A stretch of 64,000 nucleotides of DNA from Mesorhizobium loti. GTDB taxonomy: Bacteria; Pseudomonadota; Alphaproteobacteria; Rhizobiales; Rhizobiaceae. Location: contig AP017605.1 of NCBI GenBank assembly GCA_002356515.1, forward strand, positions 4,721,001-4,785,000, written 5' to 3'. The translations under genes and the position numbers were made by a program. The notes under the pieces were generated by a model. That model worked only from the letters and a program-made list of their open reading frames with translations, searched no databases and was not told the DNA's origin. Within the stretch, counting starts at the first letter, position 1. Every line of letters begins with the position of its first letter. Positions 1 to 64,000 of this stretch are shown piece after piece.

Positions 1-513
1 CGGCGCTATATCCTGTTCATTGGTGAAGAAGGCTTCCGGCACGTCGAGACCGTCAACCACTTCGTAAGCCTTGCGAATCCAGTGGAAACGAACAGCCGCC
101 TTGGCCTCGTTGCGAACGGTCCAGCCGCTCGCCGGCGGCAGGAAGGCAAAGCCGCCCGGCCTTAAGCTATGCTTCTTGCCGCCGAGCAGAACGGTCAGTT
201 CGCCCTCGACCACGAACAGGGCGCCTTCGGCGCCGGCATCGGGTTCCGGCCGATCGCTTCCGCCGCCAGGCTCGACCTCGACAATGTATTGCGAAAACGT
301 CTCGGCAAAACCGGACAGCGGCCTCGACAGGATCCAGACGCGGGTCTTGTCCCAGAACGGCAAGGCGCTGGTGACGATGTCCTGCATCACGCCTTTGGGG
401 ATGACGGCATAGGCCTCGGTGAAGACGGCCCGTCCAGTCAGAAGCTCGCTCTGGCCGGGATGGCCGCCATGCGGTGCGTAGTAGGTGCGCTCTGGCATCC
501 TGATCGTATCCAT
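1..513 (-). CDS. (S)-ureidoglycine aminohydrolase, 3' end cut off by window edge
   Basis: Releases ammonia from (S)-ureidoglycine to give ureidoglycolate, the step after allantoate in ureide breakdown. The visible 171 codons run in frame from the ATG at 513 off the left edge. The protein starts MDTIRMPERTYYAPHGGHPG and has the family features PERTYYAPHGG and PKGVMQDIVTSALPFWD, then a cupin barrel with a glycine-rich turn near GGKKHSLRPGGFAFLPP. Full-length members are about 275 residues, so roughly 100 are missing. The gene begins 10 bp after the puuE-uraD stop on the same strand and probably shares its transcript. It is often named bifunctional allantoicase/ureidoglycine aminohydrolase. The assignment is by recognised sequence and pathway context. 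Confidence 0.85.
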   Translation of the reverse strand, partial: MDTIRMPERTYYAPHGGHPGQSELLTGRAVFTEAYAVIPKGVMQDIVTSALPFWDKTRVWILSRPLSGFAETFSQYIVEVEPGGGSDRPEPDAGAEGALFVVEGELTVLLGGKKHSLRPGGFAFLPPASGWTVRNEAKAAVRFHWIRKAYEVVDGLDVPEAFFTNEQDIAP

Positions 514-523
514 GGGTTCAAAC

Positions 524-1942
524 CTATTGCGGTAGCATGTCTCTGAGGCGGAGCAGCGCGATTCGCTCGACCTGTTTGCAGGCGGTCTCGAATTCGACGC
601 CACGACTGTTGCCGATGCGCGCCTCGAATTCGGCGAGGATTTCCTCCTTGGTCTTGCCCTTCACCGCGATGATGAAGGGGAAGCCGAAGGTGGTGACGTA
701 GGCGGCGTTGAGTTTGGAGAACAGCTCGCGCTCCTTGTCGGTCAGCGCGTCGAGGCCGGCCGAGGCTTGTTCCCGCGTAGACTCCGCCGTCAGCCGCCTG
801 GCCTTGGCCAGCTTGCCGGCAAGGTCGGGATGAGCGTTGAGCACGCCGAGCCGCTCGGTCTCGCTGGCGGAACGGAAGATGCGGCAGAGCGCATTGTGCA
901 GGCCGCCGGCCGTGTCGTGGGCCGGGCCGAGCTCCAGCTCGTAGGCCCGCTCGGCAATCCACGGCGAATGTTCGAACACGCCGCCGAAAGTGTGGACGAA
1001 TGTCTCGAATTCCATCTTCGATGGCCTGAGCGCCGCCGGCTTGTAGGGATGGTTCTCCTGCCAGTGCCTGGCGATGTCGATGCGCCGCGCCAGCCAGACC
1101 TTGTCATGCGACTTCACATAATCGACGAAGCGCTTCAGCGCCGCCACCCGGCCCGGCCGCCCGACGAGTCGGCAATGCAGGCCGATATTCATCATGCGCG
1201 GCCGCCCGGCCTGGCCTTCGGCATAGAGCGTGTCGAAACTGTCCTTGAGATAAGCGAAGAACTGGTCGCCCGAATTGAACCCCTGCGGCGTGGCGAAGCG
1301 CATGTCGTTGGCGTCGAGCGTATAGGGGATGATGAGCTGCGTGCCGCCGCTGTGCTCGAACCAGTAGGGCAGTTCATCGTCATAAGTGTCGGAGACGTAG
1401 TCGAAGCCGCCCTCTTCAGCCACCAGCCGCACCGTGTTGACGGAGGTGCGGCCCGTATACCAGCCGGTCGGGCGCTGGCCGGTCACCTCGTAGTGCAGCT
1501 TGATCGCGGCTTCGAGGTCGCGGCGCTCATCCTCGGCGCTGTGGTCGCGGTAGTCGATCCACCGCAGCCCGTGCGAGGCGATCTCCCAGCCGGCGTCCTG
1601 CATGGCCGCAACCTGGTCGGGTGAGCGGGCGAGTGCGGTGGCGACGCCGTAGCAGGTCACCGGGACCTGCGATTCACTGAACAGGCGCAGCAGCCGCCAG
1701 AAGCCGGCCCGCGCGCCATATTCGTAGATCGATTCCATGTTCCAGTGGCGTTGTCCCACCCAGGGTGCCGCGCCGACGATCTCCGACAGGAAGGCTTCTG
1801 AAGCCTTGTCGCCGTGAAGGACGCAGTTCTCGCCGCCCTCTTCGTAATTGACGACGAACTGCACGGCGACATGCGCACCGCCGGGCCATTTCGGATCCGG
1901 TGGATTGGCTCCGTAGCCGCGCATGTCTCTTTCGTAACGCAT
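524..1942 (-). CDS. puuE-uraD: Bifunctional allantoinase (PuuE-type) / OHCU decarboxylase (UraD) fusion
   Basis: Two consecutive purine-pathway enzymes in one 472-residue chain. Residues ~1-305 are a NodB-fold, PuuE-type allantoinase (MRYERDMRGYGANPPDP, later HGLRWIDYRDHS), which hydrolyses allantoin to allantoate. Residues ~310-472 are UraD (NAHPDLAGKLAKA, then TFGFPFIIAVKGK), which decarboxylates OHCU to (S)-allantoin. The reading frame extends 47 codons further upstream, but the ATG at 1942 has a strong GGGAGGGG ribosome site just before it and matches the usual PuuE start. The downstream ureidoglycine aminohydrolase gene follows after 10 bp, and uraH diverges upstream. The fusion places the enzymes making and consuming allantoin in one polypeptide. 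It occurs in other rhizobia. Confidence 0.93.
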   Translation of the reverse strand: MRYERDMRGYGANPPDPKWPGGAHVAVQFVVNYEEGGENCVLHGDKASEAFLSEIVGAAPWVGQRHWNMESIYEYGARAGFWRLLRLFSESQVPVTCYGVATALARSPDQVAAMQDAGWEIASHGLRWIDYRDHSAEDERRDLEAAIKLHYEVTGQRPTGWYTGRTSVNTVRLVAEEGGFDYVSDTYDDELPYWFEHSGGTQLIIPYTLDANDMRFATPQGFNSGDQFFAYLKDSFDTLYAEGQAGRPRMMNIGLHCRLVGRPGRVAALKRFVDYVKSHDKVWLARRIDIARHWQENHPYKPAALRPSKMEFETFVHTFGGVFEHSPWIAERAYELELGPAHDTAGGLHNALCRIFRSASETERLGVLNAHPDLAGKLAKARRLTAESTREQASAGLDALTDKERELFSKLNAAYVTTFGFPFIIAVKGKTKEEILAEFEARIGNSRGVEFETACKQVERIALLRLRDMLPQ

Positions 1943-2017
1943 TACCCCTCCCTGCCGGACGCTGCCGGAAGTTATGATCAGGATATCCAAAGGGTGCTTC
2001 TCGCATTCCCCCGAAAA

Positions 2018-2087
2018 TTTTTGAAAGTGTTTTTGTCGCACTCCGCTCGACCGGGACTTATGCATCGCCTTTAATTGGCGCACAATT
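2018..2087. promoter_or_regulatory. Divergent control region puuE-uraD / uraH
   Basis: The 184 bp between the start codons at 1942 and 2127 must hold both promoters. It is unusually AT-rich for this genome. Two motifs stand out: TTTTTGAAAGT at 2018-2028, which recurs at 10606-10616 upstream of puuD, and an interrupted palindrome AATTG-N5-CAATT at 2073-2087, about 40 bp before uraH, compatible with a LysR-type site. Binding by any regulator is inference. Confidence 0.35.
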
Positions 2088-2126
2088 CATTGCTTTGTTC
2101 TGATGTACCGGGAATGGGAGGCGCCA

Positions 2127-2501
2127 GTGGCAGAAACGTCGAAAGCCGATGGCGGACGTCTGACGACGCATGTCCTCGACACCGCGACCGGCAAGCCGGC
2201 GGCTGGATTGTCGATCGCGCTCTATCGTCTCGATGGTTCGGCCAGGACACTTTTGAAGACGGTCGCAACCAATGCCGACGGCCGTTGCGACGCGCCGCTC
2301 TTGGCGGGCGCTGAGTTTCGCGCCGGCGAATACGAACTGGTGTTCGCGGCCGGCGACTATCTGCGCGGCCAAGGCACAAAACTGCCCGAGCCGGCTTTCC
2401 TTGACAGCGTGCCGATCCGCTTCGGCATGGCCGAGGCGGTGCATTATCATGTACCATTGCTGATCTCGCCCTACGGCTATTCAACCTACAGGGGGAGCTG
2501 A
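2127..2501 (+). CDS. uraH: 5-hydroxyisourate hydrolase (transthyretin-like)
   Basis: Hydrolyses 5-hydroxyisourate, the unstable product of urate oxidation, to OHCU. The 124-residue protein has the HIUase signatures [14 protein letters not shown] near the start, [18 protein letters not shown] at the end, and a C-terminal YRGS. I place the start at the GTG at 2127 because GGGAGG lies 6 bases upstream; an in-frame ATG at 2103 would add 8 residues but has no ribosome site. It is the first gene of a rightward run uraH-xdhA-xdhB-xdhC and ends 3 bp before xdhA. Its substrate is made by PuuD, encoded 8 kb downstream, and its product is used by the divergent PuuE-UraD. Confidence 0.92.
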
Positions 2502-2504
2502 GGC

Positions 2505-3986
2505 ATGGCCAAGGTCACCGTCCGCAACGAGATCCGCTTCATCCTGAATGGCAGGGATGTCGCGCTGTCGTCGGTAGCTCCAGACGCGACCTTGCTCGAC
2601 TGGCTGCGGCTCGACCGGTCGCTGCGCGGCACCAAGGAAGGCTGCGCCGAGGGCGATTGTGGCGCCTGCACCGTTCTGGTCGGCAAGCTCTCCGCCGGCG
2701 GGCTGGTCTATGAAAGCGTCAATGCCTGCATCCGCTTCCTCGGTTCGCTCGACGGCACTCATGTCGTGACGGTCGAGCATCTGCGCGGCGCGCCTGGCCA
2801 GTTGCATCCGGTGCAGCAGGCAATGGTCGATTTCCATGGCTCGCAATGCGGCTTCTGCACGCCGGGCTTTGTCATGTCGCTTTATGGCCTGTGGATGAAG
2901 TCGCCGGACCCATCGAACGCGGCGATAGAAAAGGCCTTGCAAGGCAATCTCTGCCGCTGCACCGGCTATGAGGCGATCATGCGCGCCGCGCATGCCATCT
3001 CCAGCTACGGCAAGGCGGCAAAGGATCCGCTGGCGATTGAGCGCAAGGCGATCACGGCGAGGCTGGAAGCCTTGCGGGACGGCGCACGGATCGAGATCGG
3101 GTCGGGCAAGGCGCGGCTCATCGTTCCGGCCAATGTCGATGATTTCGCCACCGCGCTGGACAAGGAACCCGGCGCCACCATCGTTGCCGGTTCGACCGAT
3201 GTCGGCCTGTGGGTGACCAAGCATATGCGCGACATCTCGCCGGTGATCTTCATCGGCAATCTCGACGGGCTGTGCACCATCTCCGAAGACAAGGGCGTCA
3301 TATCGATCGGCGCCGGCGTCACCTACACCGAAGCCTTCTCCACGCTCGCCAAACGCATCCCGGCGCTGGGGCCTTTGTTCGACCGCATCGGCGGCGAACA
3401 GGTGCGCAACATGGGCACGATCGGCGGCAACATCGCCAATGGCTCGCCGATCGGCGACACGCCGCCACCCCTGATCGCGCTCGACGCGCGCCTGACGCTG
3501 CGCAAGGGCAAGAAGCGGCGCACGATCCCGCTGGAAACCTTCTTCATCGCCTATGGCAAGCAGGACCGGCAGCCGGGCGAATTCGTCGAGGCCGTGCACG
3601 TGCCTGTCCCAGCCAAGGGAGAAAAATTCGCCGTCTACAAAATTACAAAACGCCGAGACGAGGACATCACCGCTGCCCTCGGTGCCTTCTGCCTGACGCT
3701 GGCCAAGGACGGCACGGTCGCGGATGTGCGCATAGCCTATGGCGGCATGGCGGCAACGCCGAAGCGGGCGTCTTTTGTCGAACAGGCATTGCTCGGCAAG
3801 CCATGGACCGAAGAGACGGTCGAGACGGCGATGGCGCAATACGCCAGGGATTTCACCCCGCTCACCGACATGCGGGCGTCGGCCGAATACCGGGCGTTGG
3901 CGGCCAAGAACCTGTTGCTGCGTTTCTTCGTCGAAACCACTGGCACCAAGGCACCCTTCCAGGTGTCCCGCAACGAGGCGGCATGA
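2505..3986 (+). CDS. xdhA: Xanthine dehydrogenase small subunit (2Fe-2S and FAD)
   Basis: Electron-transfer subunit of the molybdenum enzyme oxidising hypoxanthine and xanthine to urate with NAD+. The 493 residues contain a plant-type ferredoxin domain (Cys47, 52, 55, 75), a second [2Fe-2S] helical domain (Cys115, 118, 150, 152 in CGFCTPG and CRCTGY), then from about residue 195 a CO-dehydrogenase-type FAD domain with AGSTDVGLWVTK and GGNIANGSPIGDTPP. All eight cluster cysteines are present. The length is normal for the split bacterial enzyme. The gene overlaps xdhB by 4 bases (ATGA), so translation is probably coupled. Confidence 0.96.
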   Translation: MAKVTVRNEIRFILNGRDVALSSVAPDATLLDWLRLDRSLRGTKEGCAEGDCGACTVLVGKLSAGGLVYESVNACIRFLGSLDGTHVVTVEHLRGAPGQLHPVQQAMVDFHGSQCGFCTPGFVMSLYGLWMKSPDPSNAAIEKALQGNLCRCTGYEAIMRAAHAISSYGKAAKDPLAIERKAITARLEALRDGARIEIGSGKARLIVPANVDDFATALDKEPGATIVAGSTDVGLWVTKHMRDISPVIFIGNLDGLCTISEDKGVISIGAGVTYTEAFSTLAKRIPALGPLFDRIGGEQVRNMGTIGGNIANGSPIGDTPPPLIALDARLTLRKGKKRRTIPLETFFIAYGKQDRQPGEFVEAVHVPVPAKGEKFAVYKITKRRDEDITAALGAFCLTLAKDGTVADVRIAYGGMAATPKRASFVEQALLGKPWTEETVETAMAQYARDFTPLTDMRASAEYRALAAKNLLLRFFVETTGTKAPFQVSRNEAA

Positions 3987-6331
3987 TGAACAAGCACGCC
4001 ACATCAAATCTCAAGGCCGAGAAGATCGCCGGCGGCGTCGCCACCGATCAGCGGCATGATTCCGCGCACAAGCATGTCAGCGGCACCGCCGTCTACATCG
4101 ACGACATGCCGGAACCGGTAGGCACGCTGCATGGCTGCCTCGGGCTCTCGGCCGCCGCGCATGCCACCATCACCCGCATGGACCTTTCGGCGGTGCGCGC
4201 CGCTTCCGGAGTCGTCGATGTGCTGACGGCAAAGGATGTGCCGGGCGAGAATGACATTTCGCCGACCGGTCGGCACGATGAGCCGGTGCTCGCCGACGGC
4301 AAGGTCGAGTTCTTCGGCCAGCCGATCTTCTGCGTTATCGCCGAAACCCGCGAGCAGGCACGCCGCGCCACCAGGCTGGCCAAGGTCGAGTACAAGCAAT
4401 TGCCCTTCGTCACCGACATTGGCGAACTCGATCCAACGAAGGATAAGCTCGTTACGCCGCCGCTTACCCTGAAGCGCGGCGACGCGGCCGCTGCGATCAA
4501 GGCGGCGCCGCGCCAGTTGAAGGGAAAGATGCGCGTCGGCGGCCAGGAGCATTTCTATCTTGAAGGCCATATCGCCATGGCCGTTCCCGGCGAGGATCAG
4601 GACGTCACCATCTATTCCTCGACCCAGCATCCGAGCGAAGTCCAGCACATGGTGAGCCATGCGCTCGGCGTACCCAGCAATGCCATCACGGTGGAGATCC
4701 GCCGCATGGGCGGCGGTTTCGGCGGCAAGGAAACGCAAGGCAACCAGTTTGCCGCGCTCGCGGCCATCGCTGCCAAGAAACACCATCGCGCCGTCAAGAT
4801 CCGGCCCGACCGCGACGACGACATGATTGCCACCGGCAAGCGCCACGATTTCCTCGTCGACTACGAAGTCGGCTTCGACGACGGGGGCAACATTCTCGGT
4901 GTCGATTTCATGTTCGCCGCGCGTTGCGGCTTTTCGTCGGATCTGTCAGGCCCGGTCACCGATCGCGCGCTGTTCCATTGCGACAACACCTATTTCTGGC
5001 CGGCGGTGCACGCGCAATCGGCGCCGCTCTACACCAACACCGTGTCGAACACCGCCTTCCGTGGCTTCGGCGGCCCGCAAGGCATGGTCGGCGCCGAACG
5101 GGTCATCGACGAGGTTGCGTTCGCGCTCGGCAAGGATCCTCTCGAAATCCGCAAGAAGAATTTTTACGGCACCAGCGACCGCAACATCACGCCCTACCAT
5201 CAGACGGTCGAGGACAACATCATCCAGCGCATCGTCGCCGAGCTCGAGGAGAGCGCCGGCTATGCGCGGCGGCGGCGCGAAATATCGGCCTTCAACGCCA
5301 ACAGCCGTTTCATCAAGCGCGGCCTGGCGCTCACGCCGGTCAAGTTCGGCATTTCCTTCACCGCCACGCACTACAACCAGGCCGGCGCGCTGGTGCATGT
5401 CTATACCGATGGTTCGGTGCATCTGAACCATGGCGGCACCGAGATGGGGCAGGGGCTCTACCTCAAGGTCGCGCAGGTGGTGGCGGAAGAGTTCCAGATC
5501 GATCTCGACCAGGTGAAGATCACCGCGACCACCACCGGCAAGGTGCCCAACACCTCGGCCACCGCGGCATCGTCCGGCTCCGACCTCAATGGCATGGCGG
5601 CGCAGAACGGCGCCCGCCAGATCAAGGACCGGCTGACCGATTTCGCCGCCGAGAAATACCAGGTGCCGCGCGATCAGGTTCTGTTCCTGCCTAACCGGGT
5701 GCGCATCGGCAACCAGGAGATCGCCTTCGCCGATCTCGTCAAGCAGGCCTATATGGCGCGCATCCAGCTTTCGGCCGCGGGCTTCTACAAGACGCCGAAA
5801 ATCCACTGGAACCGCGACAAGGGACAGGGCCGCCCTTTCTACTATTTCGCCTACGGCGCCTCCTGCTCGGAAGTCTCGGTCGACACGCTGACCGGCGAAT
5901 ATGTGGTCGAGCGCACCGATATTCTGCACGAGACCGGCCGTTCGCTGAACCGCGCCATCGACCTCGGCCAGATCGAGGGCGGCTTCATCCAGGGCATGGG
6001 CTGGCTGACGACGGAGGAATTGTGGTGGGACGACAAGGGCCGGCTGCGCACCCACGCGCCGTCGACCTACAAGATCCCGCTCGCCTCCGATCGGCCCAAG
6101 ATATTCAACGTCACTTTGGCCGACTGGCCGGAAGCCGCGGAGCCGACGATCCACCGCTCCAAGGCGGTCGGCGAGCCGCCCTTCCCGCTCGGCATGTCCG
6201 TGCTGCACGCGCTGTCGGATGCGGTGGCCAGCGTCGCCGATCACAGGATCTGTCCGCGCCTTGACGCGCCGGCGACGCCGGAGCGCGTGCTGATGACGAT
6301 CGAGCGGCTGAAAGGCGAGGCGAAGGCCTGA
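3983..6331 (+). CDS. xdhB: Xanthine dehydrogenase molybdopterin-binding subunit
   Basis: Catalytic large subunit that carries the molybdenum cofactor. It has 782 residues, typical for XdhB. Family motifs seen include HVSGTAVYIDDMPEP near the start, EGHIAMAVPGED, GGGFGGKETQ and NTAFRGFGGPQGM, all lining the Moco site. The frame is open far upstream through xdhA, but the real start is the ATGATG at 3983-3988 that overlaps the xdhA stop and is preceded by GAGG. The protein pairs with XdhA; the accessory XdhC is encoded 53 bp downstream. Confidence 0.96.
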   Translation: MMNKHATSNLKAEKIAGGVATDQRHDSAHKHVSGTAVYIDDMPEPVGTLHGCLGLSAAAHATITRMDLSAVRAASGVVDVLTAKDVPGENDISPTGRHDEPVLADGKVEFFGQPIFCVIAETREQARRATRLAKVEYKQLPFVTDIGELDPTKDKLVTPPLTLKRGDAAAAIKAAPRQLKGKMRVGGQEHFYLEGHIAMAVPGEDQDVTIYSSTQHPSEVQHMVSHALGVPSNAITVEIRRMGGGFGGKETQGNQFAALAAIAAKKHHRAVKIRPDRDDDMIATGKRHDFLVDYEVGFDDGGNILGVDFMFAARCGFSSDLSGPVTDRALFHCDNTYFWPAVHAQSAPLYTNTVSNTAFRGFGGPQGMVGAERVIDEVAFALGKDPLEIRKKNFYGTSDRNITPYHQTVEDNIIQRIVAELEESAGYARRRREISAFNANSRFIKRGLALTPVKFGISFTATHYNQAGALVHVYTDGSVHLNHGGTEMGQGLYLKVAQVVAEEFQIDLDQVKITATTTGKVPNTSATAASSGSDLNGMAAQNGARQIKDRLTDFAAEKYQVPRDQVLFLPNRVRIGNQEIAFADLVKQAYMARIQLSAAGFYKTPKIHWNRDKGQGRPFYYFAYGASCSEVSVDTLTGEYVVERTDILHETGRSLNRAIDLGQIEGGFIQGMGWLTTEELWWDDKGRLRTHAPSTYKIPLASDRPKIFNVTLADWPEAAEPTIHRSKAVGEPPFPLGMSVLHALSDAVASVADHRICPRLDAPATPERVLMTIERLKGEAKA

Positions 6332-6384
6332 ATCCGGCACAACGTGCAATTCAGGCCGAAAAACCCTATGTTTCCCGCACGGGA

Positions 6385-7302
6385 ATGCGAATGATGACTT
6401 CGAAAGTGCAAAGCCTGAAAGACTTCCTGGGTGGCCAGGGTCGCATCGCTTTGATCGAAGTGGCCGGCACCAAGGGCTCGACCCCGCGCGAGAAGGGCGC
6501 CTTCATGCTCGTCTCGCCGTCGGCGACATCAGGCACGATCGGCGGCGGCCAACTCGAATATATGGCGATCGACAAGGCGCGGCAGATGCTGGCGTCTTTA
6601 CCTTCCCGCAAGCGGCAGGGCAAGGAAAACCGCATCGAGGTCGATGAAGTCTGCGCCACGCTCGACGTGCCGCTCGGGCCGGAGATTGGCCAGTGCTGTG
6701 GCGGCCGCGTCGAGGTGCTGATCCGGCCTGTCGATAGCGCGCTCGCTGCTGAGCTGGTTTCGGCTGCCGAAGCCGAAGAAGCCCGCCTGCCGCACGTCTA
6801 TATCTTCGGCGGCGGCCATGTCGGCCAGGCGCTGGCGTCGACGATCGCGCTCCTTCCCGTGCACGGTGTCGTCATCGAGACACGGGCCGAAGCGCTGGAA
6901 GGCATGCCGGAAACCGTCGAGACGCGGCTGACGCCGATGCCCGAGGCAGAGGTGCACAGCGCTCCCGCCGGCACCGCTTTCGCCGTCCTCACCCATGACC
7001 ACGCGCTGGATTTCCTGATCGTCACCGAAGCGCTGAAACGCGAGGACGCGGCCTATGTCGGCATGATCGGCTCGAAGACCAAGAAAGCGACCTTCAGGAA
7101 CTGGTTCCTGAAGTCAGGGGACGGCACGGACGCGGAATTTGCCCGCCTCATCTCGCCGATCGGCGGCGATGCCGTCAAGGACAAGCGCCCGCCTGTCATC
7201 GCCGCACTTGCCGCCGCAGAGATCATGACGGCGCTGGTCATCCACAACGCGGCGTCAAATGCCGACCATAAAATTCCGCATGACAGAGTGATAGCCGGCT
7301 AA
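6385..7302 (+). CDS. xdhC: Xanthine dehydrogenase accessory protein XdhC
   Basis: Binds molybdenum cofactor, assists its sulfuration and inserts it into XdhB. The 305-residue protein has the XdhC/CoxI N-terminal domain (EVAGTKGSTPREKGAFM, later GQCCGGRVEVL with a CC pair) and a C-terminal Rossmann domain with IFGGGHVGQALA around residue 138. Three in-frame ATGs lie at 6385, 6391 and 6394; the short GGGA at 6381 fits 6391 best, so the first codons are uncertain. It closes the uraH-xdhABC run and converges on a monooxygenase gene 15 bp away. Confidence 0.93.
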   Translation: MRMMTSKVQSLKDFLGGQGRIALIEVAGTKGSTPREKGAFMLVSPSATSGTIGGGQLEYMAIDKARQMLASLPSRKRQGKENRIEVDEVCATLDVPLGPEIGQCCGGRVEVLIRPVDSALAAELVSAAEAEEARLPHVYIFGGGHVGQALASTIALLPVHGVVIETRAEALEGMPETVETRLTPMPEAEVHSAPAGTAFAVLTHDHALDFLIVTEALKREDAAYVGMIGSKTKKATFRNWFLKSGDGTDAEFARLISPIGGDAVKDKRPPVIAALAAAEIMTALVIHNAASNADHKIPHDRVIAG

Positions 7303-7317
7303 GTTTGCGCTGCCGGC

Positions 7318-8565
7318 TCAGGCCGGCCGCTTCAGCCCGAGATGCTCGCGCAGCGTTCGGCCTTCATAGTCCCGTCGAAACAGGCCGCGCCGCTGCAGTT
7401 CCGGCACGACCAACGTGGCAAAGGCATCGAGCTCGCCCGGGAAATAGGACGGCATCACGTTGAAGCCGTCGGCTGCCCCGCCTTCGAACCACGCCTGCAA
7501 TTCGTCGGCCACTTGCGCCGCCGTGCCGACAATGCGCCAATGACCCCGCGCGCCGGCGAAATGGCGGGCAAGCTGGCGGATGGAAAGGCCGTCGCGACGC
7601 GATTGTTCGACGACCAGCGCCTGCCGGCTTTTCATCCCCTCGCTCTCCGGCAGTTCGGGCAGCGGTCCGTCGATCGGGTAGCGCCAGAGATCGGAGATGC
7701 TGAGATAGCTGGACAGCAGCGCCACACCGACATCGTCGGGGATCAGCGCCTGCAATTCCTCGTGTTTCTCGCGAGCTTCGGCCTCGGTTTCCGCGACCAC
7801 GGGCGAGACGCCGGGCATGATCTTGATGTCGTCAGGCTCACGTCCATAGGTAGCCATGCGCCCCTTGAGGTCGTCATAAAAGGCCTTCGCTTCCTCGAAA
7901 GTTTGCGCCGCCGTGAACACCACGTCGGCGGTGCGGGCGGCAAGGTCGCGGCCGACATCCGAGGCGCCGGCCTGGACCATGACAGGCGCGCCCTGCGGCG
8001 AACGCGGCAGGCCGAGCGGATCGCGCACTGAAAAGCTCTGGCCGTCATGGCCGGACGCCTTACCGTGCCAAAGCCCGGTGACCACTTCGGCGAATTCGCG
8101 CGCCCGCTCATAGCGGTCAGCATGCGGCTTGAGGCCGGTAGAGCCGAAATTGGCGGCTTCGATGGGGCTGGCCGAGGTCACCAGGTTCCAGCCGGCCCGG
8201 CCGCCGCTCAGATGGTCGAGCGACAGAAAAGTCCGCGCCAGGCCGTAGGGTTCGTTGTAGCTTGTCGAGGCTGTCGAAACGAGACCGATGCGGCTGGTCT
8301 GCACGGCCAGCGCCGACAGCAGGCTGATCGGCTCGAAGCCGATCGAGCGCGAGGTCTGGCTGGCGATGCCGACATTGGCCTCGCGCAGGCCGGCGGCGTC
8401 CTCGCAGAACACCATGTCGAACTTCGCCGCTTCCGCCGTGCGCGCCAGCTGGATGTAATGATCGATGTCGATGCCAGCCGTCACATGCGCCTTGGGGTGA
8501 CGCCAGGCGGCGATGTGGTGGCCCGTCGCCCACAGGAAGGCGCCGAGCTTCATCCGCGCGGTCAT
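7318..8565 (-). CDS. LLM-class flavin-dependent monooxygenase (NtaA/DszA family)
   Basis: Luciferase-like FMN-dependent monooxygenase of 415 residues. The N-terminus (MKLGAFLWATGHHIAAWRHP) is the typical opening of the NtaA/SnaA/DszA subgroup. Further family signatures are SLDHLSGGRAGWNLVTS and the C-terminal FPGELDAFATLVVPELQRRG. Members oxygenate varied substrates such as aminopolycarboxylates, sulfur heterocycles or pyrimidines using FMNH2 from a separate reductase, so the substrate cannot be read from sequence. The start overlaps the stop of the upstream monooxygenase gene by 4 bases, forming a two-gene operon. An internal ATG four codons in is an alternative start. The position inside purine genes hints at a heterocycle substrate, which is inference. 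Confidence 0.9.
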   Translation of the reverse strand: MTARMKLGAFLWATGHHIAAWRHPKAHVTAGIDIDHYIQLARTAEAAKFDMVFCEDAAGLREANVGIASQTSRSIGFEPISLLSALAVQTSRIGLVSTASTSYNEPYGLARTFLSLDHLSGGRAGWNLVTSASPIEAANFGSTGLKPHADRYERAREFAEVVTGLWHGKASGHDGQSFSVRDPLGLPRSPQGAPVMVQAGASDVGRDLAARTADVVFTAAQTFEEAKAFYDDLKGRMATYGREPDDIKIMPGVSPVVAETEAEAREKHEELQALIPDDVGVALLSSYLSISDLWRYPIDGPLPELPESEGMKSRQALVVEQSRRDGLSIRQLARHFAGARGHWRIVGTAAQVADELQAWFEGGAADGFNVMPSYFPGELDAFATLVVPELQRRGLFRRDYEGRTLREHLGLKRPA

Positions 8566-9539
8566 TGGTCACCTCCGCCGTCAAGCCGAAGATGCGAGCG
8601 CAGCGTCGTGCCGCGATAGCCCTCCTGGACAAGGCCGCGTTGCCGCAACGCCGGCAGAATATGATCGACGAAATCGCCGAGCGCTGAGTGCTGTGCGGAC
8701 AGTTGGATGTTGAAACCGTCGCAACTTTTCGCCCGCAATTGGGTTTCCAGCCTGTCTGCGGTGGCGGCCGGCCCATCGTCGGGGGCGAACGAGATGCTCG
8801 TCAGCACCTTCACAGCGTCCGGATCGCGCCCAGCGGCCATCGCGCGACGCTTCAGATCATCAAAGCGTACTTTCGCGCTATCGACCGATCCGCTCTCCAG
8901 CAAAATGACATCGGCGGTGCGGGCCGCAATATCCAGGTCGGCCTCGGACAGATCAGACAACACCAGCACCGGGGTGTCCTGCGGCGAGCGTGCGACGTTC
9001 AGCGGTCCGCGCACGGAAAAGAACTCGCCCTTGTGGTCGAGCAGGTGCATCTTTTCCGGGTCATGGAAGCGGCCACCGGTCTTGTCGAACAGCAGTGCAT
9101 CCGCATCCCAGCCCTGCCACAGGCCTTGAACGATGCCGATATACTCCTCGGCGCGGCGACGAAAGTCAGTGTCGGAGAAACCTTCCGGCCGGCTGAAATT
9201 GGCCGCTTCGCGGGAGCCCTGCGCCATCGTCGCATGCCAGCCGGCACGGCCATGGCTGATAATGTCGAGCGAAGCAAAACGGCGCGCCAGATTGTAGGGC
9301 TGGTGGGCAACCGTCGAGGCCGCGGCGACGAGGCCGATCTTGTCCGTCACCGTCGCCAGGGCGGCCAGCAGCGTCGTGGCCTCGAACGGGCTGCTCGACG
9401 GCCCGTCAGCGGTGTCGGAAATTGCGACCATGTCGACGCCAGCCGCTTCTGCCTGTCGCACGAATTTGCTGATCCGGCTGAAATCCAGCACGGCCTCTCC
9501 GGTGGCGGCAGCGATGTTGAGCGAAATGGCGAGATGCAT
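8562..9539 (-). CDS. LLM-class flavin-dependent oxidoreductase
   Basis: Second luciferase-like FMN-dependent enzyme, 325 residues, first gene of the two-gene operon. It shares the architecture of its neighbour (SLDIISHGRAGWHATMAQG, FSVRGPLNVARSPQ, FVDHILPALRQRGL) but is about 90 residues shorter and diverged, so the pair may be two subunits or two activities. It begins MHLAISLNIAAATGEAV. No flavin reductase lies beside them; the nearest candidate in the window is the NADPH-dependent FMN reductase at 62.8 kb, with no evidence of a link. Substrate unknown. Confidence 0.87.
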   Translation of the reverse strand: MHLAISLNIAAATGEAVLDFSRISKFVRQAEAAGVDMVAISDTADGPSSSPFEATTLLAALATVTDKIGLVAAASTVAHQPYNLARRFASLDIISHGRAGWHATMAQGSREAANFSRPEGFSDTDFRRRAEEYIGIVQGLWQGWDADALLFDKTGGRFHDPEKMHLLDHKGEFFSVRGPLNVARSPQDTPVLVLSDLSEADLDIAARTADVILLESGSVDSAKVRFDDLKRRAMAAGRDPDAVKVLTSISFAPDDGPAATADRLETQLRAKSCDGFNIQLSAQHSALGDFVDHILPALRQRGLVQEGYRGTTLRSHLRLDGGGDQ

Positions 9540-9593
9540 CGCACCAACCTAAGTTCGCCGCTGCGCAAGGCAAGCCCGGCGAATGGACCAGAA

Positions 9594-9611
9594 GGCCGGC
9601 ACTTGCCGGCC
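9594..9611 (-). terminator. Hairpin downstream of LysR gene, possible weak terminator
   Basis: GGCCGGC (9594-9600) and GCCGGCC (9605-9611) form a 7-bp GC stem with a 4-base loop, 24 bp beyond the stop of the leftward LysR gene. In that direction only CTTCT follows, not a proper U-tract, so termination is plausible but unproven. Confidence 0.35.
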
Positions 9612-9634
9612 AGCCCCCGGTTGCCGCTCGGCCC

Positions 9635-10555
9635 TCACTTACCCGCCAGAATATCCTTGATCAGCCGCTGGCAGCGCTCGGCCATGAAGTCGAGCAAAAG
9701 CCGCACCTTGGGGTCCTGCAACTTCTTGTGCGGATAGACGGCGGCGAACTGCACCGGCGTCGGCGGCGTGTCGGCCAGGATCACCTGCAGCCGCTGGTCG
9801 CGGATGAAAGGTTCGACCTCGAAGCGCGGCTTGTTGATGATGCCGCGTCCCGACAGCGCCCAGCCGGTCAGCACATCGCCATCGTCGGTGTCGTAGGGGC
9901 CGTGCACCTCAAATTTCTGCGGCCCGGTCGGGGTCTGCAGCGTCCAGACATATTCGCGCGCGCCGGAATAGCGCAGCATCAGGCAGTCGTGTTTCTTGCC
10001 GATCAGCTCCTGCGGCTCGGCCGGCTCGCCGCGCGCCTCCAGATATTTCGGCGCCGCCACCAGCACACGTTCGCATTCCATGATGCCGCGCATCCTGAGG
10101 CTGGAATCCTCGATGATGCCGAGCCGGAAGGCGACATCGATGCCTTCCTTCATGATGTCGACATTGTGGTCCGAGAGCCTCAGCCGCACCTCGATATCGG
10201 GATACTTGTCGTGGAAATCGGGAATACCCGAGGCCACCAGCCGGCGACCGAGGCCCAGCGGCGCGGTCACGCGGATGGTGCCACGCGGCTGGCCGGACAG
10301 CGCCGATACCGCCGCTTCCGCTTCGGTGATCGCCTCCAGCACCTGCTTGGCGCCCGAGTAGAAGACGGTCCCATGCTCGGTCGGCATCAACTGCCGCGTC
10401 GTGCGGTTGAACAGCCTGACGCCCAGATGCTTCTCCAACTCCTTGATGCGGTTGGAGGCGACCGCCGGCGAAATGCGCATGTCGCGGCCGGCCGCCGACA
10501 GATTGCCGAGTTCGACGACGCGGACGAAGACGGCGATGTTGTCGAGATAGGCCAT
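9635..10555 (-). CDS. LysR-family transcriptional regulator
   Basis: DNA-binding regulator of about 306 residues. The N-terminal winged helix-turn-helix (AYLDNIAVFVRVVELGNLSAAGRDMRISPAVASNRIKELE) is followed by a periplasmic-binding-protein-like effector domain (RGTIRVTAPLGLGRRLVA onwards). I use the ATG at 10555, which has AAGGTG about 6 bases upstream; a GTG at 10564 would add three residues. It diverges from puuD with 132 bp between start codons, the usual arrangement for a LysR regulator and its target, so control of puuD-guaD by a purine intermediate is a reasonable inference. The effector domain does not reveal the ligand. Confidence 0.9.
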   Translation of the reverse strand: MAYLDNIAVFVRVVELGNLSAAGRDMRISPAVASNRIKELEKHLGVRLFNRTTRQLMPTEHGTVFYSGAKQVLEAITEAEAAVSALSGQPRGTIRVTAPLGLGRRLVASGIPDFHDKYPDIEVRLRLSDHNVDIMKEGIDVAFRLGIIEDSSLRMRGIMECERVLVAAPKYLEARGEPAEPQELIGKKHDCLMLRYSGAREYVWTLQTPTGPQKFEVHGPYDTDDGDVLTGWALSGRGIINKPRFEVEPFIRDQRLQVILADTPPTPVQFAAVYPHKKLQDPKVRLLLDFMAERCQRLIKDILAGK

Positions 10556-10687
10556 GCGGAGCACCTTCGCCGCTTTTCGGCGATCAGCCTAGTATTTTCC
10601 ATTTTTTTTTGAAAGTCATCGTACACCTCGCCTCTTTCCGTTTGCGCGCCACACCGTAAAGTCAGCCAATCGGCAGGGACGACTTCA
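10556..10687. promoter_or_regulatory. Divergent control region lysR / puuD
   Basis: 132-bp intergenic region with a run of ten T at 10601-10610 followed by GAAAGT. The 11-mer TTTTTGAAAGT at 10606-10616 is the same as at 2018-2028 in the other divergent promoter of the purine cluster. LysR proteins usually bind between themselves and their target, so the operator is expected here. No exact LysR box could be assigned by eye. Confidence 0.35.
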
Positions 10688-11905
10688 ATGATGGATTTCG
10701 CGATTTTCTGGGACTGGCTGAGCTTCGCCGTGCGGTGGCTGCATGTCGTCACTGGCATCGCCTGGATCGGCTCGTCCTTCTATTTCGTCGCGCTTGATCT
10801 CGGCCTGCGCCAGCGTCCGGGCATGCCCGTCGGCGCCTTCGGCGAGGAATGGCAGGTGCATGGGGGCGGCTTCTACCACATCCAGAAATATCTGGTGGCG
10901 CCGGCCGAAATGCCGGAACACCTGACCTGGTTCAAATGGGAATCCTACGCCACCTGGCTGTCCGGCTTCGCCATGCTGTGCGTGGTCTACTATGCAGGCG
11001 CCGACCTGTTCCTGATCGATCCCAATGTGCTGCCAATGTCGGTGCCGGTCGGCATTCTTTTGTCGATGGCCACGATCGGTGTCGGCTGGGTGGTCTATGA
11101 TCTCTTGTGCCGCTCGCCGCTCGGCAAAAGCGATACCGGCCTGATGCTGGTGCTCTACTGCGTGCTGGTGTTCATCGCCTGGGGGCTGACGCACCTGTTC
11201 ACCGGCCGCGCCGCTTTCCTGCATCTGGGCGCCATCACCGCCACGATCATGTCGGCCAATGTCTTCATGGTCATCATCCCCAACCAGAAGATCGTCGTCG
11301 CCGACCTCATCGCCGGCCGCAAGCCCGATCCGAAATACGGCAAGATCGCCAAGCAGCGCTCGCTTCACAACAACTATCTGACGCTGCCCGTTCTGTTCCT
11401 GATGCTGTCGAACCACTATCCATTGGCGTTCGGCACGCAGTTCAACTGGGTCATCGCCTCGCTGGTGTTCATCATCGGCGTCTTGATCCGGCATTATTTC
11501 AACACCGTGCACAAACGTGCCGGCAACCCGCACTGGACCTGGCTCGGCGCCCTCGTCCTGTTCATCATCATCATCTGGCTGTCGACCGCGCCGAAGGTGC
11601 TGACCGGCGAGCCCAAGGCGTCCGCCTCGGCCGAGGTCTACATTGCCTCGGCGCATTTCCCGGCGGTTCGCGACACCGTGCTTGGCCGCTGCTCGATGTG
11701 CCATGCGCAGGAACCGGTCTATGAAGGCATCTACCACGCGCCCAAGGGCGTGGTGCTCGACACCGATGCTGATATCGCCAACCATGCCCGCGAGATCTAT
11801 CTGCAGGCCGGCCGCAGCCACGCCATGCCGCCCGCCAATGTCAGCCAGATCACCGACAAGGAACGGGCGCTGCTGGTGGCCTGGTTCGAAGGCGCGGGGA
11901 AATAA
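10688..11905 (+). CDS. puuD: Membrane urate oxidase (urate hydroxylase) with C-terminal cytochrome c domain
   Basis: Oxidises urate to 5-hydroxyisourate at the inner membrane, passing electrons to the respiratory chain instead of to O2 as soluble uricase does. The 405-residue protein has about eight membrane segments in the first ~300 residues (WLHVVTGIAWIGSSFYFVAL is the first), then a periplasmic tail with a class I heme c motif CSMCH at Cys335-His339. It starts at the first ATG of ATGATGG with AGGGACGA upstream. The guaD start lies 2 bp past its stop, so the two are co-transcribed. No soluble uricase is present in the window, so this appears to be the pathway's urate-oxidising enzyme. Confidence 0.93.
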   Translation: MMDFAIFWDWLSFAVRWLHVVTGIAWIGSSFYFVALDLGLRQRPGMPVGAFGEEWQVHGGGFYHIQKYLVAPAEMPEHLTWFKWESYATWLSGFAMLCVVYYAGADLFLIDPNVLPMSVPVGILLSMATIGVGWVVYDLLCRSPLGKSDTGLMLVLYCVLVFIAWGLTHLFTGRAAFLHLGAITATIMSANVFMVIIPNQKIVVADLIAGRKPDPKYGKIAKQRSLHNNYLTLPVLFLMLSNHYPLAFGTQFNWVIASLVFIIGVLIRHYFNTVHKRAGNPHWTWLGALVLFIIIIWLSTAPKVLTGEPKASASAEVYIASAHFPAVRDTVLGRCSMCHAQEPVYEGIYHAPKGVVLDTDADIANHAREIYLQAGRSHAMPPANVSQITDKERALLVAWFEGAGK

Positions 11906-11907
11906 GC

Positions 11908-13224
11908 ATGAATTCCACACTTCTGCGCGGCCGCACGCTGTCCTTCGTGCGCTGGCCCGAAACCATCGACGACCATTCGGCCTGGCGCTACGAGGAGGAT
12001 GGCGGCCTGCTGATCCGCGACGGCAGGATCGTCGCAGCCGGTGCCTACGCCGATGTCGAGAAACAGGCCGGCGAGGGGGTGACAAAGATCGATCACCGGC
12101 CGCAGCTTCTGCTGCCGGGCTTCGTCGATACCCATGTGCATTTCCCGCAGATGCAGGTCATCGCCTCCTATGGCGCCGAACTGCTCGACTGGCTGAACAC
12201 TTACACCTTCCCGGAAGAAACGAAATTCGCCAACGCCCAGCATGGCCGCCGCATCGCGCGGCTGTTCCTCGACGAGATGGTGCGGCACGGCACCACGACG
12301 GTCACCGCCTACTGCTCGGTGCACAAGGCTTCCGCGGAAGCCTTTTTTGCCGAATCGCATGACCGCAACATGCTCAACATCGCCGGCAAGGTGATGATGG
12401 ACCGCAATGCCCCCGAAGGCGTGCTCGACACGCCGCAATCCGGCTACGACGACACCAAGGCGCTGATCAAGGAGTGGCACGGCAAGGGGCGCCAGCACTA
12501 CGCCATCACGCCGCGCTTCGCCATCACCTCCTCGCCGGAGCAGATGGAGATGGCCGGCGCGCTCTGCCGCGAGCATCCCGATCTGCACATGCAGACGCAT
12601 CTGTCGGAAAACCAAGCCGAGATCGCCTTCACGCAACAGCTCTACCCCCGGTCGCGCGACTACACCGACGTCTACGAGCACTATGGGTTGCTGGGCAAAA
12701 AGAGCCTGTTCGGCCACTGCATCCATCTGTCGGAACGCGAGGCGGATGCGCTCTCGGATAGCGGTTCGGTGGCGGTGTTCTGCCCGACCTCGAACCTGTT
12801 CCTCGGCTCCGGCCTGTTCGACTATCAGCGCTTCCGGCGTCGGGACAAGCCGCTCAGGATCGCCGCCGCCACGGATGTCGGCGGCGGCACCAATTATTCC
12901 ATGCTGCGGACCATGGACGAGGGCTACAAGGTGATCGCGCTGAACGGCGAGAAGCTGAACCCGTTCCAGTCCTTCTGGCAGATCACGCGCGGCAATGCCG
13001 AGGCGCTCTCGGTGGTCGACAAGATCGGAACGCTGGAAGTGGGCACCGACGCCGATATCGTCGTGCTCGACGCCAGGGCGACGCCCGCGATGCGGCTCCG
13101 GATGGAAACGGCGCAGACGCTGGCGCAGGAATTGTTTCTGCTGCAGACACTGGGCGACGACCGCGCCGTGCGCGAGGTGTATGTCGCGGGGCGGGCGGCG
13201 AAGGGCGACATGATCGCGGGGTAG
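11908..13224 (+). CDS. guaD: Guanine deaminase
   Basis: Zinc amidohydrolase that deaminates guanine to xanthine, feeding XdhAB. The 438-residue protein shows the metal-binding HVH at His76/His78 (GFVDTHVHFPQMQ), then HLSENQAEI, LFGHCIHLSE and the catalytic ATDVGGGTNYSM near the C-terminus, all standard for GuaD. Length is normal. It follows puuD with a 2-bp gap as the second gene of that operon. A composite palindromic repeat lies just past its stop. Confidence 0.93.
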   Translation: MNSTLLRGRTLSFVRWPETIDDHSAWRYEEDGGLLIRDGRIVAAGAYADVEKQAGEGVTKIDHRPQLLLPGFVDTHVHFPQMQVIASYGAELLDWLNTYTFPEETKFANAQHGRRIARLFLDEMVRHGTTTVTAYCSVHKASAEAFFAESHDRNMLNIAGKVMMDRNAPEGVLDTPQSGYDDTKALIKEWHGKGRQHYAITPRFAITSSPEQMEMAGALCREHPDLHMQTHLSENQAEIAFTQQLYPRSRDYTDVYEHYGLLGKKSLFGHCIHLSEREADALSDSGSVAVFCPTSNLFLGSGLFDYQRFRRRDKPLRIAAATDVGGGTNYSMLRTMDEGYKVIALNGEKLNPFQSFWQITRGNAEALSVVDKIGTLEVGTDADIVVLDARATPAMRLRMETAQTLAQELFLLQTLGDDRAVREVYVAGRAAKGDMIAG

Positions 13225-13232
13225 GTCCCCCT

Positions 13233-13382
13233 CGCCCGGATTGCCAAACCGAATTGCGAAGGGCAATTCGGGGCAATCCGACCTCTCCCCGAGGGGAGAG
13301 GAGGCTACTGACGCCAGCGCCTTCCTCTTTTCCCCCACGGGGAGAAGGTGGCCGCGAAGCGGCCGGATGAAGGGGCGGTCTC
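13233..13382. repeat. Composite palindromic intergenic repeat
   Basis: Immediately 3' of guaD there are nested inverted repeats. CGGATTGCC/GGCAATCCG encloses CCGAATTGC/GCAATTCGG, followed by CCTCTCCCC-GA-GGGGAGAGG and then GGGGAGAAGGTGGCCGCGAAGCGGCC with a GGCCGC/GCGGCC stem. Parts of the same vocabulary (CTTCTCCC, GGGAGAAGGTGG) return at 23697-23875. This looks like a dispersed REP-like element, not a gene. It could also terminate transcription from guaD. Confidence 0.75.
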
Positions 13383-13447
13383 GACGGGAGCTTGACCCGG
13401 CGGAGCTTGTCGTACAAACGACGTGTGACGATTTTCGGAGAAAGAAA

Positions 13448-13951
13448 ATGGCCGCAGCGGACGACATCGCTCTGATCCGGAAACAGGAAGAGACGCTGGT
13501 CTTTTCCGCCTTCGATGAGGCCGTCGCCTTCAAGATCGGCTCGGCGATTCGCAAGCGCGCGCTCGCCGAAAACCTGCCCATCATCGTCGACATCAGGCTG
13601 TGGGATCGGCCGCTCTTCTACGCCGCTATGCCGGGTTCGAACGCTTCCAATCCCGACTGGGCGCGGCGCAAGATCAATGTGGTCAGGCGGTTTCTCAGGA
13701 GCACCTATCGCATGGTGCTGGAGCAGCAACGCCCTGACCGCGCCTTCAAGATTGGTGAAGGCCTCGACATCTCCGACTATGTGCTCGCCGGCGGCGGTTT
13801 TCCGGTGACGGTCAAGGGCGCCGGCGTGATCGGCGTTATCGCGGTCTCCGGGCTGCCGGAGCGCGAGGATCATGGTGTTGTCGTCGATGCGCTGTGCGAT
13901 CACCTGGGGGTCGACAAGCGTGGACTGGCACTGGCTGCGGAACCCGAATGA
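13448..13951 (+). CDS. UPF0303 / heme-degrading-domain family protein
   Basis: 167-residue cytosolic protein of the UPF0303 family (relatives of the GlcG/HbpS fold). It begins MAAADDIALIRKQEETLVF, with the characteristic DIRLWDRPLFYAAMPGS and a C-terminal GVIGVIAVSGLPEREDHGVVV. Start chosen at 13448 because GGAGAA lies just upstream and it matches family starts; the open frame further upstream is repeat sequence. It overlaps the glycerate kinase gene by 4 bases (ATGA), so the products probably act together or are co-expressed. The biochemical role of this family is not settled, and heme degradation should not be assumed. Confidence 0.82.
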   Translation: MAAADDIALIRKQEETLVFSAFDEAVAFKIGSAIRKRALAENLPIIVDIRLWDRPLFYAAMPGSNASNPDWARRKINVVRRFLRSTYRMVLEQQRPDRAFKIGEGLDISDYVLAGGGFPVTVKGAGVIGVIAVSGLPEREDHGVVVDALCDHLGVDKRGLALAAEPE

Positions 13952-15213
13952 CTGTGCTCAATCCCAAAGCTTTCCTCACCTCGATCTTCGACGCCGCCGT
14001 GGCCGCTGCCGATCCGGAGCGGACCATCAGGGGGCATTTGCCGGCGAAGCCCAAGGGCCGCACCATCGTCATTGGCGCTGGCAAAGGCTCGGCGCAGATG
14101 GCGGCCGCCTTCGAGAAGGTCTGGGATGGGCCGATCGAAGGGCTGGTCGTCACCCGCTACGGCTATGGCGCAAAATGCGAGCGCATCGAGATCATTGAAG
14201 CGGCGCATCCGGTGCCGGACGCCGCCGGCCTCGAGGCCTCACGGCGGCTGCTTGCAAAGGTCCAGGGGCTGACCGCGGACGATCTGGTCGTGGCGCTGAT
14301 TTCCGGTGGCGGTTCGGCGCTGCTGCCATCGCCGGCCGCTGGCCTGACACTGGCAGACGAGATCGCCGTCAACGAGGCGCTGCTCGCCTCCGGCGCGCCG
14401 ATCGCGGCGATGAACACCATCCGCAAGCATCTTTCCACCATCAAGGGCGGCCGGCTGGCGGCAGCGTCGTGGCCGGCCAAGGTGGTGTCGCTGGTTGTGT
14501 CAGACATTCCCGGTGACAATCCGGCCCTTGTCGCCTCCGGGCCGACCGTGCCGGATACCGGCAGCCGTCAAGACGCGCTGGCCTCGATTGCGGCCTATGG
14601 CATGAAGCTGCCGGCCTCGGTGATGGCGCACATCAATTCGCCGGCGGCCGACGCGCCGGATCCCGACGATGAGCGCTTTTCCCGCAATGAGGTGCATCTG
14701 ATCGCCTCCGCCGGCGTGTCGCTGGAAGCGGCGGCCGCCGAAGCGAAGCGGCAAGGCATCGAGGCCGTCATCCTCTCCGATGCGATCGAGGGCGAAGCGC
14801 GCGAAGTCGGAGGCGTCCACGCCGCCATCGCGCGCGAAGTGGCGACGCGCAACCGGCCTTTCCAAAAGCCGGTGCTGATCCTGTCGGGTGGCGAAACAAC
14901 GGTGACCTTGCGGGCCAAAGGCAAGGGCGGCCGCAATTCGGAACTCCTGCTCGCCTTCGCCATCGGCATCAACGGCGTACAAGGCATTCACGCCCTGGCT
15001 GCCGACACGGACGGCATCGACGGCTCGGAAAACAATGCCGGTGCCTTTGCCGACGGCTCGACCGTCTCGCGCATGCGCGCGGCCGGCGTCGACGCCAAGG
15101 CGATGCTGGCCGGCAACAATGCCTGGACGGCGTTCGACGCGGTGGGCGATCTGTTTGTGCCGGGACCGACCGGCACGAATGTCAATGATTTGAGGGCGAT
15201 CCTGATCCGATAG
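13948..15213 (+). CDS. Glycerate 2-kinase (MOFRL family)
   Basis: Phosphorylates D-glycerate to 2-phosphoglycerate; members were once annotated as hydroxypyruvate reductase TtuD. The 421-residue protein has the GCKA N-terminal domain (RTIVIGAGKGSAQMAAAFE, ALISGGGSALLPSP, NTIRKHLSTIKGGRLA) and the C-terminal MOFRL domain (ILSGGETTVTLRAKGKGGRNSE, ending in GTNVNDLRAIL). Start at 13948 overlaps the preceding stop. Glycerate can come from glyoxylate, itself an end product of purine ureide breakdown, so the position next to the purine cluster makes sense, though the link is inference. Confidence 0.9.
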   Translation: MTVLNPKAFLTSIFDAAVAAADPERTIRGHLPAKPKGRTIVIGAGKGSAQMAAAFEKVWDGPIEGLVVTRYGYGAKCERIEIIEAAHPVPDAAGLEASRRLLAKVQGLTADDLVVALISGGGSALLPSPAAGLTLADEIAVNEALLASGAPIAAMNTIRKHLSTIKGGRLAAASWPAKVVSLVVSDIPGDNPALVASGPTVPDTGSRQDALASIAAYGMKLPASVMAHINSPAADAPDPDDERFSRNEVHLIASAGVSLEAAAAEAKRQGIEAVILSDAIEGEAREVGGVHAAIAREVATRNRPFQKPVLILSGGETTVTLRAKGKGGRNSELLLAFAIGINGVQGIHALAADTDGIDGSENNAGAFADGSTVSRMRAAGVDAKAMLAGNNAWTAFDAVGDLFVPGPTGTNVNDLRAILIR

Positions 15214-15277
15214 TTCACCTGCGGCTTGACTAGCGTTTGGCTCACAAAGTCTTTGGTGATGGGCCGAAGCCTCTCAG

Positions 15278-15487
15278 CTTCGTCATCCCTGGGCGAAGCA
15301 GAAGCGAAGCTCCGTCGCGGAGACCCTGGGATCCATTCCGTGATCTTGGTCGAAGAATGCAGCGGAGCAGAATTCTGCACCCGTGGTGGCGCTCAGGAGT
15401 CCCGGCATGGATCCCTTGGGCTGCGGCGCAGCTCCAGGGGTCTGCGCTGCGTCGCTACGCTCCTTGCTCCGCCCGTGGATGACGAAG
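15278..15487. repeat. Long palindromic intergenic element
   Basis: A 210-bp element bounded by an exact inverted repeat, CTTCGTCATCC (15278-15288) and GGATGACGAAG (15477-15487). A second internal inverted pair is GGGATCCAT (15328-15336) and ATGGATCCC (15407-15415). It fills the space between the converging glycerate kinase and UdgX genes. It has no convincing gene and looks like a dispersed Rhizobiales intergenic repeat that could fold into a long cruciform. Confidence 0.75.
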
Positions 15488-15508
15488 TCGTTGAGGCCTT
15501 CGCTCATC

Positions 15509-16975
15509 TCACGACCCCATCAGCCGCTTCACCTCTTTCATATCCTGCAAAAACCGCTCTCGCTCCGCTTCCTTCTCCGCGGGCTCATGGATGCGCAGGA
15601 TAAATGACGGATGGATGGTGATGAACACGCGCAGGCCATCCTCGCGCTCGATCACCTGGCCGCGCATTTTCGTCACAGGGATCGCCTTGCCCAGCAAGGA
15701 CAAGGCAGCCGTTGCGCCGAGCGCCACGGCAAGCTCCGGCTTGATCAGCGCGAATTCCCGGTCGATCCACCAGCGGCAAGCCTGCACCTCACCGGCATTC
15801 GGTTTGGAATGGATGCGGCGCTTGCCGCGCGGCTCGAATTTGAAGTGTTTCACCGCGTTGGTGACGTAGACTTTCTGGCGATCGACGCCCGCGTCATCGA
15901 GGATCGAATCGAACACCTTGCCGGCCGGACCGACGAAAGGTTTGCCGGCGAGGTCCTCCTGGTCGCCGGGCTGTTCGCCGACGAAGATGACCTTGGCATT
16001 ATCAGGCCCTTCGCCGAACACGGTCTGCGTCGCGTCGCGCCAGAGCGGGCAGCGGCGGCAGCCTTTCGCCGCCTCGCGCAACTCGGAAATGGTGGTGGCG
16101 TCATCATCCTGCGGCGTTTCGACTGGCTGCTTCGGCCAATGCCTGGCCTGCACCTTGGCGTGGTGCGGCGCCGGCGTCGTCGGCATCTTGGCAATCATAT
16201 CCTTGGCGGCCTTATCAGCTCCTGCGATCAGCTCTGGAATGAGCGAGGCCTCGGGAAGGTTCCGCCAATATTTCTTCGGCATCTCCTTTTGCATGGCCTT
16301 CACCTTCAGCCGTGCCGGGTTGAAAATGTTCTCGAAATAGGTGCGCCACAGCGCCTCGGTGTCGTCCTGATCGGGCGCATCGCCCTTGGTGGCGCCCGGT
16401 CCGATGGCCAGCCTTTCGCCATCCCAGTCGGCCGATGCGTAAGGCGTCAGGATCGTCCAGCGCATGCCGGTGAAGCGCCTGACGAAGAAATCGGCGTTCC
16501 GCTCGACAATGAAATGATCGGGCTCAAACCAGGCGACGTAGCGCTCCTCGTCGCCGTCGCCTATCTTCCGGAAGCGCACGAAGGCATGCATCTTGTGGCT
16601 ATCGCGCCGCACCGCCTTCTCCATCGCCTCTAGCCGCCTGGTGTCGGGATCCGATGCGATCGCCAGCAGCTTCGGCTCGCTGCGCAATCGCCACAGCAGC
16701 CGGTAGAGAAAGGCGAACCGGGTGGGGTCGGAATGGCAGAAGGCGGTTTCCGCGTGCTCGATAAAATCGCGCGGCACCACGAGTTGCGCCCCCGCAGGTA
16801 CGACCGGCAGATCGCCAGGCGGTTGGTCGGAGCCTGCCGCGACATGCCAACTGACGTCTTCGGGCTTGACCTCGTTCAACGCCAGCCGCCGTGCTGCGTC
16901 GCGCCAGGCTGAAAAATCCGTCTCGCTGTCGAGCCGCACACTGTATCGGGCAAGGTTAAGCTCTGCCGGCCGCAT
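15509..16975 (-). CDS. UdgX-family uracil-DNA-binding protein with N-terminal DUF4130 domain
   Basis: DNA-repair protein of 488 residues. The N-terminal ~250 residues are a DUF4130-type domain (FAFLYRLLWRLRSE, RRDSHKMHAFVRF, RRFTGMRWTILTPYASA). The C-terminal part is a family-4-like uracil-DNA glycosylase with GCRRCPLW cysteines (306, 309), GEQPGDQEDLAGKPFVG and the UdgX hallmark loop KRRIH ending at His389, the residue that in characterised UdgX becomes covalently attached to the abasic sugar after uracil removal. The start at 16975 lies 2 bp after the radical SAM stop; the longer upstream frame would overlap that gene extensively. It is probably co-transcribed from the LexA-boxed promoter at 18.2 kb. 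Confidence 0.9.
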   Translation of the reverse strand: MRPAELNLARYSVRLDSETDFSAWRDAARRLALNEVKPEDVSWHVAAGSDQPPGDLPVVPAGAQLVVPRDFIEHAETAFCHSDPTRFAFLYRLLWRLRSEPKLLAIASDPDTRRLEAMEKAVRRDSHKMHAFVRFRKIGDGDEERYVAWFEPDHFIVERNADFFVRRFTGMRWTILTPYASADWDGERLAIGPGATKGDAPDQDDTEALWRTYFENIFNPARLKVKAMQKEMPKKYWRNLPEASLIPELIAGADKAAKDMIAKMPTTPAPHHAKVQARHWPKQPVETPQDDDATTISELREAAKGCRRCPLWRDATQTVFGEGPDNAKVIFVGEQPGDQEDLAGKPFVGPAGKVFDSILDDAGVDRQKVYVTNAVKHFKFEPRGKRRIHSKPNAGEVQACRWWIDREFALIKPELAVALGATAALSLLGKAIPVTKMRGQVIEREDGLRVFITIHPSFILRIHEPAEKEAERERFLQDMKEVKRLMGS

Positions 16976-16977
16976 GG

Positions 16978-18213
16978 TCAAAACAATGACAACTGTTCGC
17001 AGGAGCGCACGATCTTGTCGCGCAGGCCCTGCTTGTCGGTGAGCGTTCCAGGCGACCAACCCTCCGCGATGATGAACGGCCTGAGCTTGGCGATCGACTG
17101 GCAAATCCGCCCGACATCCTCGAGCCGCAGCCGCCGGTGGCGGCGGGTCTCCAAGATTTTCGCCACCACCTTGGTGCCGAGACCAGGCACGCGCAGCAGC
17201 GCCTCGCGGTCTGCGCGATTGATGTCGACGGGGAACTGTCCGCGATTGCGCAGCGCCCAGGCCAGCTTCGGGTCGATGGCGAGGTCGAGCATGCCATCGC
17301 CGCTACCGGCCAGGATTTCCGGCTGTGAGAAGCCGTAAAACCGCATCAGCCAGTCAGCCTGGTAAAGCCGGTGTTCGCGCATCAGCGGCGGCTTCTGCAG
17401 CGGCAGGGACGACGACGAGTCAGGGATCGGGCTGAAGGCCGAATAATAGACGCGCCGCAGATGATAGCTGCCATAGAGCCGGGCGCTGGTGTGCAATATG
17501 CCGTCGTCGGATGTCTTGTCCGCGCCGACGATCATCTGTGTCGACTGGCCACCCGGCGCAAAGCGTTCGCGCGTCTTGGTCCTCAGCGTCGGCTCGGCTT
17601 TTTCTTCCATCTTCTGGCGCAGCCTGGCCATGGAAAGGCGGATTGTTTCCGGCTTCTTTTCCGGCGCCAATTTCTTGACGCCCTCGTCGGTCGGCAGCTC
17701 GACATTGATCGACAGCCGGTCGGCGTAGAGACCGGCCTTTTCGACCAGTTCCGCCGAACTTTCCGGAATGGTTTTCACATGGATATAGCCGGAGAACTTT
17801 TCTTCCAGCCGCAGCCGCCGCGCCACCTCGACCATCTCGCCCATGGTCTCGTCGGGTGAGCGGATGACGCCTGAAGACAGGAACAGGCCTTCGATGTAGT
17901 TGCGGCGGTAGAAATCCATGGTCAGCTTCACCACGTCGTCGATGCTGAAGCGGGCACGCTTCACATTCGAGGACGAGCGGTTGATGCAATAGCTGCAATC
18001 ATAGATGCAGAAATTGGTGAGCAGGATTTTCAGGAGCGAAATGCAGCGGCCGTCCGGTGCGTAGGAATGGCAGATGCCCATGCCTTCGGTGGAGCCAATA
18101 CCGCCGGATTTCAGCGAGTCCTTTTTCGCCGAGCCGGATGAGGCGCAGGAGGCGTCATATTTGGCGGCGTCGGATAGGATTGCCAGCTTTTCACGGACGG
18201 TGAGAGCGCTCAT
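16978..18213 (-). CDS. Putative DNA modification/repair radical SAM protein
   Basis: Radical S-adenosylmethionine enzyme of 411 residues in the family that travels with UdgX. The cluster motif CIYDCSYC places Cys69, 73 and 76 on the [4Fe-4S]-AdoMet site. The C-terminal LLRVPGLGTKVVAKILETRR is a helix-hairpin-helix DNA-binding motif, supporting action on DNA. Other cysteines in the first 60 residues (ASCASSG, GICHSY, DGRCISL) are conserved-looking. I choose the ATG at 18213 (MSALTVREKLAIL, the usual family start) over 18261, because a perfect LexA box occupies 18216-18230 immediately upstream. The reaction catalysed is unknown. Confidence 0.88.
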   Translation of the reverse strand: MSALTVREKLAILSDAAKYDASCASSGSAKKDSLKSGGIGSTEGMGICHSYAPDGRCISLLKILLTNFCIYDCSYCINRSSSNVKRARFSIDDVVKLTMDFYRRNYIEGLFLSSGVIRSPDETMGEMVEVARRLRLEEKFSGYIHVKTIPESSAELVEKAGLYADRLSINVELPTDEGVKKLAPEKKPETIRLSMARLRQKMEEKAEPTLRTKTRERFAPGGQSTQMIVGADKTSDDGILHTSARLYGSYHLRRVYYSAFSPIPDSSSSLPLQKPPLMREHRLYQADWLMRFYGFSQPEILAGSGDGMLDLAIDPKLAWALRNRGQFPVDINRADREALLRVPGLGTKVVAKILETRRHRRLRLEDVGRICQSIAKLRPFIIAEGWSPGTLTDKQGLRDKIVRSCEQLSLF

Positions 18214-18215
18214 TA

Positions 18216-18230
18216 GTTCATGATATGTTC
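18216..18230 (-). promoter_or_regulatory. LexA (SOS) box, GTTC-N7-GTTC
   Basis: GTTC at 18216-18219 and GTTC at 18227-18230, separated by exactly 7 bases, match the alphaproteobacterial LexA operator (GTTC-N7-GTTC, read GAAC-N7-GAAC on the gene strand). CATATC at 18222-18227 could serve as the -10 element, in which case transcription would begin at or next to the ATG at 18213 and LexA would block it directly. The site implies DNA-damage induction of the radical SAM/UdgX operon. Confidence 0.75.
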
Positions 18231-18262
18231 TGATCGGCTGCCGCGCTACCTCATTTGACATA

Positions 18263-18287
18263 GGCGGCGAAAAAAGTGATCGCCGCC
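18263..18287. terminator. Hairpin between glutamine synthetase-like and radical SAM genes
   Basis: GGCGGCGA (18263-18270) and TCGCCGCC (18280-18287) are exact 8-bp arms around a 9-base A-rich loop. It sits between two leftward genes, 33 bp upstream of the LexA box and 10 bp past the stop at 18298. On the gene strand the T-run is in the loop, not after the stem, so its terminator role is uncertain, but it likely separates the two transcription units. Confidence 0.4.
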
Positions 18288-18297
18288 CGTCGTGTCG

Positions 18298-19713
18298 TCA
18301 AACCTCGTGCAGATAGAGGTGATAATCCAGTTCGCTGACCGTGCGTGCCACGCGCAGATATTCGGACTGTTTGATCGCCACGAAGGTGCGGTGCAGGTCC
18401 TCGCCAAGCGCGCCTTTCAGGAAGCTGGACGCCTTGGCCGCTTCGATCGCAGCGCGCCAATCGGCTGGCATCGTCGTGCGGGTGACAGCCGCTTCATAGC
18501 CATTGCCGGTCGTTTCCGGACCGGGGTCGAGCCCCTCGTCGAGGCCTTTGATGATGCCGGCCAGCACCGTCGCTGCGATCAGATAGGGATTGGCGTCGAC
18601 GCCGGACGGCCGGTGCTCGATGCGCCGGTTCTTGGCGTCGCCGGCCGGCACGCGCAGCGCCACCGAACGGTTGTTGACGCCCCAGGTCGGCGCCACCGGC
18701 GCATAGGATTGCGAGACGAAGCGCCGCCAGGAATTGGCGTGCGGCGCAAACACCAGCATCGACTCCGCCATCGTCTGAATCAGCCCGCCGAGCCCTTGCA
18801 GCAGGGGCAGCGACCAGCTCTCGCCGCCGGCCTCGGCAAAGACGTTTCGGCCGGCCTTGTCCTGCAGCGAGACGTGGAAATGCATGCCCGAGCCGGCATA
18901 TTTCTCGATCGGCTTGGCCATGAAGCAGGCGGTCACGCCATGGCGGCGCGCCTGTGCCCGCACCAGCCGCTTCAGCATGACGAGGTCGTCGGCCGCCCGC
19001 ATCACATCCTTGCGGTAGTTCAGCGTCAATTCGTACTGGCCGGGCGCGTATTCCGAAATCACCGTCTCGGCCGGAATGCCTTGCGCCTTGGCCGCGGCGT
19101 AGATGTCGGAAAACAGCGGCTCCATGCCGTGCAGATGGTCGACGGAATAGACCTCCGTCTTGCCCGAGACACGGCCGTCGAGCACCGCGCGCGCCGGCTG
19201 CACCTTGCCCTCGGCATCGCGTTCGTTGGCAAGGAGAAAAAATTCCAGTTCGAAGGCGCCGGCCGGGTAAAGGCCCTTGGCCGCGAGGATGTCGACCTGC
19301 CGGGCCAGCGCCAGCCGCGGGTCCGACGACATGGGCTGGCCGTCGAGGTGATACATCGCCATCAGCACCTGACCGCGCGGCGGGTTGGTGCCGTAGAGCG
19401 GCACCAACGTGCCGGGGATCGGCCATGCCCGGAGGTCGCCGTCGCCGGTGGTCCAGATCAGCCCGGTCTCGTGCACGTCCTCGCCGGTGATGTCGAGGCC
19501 GAGGATCGAGATCGGCATGTGCCGGCCGCCCTCGAAAATGCTCTTCAGCTCATGCCGGCGCACGATCTTGCCGCGGCCGACGCCATTGGCATCAGTCAGC
19601 ACGATATCGAAGGCTTCGATCTCGGGATGGGCGTCGAGAAAGGCTTGCGCTTCGGCGGGCGACGACCCTGAAGGCGAGGTCACAATGGCATTGTCCATGG
19701 CCGCTTGTCTCAT
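18298..19713 (-). CDS. Glutamine synthetase-family ligase (gamma-glutamylpolyamine synthetase-like)
   Basis: ATP-dependent glutamate-amine ligase of the glutamine synthetase superfamily, 471 residues. Recognisable features are FDIVLTDANGVGRGKIV (beta-grasp), GAFELEFFLLANE (metal and glutamate site), SGMHFHVSLQD, and the ATP-binding/catalytic NNRSVALRVPAGDAKNRRIEHRPSGVDANPYL. The sequence is closer to the PuuA-like group that glutamylates putrescine or related amines than to nitrogen-assimilating GlnA, and there is no adenylylation-site GlnA tail. It overlaps the class III aminotransferase gene by 4 bases, suggesting successive steps on one amine. The exact substrate is not evident. Confidence 0.85.
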   Translation of the reverse strand: MRQAAMDNAIVTSPSGSSPAEAQAFLDAHPEIEAFDIVLTDANGVGRGKIVRRHELKSIFEGGRHMPISILGLDITGEDVHETGLIWTTGDGDLRAWPIPGTLVPLYGTNPPRGQVLMAMYHLDGQPMSSDPRLALARQVDILAAKGLYPAGAFELEFFLLANERDAEGKVQPARAVLDGRVSGKTEVYSVDHLHGMEPLFSDIYAAAKAQGIPAETVISEYAPGQYELTLNYRKDVMRAADDLVMLKRLVRAQARRHGVTACFMAKPIEKYAGSGMHFHVSLQDKAGRNVFAEAGGESWSLPLLQGLGGLIQTMAESMLVFAPHANSWRRFVSQSYAPVAPTWGVNNRSVALRVPAGDAKNRRIEHRPSGVDANPYLIAATVLAGIIKGLDEGLDPGPETTGNGYEAAVTRTTMPADWRAAIEAAKASSFLKGALGEDLHRTFVAIKQSEYLRVARTVSELDYHLYLHEV

Positions 19714-21092
19714 GCCGCAAGCTTTGCCGCAACCGCGCCGAAGGCGGCGATCAGCCGGTTGACCTGGGTGCCGGTGGTTGCCGGCGAGATCAGCATCATG
19801 TTGTGGAAGGGCGCGATCAGCACGCCGCGATTGACCAGCGCGACATGGATGGCGGCCTCCAGCTCCGGCGCATGCGCGGTCTCGGCTTGCGCGCCGTTGC
19901 GCAACGGGCCGGGTGCGCAGATGAACTCGACGCGGGCGCCGACACGGGCGACATGCCAGGGCAGGCGATAGCGGTCGATCACCCCGGTCAGCCCGGCATC
20001 CAGACGCCGCGCCAGATGGTCCATGCGGTCATAATTCTCCGGCGTCATCACTTCTTCCAGCGTGGCGCGCATGGCAGCAAATTGCAGCGGGTTGGCCGAA
20101 AGCGTTGTGCCCATGCCGGAATAGCCGGGCTCCTTGGTCCTGTTGTAGTCGGCATAGCGCGAGGCGACCTCGTCGCTCATGCCCCACACACTTGCCGGCA
20201 CGCCGCCGGCGATCGGCTTGCCCAGCACGAAGAAGTCCGGCTCCAGCCCGTATTTCCTGGTGTAGCCGCCGGGGCCGGTCGAGATGGTGTGCGTCTCGTC
20301 GATCAAAAGCAGTGTGCCGGTCACGCGCGTCAACCTGCGCAGCGCGTCATGGAAGCCGGGATCGGCCAGCACCATGCAGGAATTGGTGAGCACCGGTTCG
20401 GCGATGACACAGGCGACATCCCTGTCCTTGAGCGCGGCCTCAAGTGCTGCAACATCGTTGAACTCGATCACCTTGGCCGTGCGGGTCAGGTCGCGGAACT
20501 CGCCCGCCAGTCCCGGCCGGTTGACCGGCTTGCCGTCGATCAGCCGCACCATCGTCTCGTCGACCGAGCCGTGGTAGCAGCCGTTGAAGACCAGGATTTT
20601 CTCGCGCCCGGTGACGGCTCGGGCGACACGCAGCGCGAAGCGGTTGGCATCGGTCGCCGTCGTCGCGATCTGCCAGAACGGCAGGCCGAAATGCTGCTGC
20701 AGCAGCGGCCCGATGGCAAGTGCGTCTTCCGAAGGCAGCATATAGGTCAGGCCACGCCCGGCCTGGCGTCGGATGGCGCGCGCCACCGGCGGTGGCGAGT
20801 GGCCGAACATCGAACCGGTGTCGCCAAGGCAGAAATCGTCGAGCCTGTTGCCGTCTATGTCGGTGATCGCCGCGCCCTTGGCGCTGTCGACCAGGATCGG
20901 AAACGGCGTCGGCCAGTCGTTCATCCAGTGCATCGGCACGCCGCCGAAGAAGCCGGGCAGGCCGTTGCCGACCTTGGCTTGGGATTTCGGCCGCGCCTTG
21001 CGGAAGGCCGCCCCTTCCGTTTCGCGCAACTGTGCGATGCGCTCGCGGCTGATGCCGCCGATGGACGTCTTTGAACTGTCGCTGCTGTGCAT
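19710..21092 (-). CDS. Class III pyridoxal-phosphate aminotransferase
   Basis: 460-residue PLP enzyme of fold type I, the group containing omega-aminotransferases and glutamate-1-semialdehyde aminomutase. Visible motifs are GDTGSMFGHSPP, the PLP phosphate-contact region NGCYHGSVDETM, the Asp266 site in LLLIDETHT and the Schiff-base lysine Lys292 in FVLGKPIAGG. It is first in a two-gene operon with the glutamine synthetase-like ligase. The pairing resembles amine catabolism through gamma-glutamyl intermediates, but no gamma-glutamyl amine oxidase lies alongside, so substrate and direction remain open. Confidence 0.87.
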   Translation of the reverse strand: MHSSDSSKTSIGGISRERIAQLRETEGAAFRKARPKSQAKVGNGLPGFFGGVPMHWMNDWPTPFPILVDSAKGAAITDIDGNRLDDFCLGDTGSMFGHSPPPVARAIRRQAGRGLTYMLPSEDALAIGPLLQQHFGLPFWQIATTATDANRFALRVARAVTGREKILVFNGCYHGSVDETMVRLIDGKPVNRPGLAGEFRDLTRTAKVIEFNDVAALEAALKDRDVACVIAEPVLTNSCMVLADPGFHDALRRLTRVTGTLLLIDETHTISTGPGGYTRKYGLEPDFFVLGKPIAGGVPASVWGMSDEVASRYADYNRTKEPGYSGMGTTLSANPLQFAAMRATLEEVMTPENYDRMDHLARRLDAGLTGVIDRYRLPWHVARVGARVEFICAPGPLRNGAQAETAHAPELEAAIHVALVNRGVLIAPFHNMMLISPATTGTQVNRLIAAFGAVAAKLAA

Positions 21093-21249
21093 GAAAACCC
21101 CTCTCGTGCGTACCTCTTAGCCAATCCACCTCCGCAACCGCAATTGGCCGCGTGTCTGCCCTGCATTGGCTCAGCCTTTGCCGGCGACGCTTGACCGTGC
21201 TGCCGAAGTCAGCGCCAATGTGTGCGGGAGTTGAGGTGGGAGGACAAAA

Positions 21250-21702
21250 ATGCGCACGATCATCTGTGCGGCAATGCTGCTGTCGTCGGCCGGCACGGCC
21301 TTCGCCTCAGGCGGCATCTGGTGCAATGTCGACGATACGGCGGTGACGTTCGACGTCGGCGCCGGCGTCACCAGAGGCATGGGTGGCCCGACCTTCAACT
21401 TTCGCGGCGATCTCGAAATCAAGGCGAGGCCGGCTGGCGATGGATTGCGCAAGACGGTGTTCGAGGATTCCAACCTGACCCAGTACTGGCTGGACGACAA
21501 GGAGCTGCGGCTGAACATCTACCGCGAGTACGAAGCGGCAAACACCTTCAATTCAGTCGAACTGACGATCCTGACCAAGGCCAGCGACGAAGGCGTCTAT
21601 GACGGGCAGTACACGCTTGCCGTCTATGACAATGCCGCCGACACGGACAAGGACGGCAAGCCGGCGGAGTTGACGGGCAAGGTGTCGTGCGGGGCTGAGT
21701 AG
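21250..21702 (+). CDS. Hypothetical exported protein
   Basis: 150 residues with a clear Sec signal peptide (MRTIICAAMLLSSAGTAFAS, cleavage likely after AFA). The mature part is acidic and probably beta-rich, with one cysteine near each end (IWCNVDD and VSCGAE) that could form a disulfide. No family recognised. It has its own upstream region opposite the aminotransferase, with GAGGTGGGAGG just before the ATG. It ends 18 bp before the convergent MarR gene. Confidence 0.72.
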   Translation: MRTIICAAMLLSSAGTAFASGGIWCNVDDTAVTFDVGAGVTRGMGGPTFNFRGDLEIKARPAGDGLRKTVFEDSNLTQYWLDDKELRLNIYREYEAANTFNSVELTILTKASDEGVYDGQYTLAVYDNAADTDKDGKPAELTGKVSCGAE

Positions 21703-21720
21703 GCTCGCCGACCGGTTGTT

Positions 21721-22152
21721 TCAGCCTGCCTGCATCGAGGCGATGGCGCGCCGCATCAGGTCGAGAAACACCAGCCGCTCGTCCTCGCTGAAGCCGGCCA
21801 GCGCCGCCTCGTTCTGTGAACGCGCGGCCTGTGTCGCCGGCTCGCGCAGACCAACGGCTTTCGCTGTGAGATGGATCGACTGCGAGCGCCCGTCTTCGGG
21901 ATGCAGGCGTCGTTCGATCAAGCCGTCACGTTCCATGCGGATCAGCGTGTTGGCCATCGTCGCCTGTTCCACGTTGAGGCGCTGCACGAGTTCGCGTTGC
22001 GTCAGGCCATCTTCATCCCACAGCGCCAGCAGCGTCATGAACTGGGCGGGCGCCAGGCCGAGTGGCCGGATGCGCTGCTGCAGCCCGTTGGCAAACAACC
22101 GTGCCATGTGGTTGGCCAGGAATCCGGCGGATCGTTCCTTCTGAAATGCCAT
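21721..22152 (-). CDS. MarR-family transcriptional regulator
   Basis: Winged-helix repressor of about 143 residues: LAPAQFMTLLALWDEDGLTQRELVQRLNVEQATMANTLIRME is the DNA-binding core and HPEDGRSQSIHLTAKA the beta wing. I choose the ATG at 22152 (MAFQKERSAGFLANHMARL), a typical MarR start. Upstream ATG (22179) and TTG (22188) are in frame but fall within a palindrome that looks like its operator. It diverges from a small membrane-protein gene across a region with two near-identical palindromes, so it probably represses itself and that gene and is released by a small molecule. Confidence 0.9.
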   Translation of the reverse strand: MAFQKERSAGFLANHMARLFANGLQQRIRPLGLAPAQFMTLLALWDEDGLTQRELVQRLNVEQATMANTLIRMERDGLIERRLHPEDGRSQSIHLTAKAVGLREPATQAARSQNEAALAGFSEDERLVFLDLMRRAIASMQAG

Positions 22153-22172
22153 GCTTGCCAGATAATAGTTGA

Positions 22173-22206
22173 ATAGCATGCTATGCAATGATATATAGCT
22201 TGCTAT
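22173..22206. promoter_or_regulatory. Tandem palindromic operators between marR and membrane-protein gene
   Basis: ATAGCATGCTAT (22173-22184) is a perfect 12-base palindrome, and ATAGCTTGCTAT (22195-22206) is the same sequence with one changed base. They are spaced 22 bp start to start, about two helical turns, so two dimers would bind the same DNA face. The second overlaps the ATG of the rightward gene. This fits a MarR operator for both directions. Confidence 0.7.
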
Positions 22207-22663
22207 GAAAATGAAAACCAGAATTCATGCGGCGGCGGGCGCCGTCGCGCTCATCACGGTGTCTGCTTTCTGGCTGTCGACGGCCACGGTTGAACTGCTC
22301 GGCGACACGGCCGCGATCACAATGGTCAAAAACTCTGTGCTGGTCGGCATGGCGGTGCTCATCCCGGCGATGATCATTGCCGGCGCGTCGGGCTTTTCAC
22401 TCGGCAAGGGCTGGAAGAGTCCGATCGTGGCACGCAAGAAGTGGCGCATGCGCATCATCGCCGCCAACGGACTGGTGCTCGTGCCTTCGGCCTTCCTGCT
22501 CAGCAGCCTTGCCACGGCCGGTCGCTTCGACAGCCTTTTCACAATCATCCAGGCGATCGAACTGGTGGCTGGCGCGACGAACATCGCACTGCTGTCGCTC
22601 AACATGCGCGATGGTCTGTCGCTGCGGCGGAAACCTGTTCGGCTGGCCGCGCGGGCGCGGTGA
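22205..22663 (+). CDS. Hypothetical four-helix membrane protein under MarR control
   Basis: 152 residues with about four hydrophobic segments: residues ~8-30, ~44-66, ~80-100 and ~112-135. Basic residues between helices 2 and 3 (KGWKSPIVARKKWRMR) suggest that loop is cytoplasmic. No family assigned with confidence. It starts at the ATG at 22205 (a second ATG lies two codons later) and is transcribed divergently from the MarR gene with operators overlapping its start. A role in response to whatever ligand the MarR protein senses is likely, but its activity is unknown. Confidence 0.7.
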   Translation: MKMKTRIHAAAGAVALITVSAFWLSTATVELLGDTAAITMVKNSVLVGMAVLIPAMIIAGASGFSLGKGWKSPIVARKKWRMRIIAANGLVLVPSAFLLSSLATAGRFDSLFTIIQAIELVAGATNIALLSLNMRDGLSLRRKPVRLAARAR

Positions 22664-22665
22664 GT

Positions 22666-23640
22666 TCAGGCCGTGATGTCGATGACGCCGCAGTCGCCGG
22701 CGGCACTGCCGAAGGCGATGCGGCGTTCTTCCTTGTCCCACATCATGGCGGTGATGGCGCCCTTGCCCTGTCGGCGCAACAACACTTCCTTGGCGTCGGC
22801 GAAGCGCGCGGCGATCACCATGCCGTCCTCATAACCGATCGCCACGACATCCTGGCTTGGATGGCAGGCGACCGAGGTCACCATCGTGTTGCCGCGCGTG
22901 CCGAGTTCCAGCGGTGCTTTGCCCATCGGCCCGTCCTTGCCCGAAAACGGCCAGACGATCGCCGCCGGCGCGCCGGAACTCGCCAGCCACTTGCCTTTGG
23001 CGCTCCATGACAGGCTTTTCACCTTGCCGGGATAGCCGGTCATGCGCATGTGCTTGCCGTCAGCGAGCTTCCAGCCGTGCAAGGCGTTTTCCTGCATGGT
23101 GGTGACGAGGAAGGCGCCGTCCGGCGAGAAGGTGATGCCGGTGTGGGCGCCGGCCCATTCGAGTTCCACCGGCTTGCCCTCGGCGGCCGGGAAATGCAGC
23201 GTCGCGCCATTGTAGCGGGCAACACCGAAGCGCATGCCCTTGGGCGAGAACGCCAGCCCCTCAACCGAGCGCGGATGGGCAAATTCCCTTGTCTTGCCAT
23301 CGGTGAAGCGCACGAAGGCGGTCTTGCCCGTGGCATAGGCAATGGCGCCCTGCGGTCCCGCGGCGACGCTGGTGATCCATTTCTTGCCGGCGTTCGCCAG
23401 TTCGCTGAGATCGCCGCCGACTTTCACGGCGAACACCTTGCCGTCCTCGCCGCCAGTGATCAGCCGGTCGTTGGCCGCGTCGTGGAAGGCGGCAAGCAGC
23501 CCGTCATTGGCTTGCACCGTCTTGTGGCCATTGTCGAGCCGGTGGACGGCGCCGTCAGCCAGCGCGAAATGCGGCACGTCGCCGAGGAAGACGGCGGCTA
23601 CGCAATGGCCATCGAGATCGAGAGGGGCAACTGTGGGCAT
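22666..23640 (-). CDS. WD40 repeat protein
   Basis: 324-residue beta-propeller protein without a signal peptide. Recurrent blades are seen as FHDAANDRLITGGEDGKVF, GLAFSPKGMRFGVARYNG, ITFSPDGAFLVTTMQENALHGWKL, SLSWSAKGKWLASSGAP and SVACHPSQDVVAIGYEDGMV, about seven in all. Such proteins scaffold protein-protein contacts; no enzyme activity is apparent. Start placed at 23640 (MPTVAPLDLDGHCVAA); 23649 is also possible. The open frame continues upstream only through repeat DNA. It converges on the MarR-controlled membrane-protein gene and follows the CobW gene on the same strand, separated by a palindromic repeat. Confidence 0.85.
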   Translation of the reverse strand: MPTVAPLDLDGHCVAAVFLGDVPHFALADGAVHRLDNGHKTVQANDGLLAAFHDAANDRLITGGEDGKVFAVKVGGDLSELANAGKKWITSVAAGPQGAIAYATGKTAFVRFTDGKTREFAHPRSVEGLAFSPKGMRFGVARYNGATLHFPAAEGKPVELEWAGAHTGITFSPDGAFLVTTMQENALHGWKLADGKHMRMTGYPGKVKSLSWSAKGKWLASSGAPAAIVWPFSGKDGPMGKAPLELGTRGNTMVTSVACHPSQDVVAIGYEDGMVIAARFADAKEVLLRRQGKGAITAMMWDKEERRIAFGSAAGDCGVIDITA

Positions 23641-23696
23641 CAGAACCATTCCAATGAAATTTGTCGCCAACCCCAAGAAGCCGCCAGCGCGGCCAG

Positions 23697-23875
23697 GTGT
23701 GGCGCCAACCTTCTCCCCTTGTGGGAGAAGGTGGATCGGCGCGTAGCGCCGAGACGGTTGAGGGGTGGGTGACGGAGCGCCGTCGACGCCAAGCTGGAAC
23801 ACCCCTCATCCGACCTCGCTACGCGAGGCCACCTTCTCCCGCAAAGGGAGAAGGAAGAAGGGGCAGCGCTAGCGC
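23697..23875. repeat. Composite palindromic intergenic repeat, second copy type
   Basis: Contains CCTTCTCCC-CTTGT-GGGAGAAGG, the stem CGGCGCG/CGCCGAG-like around TAG, CTCGC-TACG-CGAGG, and CCTTCTCCC-GCAAA-GGGAGAAGG near the right end. The outer GAGAAGG blocks face each other, making a large imperfect palindrome. It shares words with the element at 13233-13382. It lies between the cobW-like gene and the WD40 gene and has no coding signal. Confidence 0.7.
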
Positions 23876-23890
23876 CATAAAGTCAGGAAA

Positions 23891-24961
23891 TCAAGCCGCC
23901 TGGCAGGCGTCAAAACTCTTCTTCAGCCGCTCGGCGTCGAGCTCGCGGCCGATGAACACCAGCCGGCTCTCATGCTTCTCGCCGTCCTTCCAGGCACGCT
24001 GGTGGTCACCCTCGATGATCATGTGTACGCCCTGGATGACGTAGCGCTCGTCATCGCCCTTGAGCGCAATGATGCCCTTCAGCCGCAAGATGTTGGGGCC
24101 TTCCATCTGGGTGATCTTCTCGATCCATGGGAAGAACTTCTTCGGGTCCATCTCGCCGCCGCGCAGCGACACCGACTGCACCGTCACGTCGTGGATGTCG
24201 GAAGGATGCGCGTGGTCGTGATGATGATGATCATGCCCGTCATGATCATGGTGATCGTGGCCATCATGGTCGTGATGATCATGATCGTGGTCATGATGAT
24301 CGTCATGCGCGTCGAGGAAATGTGGATCGTTTTCCAGCGCCCGCGACAGGTCGAAAGCGCCGCGGTCGAGCACTTCTGACAGGGCGACGCCGGCGCGCGT
24401 GGTGCGGTGGATCCTGGCCGCCGGATTGATGGCGCGGATCGTCGCTTCGACCTTGGCCAGCTCTTCCGGGGTGACCAGATCGGTCTTGTTGAGCACGACG
24501 ACATCGGCAAAGGCGATCTGGTCCTCGGCTTCCTTGGAATCCTTGAGCCTGAGCGGCAAATGCTTGGCGTCGACCACCGCCACCACCGCATCGAGCTTGG
24601 TCTTGGAGCGCACATCGTCATCCATGAAGAAGGTCTGCGCCACCGGCACTGGATCGGCGAGGCCGGTGGTTTCGACGACGATGGCGTCGAAACGGCCGGG
24701 CCGGCGCATCAGGCCTTCGACGACGCGGATCAGGTCGCCGCGCACCGTGCAGCAGACGCAGCCATTGTTCATCTCGTAGATTTCCTCGTCGGATTCCACG
24801 ATGAGGTCGTTGTCGATGCCGATCTCGCCGAATTCGTTGACGATGACCGCGTAGCGCCTGCCATGATTCTCCGACAGGATGCGGTTGAGCAGCGTCGTCT
24901 TGCCGGCGCCGAGATAGCCGGTGAGAACGGTTACGGGGATCTGCGTCTGTGCGTCGCTCAT
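23891..24961 (-). CDS. CobW/COG0523-family GTP-binding metallochaperone with His-rich loop
   Basis: 356-residue P-loop GTPase of the G3E family, which delivers metal ions such as zinc to client proteins. Residues seen: Walker [10 protein letters not shown] (15-23), the metal-binding CxCC in [10 protein letters not shown] (Cys68, 70, 71), ETTGLADP, the guanine-specificity NKTD (158-161), and a C-terminal CobW_C domain. Between them, residues ~217-250 form a loop almost entirely of His and Asp, a metal sponge typical of zinc-related members. Start at 24961 ([15 protein letters not shown]); the longer frame upstream is non-coding. A zinc role is the likeliest, but cobalt or nickel cannot be excluded. 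Confidence 0.9.
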
Positions 24962-25363
24962 GGCTTGCCTCGAAAATGACTGGGCCTTGAAATCCAGGCC
25001 GCGAAAAAGGGATTGTCGGCTCCATATAGGATGTGTGCGGGGCTTTTGCACGGGGCAAACCGATGGGCCAAAGCTCTCGGCCCGGCCACTGGGATATCGG
25101 CGTGCCGGATGACTGCGGAAGTGCGCCTTTGTGGCGAGCAAAGCGCATCTCATGCCATGCGCGCCTCGTCCTTGCGGCGATTCCTGTGCGGCCAAAAGTC
25201 GTTTGTCATCTAACTGAAATAAACATCTGGCATTAGCCACGGCGGGCACCGCAATGCTTGCCGGCAAAGCTGTTTCACGCGCCGGATTCTTTTTATCGTC
25301 GATTGCCAACCGGCCGGCTGCGTCTATGCTGTCGCTACCGGTATGGCCGAAGAGGGATGAACC
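24962..25363. other. 402-bp intergenic region without a recognised gene
   Basis: Separates the divergent cobW-like and marR-like genes and must carry both promoters. I see no credible small ORF with a ribosome site, no strong hairpin and no recognisable Zur box. Short open frames here lack family resemblance. Confidence 0.5.
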
Positions 25364-25834
25364 ATGGCCAAGGCGGACAAGACTGCAACAATGAGCCGGC
25401 TGCATTCGGCGGCCAGGCTGGCAAGAACCGCGCTGGCGGCCCGGCTTCTGGCGCATGGCTTCTATGCCGGCCAGGACCAGATCATGCTGGCGCTCGACCG
25501 CGAGGATGGCCAGACGCCGGGCAATCTTGCCGGTCGCCTTGGCGTCCGCCCGCCGACCATCACCAAGACCATCAACCGGTTGCAGGCGCAGGGTTTTCTG
25601 GAAAAGCGCGCCTCCGAGGCCGATGCCCGCCAGGCGCATATCTTTCTCACCGACAGCGGCCGCGAGACCATCCGCGCCATCGAGAAGTCGGTGAAGAAGA
25701 CCGAAAAGCAGGCGTTGAAAGGCCTCGACAAGAAGGACCAGAAGGCGCTGTTCAAGCTGCTGGCCCGCATCGAGGCCAATCTCTCCAACGAGGAGCTGGA
25801 GCTGATCGACGACGACGCCGAGTCGGACGACTGA
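25364..25834 (+). CDS. MarR-family winged-helix transcriptional regulator
   Basis: 156-residue regulator: [52 protein letters not shown] is the winged helix, followed by [17 protein letters not shown]. The C-terminus is rich in Lys and ends in an acidic tail ([14 protein letters not shown]). Start at 25364 has GAGGGATGAACC upstream. It converges tail to tail with the AraC gene and is separated from the CobW gene by 402 bp. No ligand or target is evident. Confidence 0.87.
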
Positions 25835-26707
25835 TCACGCCGCCGCTGGGGCCGAGTCCCGGATCAGCGAGGACCAGCGTCCCGGCGTCATGCCGAACGC
25901 TTTCTTGAATTGCCTGTTGAAGTGGCTCTGGTCGGTGAAGCCGGCCTCGACCGCGATCTGCGCCAGCGGTTCGCCGGCAGCGATCATCCGCCGCGCGCGC
26001 TGAAGCCGGCGCATCACCAGGAAACGATGCGGGCTGGTCGAGAAGGCCGCGCGGAAATGCCTCGATAAGGCATAGCGGTCGAGCCCGGTGATAGCCTCCA
26101 GTTCGCCGGATCGCACGGGCCGCGTTGCGTTCTCCGTCAAATAGTCCCGCGCCAGCGCGGCCGCCCGCCACGCCGTTCTGGCCATCGGCTTCGCCGGCTG
26201 GCCGGCATGGCGCGCCAGGCTTCGCATCAGTTGCGTGAGAAAATCGTCGACGAACAGCTCGTCGAGTTCCTGCTGCAGCGGCCCCAGCGCCGAAAGCAGC
26301 GTGGCGCAGAAGGCGTCATCCTTCACCACGGCATCCCCGACGAAGGGCAGAGAAGCGCCACCAAGGCAGTCCAGCATCAGCGACGGTTCGAGATAGAGCA
26401 TCCTATAGCGCAACCCATCCTCGGTGCCGGCGCCGCCATCATGCAATTCGTCGGGATGCAGCACGATGATCTGGCCGGGCAGGCTTAGCCGCGTCGCGCC
26501 GCGATAGCGAAAGGTCTGCACGCCCTGCAGCGTCACCCCGATCGCATAGGTGTCATGACGATGCAGATCGAAGGCGCTGCCATGAAAGCGCGCCTCGATC
26601 CGCTCCATGCCCGCAGGGTCGGGAGCCGAGATGATGCAGTTCTCCGCCGCCTCGGTGCACAAACGTCCAAGACCCTCGAAGGCATGGCGGCCTAGATCGT
26701 GCGACAT
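25835..26707 (-). CDS. AraC-family transcriptional regulator
   Basis: 290-residue regulator with an N-terminal AraC-type cupin (FDLHRHDTYAIGVTLQGVQTFRYRG, IIVLHPDELHDGG) and two C-terminal helix-turn-helix motifs (SGELEAITGLDRYALSRHFRAAF and LAQIAVEAGFTDQSHFNRQFKKAFGMTPGRW). Start set at 26707 because GAAGGAG sits 6 bases before it; the ATG at 26728 is in frame but falls inside a palindrome. It is divergent from a DUF2000 gene 52 bp away, its most likely target. Confidence 0.9.
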   Translation of the reverse strand: MSHDLGRHAFEGLGRLCTEAAENCIISAPDPAGMERIEARFHGSAFDLHRHDTYAIGVTLQGVQTFRYRGATRLSLPGQIIVLHPDELHDGGAGTEDGLRYRMLYLEPSLMLDCLGGASLPFVGDAVVKDDAFCATLLSALGPLQQELDELFVDDFLTQLMRSLARHAGQPAKPMARTAWRAAALARDYLTENATRPVRSGELEAITGLDRYALSRHFRAAFSTSPHRFLVMRRLQRARRMIAAGEPLAQIAVEAGFTDQSHFNRQFKKAFGMTPGRWSSLIRDSAPAAA

Positions 26708-26718
26708 CGTCTCCTTCA

Positions 26719-26734
26719 GCCCCGACATCGGGGC
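26719..26734. promoter_or_regulatory. Palindrome between araC-type and DUF2000 genes
   Basis: GCCCCGA-CA-TCGGGGC, exact 7-base arms with a 2-base centre, in the 52-bp divergent promoter region. It could be an operator for the AraC-type regulator or a short RNA hairpin in its 5' leader. Function is inferred from position only. Confidence 0.4.
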
Positions 26735-26759
26735 ACAACCTCGAATGGTCCATTTTCTC

Positions 26760-27167
26760 ATGTTCGATACGAAATTTGCAATCGTGCTCAGGGAAGATCT
26801 GCCGGTCTGGCAGAAGCTCAACGTCACCGCCTTCCTGACCAGCGGCGTCGTCGCGCAGTTTCCTGACATCATCGGCGAGCCCTATCGCGACCGCTCAGGC
26901 AATCTTTACAATCCGCTGTCGATCCAGCCGGTCATCGTGCTGTCCGCCGACCAGGCGGCGCTGGCCACCATCCACCGGCGCGCGCTGGAGCGCGGCGTGA
27001 CGGCCTCCCTCTATGTCGAGGAGATGTTTTCCACCGGCTTCGACGCCGCCAACCGCGCTGTCTTCGCCGAGTTCGCACCCGATGACGCCAAGGTGGTCGG
27101 CATCGCGCTGCGTGCCGAGAAGAAGCTCGTCGACAAGATCACCAAAGGCGCCCGCATGCACACATAA
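26760..27167 (+). CDS. DUF2000 domain protein
   Basis: About 135 residues, beginning MFDTKFAIVLREDLPVWQKLNV, the usual opening of DUF2000 proteins, with a peptidyl-tRNA-hydrolase-like fold expected from the family. Later conserved blocks are NLYNPLSIQPVIVLSAD and VEEMFSTGFDAANR. An ATG five codons earlier (26745) is an alternative start; neither has a strong ribosome site. It is divergent from the AraC-type gene and probably its regulatory target. The catalytic role of the family is unknown to me. Confidence 0.82.
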   Translation: MFDTKFAIVLREDLPVWQKLNVTAFLTSGVVAQFPDIIGEPYRDRSGNLYNPLSIQPVIVLSADQAALATIHRRALERGVTASLYVEEMFSTGFDAANRAVFAEFAPDDAKVVGIALRAEKKLVDKITKGARMHT

Positions 27168-27171
27168 GGGT

Positions 27172-28410
27172 TCAATCGGCTGGCTGCCGCCGATCGAGAA
27201 CAGCGGCATACAGTGCCGCCAGCAATGCGAGTGCCGCCGATATCAGCATCGTGACCAACAGCGCAGGGATCGACCCTGCCAGGAACAGGCCGGCGATGGC
27301 GGCTATGAGTGCTCCGCCGCCGATCCGCATCGCGGCGGCCAGTCCTGCGGCGGTGCCGACCAGATCCTGTCGCACCGACAAGGCGCCGCTGTTGGCGGCA
27401 GGCATGGTCAATCCATTGCCGACGCCGATGAACAGGCAAGGTCCGAAGAAGGCCAGGATGTGCGCGATGCCAAAGCCTGACAGGACCAGACCGACCAACA
27501 GGCCAGCGCAGGTCAGCAGGCGCGCAAAGACAAGCGTGGCGGCGAGCGAGGTCTTCGCGGCGTAGCGCCCGGCCAGATAGCTGCCGAGAATGAAGCCGGT
27601 TGGAACCAATCCCATGTAAAGGCCGAGCTTCGCGCTTGATCCACCGAGCGCGTCGCCGACGACCAATGGGGCTCCGCCCAGGAACACATAAAGCACCCCC
27701 ATCGAGGCGGCCATGCACAGCGTGTAGGCCCAAAACCGCGCTGAACCCAGGAGCAGCCCATAGGAGGCAAGGTAGTTCCTGTTCGATCTCGGTAATGGAA
27801 TTCTTCTGATCTCGCGCATGGACAGGGCGAAGGCGGCTATCCCGAGGATCGCAAAGACAACGAAGCTTGAGCGCCATCCGAACAGCTCGTCCAGCGATCC
27901 GCCAAACAAAGGACCGACCATGGGCGCGAGCGCCCACCCCATGGCGAGGTAACCGAATTTGCTGGCGGCTTCGCGCTCGTCCGATGTCTCCTTGATGATG
28001 ACCAAGGCGACCGAATAGCAGGGGCCGATGCACGCCTGCATCGCGCGAAACAGAAGGAAAGTGCCGATATTGGGAGCCAGAGCGCAGCCGATGGACGCCG
28101 CGACGAAGATCGAGAGGGATATCAAGACGACCAGCCTGCGCCCAAATCGGTCCGATAGTGCGCCCCCGATGGCCTCTATGACGGCGGTGATGATCGCAAA
28201 GCCGGCAACCGACAGATTGACCAATGCGAAATCAGCTTGGAACGTTGCGGCAATGTTCGGCAGCGACGGCAAAATCATGTTCACCGGCAGCACGGCAAGA
28301 GCCGAAAGCAGGATAAGGGTAATTAGCCGGGGTGGAGCAACGGGTTTGGGGACGACCGTTGTCTCGAGCATGTCCGTGCCCGGACTCCGAATGGGGTTAT
28401 CGCTCGCCAT
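27172..28410 (-). CDS. Bcr/CflA-type MFS multidrug efflux transporter
   Basis: Inner-membrane drug:proton antiporter of the major facilitator superfamily, 412 residues, 12 predicted helices. Motif A is visible as GGALSDRFGRRLVVL after helix 2, and the C-terminal half has GYLAMGWALAPMVGPLFGGSLDELFGWR. The N-terminus resembles the Bcr/CflA branch (LITLILLSALAVLPVNMILPSLPNIA), whose members export bicyclomycin, chloramphenicol or related drugs. Start at 28410 (MASDNPIRS) follows GGTGAGCGAG; the frame remains open upstream but only through a terminator-containing leader. Expression is probably controlled by the attenuator at 28477-28625. Confidence 0.9.
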   Translation of the reverse strand: MASDNPIRSPGTDMLETTVVPKPVAPPRLITLILLSALAVLPVNMILPSLPNIAATFQADFALVNLSVAGFAIITAVIEAIGGALSDRFGRRLVVLISLSIFVAASIGCALAPNIGTFLLFRAMQACIGPCYSVALVIIKETSDEREAASKFGYLAMGWALAPMVGPLFGGSLDELFGWRSSFVVFAILGIAAFALSMREIRRIPLPRSNRNYLASYGLLLGSARFWAYTLCMAASMGVLYVFLGGAPLVVGDALGGSSAKLGLYMGLVPTGFILGSYLAGRYAAKTSLAATLVFARLLTCAGLLVGLVLSGFGIAHILAFFGPCLFIGVGNGLTMPAANSGALSVRQDLVGTAAGLAAAMRIGGGALIAAIAGLFLAGSIPALLVTMLISAALALLAALYAAVLDRRQPAD

Positions 28411-28476
28411 GATCTCGCTCACCTTGTCGGTGGGATTGAAGGGAGGGTCTGACGGGGCGGCCCAAATTCCGGGCAT

Positions 28477-28498
28477 AAAAAAGGCCCCGTCAGGAGCC
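28477..28498 (-). terminator. Intrinsic terminator in the leader of the efflux pump (attenuator)
   Basis: On the minus strand GGCTCC-TGAC-GGGGCC forms a 6-bp stem (one G-U pair) followed directly by six T (28482-28477). It lies 67 bp before the transporter start on the same strand and after a short leader peptide, so it would stop transcription before the pump gene unless overridden. Confidence 0.7.
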
Positions 28499-28506
28499 TG
28501 CTTACC

Positions 28507-28553
28507 GCGCATGGGTGCTTTCGCCGGATGGTTACACCATCCTGCCCATGCGC
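28507..28553 (-). ncRNA. Leader RNA stem-loops preceding the attenuator
   Basis: On the minus strand GCGCATGGG (28553-28545) pairs with CCCATGCGC (28515-28507), an exact 9-bp helix. Inside it GGATGG/CCATCC (28542-28537 with 28531-28526) forms a second 6-bp stem whose loop contains the UAA stop of the leader peptide. A ribosome on the leader would disrupt both stems, coupling translation to downstream folding. Confidence 0.6.
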
Positions 28554-28588
28554 TCCCTTACGACGATCAAAACCATTGCGATGTTCAT
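28532..28588 (-). CDS. Putative leader peptide of the efflux-pump attenuator
   Basis: An 18-residue open frame, MNIAMVLIVVRERMGRMV, ending in TAA inside the loop of the inner leader hairpin. It has no Shine-Dalgarno, but the predicted promoter would start RNA at or within about 2 bases of its ATG, so it would be read as a leaderless message, as known for the Sinorhizobium trpL leader peptide. The RER triplet resembles the basic-X-basic stalling motif of macrolide-responsive leader peptides. Translation is not shown; the assignment rests on the arrangement of promoter, ORF, hairpins and terminator. Confidence 0.55.
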   Translation of the reverse strand: MNIAMVLIVVRERMGRMV

Positions 28589-28596
28589 GGCGCCAG

Positions 28597-28625
28597 AGCT
28601 AGGCGCAAAAGGTGCATGTCGTCAA
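28597..28625 (-). promoter_or_regulatory. Sigma-70-type promoter for efflux-pump leader
   Basis: TTGACG (28625-28620) and CTAGCT (28602-28597) on the minus strand with a 17-base spacer, close to the rhizobial consensus CTTGAC-N17-CTATAT. Transcription would begin about 28588-28591, coinciding with the ATG of the leader peptide. Confidence 0.6.
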
Positions 28626-28679
28626 GGCAGCACGCGCTCGGACGTCGATCGGCAACAGCGCCATGCAAGTGGTCTGCCG

Positions 28680-28718
28680 GAGCAATTCCAGGAACAAGAG
28701 TGAAATGGTGAATTGCTC
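28680..28718. repeat. Short palindromic intergenic repeat
   Basis: GAGCAATTC (28680-28688) and GAATTGCTC (28710-28718) are exact inverted 9-mers flanking a central CAGGAACAAGAGTGAAATGGT. I recall very similar GAGCAATTCC...GAATTGCTC units being common between genes in rhizobial genomes. It lies between the divergent efflux-pump leader and the DMT gene. Confidence 0.55.
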
Positions 28719-28821
28719 TAAGCCTGTCGGCGCGTCTTGTTGTGCCAGACGCTTTTGGCTTGCCGGCAAGCGACAATTCCCGCAAAGGTGGGCTCCAGCC
28801 CCGCTTTTCCCCGGCCTGCAA

Positions 28822-29763
28822 GTGAATGCTTCCCAAAGATATGTCGAGAGCGCGACGCCGCCCGTGGCGATTCTGTGCATGCTCACCACCTACGTCTTCT
28901 TCACCTTCCTCGACACCTCAAGCAAATATCTCGTCCTGGCCGGCGTTTCCGCGCTGATCGTCGCCTGGGTGCGTTTTGCCGTGCATGTCGTGCTGGTCGG
29001 CACGCTGCTGCGCGGCTGGCGCGAACCCATGCGGTTTCGCCCGGTCAACCTGCCGGCGCATGTGTTGCGCGGTGTGTTCCTGTTCGGCTCGACCATGTGC
29101 AACATCTTGGCCCTGCGCTCCCTGCAACTGGCCGAGACGACGTCGATCTATTTCTTCGGGCCGATGGTGATCACCGCACTTGCCGGCCCACTGCTCGGCG
29201 AGTGGGCCGGTTGGCGGCGCTGGCTGGCCATTCTGGCTGCCTTCGCCGGGGTCCTGATCATCACAAGGCCGGGTGTCGGCGTCTTCGGCATCGGCCATCT
29301 TTTCGCGCTCGGCTCGATGCTGTCGAACTGCTTCTATGTCATCATGACGCGCCGCATGTCGTCGACCGAGACGCCAGAAAGCCTGATCCTGTTTTCGGCG
29401 CTGGCGCCGACGGTGCTGCTTTTGCCCATGCTGCCGTTTTCCTTCTCGCTGCCGCATGATGGCTGGCACTGGTTCATCCTGCTCATGCTTGGCGTGTTCG
29501 GTGGTGTCGGGCACTGGCTGCTGGTGCAGGCCTATCGGCTGGCGACGACCACGGCGCTGGCGCCCTATCCCTATTCGCAGATGGTGTGGATGATCATTTC
29601 CGGCTGGATCGTCTTCAAGCAGTTCCCGGATCGCTGGACGCTGGTCGGCGCCGCCATCATCGTCGTCAGCGGCCTCTATATCGTCCATCGCGAGCACCGG
29701 CTTCGGCTGCAGAGCCGCGCGGCCTCCGATGTCGAGGCCGAAGCGCTGGCAAAAAAACTTTGA
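28822..29763 (+). CDS. EamA/DMT-family transporter
   Basis: Inner-membrane permease of the drug/metabolite transporter superfamily, about 313 residues with ten helices in two EamA repeats. The first starts at AILCMLTTYVFFTFLDTSSK, with RSLQLAETTSIYFFGPM marking the end of repeat 1 and YPYSQMVWMIISGWIVFKQF in repeat 2. The start is uncertain: there is no ATG in the expected region. GTG at 28822 or GTG at 28863 are candidates and neither has a convincing ribosome site. Substrate unknown. It precedes the LacI-type gene by 78 bp and may share its transcript. Confidence 0.83.
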   Translation: MNASQRYVESATPPVAILCMLTTYVFFTFLDTSSKYLVLAGVSALIVAWVRFAVHVVLVGTLLRGWREPMRFRPVNLPAHVLRGVFLFGSTMCNILALRSLQLAETTSIYFFGPMVITALAGPLLGEWAGWRRWLAILAAFAGVLIITRPGVGVFGIGHLFALGSMLSNCFYVIMTRRMSSTETPESLILFSALAPTVLLLPMLPFSFSLPHDGWHWFILLMLGVFGGVGHWLLVQAYRLATTTALAPYPYSQMVWMIISGWIVFKQFPDRWTLVGAAIIVVSGLYIVHREHRLRLQSRAASDVEAEALAKKL

Positions 29764-29841
29764 TTTGCCCCCGATCGGTGGCATAACGCCGCCTTTAAAC
29801 AGTTTAGGTCGGAATTCAGGTCGTTCGGGGGGCGCAAGGCG

Positions 29842-30864
29842 CTGGCACAAAAAATCAAGCTTTCGACGATCGCCGATGCACTCGGCGTGTCCACCGCCAC
29901 CGTGTCCCTGGCGCTGCGCGACAGCCCGCTGGTGGCCGGCTCGACGCGCGACCGCATCAAGGAACATGCGCGCGCCATCGGCTATATCTACAACCGCCGC
30001 GCCGCCAGCTTGCGCACTTCGCGCTCGGGCATTGTCGGCGTCGTCGTGCACGACATCATGAATCCGTTCTTCGCCGAGATCCTGCGCTCGATCGAAAGCG
30101 AGCTCGACCGCAGCCGGCAGACCTTCATCCTGTCCAACCACTACGACCAGCTCGAAAAGCAGCGCACCTTCATCGACACGCTGCTGCAGCTCGGCGCCGA
30201 CGGCGTCATCATGTCGCCGGCCATCGGCACCCCGGCTTCGGACATCCTGATGGCCGAGGAAAACGGCCTGCCGGCGGTGCTGATCGCGCGCACCGTCGAG
30301 GGTGCCGACGTGCCGGTGTTTCGCGGCGACGATTCCTATGGCACCGGGCTTGCCACCAACCATTTGATCTCGCTTGGCCACAAGCGCATCGCCATGATCG
30401 GCGGCACCGACCAGACCTCGACCGGCCGCGACCGCTACCAGGGCTACGTCAACGCCATGGAGGCGGCAGGGCTCGAAGTCAGGCCGTCCTGGCGCATCGC
30501 CGGCCCGCGCACCAAGCAGGCCGGCTTCGAGGCCGCCGGGCAGTTCCTGGCGCTGAAGGACAAACCGACCGCCGCCTGTTGCTGGAACGATCTCGTCGCC
30601 ATCGGCCTGATGAACGGCATTGCGCGCGCCGGGCTGGTGCCGGGCATCGACATTTCCGTGACCGGCTATGACGATCTCGAGGAGGCGGCGATCGCCACAC
30701 CGGCGCTGACCACCGTCTGGAACGGCCAGCGCGAGGTCGGCCGCCGCGCCGCCAGCGCGCTGCTCGACAAGCTCAACGGGCAGACGGTGCGGCCCTCGCA
30801 GGAATTGATCAAGCCGGAACTGCATGTGCGTCAGTCGACCGGCAAGCCGGTGGAGCGCGCATGA
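29842..30864 (+). CDS. LacI-family transcriptional regulator, probable CTG start
   Basis: Sugar-type repressor of about 340 residues with the N-terminal LacI helix-turn-helix KLSTIADALGVSTATVSLALRDSP and hinge helix RRAASLRTSRSG, then a type 1 periplasmic-binding domain (VGVVVHDIMNPFFAEIL through ISVTGYDDLEEAA). The first usual start codon (GTG 29887) falls inside the helix-turn-helix and would destroy it. In frame upstream back to the stop at 29761 there is no ATG, GTG or TTG; CTG at 29842, giving LAQKIKLSTIA, fits the family's MAQKIKLSTIA opening. It overlaps the dehydrogenase gene by 4 bases and probably controls it. Confidence 0.85.
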   Translation: MAQKIKLSTIADALGVSTATVSLALRDSPLVAGSTRDRIKEHARAIGYIYNRRAASLRTSRSGIVGVVVHDIMNPFFAEILRSIESELDRSRQTFILSNHYDQLEKQRTFIDTLLQLGADGVIMSPAIGTPASDILMAEENGLPAVLIARTVEGADVPVFRGDDSYGTGLATNHLISLGHKRIAMIGGTDQTSTGRDRYQGYVNAMEAAGLEVRPSWRIAGPRTKQAGFEAAGQFLALKDKPTAACCWNDLVAIGLMNGIARAGLVPGIDISVTGYDDLEEAAIATPALTTVWNGQREVGRRAASALLDKLNGQTVRPSQELIKPELHVRQSTGKPVERA

Positions 30865-31844
30865 CCGAGGCCGAACAGCTGCAAGCCGTCGCCATTCTGG
30901 TGCCGGCGGACTTCAGCGACCATGCCGTCAGGCGCATCGATCGCACCTTCAAGCAGGTCAGCATCGAGCGCGCCGATCCGGCGCTGGTCACCGAGGAGAT
31001 GCGCCGCACGGTGCGTGGCATTGCCTCCTTTGCCGGCATCAGCGCGGCGATGATGGACGCGCTGCCCAATCTCGAAGTCATCGCCTCCTTTGGCGTCGGC
31101 TATGATTCGGTCGATGTCGGCCACGCCGCGGCGAAGAACATCATGGTCACCAACACGCCCGATGTCCTGACCGAGGAGGTCGCCGACACCGCGATCGGCC
31201 TACTGATCAACACGATCCGTGACCTGCCACGCGCGGAAAACTGGCTGCGTGACGGCAGTTGGGTGCGCAAGGGCAACTATCCGCTGACCCGGCTGACCTT
31301 GCGCGCGCGCCGCGTCGGCATTTTCGGCATGGGCCGCATCGGGCAGGCCATTGCCCGGCGGCTTGAGGCGTTCGGCCTGCCGGTCGCCTATCATAACCGG
31401 CGCCGTGTCGAAGGGCTTGCCTACCAGTACCATTCGACGCTGAAGGGCCTTGCCCAAGCGGTCGACACGCTGATTTCGGTGGCGCCCGGTGGCGCTTCGA
31501 CGCAGAAGGCGGTCAATGCCGAGATCCTGTCGGCGCTAGGCGCCAACGGCGTCTTCGTCAATATCGGCCGTGGCAGCACGGTCGACGAGGCGGCCCTTGC
31601 GGCGGCGCTCGCCGATGGCACCATCGCCGCCGCCGGGCTCGATGTCTTCGCCGACGAACCGAACGTGCCCAAGGCGCTGCTCGACGCGCCAAACACCTCT
31701 CTGTTGCCGCATGTCGGCTCGGCTTCGGAGCACACACGCCGCGCCATGGCCGATCTGTGCGTCGACAATCTGGTGTCCTGGTTCACCGAGCGCCGGTCGC
31801 TGACGCCGGTGCCGGAGACGGCGCACGTCAAGGCTCCCGGCTGA
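30861..31844 (+). CDS. D-isomer-specific 2-hydroxyacid dehydrogenase (hydroxypyruvate/glyoxylate reductase-like)
   Basis: NAD(P)H-dependent reductase of 327 residues. The nucleotide-binding fingerprint is GIFGMGRIGQAIA (glycines 156, 158, 161). The catalytic Arg lies in NIGRGSTVDE, the Glu follows in DVFADEPNVP and the His is in LLPHVGSAS. The sequence resembles the GhrB-like group acting on hydroxypyruvate, glyoxylate or 2-ketogluconate. It is translationally coupled to the LacI-type regulator (ATGA overlap), which suggests induction by a sugar-acid substrate. The precise substrate cannot be read from sequence. Confidence 0.9.
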   Translation: MTEAEQLQAVAILVPADFSDHAVRRIDRTFKQVSIERADPALVTEEMRRTVRGIASFAGISAAMMDALPNLEVIASFGVGYDSVDVGHAAAKNIMVTNTPDVLTEEVADTAIGLLINTIRDLPRAENWLRDGSWVRKGNYPLTRLTLRARRVGIFGMGRIGQAIARRLEAFGLPVAYHNRRRVEGLAYQYHSTLKGLAQAVDTLISVAPGGASTQKAVNAEILSALGANGVFVNIGRGSTVDEAALAAALADGTIAAAGLDVFADEPNVPKALLDAPNTSLLPHVGSASEHTRRAMADLCVDNLVSWFTERRSLTPVPETAHVKAPG

Positions 31845-31864
31845 GTGCCAGGCTGCCACATTTA

Positions 31865-31880
31865 TTAACGTCGGCTTAAC
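31865..31880 (+). promoter_or_regulatory. CtrA-type binding site, TTAA-N7-TTAAC
   Basis: TTAA at 31865-31868 and TTAAC at 31876-31880 separated by 7 bases exactly match the alphaproteobacterial CtrA consensus. It lies about 50 bp before the start of the small exported protein at 31928, a normal distance for an activator or repressor site. Not supported by anything beyond sequence and position. Confidence 0.55.
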
Positions 31881-31927
31881 CCTTTGGAATCATTGTTCAT
31901 CCTGTGCGCGGGCATGGATGAAGAACG

Positions 31928-32326
31928 ATGAGAGTGCTTTCCGCCTTTGTTGCAATCACCGCCCTGTTTGGGGGCGCCCAGCTGTTTCATGGCGGCAATG
32001 GGGAAAGCGTCGCCGAAGAGGTCACGCCGTCCAACAGCTACAGGCTGGTCGCCAATGGCGACCAGGGAGCCTGCGCGGTGACGCGGGGCGCTTCGATTTC
32101 GGATGGCTTGTCCCTGCTTACCGTCGCTCCGACATGCCGTCGTCTGCTGCCTGGCATAGAGCGGGCAAAGTTTTGGCGTGACCAGAATGACGGCACGGTG
32201 GCCTTCAGCGCCAACGGCGTCGATCCGATTGTCATCTTCGCCGTGGCGGATGGCGACGGTTACGAATCCTATGCGCCAGCCACGCCCTTGCTGTCGCTGG
32301 CGGGCGACCGCAAGACTGACGACTGA
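31928..32326 (+). CDS. Small exported protein, possibly AprI/Inh-type protease inhibitor
   Basis: 132 residues with a short signal peptide (MRVLSAFVAITALFGGAQLF). The mature region SNSYRLVANGDQGACAVTRG followed by LTVAPTCRRLLPGIERAKFWRDQNDGTVAFS has the two cysteines, the Trp and the layout of the AprI/Inh family of beta-barrel metalloprotease inhibitors. No cognate metalloprotease is encoded nearby, so the inhibitor function is tentative. It has a CtrA-like site upstream and abuts the stop of the leftward amidotransferase-type gene. Confidence 0.68.
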   Translation: MRVLSAFVAITALFGGAQLFHGGNGESVAEEVTPSNSYRLVANGDQGACAVTRGASISDGLSLLTVAPTCRRLLPGIERAKFWRDQNDGTVAFSANGVDPIVIFAVADGDGYESYAPATPLLSLAGDRKTDD

Positions 32327-33118
32327 TTACTCCGCGGCGGCCCGCGCACCGGCCTTCGCGGCGGCGTGCAAGCGCACGGCATCCCCGAAGGCGCGGAAGA
32401 TCTTGGCCGAGTTGCTGTCCGAGTTGACCCAGTATTCCGGATGCCACTGGACGCCGACGGCGAAGGCGCGGGCGCCCTTGACCGAAACCGCTTCGACCGT
32501 TCCGTCAGTGGCGACAGCCTCGATCTCAAGCTTCGAACCCAGCCGGTCGATCGCCTGGCGATGCAAGGAATTGACCTTGATCTCGCCGGCGCCGAACACG
32601 CCGGCCAGGCAACTGCCCGGCTTGATCGAAATGGTCTGGTGGATGACGAAGCGCTCATCCTGTTTGTCGCTCACCGGTGCGCGGTGGTCGAGCGAACCCT
32701 CGCGCTCCTGGATCTCGGTGCCCAGAGTGCCGCCGAGCGCGACGTTCAATTCCTGGATGCCGCGGCAAATGGCGAGCAGCGGCACGCCGCGCTCGATCGC
32801 CCGGCGAATCAGCGGCAGCGTGGTGGCGTCGCGCGCCGGATCATAGGGACCGTTGGCTTCGCTGGCATCGCCACCGTAGAGCGAGGGGTGCACGTTGGAT
32901 TTCGAGCCGGTGACCATGACGCCGTCGACCGAGGACAGGAGTTCGTCGAAGTCGAGCCTGTCGCCGAACGACGGCACCAGCAGCGGGAACACGCCCGCTC
33001 CAGTGATCGCGGCTTCCAGATATTGCTGCGGGGCGGCATGCCAGGTGTAGTTGTCGAACTGACGGACGTCGGTCGATATGGCGACGAGCGGCTGCTGCAT
33101 TTTGGCTCTGGTTTCCAT
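32327..33118 (-). CDS. Class I glutamine amidotransferase-type gamma-glutamyl hydrolase
   Basis: 263-residue enzyme of the peptidase C26 group, which includes gamma-glutamyl-GABA hydrolase. The nucleophile Cys118 is in LLAICRGIQELN, and His227/Glu229 in GVQWHPEYW complete the triad. It could cleave a gamma-glutamyl amine made by the glutamine synthetase-like ligase at 18-20 kb, although the genes are 12 kb apart. Start at 33118 (METRAKMQQPLVAISTD); an ATG six codons later is an alternative. It is transcribed divergently from the TRAP binding-protein gene. Confidence 0.87.
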   Translation of the reverse strand: METRAKMQQPLVAISTDVRQFDNYTWHAAPQQYLEAAITGAGVFPLLVPSFGDRLDFDELLSSVDGVMVTGSKSNVHPSLYGGDASEANGPYDPARDATTLPLIRRAIERGVPLLAICRGIQELNVALGGTLGTEIQEREGSLDHRAPVSDKQDERFVIHQTISIKPGSCLAGVFGAGEIKVNSLHRQAIDRLGSKLEIEAVATDGTVEAVSVKGARAFAVGVQWHPEYWVNSDSNSAKIFRAFGDAVRLHAAAKAGARAAAE

Positions 33119-33148
33119 CTGGCAAGGGATATCCTGCCTTCAAAATAG

Positions 33149-34474
<1,326 letters not shown>

Positions 34475-34500
34475 AACGACCCCATAGCATTCGTCGAAGA

Positions 34501-34534
34501 GACCCCGGGCGTGTCGCCCGGGGTCTTTCTTTTT
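34501..34534 (+). terminator. Rho-independent terminator of the TRAP binding-protein gene
   Basis: GACCCCGGGC (34501-34510) and GCCCGGGGTC (34516-34525) form a perfect 10-bp stem with a 5-base loop, followed by TTTCTTTTT. It lies 27 bp past the stop at 34474 and abuts the end of the convergent VOC gene. Confidence 0.9.
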
Positions 34535-34908
34535 CAGGTCGCAGAGCTGCCGATCTCGACCAGTATTCCGCCCGGCGCAAGGCAATAGAATGTCGTTGAC
34601 TTGAAGCCGCCGCGCGTCAGGTTCTCGACCGCGCCCGGCGCGAAGCCTGCCTCAGTCAATTCGGCCTGCTTGGCATGCACAAGGTCTGGGTTGCCGACGA
34701 AAAAGCCGACGTGAAAGCCGTCCGGGTAAGCGGCAGGTTCGCCCTTGCCGGGCCTCATCAAATTGAGGGCAAAGCCATCGGCTCCGCGCAGGATGGCGAA
34801 GGCTTGCCTGCCGCGCATGGCGACAAGTTCGAAGCCGAAATGGCTGGTGAAGAAGCCGGCAAGGGCCGCGACTTCCGATGTGGTGAGGTTGAGGTGGTTC
34901 AGTTTCAT
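34534..34908 (-). CDS. VOC-family (glyoxalase-like) protein
   Basis: 124-residue vicinal-oxygen-chelate protein beginning MKLNHLNLTTSEVAALAGFF, with GFHVGFFVGNPDLVHAKQAEL and the C-terminal FYCLAPGGILVEIGSS. His5 and the Glu near the end (LVEIG) would be metal ligands. The family spans glyoxalase I, dioxygenases and antibiotic-binding proteins, so substrate is open. Start at 34908 follows AGGACAAAG. It converges on the TRAP binding-protein gene across the shared terminator. Confidence 0.83.
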   Translation of the reverse strand: MKLNHLNLTTSEVAALAGFFTSHFGFELVAMRGRQAFAILRGADGFALNLMRPGKGEPAAYPDGFHVGFFVGNPDLVHAKQAELTEAGFAPGAVENLTRGGFKSTTFYCLAPGGILVEIGSSAT

Positions 34909-35240
34909 GGTCTTTGTCCTGTCACGGTTGAAACGCGGACAGGCTTGGCTGCAGACCGAGAACAGGCGGGACCGTGGCATCAGGAAATCCGGACATGACC
35001 CAACCGGCCCACGGGCTTTCGCCTCGCTTGCCGGCCGCGGGTTCTCCCGCATATTCATGCGGCGAACAGGCCTCCGCCGAGCATGATCCGAAAAGTCGCG
35101 TCCGGCATTCGGACAAGATCAGGCTCGAAAAAAGGAACGGAAGAGACCGGACTACCGAACCGGTCATGTCTTTTTCGGCGCCGGCTGGATAGCCGATCGG
35201 CGGTGTGGCCGCAAGCGGCCGCGGCGCGACCGGCCTTGGC
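34909..35240. other. 332-bp intergenic region
   Basis: Lies between the VOC gene start and the alcohol dehydrogenase stop, both leftward. It presumably contains the VOC promoter. The only structure noted is GGCCGC-AA-GCGGCC near 35208-35221. No gene is supported. Confidence 0.5.
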
Positions 35241-36269
35241 TCAGGGCCGGCCTGGCACCATCAGCACCTTGACCTCGCCGGCCGCCGGCGGATTGGCGAT
35301 CACATCAGCCGCCTCTTCGAGCGGCACCTGCCTGGAGATCAGCCGGTCGATCTCGATCGCACCCGACGCGATCAGGTCGGCGGCACGGCGATGCGTATAG
35401 GGATTGAGGAACGAGCCGACCACCTTCAATTCCCGAAACAGCAGGTCAAAGGGCTCGAATTCCGCCTTCATGCCTTGTGGCGTCACGCCGACGATGACGA
35501 CCGTGCCTCCGGCTCTCGCCAGCCGCATCGACTGCTCGACGGTGTCGCGCACGCCGGCGCATTCGAACACCACGTCGACGCCGCCTGGCATCAGGCCCGC
35601 CGGTCCGGCAACGGCATCGATGACATCGCCGGCTGTAGGGTCGACCGTCGCTGTCGCGCCGAGTTCCTCGGCGAGCGCGCGCCGCGAGGCCTGCCTGGTC
35701 GACAGGATGATGGTCGTGGCGCCGGCCAGCCGCGCCAATTGCACGGTGAGCAGGCCGATCACGCCTCCGCCGAGCACGATCACCGAACTGCCCGGCCTGA
35801 TCTCGGCAAGGTCGACGCCATGCAGGCAGCAGCCGAGCGGCTCGCAGAAGGCGCCATGCGTCGGCGGCAAGTCGGCGGGCAGGATGAAAGCCTGTTTCTG
35901 CGGCAGCACGACATACTCGGCAAAGCCGCCATCGCGGTGGATGCCGATGGCATTGAGATTGCGGCAGAGATTGACCCGGCCGGCATGGCAATGCGGGCAT
36001 CGCCCGCAGGCGATGTTGGGATCGCCGGTGACACGGTCGCCGACGGCAAAGCCGGAGACGGTGTTGCCGACCGCCTCGACGATGCCGGAAAATTCATGCC
36101 CGGGTGTCACCGGCGGCCGGCAGGGGAATTCGCCATGGAAGAGGTGGCGGTCGGTGCCGCAGACACCGCAGGCCTCGATCCGCACCAGAAGCTCATCCGG
36201 GCCGGGGACAGGTTTGTCCACCTCACGCAGCGCTATGCTGCCCACCGCCTCCAGCCGCACCGCTTTCAT
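35241..36269 (-). CDS. Zinc-dependent alcohol/polyol dehydrogenase
   Basis: 342-residue medium-chain dehydrogenase. Catalytic zinc ligands are Cys37 (GVCGTD), His58 and Glu59 (GHEF). The four structural-zinc cysteines 88, 91, 94 and 102 are in CGRCPHCHAGRVNLC, and the Rossmann fold starts at VIVLGGGVIGLL. The arrangement resembles sorbitol or threonine dehydrogenases. Start at 36269 (MKAVRLEAVG). It follows the TRAP permease gene with a 13-bp gap on the same strand, so it may oxidise the imported solute. The exact alcohol is unknown. Confidence 0.9.
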   Translation of the reverse strand: MKAVRLEAVGSIALREVDKPVPGPDELLVRIEACGVCGTDRHLFHGEFPCRPPVTPGHEFSGIVEAVGNTVSGFAVGDRVTGDPNIACGRCPHCHAGRVNLCRNLNAIGIHRDGGFAEYVVLPQKQAFILPADLPPTHGAFCEPLGCCLHGVDLAEIRPGSSVIVLGGGVIGLLTVQLARLAGATTIILSTRQASRRALAEELGATATVDPTAGDVIDAVAGPAGLMPGGVDVVFECAGVRDTVEQSMRLARAGGTVVIVGVTPQGMKAEFEPFDLLFRELKVVGSFLNPYTHRRAADLIASGAIEIDRLISRQVPLEEAADVIANPPAAGEVKVLMVPGRP

Positions 36270-36282
36270 GGCGTCGTCCCCA

Positions 36283-38076
36283 TCAGTTGAAGCTCGGCGG
36301 CTGCGAAAGGTCTGGCGCCGGTGTCGCTGGCTTGGACGGCGGCGCATCGCCGAAACTCGGCGGTTGCGACAGGTCCGGCGTGCCAGGCGCGGCCGGTGCG
36401 CTGCCGCCATTGGCAGGGGCCGTGCCACCAGCCGGCGGTGTACCGAGCGGTGACAGGCCGGGCGCATCCGGCACCTTGTAGTCGATCGTGCCCGGATCGA
36501 TCGCCGTGCCCTTATAGCGCATCACCATTTGCGGGAAGGCGATGGTCAGTCCGATCATCACCACCTGGATCAGGACGAAGGGCACCGCGCCCCAATAGAT
36601 CTGGCCGGTCGTCACCGGCGCGATCTGCTTGCCGGTGAGGCGGTCGAGATAGGGCACGCGGGCGGCGACCGAGCGCAGGTAGAACAGCGCGAAGCCGAAG
36701 GGCGGGTGCATGAAGCTGGTCTGCATGTTGACGCCGAGCAGCACGCCGAACCAGATCAGGTCGATGCCGAGCTTGTCGGCTGCCGGCGCCAGCAGCGGCA
36801 CGATGATGAAGGCCAGCTCGAAGAAGTCGAGGAAGAAGGCCAGGAAGAAGACGAGGAAATTGACGCCGATCAGGAAGCCGACTTCGCCACCCGGCAGCGA
36901 GGTCAACAGGTGTTCGACCCAGATGTGGCCGTTGACGCCGTAGAAGGTCAGCGAGAAGACGCGCGCGCCGATCAGGATGAACAGCACGAAGGACGACAGC
37001 CGCGTCGTCGAGGTCAGCGCCTGCTTGATAACGTCCAGCGACAGCCGGCCTTTTGCCGCTGCCATGATCAATGCGCCGACGGAGCCCATGGCGCCGCCTT
37101 CGGTCGGCGTGGCGATGCCGAGGAAGATGGTGCCAAGCACCAGGAAAATCAGCGCCAGCGGCGGAATCAGCACGATGACCACCTGCTGCGCCAGCCTGGA
37201 CATCATGTTGAAGTTCAGGCGTTTGTCGGCAATTGCCACGATATAGATGAAGAGCACCCCTACGGTGGCGCCGAGAATGTCGGCATTGTCGCCATGGGTT
37301 GGGGCGAGATAGCGATACGCGGCATAGGAGATAGCCACCGCCACCACCAGCGCCACCAGCAACGACAGAACGCCGTGGCCGAGCGTACGGGCCTCGAGCG
37401 GCAGAGCCGGCACCGACTTCGGCCGGACGATTGACATGATCAGGATGTAGAGCGCGTAGAGGCCGGTCAGCACCAGACCCGGGATCAGTGCGCCGGCATA
37501 CATGTCGCCGACCGAGCGGCCGAGCTGGTCGGCAAGCACGATCAGCACCAGCGAGGGCGGGATGATCTGGGCAAGCGTGCCGGATGCCGCGATGACACCG
37601 GCAGCCAGCCGGCGGTCGTAGCCGTAGCGCAGCATGATCGGCAGCGAGATCAGACCCATGGCGATGACGGATGCCGCCACCACGCCGGTGGTCGCCGCCA
37701 GCAGCGCGCCGACGAAGATGACTGCGTAGGCAAGGCCGCCGCGGATCGGCCCGAACAGTTGGCCGATCGTGTCGAGCAGGTCCTCGGCCATGCCGGATCG
37801 TTCGAGCACGATGCCCATGAAGGTGAAGAACGGAATGGCCAGCAGCGTGTCGTTCGACATCACCCTGCTGCCGTAGAAATTATCCGGCAGTGCGTGCAGA
37901 AGCGGCCAGGCGAGGTTGATCGATCCACCAGAATAGGGCGAGAGGAGCACGCCGATGAAGAAGAACATCAAGCCGTTGGCGGCCAGCGAGAAGGCCACGG
38001 GGTAGCCGATCAGCAGGAAGATGATCAGCGAGGCGAACATGATCGGTGCCATGTTCTGGGCGATGAATTCCATCAT
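36283..38076 (-). CDS. TRAP transporter large permease DctM with Pro-rich tail
   Basis: Inner-membrane subunit carrying solute with Na+ or H+, 597 residues. It has about a dozen helices, with family blocks FFTFMGIVLERSGMAEDLLDTIG, GASGTLAQIIPPSLVLIVLADQLG-like and IATPTEGGAMGSVGA. It is longer than the usual ~430 residues because of extra loops and a ~70-residue Pro/Ala-rich cytoplasmic or periplasmic tail in which DLSQPPSF occurs twice, once at the very end. The start overlaps the dctQ stop by 4 bases. It partners with the binding protein at 33365. Confidence 0.92.
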   Translation of the reverse strand: MMEFIAQNMAPIMFASLIIFLLIGYPVAFSLAANGLMFFFIGVLLSPYSGGSINLAWPLLHALPDNFYGSRVMSNDTLLAIPFFTFMGIVLERSGMAEDLLDTIGQLFGPIRGGLAYAVIFVGALLAATTGVVAASVIAMGLISLPIMLRYGYDRRLAAGVIAASGTLAQIIPPSLVLIVLADQLGRSVGDMYAGALIPGLVLTGLYALYILIMSIVRPKSVPALPLEARTLGHGVLSLLVALVVAVAISYAAYRYLAPTHGDNADILGATVGVLFIYIVAIADKRLNFNMMSRLAQQVVIVLIPPLALIFLVLGTIFLGIATPTEGGAMGSVGALIMAAAKGRLSLDVIKQALTSTTRLSSFVLFILIGARVFSLTFYGVNGHIWVEHLLTSLPGGEVGFLIGVNFLVFFLAFFLDFFELAFIIVPLLAPAADKLGIDLIWFGVLLGVNMQTSFMHPPFGFALFYLRSVAARVPYLDRLTGKQIAPVTTGQIYWGAVPFVLIQVVMIGLTIAFPQMVMRYKGTAIDPGTIDYKVPDAPGLSPLGTPPAGGTAPANGGSAPAAPGTPDLSQPPSFGDAPPSKPATPAPDLSQPPSFN

Positions 38077-38657
38077 GAGCGCACCTCGTCGGCCAATGCC
38101 TTGGCTTCGAGTTCGGCTTGCTCATGTGCCGATATGAACGGATTGGGGTCGTCCATGTCGCCGCGCATGATGGCGATTTTCTTGATGATTTCGGAAATGC
38201 CCTGCAGCGCGAGCAGGAAAAAGCCGACCAGCAGGATGGCCTTGGCCGGCCAGATGATGAGCCCGCCGGAGTTGTTGGACATCTCGCCGCTGCGGAACGA
38301 CAGGGATACGTAGGGAACGAAATAGAACACCATCAGCGTCACGAACGGCATCAGGAAGAGGAGATGGCCGAGAAGGTCGATCCAGTGCTGCACGCGGCGT
38401 GAAAACAGGCCGTAGACGATGTCGATGCGGATATGCTCGTTCTGCTTGAGCGTATAGGCGGCAGCCAGCATGAAGGCGGCGCCGAACAGGTACCATTGCA
38501 GCTCCAGCCAGGCATTCGACGAAATGTCGAAGAGCTTGCGGATTACGGCGTTGGCCGCGCTCACCAGGATCGCCAGCAGGATCAGCCAGGATACCGATTT
38601 GCCGATGAATTCATTGAGGCGGTCGATGCCCCGCGACAGAGCGAGCGGCCCTTCCAT
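38073..38657 (-). CDS. TRAP transporter small permease DctQ
   Basis: 194-residue, four-helix subunit that joins DctM. The family motif WLELQWYLFGAAFMLAAAYTLKQNEHIRIDI is clear. Start at 38657 follows GGGAGGACTGC, almost the same ribosome site as that of the separate binding-protein gene (GGGAGGAACTGC), which fits a common origin of the operon halves. It is first in a dctQ-dctM-alcohol dehydrogenase transcript. Confidence 0.92.
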   Translation of the reverse strand: MEGPLALSRGIDRLNEFIGKSVSWLILLAILVSAANAVIRKLFDISSNAWLELQWYLFGAAFMLAAAYTLKQNEHIRIDIVYGLFSRRVQHWIDLLGHLLFLMPFVTLMVFYFVPYVSLSFRSGEMSNNSGGLIIWPAKAILLVGFFLLALQGISEIIKKIAIMRGDMDDPNPFISAHEQAELEAKALADEVRS

Positions 38658-38840
38658 GCAGTCCTCCCTTTGTACCGAAGGCGTGCCGGCTCCCCCTGCC
38701 GTCACGCCGCGTGGCCCAACGGTATGCCGTGCGTGGCCGGACGGGTCAACACGGATGGGAGCGGCAAAACGGGATTGGATGAAGGGCGGGGCCGGACAAG
38801 GGCAGTCTGCCCCGGCGTCATACAACCAAAGTCTGATGGT

Positions 38841-39767
38841 TCAGACGACCTTGCTGGTGTCGCGGCCGGCGCCGATCAGGATCAGCATGGCCACAAGGAA
38901 CAGATACATCCACGCGTCGCGCCATTCGAGCGGAAAATAGCCGGCCCACAATGATTCGGCCATGCCGAAGGCTGCTGCGCCGAGTGCTGCCCGTGGCGGT
39001 GAGAGATAGCCGCCGACCGCCGTCACGAACAGGATCTTCAGGCCGTAGACGAGGCCGGAGCCGAAGCTGACATTGCCGTAGTAGAGGCTGGCCATGACGC
39101 CGGCCAGCGCGGCGCAGAAGCCACCGAGCAGCACGGCATGCCGGAATACGCTTCGCACATCGACACCGCACAGGGCTGCGGCGCGTGGATCGTCGGAGAC
39201 AGCGCGCCAGCGCCGGCCGAAGTTGGAGCGGGCAAACGCAGATGTGGCAAGTGCGACCGCTGACAGCACCACCGCGCAGTCGAGCACCTGGATCAGCGTC
39301 AGCGTCGCCTTGAAGCCGGCGCCTTCGGCGAAGACGATGGGCTGTGCCAGCATTGGCGGCAGCCACAGATCATGCGTGTCGGCCGCGATACGGCTTGCTT
39401 CCGACAAGACGATCAGGATGCCGAGCGTCGTCACCACGATGGCGTTGGGCGAGCGGTCGGCCAACGGTTCAAAGACGCTGCGCGACAGGACATGGCTGAT
39501 CAGCGCGGCATACAGGAATGCCGCCACCACGCCGAACAGCACCGACGCCAGCAGCGTCAGCCACAGCACCTGGTAGCCGAAGGCGACGCTCAGGATCATT
39601 GCCTGGCCGCAGAAGGCGAACAGCGCCCCATAGGCGAGGTTGGTGCGGTGCAGGATGCCGTTGATCAGCACGTAGCCGAAGGCGAGCAGCGCGTAGAGCG
39701 CGCCCGAATGCAGCCCGTTCAGCACCTGCTGGAGGAAATAGAGCATGCTCAACAACACCAGAAGCAT
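38841..39767 (-). CDS. LivH-type branched-chain amino acid ABC transporter permease, orphan
   Basis: About 308 residues, eight or nine membrane helices. The family pattern includes LNGLHSGALYALLAFGYVLINGILHRTNLAYGALF and the EAA-like RWRAVSDDPRAAALCGVD, which docks the ATPase. No livM, livG, livF or binding-protein gene is next to it, so it must use partners from elsewhere or be a relic; the reading frame is intact. The start is uncertain: 39767 has GGGCGAG upstream, and 39746 (MLYFLQQVLNG) also fits. Confidence 0.83.
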   Translation of the reverse strand: MLLVLLSMLYFLQQVLNGLHSGALYALLAFGYVLINGILHRTNLAYGALFAFCGQAMILSVAFGYQVLWLTLLASVLFGVVAAFLYAALISHVLSRSVFEPLADRSPNAIVVTTLGILIVLSEASRIAADTHDLWLPPMLAQPIVFAEGAGFKATLTLIQVLDCAVVLSAVALATSAFARSNFGRRWRAVSDDPRAAALCGVDVRSVFRHAVLLGGFCAALAGVMASLYYGNVSFGSGLVYGLKILFVTAVGGYLSPPRAALGAAAFGMAESLWAGYFPLEWRDAWMYLFLVAMLILIGAGRDTSKVV

Positions 39768-39888
39768 CTCGCCCAGAGGGTTTGGGACGACGGAATGCTC
39801 GAGACAAGGCCACGATACCGTGCGCATCGGAGGTTTGCATCGTCGAATCTAACTTGTCAAATGCGATTTATCGGTTAGATTTTGTGGC

Positions 39889-40500
39889 ATGACGGTTGCC
39901 TGGACCCCACACCGCTTCACCGGCGGCTTGCTCGCGCTTGATACGGCGAACACCGTCGTGCTGCGTGGCGATCCGGAGCGCACGTTCGACCGTTTCGACG
40001 ATCCGGCCGAAATCGCCCGCTTTGCCGATGCAGCCAGCGGCTTTCGCGCCGCCGAACTCGGCGACCGGCGGCTGACGGTGTCTTCGCCGACGGCAATCGC
40101 TCCGATAGTGCTGTCGATCCGCGAGACGACCGACCGGCTGTTTCGCGGCGCGGTGGCGAAGGGCGCGGTTTCCACCGCCGACCTGCCTGATTTCCTGCAT
40201 GCCTGTGCGGCGGGCCTGGCCGGCAGCCGGACCGAGATCGGCGCGCCGGGAAGGCCGTTCGGTGATCCCCTGGCGCCGATCGCCTTTGAGGCGGCGCTGG
40301 CGGTCTCGGCGCTTTCGCTGCTGCGCAACGACACCGTCGCGAGGCTGAGGATCTGTCCCAACTGCACCTGGCTGTTCGTCGACAGAAGCCGCAATTCCAG
40401 CCGCCTTTGGTGCGACATGGCGGTGTGCGGCAACCGACAGAAGGCAAGTCGTCACTATCGCCGCCGCCGCATGGCGGCCCATGAGGTCAAGGATGCCTAG
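39889..40500 (+). CDS. CGNR zinc-finger / ABATE-domain regulator
   Basis: 203-residue protein with an N-terminal ABATE domain (FTGGLLALDTANTVVLRGDPERTFDRF) and a C-terminal CGNR zinc finger, CPNC...WCDMAVCGNRQKASRHYRR, whose four cysteines bind zinc and whose basic tail probably contacts DNA. These proteins are thought to be stress-related transcription regulators. It diverges from the orphan LivH gene across 121 bp and overlaps the next lipoprotein gene by 8 bases. Confidence 0.88.
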   Translation: MTVAWTPHRFTGGLLALDTANTVVLRGDPERTFDRFDDPAEIARFADAASGFRAAELGDRRLTVSSPTAIAPIVLSIRETTDRLFRGAVAKGAVSTADLPDFLHACAAGLAGSRTEIGAPGRPFGDPLAPIAFEAALAVSALSLLRNDTVARLRICPNCTWLFVDRSRNSSRLWCDMAVCGNRQKASRHYRRRRMAAHEVKDA

Positions 40501-41026
40501 AGGAGTTTCACGCGCGCTCGTTGCCGGCGCCTTGTTGATTGCCGCCGCGACCCTCGGCGCCTGCCGCGACACTGGCGGCGAGGGCAAGCTGTTCGAGGTT
40601 TCCGGCAAGATTTTCGTCTTCAATTACCGTCTCGCCAGGGCGACTTACGTCGTGACGCTGCGGCCCTTGCAGCCGATGGGCGAGGGTCAGGTGGCGGTTG
40701 CCAGCTTCCAGAACCCAGCCGGCGGCGCACCGTTGGTGGTCGAGCAGAAAGTCTGGCCGAAGCTTGACAAGGTGAGCCTGGAAAGCCCGGCCCTGACCTG
40801 CATCGTCAAGAACAAGCCCTATGCCATCGCCATCAGCATCAAGGGCGCCGACGGCGCGATCTTGCAGAAAATCGACACCACACTGATGTCGACGGAAGAC
40901 CAGTCGATCCTGCCCGACCGGCCGCTGGTCATGGATCAGCTCTATACGGCCAACCCCGACCTCGCCGGCCATCCCGACGGCAAGCTGCCGGGCGAGCCGA
41001 AGCCGGACTGCTCGAAAGCCGGCTGA
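40493..41026 (+). CDS. Hypothetical lipoprotein
   Basis: 177 residues with a lipoprotein signal: basic start MPRGVSRALVAGALLIAAAT and lipobox LGAC at about residue 25-28, so it is probably anchored to a membrane by Cys28. The mature domain begins GEGKLFEVSGKIFVFNYRLARATYVVTL and looks beta-rich. No family recognised. It overlaps the CGNR gene by 8 bases; GAGGTCAAGG precedes the ATG at 40493. Co-expression with the CGNR regulator is likely. Confidence 0.72.
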   Translation: MPRGVSRALVAGALLIAAATLGACRDTGGEGKLFEVSGKIFVFNYRLARATYVVTLRPLQPMGEGQVAVASFQNPAGGAPLVVEQKVWPKLDKVSLESPALTCIVKNKPYAIAISIKGADGAILQKIDTTLMSTEDQSILPDRPLVMDQLYTANPDLAGHPDGKLPGEPKPDCSKAG

Positions 41027-41243
41027 CACCTTCCGACAGCAGCGATTCCGGCCGGAATTTTCGTGCGCAGCAGCACTGTCGGCGCGTGGTTTCATGCGTG
41101 GTCCGGCGCCCATCGGACTGTTTGTTGCGCGTTGCCTGGCCCCTGCGATTTTGTTTGACCTCACTTGCAAGGGGAGAAAGGATGCGTCATCCGATCCCGA
41201 CGTTGGCCGCTTCCCCGCGCGGCCTTCGCAGAGGAAATGCCTG

Positions 41244-44200
41244 ATGACGCTGCATGATGTCGCGCTCGACGACAAGTTCGATCTCGGAAAGGAGCGCATC
41301 TTCCTGTCCGGCGCGCAGGCGGTCATCCGCATGCTCCTGATGCAGCGCGAGCGCGACCGTCGCGCCGGCCTCAACACGGCCGGCTTCGTCTCCGGCTATC
41401 GCGGCTCGCCGCTCGGCGGCCTCGACATGCAGCTGTGGAAGGCGAAGAAGCAGCTCGCCGGGGCCGATATCGTTTTCCAGCCCGGCCTCAACGAGGAGCT
41501 TGCCGCCACAGCCTGCTGGGGATCGCAGCAGACCGAGCTTCTGGGCGAGGGCACCCATGATGGCGTCTTTTCCGTCTGGTACGGCAAAGGCCCGGGCGTC
41601 GATCGTTCCGGCGACGTGTTCCGCCACGCCAATCTCGCCGGCTCGTCCAAGCATGGCGGTGTGCTTGCCCTGATGGGCGACGACCACATGGCCGAATCCT
41701 CGACCAATGCGCATGCCACCGAATTCCTCTTCGTCGACACCATGGTGCCGATCCTCAACCCGGCCGGCGTCCAGGAGATCATCGACTACGGCCTGTACGG
41801 CTTTGCCATGTCGCGTTTCGCCGGCACCTGGGCGGCGATCAAATGCGTCAAGGACAACATAGAATCGACGGCCTCGGTCGATGCCTCGCTCGAACGGCTC
41901 AACATCGTCGTGCCGGAGTTCGACATGCCGCCGGGCGGGCTCAACATCCGTCACGAGATCGACATGCTGGGCCAGGAGGAGCGGCTGCACGAATACAAGC
42001 GTGCCGCGGCTTCCGCCTTCATCCACGCCAATGGGCTGAACCACATCGTCTATTCGGGCGGCCGCAACCCCAAGCTCGGCATCATCACGCTCGGCAAAAG
42101 CTATCTCGACGTCCGCCAGGCGCTGGAGGATATCGGCATCGACGAGGCCGCCGCCAACCGCATCGGTGTGCGGCTGTTCAAGGTCGGCTGCCCTTGGCCG
42201 CTCGACCTCCACCACATCGCCGACTTTGCCCGTGGCCTCGACACCATCGTCGTCGTCGAGGAGAAACGCTCGCTGATCGAGGTGCAACTGCGCGAAAGCC
42301 TCTACGGCACCGCCTCGCAGCCAGTCATCGTCGGCAAGAAGGACGAGCGCGGCGATTGGCTTTTCCCGGCCAAGGGTGCGCTAGACCCCAACGAGATTGC
42401 CATCGCCCTTGGCGAAAGGATCGTCAAAACCATCGGCCCGTCGGAAGAGATTTCGGCGCGGGTGGCGAAATTGCGCCAGTTCCAGGCGATGCTGGCGGAC
42501 GCCACCGACATCGGTTCACGCACGCCCTTCTTCTGCTCGGGCTGTCCGCACAACTCCTCGACCAAGGTGCCCGATGGCTCCATCGCCGCCGCCGGCATCG
42601 GCTGCCATTTCATGGCGCTGTGGATGGATCGCAACACGCTCGGCTTCACGGCGATGGGCGGCGAAGGTGCACAGTGGGTCGGCCAGGCGCCATTCTCCAA
42701 GCGCGGCCACATCTTCCAGAATCTCGGTGACGGCACCTACAACCATTCCGGTACGCTGGCGATCCGCTTCGCGCTGTCGAGCGAAGCCAACATCACCTAC
42801 AAGATCCTCTACAACGATGCGGTGGCGATGACCGGCGGCCAGCCGCATGAGGGCGGCCTGACGGTGGATATGATCGCCAGGCAGGTGCGGGCAGAGGGCG
42901 TCGACCGCATCGCCATCGTCACCGATGAGCCCGACAAATATGCCGGCAAGGCCGAATTTCCGGCCGGCGCCACCATCCATCACCGCGACGACCTCGATCT
43001 CGTCCAGCGCGAGCTGCGCGACGTCAAGGGCGTGTCGATCCTGCTCTATGACCAAACCTGCGCTGCCGAAAAACGCCGGCGCCGCAAGCGCGGTACCTTT
43101 CCCGATCCCGACAAGCGCGTCTTCATCAACGAACTGGTTTGCGAAGGCTGCGGTGACTGCGGCGTGCAGTCGAACTGCGTCTCGATCCAGCCGGTCGAGA
43201 CCGAATTCGGCCGCAAGCGCAAGATCGACCAGTCGAGCTGCAACAAGGACTTCTCCTGCGTCAACGGCTTCTGCCCGTCCTTCGTCACCGTGCATGGCGC
43301 CAAGATCCGCAAGGCCGAGGGCCTTGCCGGCAAGACCGATCCGCTTGACGGCGTGCCGACACCTGCCGAGTTCCCGCTTGGCGAGCAAGGCTGGGCGGCG
43401 ATCATCGACGGTGTCGGCGGCACCGGCGTCGTCACCGTCGGTGCCGTGCTCGGCATGGCGGCTCACCTCGAGGACAAGGGCTGCGGCATGATCGACATGG
43501 CCGGCCTTGCCCAGAAGGGCGGCTCGGTGTTCACCCACGTCCGCATCGCGCGCACGCCGGACGACATCCATGCCATCCGCGTCTCGGCGGGCAAGGCCGA
43601 CCTCGTGCTTGGTTGCGACCTCGTCGTGTCCGGCGCCAAGAAGGTGCTGACGGCGGTACGCGAGGGCCATACGATCTTCCTCGCCAACACCGCCGAGATC
43701 ATGCCCGGCGAGTTTGCCCGGTCGGCGGATTTCTCCTTGCCGATAGAGCGCCTGAAGAAGGCGATCCGCACCGCGGCCGGCGACGACAAGGCGCATTTCT
43801 TCGACGCCACCCGCACCGCCACATCGCTGTTTGGCAATTCGCTTGGCGCCAACATGTTCATGCTCGGCTTTGCCTTCCAGCATGGCGGCCTGCCACTGTC
43901 GGCCGAGGCGGTCGAGAAGGCGATCGAGCTCAACGGCGAAGCGGTGGCCATGAACATCGCCGCCTTCCGCTGGGGCCGTCGCGCGGCGCACCAGCCGGAT
44001 TTCGTGCGTGGCCTCGTCGCCCAGCCGGGCAAGGCGGGACAGACCGCCCCGATCGCACAGACGCTGGACGAGATCATTGCCCGCCGTGTCGCCTTCCTGA
44101 GCGCTTACCAGAACGCCGCTTACGGCAAGCGCTATGCCGACAGGATTTCTGCGCTGCGGGCGGCAGAAACGAAGGCCATGCCGGGTTCAACTGTTGTGAC

Positions 44201-44723
44201 CGAGGCGGGAGCCAAAAGCCTGTTCAAGCTGATGGCGATCAAGGATGAATATGAGGTGGCGCGGCTCTACACCGACGGCTCCTTCGCCGCCGAGCTTGGC
44301 AAGCAGTTCCAGAGCTACGAGAAGCTCGAATTCCACCTTGCCCCGCCGATCATGGGCCGTCGCGGCAATGATGGAAGCCCCCGCAAATCGAGCTTCGGCC
44401 CGTGGATGATGAAGGGGTTTCGCGCGCTGGCGGCGCTGAAGGGCCTGCGCGGCACCGTTTTCGACCTGTTCGGCTACACCGCTGAACGACGCATGGAACG
44501 GCAGCTTTTGGCACAGTATGAGGGCGATCTTGAGCTCGTCGCCAGGTCGCTGGCGCCTGATAAGGCCGATGCGGCGGTTGCTCTCGTCTCGGTCCCCGCG
44601 CTTATCCGCGGCTATGGCCATGTCCGGCAGGCCAGTGCCGAAAAGGCCGCGGGCGAGCGCCAAAGGCTGCTGGCGCGCCTGTCGAGCACGCCGACGCGGG
44701 CAGAACTTCAGGCCGCCGAATGA
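41244..44723 (+). CDS. Indolepyruvate:ferredoxin oxidoreductase, IorA-IorB fused
   Basis: 1159-residue thiamine-diphosphate enzyme that oxidatively decarboxylates aryl- or other 2-oxoacids to acyl-CoA with ferredoxin as electron acceptor. The order is a pyrimidine-binding alpha domain (GFVSGYRGSPLGGLDMQL), a TPP domain (GEGAQWVGQAPFSK, GDGTYNHSG), an iron-sulfur segment around residues 633-650 (CEGCGDCGVQSNC), then the gamma domain (GVGGTGVVTVGAVLGMAAH, AQKGGSVFTHVRIA) and a long C-terminal extension. Aerobic Proteobacteria commonly have this fused form. Start at 41244 follows AGAGGAA. It is transcribed alone. Confidence 0.92.
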   Translation: MTLHDVALDDKFDLGKERIFLSGAQAVIRMLLMQRERDRRAGLNTAGFVSGYRGSPLGGLDMQLWKAKKQLAGADIVFQPGLNEELAATACWGSQQTELLGEGTHDGVFSVWYGKGPGVDRSGDVFRHANLAGSSKHGGVLALMGDDHMAESSTNAHATEFLFVDTMVPILNPAGVQEIIDYGLYGFAMSRFAGTWAAIKCVKDNIESTASVDASLERLNIVVPEFDMPPGGLNIRHEIDMLGQEERLHEYKRAAASAFIHANGLNHIVYSGGRNPKLGIITLGKSYLDVRQALEDIGIDEAAANRIGVRLFKVGCPWPLDLHHIADFARGLDTIVVVEEKRSLIEVQLRESLYGTASQPVIVGKKDERGDWLFPAKGALDPNEIAIALGERIVKTIGPSEEISARVAKLRQFQAMLADATDIGSRTPFFCSGCPHNSSTKVPDGSIAAAGIGCHFMALWMDRNTLGFTAMGGEGAQWVGQAPFSKRGHIFQNLGDGTYNHSGTLAIRFALSSEANITYKILYNDAVAMTGGQPHEGGLTVDMIARQVRAEGVDRIAIVTDEPDKYAGKAEFPAGATIHHRDDLDLVQRELRDVKGVSILLYDQTCAAEKRRRRKRGTFPDPDKRVFINELVCEGCGDCGVQSNCVSIQPVETEFGRKRKIDQSSCNKDFSCVNGFCPSFVTVHGAKIRKAEGLAGKTDPLDGVPTPAEFPLGEQGWAAIIDGVGGTGVVTVGAVLGMAAHLEDKGCGMIDMAGLAQKGGSVFTHVRIARTPDDIHAIRVSAGKADLVLGCDLVVSGAKKVLTAVREGHTIFLANTAEIMPGEFARSADFSLPIERLKKAIRTAAGDDKAHFFDATRTATSLFGNSLGANMFMLGFAFQHGGLPLSAEAVEKAIELNGEAVAMNIAAFRWGRRAAHQPDFVRGLVAQPGKAGQTAPIAQTLDEIIARRVAFLSAYQNAAYGKRYADRISALRAAETKAMPGSTVVTEAGAKSLFKLMAIKDEYEVARLYTDGSFAAELGKQFQSYEKLEFHLAPPIMGRRGNDGSPRKSSFGPWMMKGFRALAALKGLRGTVFDLFGYTAERRMERQLLAQYEGDLELVARSLAPDKADAAVALVSVPALIRGYGHVRQASAEKAAGERQRLLARLSSTPTRAELQAAE

Positions 44724-44808
44724 TGGATACGCCTTGTTTACCTGAAGCTTGATTTTCCAGGTCTGCCCTGCATTTGCGGGCCCCGGTAACCGGGCCGAAG
44801 TCACTGTT

Positions 44809-44849
44809 CTAAGCCTTTCTTAAGGCGGGTGTGACATGACAAGGCTTAG
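44809..44849. promoter_or_regulatory. Inverted repeat upstream of GGDEF-EAL gene
   Basis: CTAAGCCTT (44809-44817) and AAGGCTTAG (44841-44849) are exact inverted 9-mers with 23 bases between, ending 15 bp before the ATG at 44865. It could be an operator or a leader hairpin hiding the ribosome site, which is otherwise weak. Confidence 0.4.
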
Positions 44850-44864
44850 CGTTGGGCCGACAAT

Positions 44865-47210
44865 ATGGGCAGACCAAAAACCGAAAACATCCCCGCGGAT
44901 GTTTATATCCAGTTTGTGCGGTCGTTGTTCGACAACGCCCACATGCTGGTGATCGGCGGCGTATGCTACTGGATCCTCGGATTCATGATCTATTTGCGTA
45001 CGCACAACCCTTTGTTTCTAGGTTTTTCTTTTGGTTTGCTGTCCATCAGCCTTTTCCGCTATTCCGGCATTCGCGGCTTCCGGAAGGCGGGCGGGGTAAT
45101 CGCCAATGTCGAAGAGGCGCGGCGGTGGGAGCGCACCTATATCCTCAAAGGCAGCCTGCAGGGCCTCGGCTTGGGCGCGCTGTGTTTCATATCGATCTAT
45201 GTATATCCCGATCCGTTTGCCGAACTGGCCGCGACGTCGCTGGCCATCGCAACCCTGGTGACGGTTGTTGGCCGCAACTACGGCTCTCCGCTGATGGTGC
45301 GGATTTTTTCCGTGACCTTCATTGGCCCGGCGGCACTTGCACTCTTGCTGCGCATGGATATCCCCTCGGTCGTTCTGGGCTTGATGATCATCCCGTTGAC
45401 GTTCATCACGATCAACAGCGCCGACCACGTCCGTAACGTGCTTTTCTCGGCGGTCATCGGCCACAAGGAAGCGAGGAAGCTCGCGCACAGGTTCGATCGC
45501 GCCCTCAACACCATGTCGCACGGCCTCGTCATGCTCGGCCCCAACGGCCGGGTGGCGGTGGCCAATGCCGAGGCGGCCCATCTGATGTCGCTCAAGTCCG
45601 CGAATGCGCTGCTTGGGCGGTCGATCCATGGTCTGCTGATGCGCGGCGTTGCCGGCGGCATGCTGGCGCCGAAGGACTGCCGCTATATCGAGGCCCAACT
45701 GACGCGTGCCCTGCGCGAAGGCCGCGACCGCAAGGTGCTCGTTTCCCTCGCCAATGGCCAGCACTACGAATTCTCGGCCCGCGAAGGCAGCCAGGAACTC
45801 GGTGTCATCACCTTCGAGGACGTGACGGCGCGTGTCGAGGCGGAAGACAAGATCCGCTTCATGGCGCGCTATGACAATCTCACCGGCCTGCCCAATCGCG
45901 CCTATTTCCACGAGCTGGTCGGCGAGGCGATGGCGTCAGGCGACCGCGACCGTTTCTGCGGTCTGGCCGTGCTCGACCTCGACGATTTCAAGAGCGTCAA
46001 CGACACGCTCGGCCATCCGATCGGCGACGGGTTGATCTACGCGGTCGCCGAGCGTCTTGCCGCCGTTGCCGGGCAAGGCATCACCGTCAGCCGTTTCGGC
46101 GGCGACGAATTCATGGTCTTCTTCGACCGCATCGAGGACGAGAGCCATCTGACCACGCAGATCGATGAGATCTTCGCCGGGCTGCAGGGCGAGGTGGACG
46201 TCGCCGGCCATGGGCTGCGCATCCAGGCCAGCGGCGGCGCCGTGCTGTCGCGGGTCAAGGACAGCGACGTCGACGCCATGATCGTCAAGGCGGATCTGGC
46301 GCTCTACAAGGCCAAGGAGCTCGGCAAGAACGGCTGGCGGCTGTTCGAGGCCGCGATGGACGCCGCGTTCCGCAATCGCCAGCTGATGAAAGCGGATCTG
46401 CGCAGCGCGGTGGAAAGCAAGGAATTGCGCGTGGTCTATCAGCCGATCGTGGCGATGAACACCATGCGCATTGCCAGCTGCGAGGCGTTGTGCCGATGGG
46501 ATCACCCCGATCTCGGGCCGATTTCGCCCAGCATTTTCATTCCGCTGGCCGAGGAAATGGGCATCATTTCCGAGATCAGCACGTTCGTGCTGCAGGCGGC
46601 CTGCACGGAATGCGCCAAATGGCCTGATCAGACCAGCGTCTCGGTCAACCTCTCGGCCAAGGATTTCCGCAACCGCGACGTCATCCAAAAGGTTCGCGAT
46701 GCCTTGGCGAATTCCGGCCTCGCCGCCGGCCGGCTGGAGATCGAGGTCACCGAAACGGCGCTGCTCGACGACAAGTCGCTGACGCGCCAGTATATCGAGG
46801 AACTGAAGCAGCTCGGCGTGCGCATCGCGCTCGACGATTTCGGCACCGGCTATTCGAGCTTGAGCTACCTCCACAAGCTGCCGCTCGACAAGATCAAGAT
46901 CGACCGTTCGTTCCTGATGGACGTCACCCAGAACAATCGTTCGCTGGAACTGCTCAAGGGCATTGTCAGCCTGTCGCGGCCACTCGGGCTTTCGGTGACC
47001 GTGGAAGGCGTCGAGACCTTCGAACAGCTCAAGATCCTGGCTTTGCAGGTCAAGCCGGATCTCGTGCAAGGCTTCCTCTTCGGTGCCGCGCTGAGTGCGT
47101 CGGGTATCGAGACGATGTCGAATGTCACCTGGCCATTCGCCGCGGAGCTGCGTCTCACCGGCAAACGGACAGCCATTTCCGGCAAACGGACAGCCAGTCA
47201 GTTGTCGTGA
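44865..47210 (+). CDS. Membrane GGDEF-EAL cyclic-di-GMP protein with PAS-like domain
   Basis: 781 residues. The N-terminal ~200 hold about five hydrophobic helices, then a PAS-like segment (FDRALNTMSHGLVMLGPNGRVAVAN), a diguanylate cyclase domain with intact GGDEF near residue 412 (VSRFGGDEFMVFF) and a phosphodiesterase domain with intact EAL near 540 (CEALCRWDHPDLG), ETALLDD, DDFGTGYSSLSYLH, KIDRSF and VEGVET. Both active sites look functional, so net activity cannot be predicted. The C-terminus ends in a tandem GKRTA-IS-GKRTAS created by a 17-base DNA repeat. It precedes the FeeM-like gene. Confidence 0.93.
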   Translation: MGRPKTENIPADVYIQFVRSLFDNAHMLVIGGVCYWILGFMIYLRTHNPLFLGFSFGLLSISLFRYSGIRGFRKAGGVIANVEEARRWERTYILKGSLQGLGLGALCFISIYVYPDPFAELAATSLAIATLVTVVGRNYGSPLMVRIFSVTFIGPAALALLLRMDIPSVVLGLMIIPLTFITINSADHVRNVLFSAVIGHKEARKLAHRFDRALNTMSHGLVMLGPNGRVAVANAEAAHLMSLKSANALLGRSIHGLLMRGVAGGMLAPKDCRYIEAQLTRALREGRDRKVLVSLANGQHYEFSAREGSQELGVITFEDVTARVEAEDKIRFMARYDNLTGLPNRAYFHELVGEAMASGDRDRFCGLAVLDLDDFKSVNDTLGHPIGDGLIYAVAERLAAVAGQGITVSRFGGDEFMVFFDRIEDESHLTTQIDEIFAGLQGEVDVAGHGLRIQASGGAVLSRVKDSDVDAMIVKADLALYKAKELGKNGWRLFEAAMDAAFRNRQLMKADLRSAVESKELRVVYQPIVAMNTMRIASCEALCRWDHPDLGPISPSIFIPLAEEMGIISEISTFVLQAACTECAKWPDQTSVSVNLSAKDFRNRDVIQKVRDALANSGLAAGRLEIEVTETALLDDKSLTRQYIEELKQLGVRIALDDFGTGYSSLSYLHKLPLDKIKIDRSFLMDVTQNNRSLELLKGIVSLSRPLGLSVTVEGVETFEQLKILALQVKPDLVQGFLFGAALSASGIETMSNVTWPFAAELRLTGKRTAISGKRTASQLS

Positions 47211-47535
47211 TTTCGAAGGTCGCTGGATGGTGGCTCCGCCGCTTTGTCGGGCGTTCCATGCGCAGGCGATGCACAACGCTGCATTAATGACCGGGAACGG
47301 GTCGGCCGTGAGGCCAAGCCCGACAGGCGGCGTCATTGATGGTCAGTCTTTCCAATATATAAAGCAAAAACAATTTGTTACGACGCGATCAGCAATTGCC
47401 GAACGCAAGCGCCACGGTCTCAACCGGACGCCTGGCTGTTAAGGTTAACAGAAGGTAAACCGGCGCTATCTAAGTTTCAGCTTGTGTCTCATTTCAGCTC
47501 GAATAGCCTATTCATAGGCGGAATTTCGAGGACAG
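47211..47535. promoter_or_regulatory. 325-bp upstream region of FeeM-like gene
   Basis: No gene is supported here. Near the right end are TTAA-N7-TAAAC at 47445-47460, one mismatch from a CtrA site, and GCCTAT-TC-ATAGGC at 47506-47519, an exact inverted repeat 16 bp before the start codon at 47536. Both could serve as control sites for the synthase gene. Confidence 0.4.
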
Positions 47536-48306
47536 ATGATGGATGCTGCAACGGCTGCAAGGAATGCGTCTGGCGTGGTCAGGGCAGCCGGAGATTCGGT
47601 GCTGAACCGATCGATGATGCAACTGCTGGAGCATGTCGACTATCGCCTCATTACCGGAGGTGAGGATTTGGAGGCGATTTACCGGCTTCGCTATAAATCC
47701 TATCTGCGCTCAGGCATGTGCGGCCCAATCGCCAGCGGGATGTTCGAGGATCGCTGGGACAATCTGCCCAATTCCTACCGGTTCGGTGTCTATTTCTATG
47801 GCGAGTTGGTCAGCACGATCCGCTTCCATTACATTTCTCGGGAGCACCCGAATTCGCCGTCCGTCGATGCCTATCCGGAAATACTGCTCGAGCGACTTGC
47901 CCGCGGAGAAACCTTTATCGACGGAACCCGGTTTGCAACCGATCCCGATAGCGCGCCGGCGCCCGGAGTGCTGCCGTTCCTGACCCTCAGGCTTGCCATG
48001 GTGGCCTCGCTCTATTTTGGCCAGGACTCGGTGCTGACGCCGGTCAAGGTTGAGCATTCCAATTTTTATTCGCGTTATTTCAATGCCGTACAGCGGACCG
48101 AGGCTAAGGAATTTCCAGGCGTTCTTACCCGGATCGCCCTGTTCGAAATCCCTGCCGGCGAAAATATGCGCCTGACGCTCGAACGGTTCCCATTCTTCAG
48201 GTCGACGCCGACCGAGCAGCGGCTGATGTTCGCCAATCCGGACATCAACCGGCTGACACCCTTGTCCGTCGTGCCGACAGCGAAATATTATCGCGCCGCC
48301 GCCTGA
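47536..48306 (+). CDS. FeeM-like N-acyl amino acid synthase domain protein
   Basis: 256 residues in the GNAT-related fold shared by N-acyl amino acid synthase FeeM and LuxI autoinducer synthases. Matching elements are DYRLITGGEDLEAIYRLRYKSYLR, the core YRFGVYFYGELVSTIRFHYIS, FIDGTRFATDPDS, LPFLTLRLAMVASLYFG and VKVEHSNFYSRYF. The family is thought to join acyl chains from acyl carrier protein to an amino acid or related acceptor. No luxR gene is beside it. Start at 47536 with GAGGA upstream. Proximity to a cyclic-di-GMP protein suggests a link to signalling or surface lifestyle, which is inference. Confidence 0.82.
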   Translation: MMDAATAARNASGVVRAAGDSVLNRSMMQLLEHVDYRLITGGEDLEAIYRLRYKSYLRSGMCGPIASGMFEDRWDNLPNSYRFGVYFYGELVSTIRFHYISREHPNSPSVDAYPEILLERLARGETFIDGTRFATDPDSAPAPGVLPFLTLRLAMVASLYFGQDSVLTPVKVEHSNFYSRYFNAVQRTEAKEFPGVLTRIALFEIPAGENMRLTLERFPFFRSTPTEQRLMFANPDINRLTPLSVVPTAKYYRAAA

Positions 48307-48427
48307 GACTACGCGATTTTTGATGAGCCTCGGGAGCTTTCCGGCCAGATCCGCGTTCTGATGACGGCGGCGTGCCGCCGTTCCGTCTCGTCATCATGCC
48401 AACCGATCTGCCGCGAAGGACCCCGAC

Positions 48428-48577
48428 ATGCACATTTCCCAGCTCGCGCTCACGCCGCTTATCTCGCTGATCGCCGGCGTGCTGATCCTCATCATGCCAC
48501 GGCTGCTGAACTACATCGTCGCGCTCTATCTGATCGTCGTTGGACTGCTCGGCCTTTTCCCGCACCTCGCCGGCTGA
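48428..48577 (+). CDS. DUF3096 small membrane protein
   Basis: 49 residues, almost entirely hydrophobic, forming two helices (TPLISLIAGVLILIMPRLLN and YIVALYLIVVGLLGLF) around a MPRLLNY turn typical of DUF3096. GAAGGA precedes the ATG at 48428. A near match to the alphaproteobacterial general-stress sigma factor promoter (GGAGC-N16-CGTT, 48333-48357; consensus GGAAC) lies about 70 bp upstream. Function unknown. Confidence 0.82.
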   Translation: MHISQLALTPLISLIAGVLILIMPRLLNYIVALYLIVVGLLGLFPHLAG

Positions 48578-48599
48578 GGCCGCGGGGCAAGCCTGGCGC

Positions 48600-48625
48600 A
48601 AAAAGCCGTCCCTCACAGGGACGGC
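48600..48625 (-). terminator. Intrinsic terminator pointing left, no leftward gene seen
   Basis: GCCGTCCCT (48605-48613) and AGGGACGGC (48617-48625) make an exact 9-bp stem with a 3-base loop; on the minus strand it is followed by TTTTT (48604-48600). On the plus strand only a weak T-run follows. No leftward protein gene ends here, so it may close a small minus-strand RNA from the 48626-48741 gap, or serve the DUF3096 gene imperfectly. Confidence 0.6.
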
Positions 48626-48741
48626 CGGCAGTTTCAATTTTCCCTTGAGGCAGTTGTCCGCCCCAATGCGGCAATAGCGCCATTGCTCTCGGCCCGGCTT
48701 TTCGCTATGTGCCTGAAAGATGTCTTCGAAGGGGTATTCCT

Positions 48742-48966
48742 ATGGCTGATCACTCGCCGACCGGTCCTGTCGAACTGGGCGCGAAGATGGACTATGCGGA
48801 ACATGACCGCACCTATGCGGGCTTTCTCGCGCTGGCCAAATACGGATCGCTTTTCTGCGGCGCGTTGCTCATCGCGATGGCTTTCGGCTTCTTCGCGGCC
48901 GGTTTCTTCTCGGCGACCATCCTGTTCATCCTGATCATGGCCGTCGGCGCCTTCATTCTGCGATAG
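48742..48966 (+). CDS. aa3-type cytochrome c oxidase subunit IV
   Basis: 74 residues with one long membrane helix (YGSLFCGALLIAMAFGFFAAGFF) after a hydrophilic start containing MDYAEHDRTYAGFLALAKYG, the signature of the alphaproteobacterial COX4_pro_2 family. It is an accessory subunit of the aa3 terminal oxidase, although the main cox genes are not in this window. Start at 48742 (MADHSPTGPVELG) with GAAGGGG upstream; the frame opens 11 codons earlier without support. It lies 87 bp before pntAA. Confidence 0.85.
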   Translation: MADHSPTGPVELGAKMDYAEHDRTYAGFLALAKYGSLFCGALLIAMAFGFFAAGFFSATILFILIMAVGAFILR

Positions 48967-49053
48967 ACCTTCCAAAACCCCGTTGCCATTGACGTCGCCG
49001 GATATTCCGGCCGACACTTTGCGCAAACAGGTTCCAGCCGAAAGGATCATGCG

Positions 49054-50340
49054 GTGGGACAGACGGTTTTCATCCCTCGTGAGCTTGATGCGAACGAGCC
49101 GCGTGTCGCGGCCTCGCCCGATACGGTCAAGCGGCTGGCGGGGCTGGGCTTCGATGTGATCGTCGAAACCGGCGCCGGCACAAGGTCGCGTATCCCCGAC
49201 GAAGAGTTCGCCAAGGCCGGTGCTGTCATCGGCAAGGCTGACGCTGTCGCCAAGGCCGATGTCGTGCTGAAGGTGCGCCGGCCGACGGAAGCCGAGCTGA
49301 AAGGCTACAAAGCCGGCGCAGCGGTGATCGCCATCATGGATCCCTACGGCAATGATGCCGCGGTCGCGGCCCTGGCCAAGGCCGGTGTCACCGCCTTCTC
49401 GATGGAATTCATGCCGCGCATCACCCGCGCGCAATCGATGGACGTTTTGTCCTCGCAGGCCAACCTTGCCGGCTATCAGGCAGTCATCGACGGCGCCTCG
49501 GAATATGATCGCGCACTGCCGATGATGATGACGGCGGCGGGCACGGTGCCGGCGGCAAAGGTCTTCATCATGGGCGTCGGCGTGGCCGGCCTGCAGGCGA
49601 TCGCCACGGCGCGCCGCCTTGGTGCGGTCGTCACCGCTACCGACGTGCGCCCCGCCGCCAAGGAACAGGTCGCCTCGCTCGGCGCGAAATTCCTCGCCGT
49701 CGAGGACGACGAGTTCAAGGCCGCCGAGACCGCCGGCGGCTACGCCAAGGAAATGTCGAAGGAATACCAGGCCAAGCAGGCGGCACTCACCGCCGAGCAT
49801 ATCGCCAAGCAGGACATCGTCATCACCACGGCGCTGATTCCCGGCCGGCCGGCGCCGAAGCTGGTATCGGCGGCGATGGTCGCTTCGATGAAGCCGGGTT
49901 CTGTGCTCGTCGACCTCGCCGTCGAACGCGGCGGCAATGTCGAGGGCGCTGAGCCAGGCAAGGTCGTCACCACGGCCAACAATGTGAAGATTGTCGGCCA
50001 TCTCAATGTGCCGGGCCGTGTCGCCGCCTCCGCCTCGCTGCTCTATGCCAAGAACCTGTTCGCTTTCCTCGAGACGCTGGTCGACAAGACGACCAAGACG
50101 TTCGCCATCAACCGCGACGACGATCTGGTCAAGGCGACGATGCTGACCGACGGCGGCAAGGTGGTGCATCCGGCCTTCGCCAAGGCCGACCAGCAGCCTC
50201 ATGTCGAGCCGGCCGCGATCCCGGCCACGACCATGGTGGCCTCGGCTGAGCCGGCTGCTGCAAAGAAAGCCGCGACAAAGAAAACGGCCGCATCCCAGTC
50301 GCCCTCGTCCAAGTCGCCCAAGTCGAAAGGCACAGCGTGA
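49054..50340 (+). CDS. pntAA: NAD(P) transhydrogenase alpha subunit part 1
   Basis: Soluble NAD(H)-binding domain I of the proton-translocating transhydrogenase, which makes NADPH from NADH using the proton gradient. The 428 residues have the alanine dehydrogenase-like fold: [51 protein letters not shown], and [23 protein letters not shown] as the nucleotide site. The Ala/Lys/Ser-rich C-terminal tail looks like a linker to PntAB. It starts at GTG 49054 with AAAGGATC upstream; the nearby ATG at 49049 is out of frame. It is first of pntAA-pntAB-pntB. Confidence 0.95.
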
Positions 50341-50765
50341 TGGATCAGACCCTGCAGAAAGCCCTCGACCAGCTCGACCAGGCAAGCGCTGCCGTCAGGC
50401 TCGCGGTGCAGAACCTGGCCAATGCTCCAGGCGGTGCCGAGGCGGCGGGTGATGCCGCGCATGCTCTGTCCGGCGGTGCCATCGATCCCTTCGTCTTCCG
50501 CTTCGCCATCTTCATCCTCGCGATCTTCGTCGGCTACTATGTCGTCTGGTCGGTGACCCCAGCGCTGCACACGCCGCTGATGGCCGTCACCAACGCCATC
50601 TCCTCGGTCATCGTCGTCGGTGCGCTGCTGGCTGTCGGCATCGCGGCTTCCGGTGTTGCCGCCGGCTTCGGCTTCGTCGCGCTGATGCTGGTCTCGGTCA
50701 ACATCTTCGGCGGCTTCCTGGTCACCCAGCGCATGCTGGCCATGTACAAGAAGAAGGACAAGTAG
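50340..50765 (+). CDS. pntAB: NAD(P) transhydrogenase alpha subunit part 2 (membrane)
   Basis: 141-residue membrane part of domain II. After a 45-residue amphipathic N-terminus, three or four helices follow ([74 protein letters not shown]), the last ending in MYKKKDK. The ATG at 50340 shares one base with the pntAA stop (TGATG), so translation is coupled. The three-gene split is the typical alphaproteobacterial form. Confidence 0.94.
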
Positions 50766-50771
50766 AGCGCC

Positions 50772-52169
50772 ATGAACGCCAACTTTGCGTCCTTCCTCTA
50801 TCTCGTCTCCGGCGTCCTGTTCATCATGGCGCTGCGCGGCCTGTCGCATCCGACCACCAGCCGCCAGGGCAATCTCTATGGCATGATCGGCATGGGTATC
50901 GCCATTGCCACCACGCTGGCGCTGGCAACCCCGTCGGCCGGCCGCTTCGGCCTGATCGTGCTTGGCCTCGCCATTGGCGGCGGCGTCGGCGCCGTCACCG
51001 CGCGCCGCATCGCCATGACTTCGATGCCGCAGTTGGTCGCCGCCTTCCACTCGCTGGTCGGCCTTGCCGCCGTCATGGTGGCGGCCGCTGCCATCTATGC
51101 GCCGGAAAGTTTTGGCATCGGCACGGCGGGCGATATCCATGCCCAGGCGCTGATCGAGATGAGCCTTGGCGTCGCCATCGGCGCCATCACCTTCACGGGC
51201 TCGGTCATCGCCTTCCTGAAACTCGATGGCCGCATGTCCGGCAAGCCGATCATGATCGGGGGCCGCCACTTCATCAACGCGGCCCTCGGCGTCGCGCTCA
51301 TCGTGTTGATCATCCTGCTCGTCACCACCGAGTCAAAACTGGTGTTCTGGCTGATCGTCGCCGCCTCGCTGGTGCTCGGTATTCTCCTGATCATCCCGAT
51401 CGGCGGCGCCGACATGCCGGTCGTCGTCTCGATGCTGAATTCCTACTCGGGCTGGGCCGCCGCGGCGCTTGGCTTCACGCTCGGCAATCTGGCGCTGATC
51501 ATCACCGGCGCGCTGGTCGGCTCGTCCGGCGCGATCCTGTCCTACATCATGTGCAAGGGCATGAACCGCAGCTTCATCTCGGTCATCCTCGGCGGCTTCG
51601 GCGGCGAGACCGCTGCAGCGGCCGACGACGGCATCGAGCGCACGGTCAAGCAGGGCTCGGCCGACGATGCCGCCTATCTGATGATGAACGCCCAAAAAGT
51701 CATCATCGTGCCGGGCTACGGCATGGCCGTCGCCCAGGCGCAGCACGCTTTGCGCGAAATGGCCGACAAGCTCAAGGCCAATGGCGTCGACGTGAAATAC
51801 GCCATCCACCCGGTCGCCGGCCGCATGCCTGGTCACATGAACGTGCTCTTGGCCGAAGCCAATGTGCCCTATGACGAAGTGTTCGAGCTCGAGGACATCA
51901 ATTCCGAGTTCGCGCAGGCCGACGTCGCCTATGTCATCGGCGCCAACGACGTTACCAATCCTTCGGCCCGCGACGACAAGTCGTCGCCGATCTACGGCAT
52001 GCCGATCCTCGACGTCGACAAGGCGCGCACCTGCCTGTTCGTCAAGCGCTCGCTCGGCTCCGGCTATGCGGGCATCGACAACACGCTGTTCTACAAGGAC
52101 GGCACCATGATGCTGCTCGGCGACGCCAAGAAGATGACGGAAGAGATCGTCAAGGCCATGGATCACTGA
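50772..52169 (+). CDS. pntB: NAD(P) transhydrogenase beta subunit
   Basis: 465 residues: about nine helices forming the proton channel (to residue ~280), then the NADP(H)-binding domain III with VIIVPGYGMAVAQAQHALREMAD, HPVAGRMPGHMNVLLAEANVPYDEV and IGANDVTNPSARDDKSSPIYGMPIL. All hallmark blocks are present. It lies 6 bp after pntAB and is followed by a strong terminator, so the three genes form a discrete operon. Confidence 0.96.
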   Translation: MNANFASFLYLVSGVLFIMALRGLSHPTTSRQGNLYGMIGMGIAIATTLALATPSAGRFGLIVLGLAIGGGVGAVTARRIAMTSMPQLVAAFHSLVGLAAVMVAAAAIYAPESFGIGTAGDIHAQALIEMSLGVAIGAITFTGSVIAFLKLDGRMSGKPIMIGGRHFINAALGVALIVLIILLVTTESKLVFWLIVAASLVLGILLIIPIGGADMPVVVSMLNSYSGWAAAALGFTLGNLALIITGALVGSSGAILSYIMCKGMNRSFISVILGGFGGETAAAADDGIERTVKQGSADDAAYLMMNAQKVIIVPGYGMAVAQAQHALREMADKLKANGVDVKYAIHPVAGRMPGHMNVLLAEANVPYDEVFELEDINSEFAQADVAYVIGANDVTNPSARDDKSSPIYGMPILDVDKARTCLFVKRSLGSGYAGIDNTLFYKDGTMMLLGDAKKMTEEIVKAMDH

Positions 52170-52199
52170 TCCAGCTGATAGTCTCGATATCCGAATAGC

Positions 52200-52237
52200 A
52201 AAGAGCCCGGTCTCGAAAACCGGGCTCTTTCTTTTTT
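52200..52237 (+). terminator. Rho-independent terminator of pnt operon
   Basis: AAAGAGCCCGGT (52200-52211) and ACCGGGCTCTTT (52219-52230) form a perfect 12-bp stem with a 7-base loop, followed by CTTTTTT. It lies 30 bp after pntB. The flanking A/T runs make it usable for the convergent membrane-protein gene that ends at 52256 too. Confidence 0.92.
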
Positions 52238-52255
52238 GGCAAGGTGTCTGAGCGT

Positions 52256-53173
52256 TTAGCGGCTGGTCAGGAAAACCGCTTCCTCTTCGTCGCGCTGCCT
52301 GCCGCCGAGAGCGGCCGCAGCACTGGCGATAAAGGCGCCGATGACCAGCGACAAAGCGCCGAGCAGGGCAAACGTCGCACTGCCTTTCCGAGCTGTGTCG
52401 GCGGCCTGCTTGGCCTTGACCTTGGCGTCCTCGACCTTGGCAACCAAGGCATCGACACGCGCCTTGGCATCAGCCTCGGACAGCCCAGTGCGGGCGGCAA
52501 CCAGTTGCGACAGGTACGTCCTGTCGTCGGCTGAAATCTCGCCCGCCGCCGCACTGGCGATCAGGATGCGCGAGGCCTCTCCGACTGCAGCAGCATCGCT
52601 GTCCGAATCGGCAGCCGCAAGCTTGGCCGGATCGGCCGGACGGAACAGCGAATCCACCAGATAGGCGGTTGCATTGTCGGCCGATGCGCTGCCGGTCTTG
52701 GCCGAGACACCAGCCGATGCACCCATGGCGGCGCCGGATGCTACGGTTGAGACAGCCTGTACACCTGAGCCCAAGGCTGCGGACAACGCCGAGCCGAGGA
52801 CGCCGACGACAAGCAGCGTTGCCAACGCCCAGGCAAGGAAGCCATGGGCAGTGTCGCGGAAATACACTTCGTCAGTGTGGATGCCGACCCATTTGGTGCG
52901 CAGGCGTCCGGCAAGGTAGCCGCCGACGCCGGAGGACAGCCATTGCACGACGACCAGCCAGATCGCGGTCGACACGGCGAAGGTGGTGATCGACGCGCCG
53001 GAGCCCGACCATGGCGAAACCATGCTGAGCCCAAGCCCGGAGCCGAGCAACATGAGGATGAAGGTCAGCGTCGAAGCCGCGAAAGCGCCGGCAATGATCG
53101 GTCCCCAGCTGACAGCTGTTGCGGAGGATTCTTCTGAAGCGGATAGGTCGATAGCCGATACGGTGGGCTGCAT
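52256..53173 (-). CDS. Multi-pass membrane protein of the rhizobial PhnA-like group
   Basis: 305 residues. Hydrophobic helices lie at ~23-55, ~60-90, ~110-145 (ALATLLVVGVLGSALSAALGSG) and ~270-290, separated by an Ala-rich loop of ~130 residues with a coiled-coil-like stretch (EADAKARVDALVAKVEDAKVKAKQAADTARKG). Sequences like this are often labelled PhnA-like in rhizobial annotations, without phosphonate function. It follows a 25-codon membrane micropeptide gene by 9 bp and is convergent with pntB. Function unknown. Confidence 0.8.
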   Translation of the reverse strand: MQPTVSAIDLSASEESSATAVSWGPIIAGAFAASTLTFILMLLGSGLGLSMVSPWSGSGASITTFAVSTAIWLVVVQWLSSGVGGYLAGRLRTKWVGIHTDEVYFRDTAHGFLAWALATLLVVGVLGSALSAALGSGVQAVSTVASGAAMGASAGVSAKTGSASADNATAYLVDSLFRPADPAKLAAADSDSDAAAVGEASRILIASAAAGEISADDRTYLSQLVAARTGLSEADAKARVDALVAKVEDAKVKAKQAADTARKGSATFALLGALSLVIGAFIASAAAALGGRQRDEEEAVFLTSR

Positions 53174-53182
53174 GAACGCCCC

Positions 53183-53260
53183 CTACCGTACGAACAGCAT
53201 GATGAGGATGATGATCGGGATCGGAATACCGAGCAACCAGAGCAAAATGCCACGTCCCAT
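53183..53260 (-). CDS. 25-residue membrane micropeptide
   Basis: An ORF of 25 residues starting MGRGILLWLLGIPIPIIIL and ending in Arg, with a single hydrophobic helix broken by a PIP turn. A textbook AGGAGG sits 5 bases before the ATG at 53260, the best ribosome site in the region, and the stop is 9 bp before the larger membrane-protein gene. GILLWLLGIPIPIIIL resembles short conserved membrane peptides I recall from other Proteobacteria. It is very likely translated with its neighbour; role unknown. Confidence 0.75.
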   Translation of the reverse strand: MGRGILLWLLGIPIPIIILIMLFVR

Positions 53261-53536
53261 GAGGGCCTCCTGTGAGAAATTATGATCGATGTTGTCACAA
53301 TGTCCCGACAGGACTTCCGTTCCGGCAGGCTATAAAATGATTTGTTTGCCGGCGACGGAACAATTCGGAGCGCCGCTTGGCGCCCATGTCTCAAGCGATC
53401 ATGTTGTTGTGATTTGACCCATTGGTCGAGCCGGGCAAAAGCGGAAATCCGGGCGTCGTCCCTGCCTTGCGACTCATAAATCTCGCTGGATCCGACCCAT
53501 TAGCCCTACGAATTGCCTTGCCGAGCAGGAAGACAA

Positions 53537-54685
53537 ATGACTCCAAGGAAATTCCAGGAGAAGCAAAAAGCAAAAGCCCAGCGGATTTGGGCGCCTGTCC
53601 GCGGGCAGCGCCCAGCAATTTTCGCCGGCCTGGTCTTGCTCTCTGGTCTGTTCACCTGGGGCGCGACCCCGGCAGTTGCAGCCGGTACACCGACTGGCAC
53701 GACATCGGCCAGTTCGGCTGCCGAGGACACCGCGCATCTTTCTGCCGTGGGCTTTGAAGTCGTTCGTGTTCCCGATGGCGACGAGCCGCCGCTAGCTGCC
53801 GGTATCTGGTACCCGACCTCAGCCGAGCCGCGCGATGTGCCGCTGGAAAACTTCAAGCAACACGTCGCGCCTTCCGGTCTTGTAAAAGGCCATGCGCTGC
53901 CGCTTATCGTGATTTCGCATGGCGGCGGCGGATCCTATGCCGGTCATTATGATACGGCGATCGCCTTGGCGAGAGCCGGCTTCGTTGTCGCCGCGGTCAG
54001 CCATGCCGGTGACACTTTCGACGACCAGAGCAAGGTGCTGATGCTATGGCGCCGACCCGCCCAACTGAGCCGGCTGATCGATTTCATGCTGACGGACTGG
54101 CAGGGACATGCAGACATCGATCCGCAGCGCATCGGTGCCTTCGGATTCTCGAATGGCGGCTTCACCGTGCTCGTCGAAGCGGGCGGAATACCTGATCTCG
54201 GCAGGATCGACCCATACTGTGCGGCAAATCCCCAGCATGATCTTTGCACGACGCTGGCGAAAGCGGGGGTCCATTCCGTTGCGCAAGCGGCCCAGCCACC
54301 TCCGGATGCGTGGAAGCCTGATCGGCGGATCCGCGCCATCGCAGCCGCCGCGCCCGCGTTCGGCTTCACCTTTGACCGCGCCGGCCTCGCTTCGGTTCAG
54401 ATCCCGGTGCTCCTGTGGCGGGCCGCCAACGACCGGCATCAACCCGACCCCTGGTACGAGGAGCCCGTGCGCTCGGCGCTGCCTCGACCGCCGGAGTATC
54501 ATGTCGAGCCCCTGGCAGGCCACTATGCGTTCCTGCCGCCTTGCAGCACTCGCCTGCGCGCCATTGCGCCCATGGCTTGCGTTGACGCACCCGGCTTCGA
54601 CCGGGCCGCGTTCCATCAACGTCTGAACGCCGCCCTGGCAGACTTCTTCAGCGCATCGCTACAGTCTCAAAGCCCGTCGCATTGA
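53537..54685 (+). CDS. Exported alpha/beta hydrolase (dienelactone hydrolase-like)
   Basis: 382 residues with a long basic N-terminus and one hydrophobic segment (AIFAGLVLLSGLFTWGATPAVAAG) that looks like a signal peptide. The hydrolase domain shows the oxyanion HGGGGSYAGHYD, the nucleophile elbow GFSNGG with Ser as catalytic residue, and a C-terminal His in LAGHYAF. Four cysteines in the cap (DPYCAANPQHDLC, PPCSTR, PMACVD) suggest disulfides in the periplasm. Similar proteins act on esters or lipids, but the substrate is unknown. Start at 53537 follows AGGAAG. Confidence 0.85.
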   Translation: MTPRKFQEKQKAKAQRIWAPVRGQRPAIFAGLVLLSGLFTWGATPAVAAGTPTGTTSASSAAEDTAHLSAVGFEVVRVPDGDEPPLAAGIWYPTSAEPRDVPLENFKQHVAPSGLVKGHALPLIVISHGGGGSYAGHYDTAIALARAGFVVAAVSHAGDTFDDQSKVLMLWRRPAQLSRLIDFMLTDWQGHADIDPQRIGAFGFSNGGFTVLVEAGGIPDLGRIDPYCAANPQHDLCTTLAKAGVHSVAQAAQPPPDAWKPDRRIRAIAAAAPAFGFTFDRAGLASVQIPVLLWRAANDRHQPDPWYEEPVRSALPRPPEYHVEPLAGHYAFLPPCSTRLRAIAPMACVDAPGFDRAAFHQRLNAALADFFSASLQSQSPSH

Positions 54686-54727
54686 AGCGGATTCAGCCGC
54701 CGCGCTTTAAGCTCTTGCGCATGTTGT

Positions 54728-54758
54728 TCGCCCAAAACCGCTGCGCAGTCTTGGGCGA
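54728..54758. repeat. Palindromic repeat at the 3' end of gyrB
   Basis: TCGCCCAA (54728-54735) and TTGGGCGA (54751-54758) flank CTGCGCAG, itself a perfect palindrome. The arrangement CCCAAAACCGCTGCGCA...TTGGGCGAC is one I recall as an abundant intergenic unit in Mesorhizobium and related genomes. Being just past the gyrB stop, it may also help terminate or stabilise its mRNA. Confidence 0.65.
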
Positions 54759-54764
54759 CAAGCA

Positions 54765-57242
<2,478 letters not shown>

Positions 57243-57310
57243 CTATTGTCTAGATGCCGCTTTTACAGCGCGAAAAATCGGCCCCGAATCGCGCGTCTGA
57301 TATGTGCTAG

Positions 57311-57338
57311 ATATAGGCGCTAAAGGCGGTTTTTCCAA
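57311..57338 (-). promoter_or_regulatory. Probable sigma-70 promoter of gyrB
   Basis: On the minus strand TTGGAA (57338-57333) and CTATAT (57316-57311) with a 16-base spacer closely match the rhizobial housekeeping consensus. Transcription would start near 57304, giving a leader of about 68 bases before the gyrB ATG at 57236. Confidence 0.55.
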
Positions 57339-57381
57339 GGTTTGCGGGTATTTCCGGACCGAATCCCGGGCTGGCAGCCGG

Positions 57382-60048
57382 CTATTTTTTTCGGACACCG
57401 AATTTGGCGAGAAGATTGCGTAAATATTTGATCGTGGGCTTGTCCCGGGGCGCCAGCCGGCCCGTGCGGTCGAGCTCCAGCGTCAGGTTCAGCGCCTTGG
57501 TCAGCACCGCCTTCGGATCCTTCGCCACATAGGCATAGTTGATGTAGGCCTGCACCAGATCGAATTGCCAGATCGCATTGTTCGGATCGGACTGGGCGAG
57601 TTTCTGGCGGATGCCGAGGCTGGCTTCGAAGGCCTTTTTGGAGCCCTCGAAGTGGCGCTGCTTGGTCTCCAGCATGCCGATTTCCGACAGCGTGATCGAC
57701 AGGTCGCGTTGCCAGTCGGAATTGGCCGGGTCGAGCTTCGCCAGCCGGTCGGCAATGGCAAGACTGTCCTGATAGTTTTGCAGTGCGCCGCTGACATCGC
57801 CCTGGGCATCAAGCACACCGGCAACCTTTTCCAGACAGACCGACAGGTCGCGCTGCCATTCGGTGTTGCCGGGATCATCAGCCGCAAGGTCACGCGCGAC
57901 GGCCAGCGCTTGCTGATAGGAAGCCAGCGCTGCCGGCCAGTTCTCCTGGTCGTTGAGCGCGTTGCCGATCTTGGCGTAACTGATCGACAGGTCGCGCTTC
58001 AGGTCGGTATCGTTAGGGTCACGGCGCACCATTTCCTCGGCGATCGCCTGGCTCTTGGTGTAGGCCACGAGCGCAGCGGCGGCGTCGCCGCGCTGGCGCA
58101 GCAGGTCACCGATCCTGTCGTGGCTGACGGAAACAGCGCGCTGGCGCTCAGGGTCATCGGGCTTGTTCTCGGCCAGCACGAGGCGAATTCTCAGGCTCTC
58201 TTCAAAGGCCGTCTGGGCGCCGTCCAGCTGTCCGGCGGTCCGGGCAAGGTCGCCGATTTCGTCATAGGTTATGGTCAGGTCGCGCAGCAGATAGGCGCTG
58301 TTCGGCTCGGCATCGGCCAAACGCTGCTTGATCGACAGGCTTTGCTGATAGGCCTGGGCCGCCGCACCCACATCGCCTTGCGTCGCCAGCACGTTGCCGA
58401 TCTTGTCATTGGCCATGGCAAGATCACCGAGCCAGTCTTTCTTGTCCGGCACGCTTGCGGTCAGGTTCTGCAACATGTCCCTGGCCGCCTCATAGTTTTC
58501 CAGGGAGGTTGGCAGGTCGCCTTGCGCCATCTCAGTGTTGGCGAGCTTGATATGGGCGATGGCGAGATCGCGCTTCACGCTGGGGTCGGTTTCCTGACGC
58601 GACCGCTGCTCGAGATTGGCCAACAGTGCGGTGAAGGCGCGGCCGGCCGCCTCGACATTGCCCACCGTCGTATAGAGAATACCGAGTTCCTCCAGCGTGC
58701 GGCTCTGGCGGTCGGCCTGCTCCAGATTGAGTGAGGTCTGCCCGGCCTCGCCATACAGTGCCAGCACCGATTCATAGTCACTGATGGCCGTGGTGTAGTC
58801 GAGGTCGGCGCGTGCCGCGCCACCGGAGAGGAAGCGCGTCGCGGCCTCGGACAGGGTGCGGCTGACGAAATTGACCTTCAACGCCTGACGCGAAACATTG
58901 TCGATGTCGGCGGCCTTGGCGAGCAGGGCGCGGGCACCGTCGAAGACTCCGAGCGAAAGCTGCTCTTCGGCCTGCCGGCGCAGTTCCGTCACCTGGGGGT
59001 CGTCGGAGGCGAGCGTCTTCATTTCGCTGCGCACCTTGACGAAGGCGTCGGCGGCCTCGCGCAGCCGGGCATTCAGGCTGTCGGCCGAGAGATGGCTGGT
59101 GTCGGCGCTGATCAGCGCGCCATAGAGCGGCGCCAGCGGCATGTCGGCATCGCTGGCGATCTGCTCGACCTCGCCGCGCATTTCCGGCGTCACATCGGCC
59201 ATGGCCAGCAGCAGCCGTTCGCGCTCCGGCAATTGTTCCTTGGCGGCAGCGGCGAAGAACAGTTTCGGCAGGCCGCTTTCGACATAGGGCAGCTGCTTGC
59301 CGCGCGAGAGGTCATAGACCTCCTGCTGCACCAAGGTCAGCACCGAGCGGATTTCGAGCCCGTCCGTGCCGAGATATTTGGTCAGCGCCGTTGTGAACGG
59401 CGAGTTCTGGCCGGTGCCGTCGGCCGCCGTTTCGCCGGGTGCGGCCGAGAAGGCGAACAGGATGTTTTCCGCCCGGCCGACGCGGCCGAGGCCCGGCTTG
59501 ACCTTGTCGGCGACATCCTTTGCCAGTGACGTCGCGCCGCGCCCTTCGCCACCGTTACCCGAGAACGGATCGCTGCGGCAGGCGTCGAGCACGATCAACC
59601 CGACCTTGGCGGTGGCGGCGACTGCAGCGCGCACTTCTTCCAGCGGCAGGCTTGTCTTGTCCAGTTGATCGAGCGAGGAGGCGTCGGCATCGACCGGCAG
59701 CAGCCGGTTGTCGCCCGAGATCTCGACGCCATGGCCGGAGAAATAGACCAGGGCGACATCGGCGCCCTTGGCATCCTCGCGAAAGTCGTCGAGCGCGCGC
59801 CGCATGCGCCGCAGATCACGGTCGGTTTCGAGCACCACCTCGAAGCCGAGCTTCTTCAGCGCCGATTGCATCGCCTCGCCGTCATGGATGGGATTGGCGA
59901 GCGGCCGCACCAGCCGGTAGTCGTCCTCCGCCATGACCAGTGCCACACGCCGTTCCGCCGCCGCGGTGGCGGTGGTCGCAATCATCAGCAGCAAGGCAAA
60001 CAGCAAGCGCAAGTCGAACCGCCCCCGGCTCAGTCCTTTGCCAACCAT
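57382..60048 (-). CDS. Exported caspase-like (peptidase C14) protein with TPR-type repeats, copy 1
   Basis: 888 residues. A signal peptide (LRLLFALLLMIATTATAAAE) is followed by a caspase fold with the catalytic dyad His106 (YFSGHGVEI) and Cys157 (VLDACRSDPF), so the enzyme looks active and exported. From about residue 330 the protein consists of helical repeats; about eight are ~52-residue TPR-like units with the signature WQRDLS...IGD (for example NTEWQRDLSVCLEKVAGVL). Bacterial caspase homologues usually cut after Arg or Lys. The caspase half is nearly identical to that of the next gene, while the repeats differ. Start at 60048 with AGAGAT upstream. Function unknown. Confidence 0.88.
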   Translation of the reverse strand: MVGKGLSRGRFDLRLLFALLLMIATTATAAAERRVALVMAEDDYRLVRPLANPIHDGEAMQSALKKLGFEVVLETDRDLRRMRRALDDFREDAKGADVALVYFSGHGVEISGDNRLLPVDADASSLDQLDKTSLPLEEVRAAVAATAKVGLIVLDACRSDPFSGNGGEGRGATSLAKDVADKVKPGLGRVGRAENILFAFSAAPGETAADGTGQNSPFTTALTKYLGTDGLEIRSVLTLVQQEVYDLSRGKQLPYVESGLPKLFFAAAAKEQLPERERLLLAMADVTPEMRGEVEQIASDADMPLAPLYGALISADTSHLSADSLNARLREAADAFVKVRSEMKTLASDDPQVTELRRQAEEQLSLGVFDGARALLAKAADIDNVSRQALKVNFVSRTLSEAATRFLSGGAARADLDYTTAISDYESVLALYGEAGQTSLNLEQADRQSRTLEELGILYTTVGNVEAAGRAFTALLANLEQRSRQETDPSVKRDLAIAHIKLANTEMAQGDLPTSLENYEAARDMLQNLTASVPDKKDWLGDLAMANDKIGNVLATQGDVGAAAQAYQQSLSIKQRLADAEPNSAYLLRDLTITYDEIGDLARTAGQLDGAQTAFEESLRIRLVLAENKPDDPERQRAVSVSHDRIGDLLRQRGDAAAALVAYTKSQAIAEEMVRRDPNDTDLKRDLSISYAKIGNALNDQENWPAALASYQQALAVARDLAADDPGNTEWQRDLSVCLEKVAGVLDAQGDVSGALQNYQDSLAIADRLAKLDPANSDWQRDLSITLSEIGMLETKQRHFEGSKKAFEASLGIRQKLAQSDPNNAIWQFDLVQAYINYAYVAKDPKAVLTKALNLTLELDRTGRLAPRDKPTIKYLRNLLAKFGVRKK

Positions 60049-60094
60049 TCCATCTCTTTATGGCGCGAGCAAGCCGGGCCGAAAACCGGCTCTT

Positions 60095-62728
60095 TCATTT
60101 GGCCGGGGCGTCGAGCTGCTTGAGCCGCTTGCGCAGTTCATCGGGAATCCAGGCGTCCGCGGGCGAGAGGATTCCGGCCTGCTGCATGTCGGAGGCGATT
60201 TTGAGGGCCGCCGTCAAATTCGAACGGACATCGAGACCCATCTCGGCCATTTTGAAATGGCCGATGACCATATCGCGCAGCCACATCGAATTGTCCGGAT
60301 CGATCGCAGAGAAGCGCTCGGAGATATCGAGCGACTGCTGGTAGAATTGGGTGGCGAGATCCTTGTTGCCCGATCTTGCCAGGAGATCGCCGATCTTGCC
60401 GCAATTGATCGCCAGATCGCGTTGCCAGAGGCTGTTGCTGGCGTCGTTTCCAGTCAGGGCGAGAGATGCGTCGAGTGCTGATTTGTAGGCGGTCAGCGCC
60501 GCTCCCGGCTCGCCATTCGCCAGATGGGCGTCGCCCAGCTTGCTGTAGTTGATTTCGAGATCACGCAGCCATCGTGTGTTGCTCTGGTCGGTCTTGACCA
60601 GCGATTCCCAGATGTGATTGGCCTCGTTGAACGCGGTCAGAGCCTCTGCATTTGCCTGCAGCATCAGCTGCGCGTCGCCGATGCTGTCATGAAGGATCGC
60701 GATATCCCGCTGGCCTTCGAGATTTTCCGGATCGGCGCTGGCAAGGGCCGAACTCAGGCTCAGGCCGGCCTGATAGGAAACGATGGCGTTCTTGTACTCG
60801 CCCAAGATCTGCAAGCTGTCGCCGATCTTGGTGTAGGAGACGCAGAGATCGCGCTGCCAGGAGAGATTGGCGGGGTCCAGCTCCGTCAGCTTGCGCCATA
60901 TGGCAAAGCCCGAACTGAAGGCGTCGAGCGCCCGGTTGTAGTCGCCCTCCATGATCAGCACGTCGCCGATCGAGTCGTGGGCCACGCCCAGCCGGCGCTG
61001 CCAGTTGATGTTGTCGGGGTCAAGTCCGACCACCCGTTTGGAAATCTCCAGCGCCTTCTGGTAATAGGGCATCGCGTCCTTGAGATTGCCCTGCGAGCGC
61101 ATGACGTAGCCGATCCGGTCGTAGGCAAAGGAAAGATCGCTCTGCCATTCGAGTTCGGTCGGGGCCGCGGCAGCCACCTTCTCGGCGATATCCGCCGATG
61201 CCTGGTAATCGGCCAGGCCGTCGGCGAGCTTACCTTGGGCGACGGCGGTATCGCCCATCTTGTCCAGACTGAGCGAAACATCCCGCTGCCAGAAAACGTT
61301 GTTCGGATCGGTGCCAGAGCGCCTTGTCGATCCTTCATTCCATTCCTTGTAGATCCTGGCGGCGTCATCCAGCCTGCCCAGCGTCGTGTAGACATCGCCG
61401 AGCCGGGCAAGCGTGAGAAGCTGCTGCAGTCGGTCGTCCGCCGGAATGTCCTCGCCATTGACCTCGCGATAAAGCGCTGTCGCCTTCTCATAGCCATCGG
61501 CGGCCAATTGATATCTGAGCAAAGCGCTTGCCGCGCCGCCCTCCAGCGAATGGGTTGCCGCTTCCGAAAGCGTGCGTTCGACATAATTGGCCTTGAGCCG
61601 CTGGCGCGAATTCCTGTCGATGCCGGCGGCCTCGGCGAGCTTGGCGCGAGCGGCATCGAAAGCGCCCAGCGAAAGCTGCCGTTCCGCATCCTGCCGCAAC
61701 TGCGTCACCTCGGGATCGCCAGAGGCCAGCGTGGTCATTTCCCGTTGCACCTTGACGAAGGCATCCGCGGCTTCCCTGAGCTTGGCCGAGCGCTGCTCGG
61801 GACCGAGCGCAGCAAGATTTTTCGACAGCAGCGCGCCATAGAGCGGCGCCAGCGGCATGTCGGCATCGCTGGCGATTTGCTCGACCTCGCCGCGCATTTC
61901 CGGCGTCACATCCGCCATGGCCAGCAGCAGCCGTTCGCGCTCCGGCAATTGTTCCTTGGCGGCGGCGGCGAAGAACAGTTTCGGCAGGCCGCTTTCGACA
62001 TAGGGTAGCTGCTTGCCGCGCGAGAGGTCATAGACCTCCTGCTGCACCAAGGTCAGCACCGAGCGGATTTCGAGCCCGTCCGTGCCGAGATATTTGGTCA
62101 GCGCCGTTGTGAAGGGTGAGTTCTGGCCGGTGCCGTCGGCCGCCGTTTCGCCGGGTGCGGCCGAGAAGGCGAACAGGATGTTTTCCGCCCGGCCGACGCG
62201 GCCAAGGCCCGGCTTGACCTTGTCGGCGACATCCTTTGCCAGTGACGTCGCGCCGCGCCCTTCGCCACCGCTACCCGAGAACGGATCGCTGCGGCAGGCG
62301 TCGAGCACGATCAACCCGACCTTGGCGGTGGCGGCGACTGCAGCGCGCACTTCTTCCAGCGGCAGGCTTGTCTTGTCCAGTTGATCGAGCGAGGAGGCGT
62401 CGGCATCGACCGGCAACAGCCGGTTGTCGCCCGATATCTCGACGCCATGGCCGGAAAAATAGACGAGCGCCACATCGGCGCCCTTGGCATCGTCGCGAAA
62501 GTCGTCGAGCGCGCGCCGCATGCGCCGCAGATCACGGTCGGTTTCGAGCACCACCTCGAAGCCGAGCTTCTTCAGCGCCGATTGCATCGCCTCGCCGTCA
62601 TGGATGGGATTGGCGAGCGGCCGCACCAGCCGGTAGTCGTCCTCCGCCATGACCAGTGCCACACGCCGTTCCGCCGCCGCGGTGGCGGTGGTCGCAATCA
62701 TCAGCAGCAAGGCAAGCAGCAAACGCAA
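60095..62728 (-). CDS. Exported caspase-like (peptidase C14) protein with TPR-type repeats, copy 2
   Basis: 877 residues from the TTG at 62728, giving MRLLLALLLMIATTATAAAE as signal peptide. His94 and Cys145 form the catalytic dyad. Up to PLAPLYGAL (about 270 residues) it differs from copy 1 at only about three positions, then the proteins diverge; here about eight WQRDL-type repeats follow (NVFWQRDVSLSLDKMGD, NLSWQRDLCVSYTKIGD and others). At the position aligned with copy 1's ATG this gene has ATT (62764), so its start is either TTG 62728 or a rare ATT. It is 46 bp upstream of copy 1 on the same strand and likely co-transcribed. Confidence 0.87.
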   Translation of the reverse strand: MRLLLALLLMIATTATAAAERRVALVMAEDDYRLVRPLANPIHDGEAMQSALKKLGFEVVLETDRDLRRMRRALDDFRDDAKGADVALVYFSGHGVEISGDNRLLPVDADASSLDQLDKTSLPLEEVRAAVAATAKVGLIVLDACRSDPFSGSGGEGRGATSLAKDVADKVKPGLGRVGRAENILFAFSAAPGETAADGTGQNSPFTTALTKYLGTDGLEIRSVLTLVQQEVYDLSRGKQLPYVESGLPKLFFAAAAKEQLPERERLLLAMADVTPEMRGEVEQIASDADMPLAPLYGALLSKNLAALGPEQRSAKLREAADAFVKVQREMTTLASGDPEVTQLRQDAERQLSLGAFDAARAKLAEAAGIDRNSRQRLKANYVERTLSEAATHSLEGGAASALLRYQLAADGYEKATALYREVNGEDIPADDRLQQLLTLARLGDVYTTLGRLDDAARIYKEWNEGSTRRSGTDPNNVFWQRDVSLSLDKMGDTAVAQGKLADGLADYQASADIAEKVAAAAPTELEWQSDLSFAYDRIGYVMRSQGNLKDAMPYYQKALEISKRVVGLDPDNINWQRRLGVAHDSIGDVLIMEGDYNRALDAFSSGFAIWRKLTELDPANLSWQRDLCVSYTKIGDSLQILGEYKNAIVSYQAGLSLSSALASADPENLEGQRDIAILHDSIGDAQLMLQANAEALTAFNEANHIWESLVKTDQSNTRWLRDLEINYSKLGDAHLANGEPGAALTAYKSALDASLALTGNDASNSLWQRDLAINCGKIGDLLARSGNKDLATQFYQQSLDISERFSAIDPDNSMWLRDMVIGHFKMAEMGLDVRSNLTAALKIASDMQQAGILSPADAWIPDELRKRLKQLDAPAK

Positions 62729-62816
62729 ATCGAACCGCCCCCGGCTCAGTCGCGTGCTGACAATTCCACCTCTTTATGGCGCGAGCAAGCCGGGCATTTG
62801 GTCAGAACCGGCTCGT

Positions 62817-63386
62817 TCAGCCAGCGCGCAGCGGTTTCAATGCTTCGCTCCAGCGCAACAACTCGTCCAGCATGGCCTTGGCGCCGCCCGCCACCTGTTC
62901 GCTGGCGCTGAAGGCGCCGTTTTCGTCGAGCAGTTTCTGGTACATCGGCAGCGCGACGCCCTCGGGGATCGGCATGATCCCCACCGCGGCCAGCAGCGGC
63001 TTCAGCGCCTGCGCTGCGCGCAGGCCGCCGGAAACGCCGCCATAGCTGAGGATGGCGGCGGGCTTGTATTTCCATTCTCGCAGCAGGTAGTCGACGGCGT
63101 TGACGATCGCCGGGGCTGCGAAATAATTATACTCCGGCGCCACGAAGACGAAGGCGTCGGCGGCGTCTATCGCCTTCGACCAGGCCTTGGTGTGATCGTT
63201 CTGGTAGTTGCGAAGCCTTGGATGATGCGGCTCGTCCAGCACCGGCAGGTGGAACGCGGCAATGTCGGTCAGCACCGGCTCGAATTTCCCGTGTTCGCGC
63301 GCGAACGTCTCCAGCCATTCGGCAAAAACCGGTCCGGCGCGGCCCGGCCGCGTGCTGCCGATGATGATGTTCAACTGGTGCTTCAA
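62817..63386 (-). CDS. NADPH-dependent FMN reductase-family protein
   Basis: Flavodoxin-like oxidoreductase of 189 residues. IIIGSTRPGRAGPVFAEWLE is the FMN phosphate loop, VFVAPEYNYFAAPAIVNAVDYL the PEYN motif and ILSYGGVSGGLRAAQAL the third flavin contact. It probably reduces FMN or quinones with NAD(P)H. The frame opens to 63479, but the TTG at 63386 has a strong AAAGGAG six bases upstream and gives the usual N-terminus, so I prefer it. It lies between the caspase pair and a divergent P450 gene. Confidence 0.88.
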   Translation of the reverse strand: MKHQLNIIIGSTRPGRAGPVFAEWLETFAREHGKFEPVLTDIAAFHLPVLDEPHHPRLRNYQNDHTKAWSKAIDAADAFVFVAPEYNYFAAPAIVNAVDYLLREWKYKPAAILSYGGVSGGLRAAQALKPLLAAVGIMPIPEGVALPMYQKLLDENGAFSASEQVAGGAKAMLDELLRWSEALKPLRAG

Positions 63387-63586
63387 GGCAGGCTCCTTTG
63401 TCAGGCGGTATCTGTTGGTGACTGTCACTACGGCAGTGTGTTCCGGCGGGCAAGGCGGGACGCCTGGTGGCGCGGTCACGATCGAATGAACAGACCATCT
63501 GCTTGGTGCCGTGAATTGCCTGCCGTTCGGTCACATGGACGCCCGGATCGCCAGCCACTACATTGAGGGTAGCAGCGGAGCACTTC

Positions 63587-64000
63587 ATGGACACTCAGCC
63601 CGCCCCCTTTGTCCCGCCCGCACCGAAGCCGCGCACCTCGCCGCCTTCGACGCTGGAGATGATCCGCATCGTCTACCGCAACCCGCTCGAACTGTGGGGC
63701 GAGCCGACCTACAACGAGCCCTGGATATCGGTGAATGGTGTTGGCGGGCATCTGGTCATCGCCAACGATCCCGGCCTCATTCGCCATGTGCTGGTCGACA
63801 ATGCCAAGAACTACAAGATGGCGACGGTGCGCCAGAAGATCCTGCGGCCGATCCTGCGCGATGGACTGCTGACCGCCGAGGGCGAGGTGTGGAAGCGGTC
63901 GCGCAAGGCGATGGCGCCGGTGTTCACGCCACGCCATATCTTCGGCTTTGCCCAGCCGATGCTGAAACGCACCAAGGAGTTCGTCACCCGGTACGAACAG
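63587..64000 (+). CDS. Cytochrome P450, 3' part beyond window edge
   Basis: First 138 residues of a heme-thiolate monooxygenase. The sequence MDTQPAPFVPPAPKPRT, then VGGHLVIANDPGLIRHVLVDNAKNYKM and the helix-C heme-contact block GLLTAEGEVWKRSRKAMAPVFTP identify a P450 of the group related to fatty-acid or CYP4/CYP102-like enzymes. The Cys-ligand region is outside the window. Start at 63587 with GGAG seven bases upstream. It is divergent from the FMN reductase gene, which might be a functional neighbour. Confidence 0.87.
   Translation, partial: MDTQPAPFVPPAPKPRTSPPSTLEMIRIVYRNPLELWGEPTYNEPWISVNGVGGHLVIANDPGLIRHVLVDNAKNYKMATVRQKILRPILRDGLLTAEGEVWKRSRKAMAPVFTPRHIFGFAQPMLKRTKEFVTRYEQ

Follow-up and report, generated by a model that had tools for sequence, protein, structure and literature searches.

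A probable valine-specialised transcription attenuator of the ilv-leader family ahead of an MFS transporter gene in Mesorhizobium loti

The leader of ilvBN in Escherichia coli, IvbL, carries runs of valine codons in an attenuator that controls biosynthesis, and T-box leaders switch on amino-acid permeases upon starvation. For the Alphaproteobacteria, three sources refer to an ilvB leader peptide (Vitreschak 2004, cited in PMC1273637), to an “ilvIH cis regulatory” element of S. meliloti (PMC2573895) and to a Caulobacter operon controlled by attenuation (PMC4117421). The leader described here belongs to the same RNA family as the ilvB/ilvIH leader and shares with it the hairpins, a stop codon in a hairpin loop, the terminator, and an ORF beside the promoter with branched-chain codons. 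It differs in carrying a Val-Val pair instead of a Leu-Ile-Val run, in preceding a transporter gene that it would control, and in being followed, in 48 of 64 MFS-linked leaders, by an additional segment (element E). Two further systems invite comparison. As described in PMC7298713 and PMC10117765, the trpL/rnTrpL leader of Sinorhizobium likewise combines an AUG at the transcript start (predicted in our case), a short peptide and a terminator, whereas its Trp codons and two mutually exclusive structures have no counterpart that we could find at this locus. The BmrB-BmrCD system of Bacillus subtilis also places a leader peptide and a terminator ahead of an exporter; according to PMC4191407, it responds to ribosome-targeting antibiotics, and we liken it to the present locus by description, not by sequence.

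The window analysed here is a stretch of 64,000 nucleotides from Mesorhizobium loti (contig AP017605.1), to which the coordinates of the locus refer. An initial annotation had described on its minus strand a promoter, an 18-codon ORF, two nested hairpins with the UAA of the ORF in the inner loop, and an intrinsic terminator, all ahead of an efflux-pump gene. Each of these parts is present between 28625 and 28477(-), ahead of the MFS gene, and the UAA lies in the inner loop as had been proposed (Table 1). The leader folds with a minimum free energy of -46.2 kcal/mol (z -2.18; 6 of 200 shuffles equally good), which is modest alone; that the leader stands above chance follows from its Rfam match and from its conservation ahead of orthologous MFS genes. 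TTGAC lies 35-38 nt upstream of the ATG in 62 of 63 MFS-linked leaders and the RF02502 model begins at the G of the leader ATG; from this promoter spacing and the start of the model, the transcript is predicted to start at the ATG. Nearby, an EamA transporter gene (PF00892, 28678-29763) is divergently oriented on the opposite strand with its start near the leader promoter, and a gene for a DUF2000 protein (26607-27167) converges on the end of the MFS gene, with an AraC-type regulator gene beyond it (25835-26872). In the window a 446-codon ORF runs open through the terminator and on in the frame of the MFS gene, but translation along this path was considered and rejected: the longest downstream ORF starts inside the stem-terminator stretch at only 2 of 31 loci (L001, L027).

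Table 1. Coordinates of the leader, its downstream gene and related features (window positions unless a locus is named)
Feature	Coordinates	Strand	Remarks
Promoter TTGACG-N17-CTAGCT (from sequence)	28597..28625	-	TTGACG 28625-28620, 17-nt spacer, CTAGCT 28602-28597
Leader ORF, 18 codons, MNIAMVLIVVRERMGRMV	28532..28588	-	ATG at 28588, the predicted transcript start; UAA 28534-28532 in inner hairpin loop
Tandem Val control codons GTC GTA	28559..28564	-	Val at both sites in 57 of 57 distinct ORFs
Outer stem, 9 bp	28553-28545 with 28515-28507	-	Span 28507..28553; encloses inner stem and a small GGCGAAAGC hairpin
Inner stem	28542-28536 with 28532-28526	-	Nested inside outer stem
Intrinsic terminator and U-run	28477..28499	-	Arms 28499-28493 with 28488-28482; U-run to 28477
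Rfam RF02502 Atu_C8 match	28467..28586	-	112.3 bits, E 6.1e-24
Element E, GCCCCGTCAG	28449..28458	-	10 bp complementary to terminator loop and 3' arm (CTGACGGGGC)
MFS transporter gene, 412 aa	27172..28410	-	Nearest Bcr/CflA (PF07690), by profile matches
ALS copies with changed Gly121	L113 4572-6371, L121, L123, L211, L212, L224, L228; L114, L115, L119		Ala or Ser

The initial annotation did not recognise the element as a named riboswitch, and no riboswitch name applies to it, but the RNA does belong to a named family: it is a full-length match (model positions 1-122, against a gathering threshold of 50 bits) to RF02502, filed as “Rhizobiales sRNA Atu_C8”. A second copy in the same genome stands ahead of an acetolactate synthase (ALS) gene. 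Among 31 RF02502 loci examined, ALS lies downstream in 27 and orthologous MFS genes in four (the window locus, L001, with L004, L005 and L007); the ALS genes were named from their translations, and the L113 protein was also matched to solved ALS structures. Since ALS follows in 27 of the 31, this “sRNA” is for the majority an ALS leader. The kinship of the window leader with the alphaproteobacterial ilv leader, of which it is a paralogue, is near certain. A literature search on “Atu_C8” returned only unrelated plant work, an MFS gene behind an RF02502 leader was not found in the titles and abstracts searched (mostly non-subscription literature), and no word beginning with ilv occurs in PMC3738593 or PMC5596092.

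Matches to RF02502 occur in 47 of 61 genomes of relatives and the organism itself, in 290 of 297 family genomes and in 217 of 397 order genomes, with 72 of these 397 above the gathering cut-off. Of the genomes behind 59 alphaproteobacterial MFS loci, 50 were searched for the family and all carry it: 48 twice, one once and one three times. Thirteen family genomes have two matches, and in this tally, which leaves out the second copy of G111, the second copy stands ahead of an MFS gene of the same clade in eight (G000, G270, G363, G467, G650, G672, G687 and G748, the last degenerate at 30.5 bits), ahead of ALS in G537 and G618 and ahead of an ABC exporter in G734; the second match of G647 (29.6 bits) is by eye no leader.

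Val occupies the third and fourth codons before an invariant CGC in all 57 distinct MFS-linked ORFs, collected from 63 rows with L132 left out (a degenerate leader with no promoter recognised). Codon usage is GTG 39, GTA 16 and GTC 2 at the first site and GTA 41, GTG 15 and GTT 1 at the second. The neighbouring codons, including those between Val-Val and CGC, vary, and Val-Val is the only invariant codon pair between start and stem; the ORFs are kept open and in frame, their length differences being whole codons. The collecting script required one Val in residues 4-12 and a stem-like C-terminal motif, and an independent scan with neither requirement gave the same leaders in the named-genome set. 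Judged by these comparisons, Val is kept as an amino acid and the tandem control codons are under selection. As the two Val codons are the conserved signal, valine-tRNA charging suggests itself as the direct input, and valine is the likely signal of the attenuator. The main ilv leaders of relatives carry ALILV, LIVV or ALILVV before the stem. The window ORF contains no Trp codon, and the initial annotation had already noted the lack of a Trp run; the likeness that it drew to the leaderless trpL attenuator holds for the layout ahead of the MFS gene but does not extend to Trp control codons.

Three helices are conserved among 107 RNAs: outer stem, inner stem and terminator. In an alignment of 35 loci, 99.1% of cells are paired and 14 cells are changed on both sides, a count reached by none of 500 shuffles, while further pair types are no more numerous than in shuffles (490 of 500). 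The outer stem tells little on covariation, as eight of its nine pairs never vary in the 35 loci. The terminator helix, lying between leader ORF and gene, has 99.2% of its cells paired in the same 35. All 35 MFS-type terminator stems contain a U-G wobble, never C-G, at columns 96 and 105 of alignment A3. Among the 107 RNAs, no conserved antiterminator exclusive with the terminator and longer than 4 bp was found to touch the terminator arms. Constrained folding of 14 leaders with ribosome footprints blocked, run to three bases into the U-run, left the terminator in place in most states; it was weakened in L074, L126 and L137, at least equally with a ribosome at the stop codon. Given that no conserved antiterminator was found, we claim kinship with ilv leaders and attenuator-like action, not the textbook structure, and the absent textbook switch is the main weakness of the attenuator reading.

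Our preferred reading, which we hold to be probable, is that the element is a ribosome-dependent transcription attenuator of the ilv-leader family (RF02502) that is specialised for valine and stands before an MFS gene, most likely one for an exporter. At the level of sequence, its parts, the selection on Val, the terminator, the kinship with ALS leaders and the co-inheritance with an MFS clade are apparent; we infer the translation, the stall, the sign of the response, the read-through and the export. The transcript would begin at the AUG or beside it, and ribosomes would translate the leader without a ribosome-binding site. With valyl-tRNA plentiful, the ribosome would reach the UAA, RNA polymerase would stop at the terminator and a short RNA would be released. 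With valyl-tRNA short, the ribosome would halt at the Val-Val pair, two codons short of the outer stem. Once the second Val codon occupied the A site, the ribosome would cover the RNA as far as about nt 40, including the base of the outer stem, and by masking that base it would allow more polymerases to read into the MFS gene.

Whether such a switch would govern export or import turns on the transporter. The gene had been annotated as a Bcr/CflA pump, and Bcr/CflA efflux is indeed its best NCBIfam model, but its score of 175.2 bits is below the curated cut-off of 200.9. The same model, TIGR00710, gives 217.1 for a Pelagibacterium orthologue (L077), which passes, and 191.9 for L146, which falls below 200.9. 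Were the attenuator to control an importer of valine or a precursor, starvation would switch on uptake, in keeping with the invariant Val codons and with standard amino-acid attenuator logic; the importer models PunC and FslD do score on the MFS proteins, below their cut-offs. Against this, the best NCBIfam models for the MFS proteins are efflux families, and the same type of leader in G734 precedes a fused ABC transporter for which exporter models score best (all below cut-off), which leaves an importer rather unlikely. The neighbours of the MFS gene, compared at 54 loci, are not conserved between clades and give no clue to cargo; a group of 19 loci shares conserved upstream genes, which we take to encode an amino-acid ABC transporter, and a downstream gene for a 1170-aa protein.

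Named genomes yielded MFS relatives at 59 alphaproteobacterial and three archaeal loci, and the counts leave out L072 and L088 (without upstream DNA) as well as the archaeal L091-L093. The ORF, hairpins and terminator to which the initial annotation had directed a search of relatives are kept ahead of 56 of the 57 orthologous MFS genes with upstream DNA; L084 has lost the leader and keeps an apparent terminator end. A search of 150 order genomes reached MFS relatives down to 29% identity, and the 30 loci fetched include the window's own and seven with a Val-codon leader ORF, stem and terminator (L140, L141, L144, L145, L146, L147 and L157), of which L141 (Val-Phe-Val) and L144 (GTG start) were recognised as leaders only on closer reading. 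The scan gave no leader in 20 MFS loci at <=~40% identity, nor was one present at the distant MFS loci L142 and L143; an upstream match at L148 was judged chance and the row labelled none. At some of the distant loci a purine-rich site precedes the leader start codon, and such leaders look led, not leaderless; in other families, where a ribosome-binding site seems to be in use, Val-rich leaders that retain stem and terminator stand ahead of several MFS orthologues (e.g., MILLVVVVGEMRVDR). In a tree of 55 proteins (L157, a partial sequence, left out), a clade with 100/100 support unites 35 rows, 32 of them with a leader, compared with 0 of 20 sister rows, and the leader label changes 4 times, compared with 17.8 in shuffles, none of 500 being as low. 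This distribution indicates that the leader has long belonged to the transporter gene and was not inserted recently. The MFS gene of two Mesorhizobium genomes is apparently broken, being split into two frames at L213 and having no in-frame ATG at the usual place at L005.

Element E, of 8-11 nt, ends 25-31 nt past the U-run in the 48 of 64 MFS-linked leaders that have it, and its sequence is complementary to the loop and 3' arm of the terminator. It is absent at the usual place in 16 (the Devosia group, L068, L007, L126, L128, L130 and L132), and was not seen by eye in 16 main ilv copies. In 35 chosen loci 96.0% of the cells of the E helix are paired, against 33-51% when the segment is slid; its covariation score was reached by 2 of 500 shuffles, and its number of pairs changed on both sides, of which there are only three cells, by 27 of 500. 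With so few double changes, these shuffle counts and related sequences, support for the helix is fair, not overwhelming. Because E lies after the U-run, it would act only in read-through transcripts. A role for E in masking the MFS ribosome-binding site was set aside as only suggestive (46 loci, median p 0.115, nine at <=0.05).

A pattern for terminator and E, applied in two versions to genome sets that overlap, matched, once each, 10 of 394 family genomes and, in four genera, 51 of 148, 14 of 146, 6 of 20 and 1 of 16; 18 places among the 51 were left unclassified, and the reversed pattern gave none among the matches listed. Sixty such loci were fetched, and the 54 distinct ones comprise 46 with MFS, six with ALS, one with an ABC exporter and one orphan; a seventh E-type ALS, in G017, had been missed by the pattern. 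The orphan (L216) has neither MFS nor ALS/ABC in 1500 nt downstream, and its MFS-like ORF ends after 12 codons. The ABC exporter locus (L170, the same place as L120 of G734, with the leader from about 440) has a gene that opens with MFS-like codons (MTSNNP), so a gene swap behind the leader looks likely. A third RF02502 copy in Rhizobium miluonense (L117 6191-7351) has no E and an unrelated MFS downstream, for which the best model, 2A0121, scores below its cut-off.

The ALS copies behind E-type leaders share a change in sequence. The second Gly of GYPGGA, read from an alignment to yeast AHAS and corresponding, in the usual numbering, to Arabidopsis G121 and yeast G116, is Gly in all 59 main-copy ALS rows (some from the same genome) and Ala in all seven E-type copies. 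It adjoins the herbicide site Ala122 and is itself known as a resistance site from work in yeast. Pro197 is replaced by Ala in four of the seven (G537, G618, G1104 and G1108), and the Trp574 site is Trp in G017, Ser in G618, within a missing segment in G537 and past the end of the fetched DNA in the other four. An unchanged main copy is also present in G017, G537 and G618. Outside the family, RF02502-linked ALS is changed at the same Gly in tandem copies of G388 (Ala) and G342 (Ser) and in G305 (Ser); a tree of 28 ALS rows, nine of them changed, forces three separate changes and places six E-type rows in one clade. Ala122, Pro197 and Trp574 are plant herbicide-resistance sites, and G121 is absent from the resistance-site lists in the available parts of the same two sources (PMC11861483, PMC7072869).

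The changed pocket suggests selection through a ligand that binds there, be it natural or synthetic, and on this sequence comparison a sensor of branched-chain synthesis inhibitors is a fair bet. Lack of valine could then signal, indirectly, that a compound is blocking branched-chain synthesis, and the response would be export or, in some species, a site-altered ALS behind the same leader; this is the physiology that we favour, though at less than even odds. With similar reserve, we can picture for soil Hyphomicrobiales a valine-starvation attenuator that senses such blockers, in which one leader module may drive an interchangeable MFS pump, ABC exporter or spare ALS with altered pocket, read-through may proceed without a classical antiterminator, and the helix between the terminator and a 3' segment may add a second layer. 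Alternatively, unrelated genes might have captured the leader simply as a convenient regulated promoter, in which case no common physiology would link MFS, ABC and ALS. Single cases, namely the ABC exporter (L120) and a different MFS without E (L109), speak for capture; the retention of MFS and leader together over several families speaks against it, as does the altered pocket residue common to 7 of 7 E-type ALS, although the six in the tree form one clade and may reflect one event. Capture is unlikely in our estimation.

The initial annotation had read the leader as drug-responsive, its peptide containing a stalling motif, RER. A drug-inducible leader of the ErmCL, MsrD or BmrB type would release the pump through its nascent peptide or through slowed ribosomes. 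The BmrB leader is much longer than the window leader. The layout and the pump are compatible with such a device, for which BmrB-BmrCD is a precedent as ribosome-mediated attenuation of a multidrug transporter (PMC4191407), and ribosomes might also stall at Val-Val if translation slowed in general. The motif itself did not hold up: the two codons before CGC vary in the 57 distinct ORFs, the first being G in 29, I in 11, R in 8 and others, and the second R in 21, E in 14, G in 14, A in 5 and others, such that RER is one variant beside GRR, VER, IGR, TKR, SRR and GAR. Since these residues vary and the stretch is common to ALS leaders, its shape seems to be set by the RNA stem. No conserved drug-arrest motif of the ErmCL or MsrDL type was found at the RER position in the 57 ORFs, Val-Val is the sole invariant pair between start and stem, and the leader is paralogous to that of ALS. 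Direct stalling by an antibiotic is unlikely, and a drug-inducible stalling leader as a whole is highly improbable; of the earlier proposal, the leader-peptide attenuator layout stands and RER stalling does not, while toxic compounds may still evoke a response indirectly, through starvation. Equally improbable is a released small RNA or peptide acting in trans as the main product with MFS control secondary, as reported for rnTrpL and peTrpL of Sinorhizobium in PMC7298713: the near-invariance of the outer stem can reflect recognition that goes beyond pairing, and Rfam files the family as an sRNA, but the MFS follows the leader in cis through the clade and only 1 of 54 leaders is an orphan.

With a valine-specialised attenuator at this locus, an Rfam family catalogued as an sRNA would gain a likely function, and an attenuator of biosynthesis is linked to a transporter in soil and plant-associated bacteria of several genera. 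The missing antiterminator turns the mechanism of read-through into a concrete question. Should valine starvation indeed report on blocked branched-chain synthesis, this would be an unusual case of a starvation sensor detecting inhibitors of a pathway, and the ALS paralogues named here may tolerate natural ALS inhibitors. A switch that appears to sense a lack of valine, previously known ahead of a biosynthesis gene, also stands ahead of a membrane pump in many soil bacteria, and in some cases ahead of a spare enzyme whose inhibitor pocket is altered.
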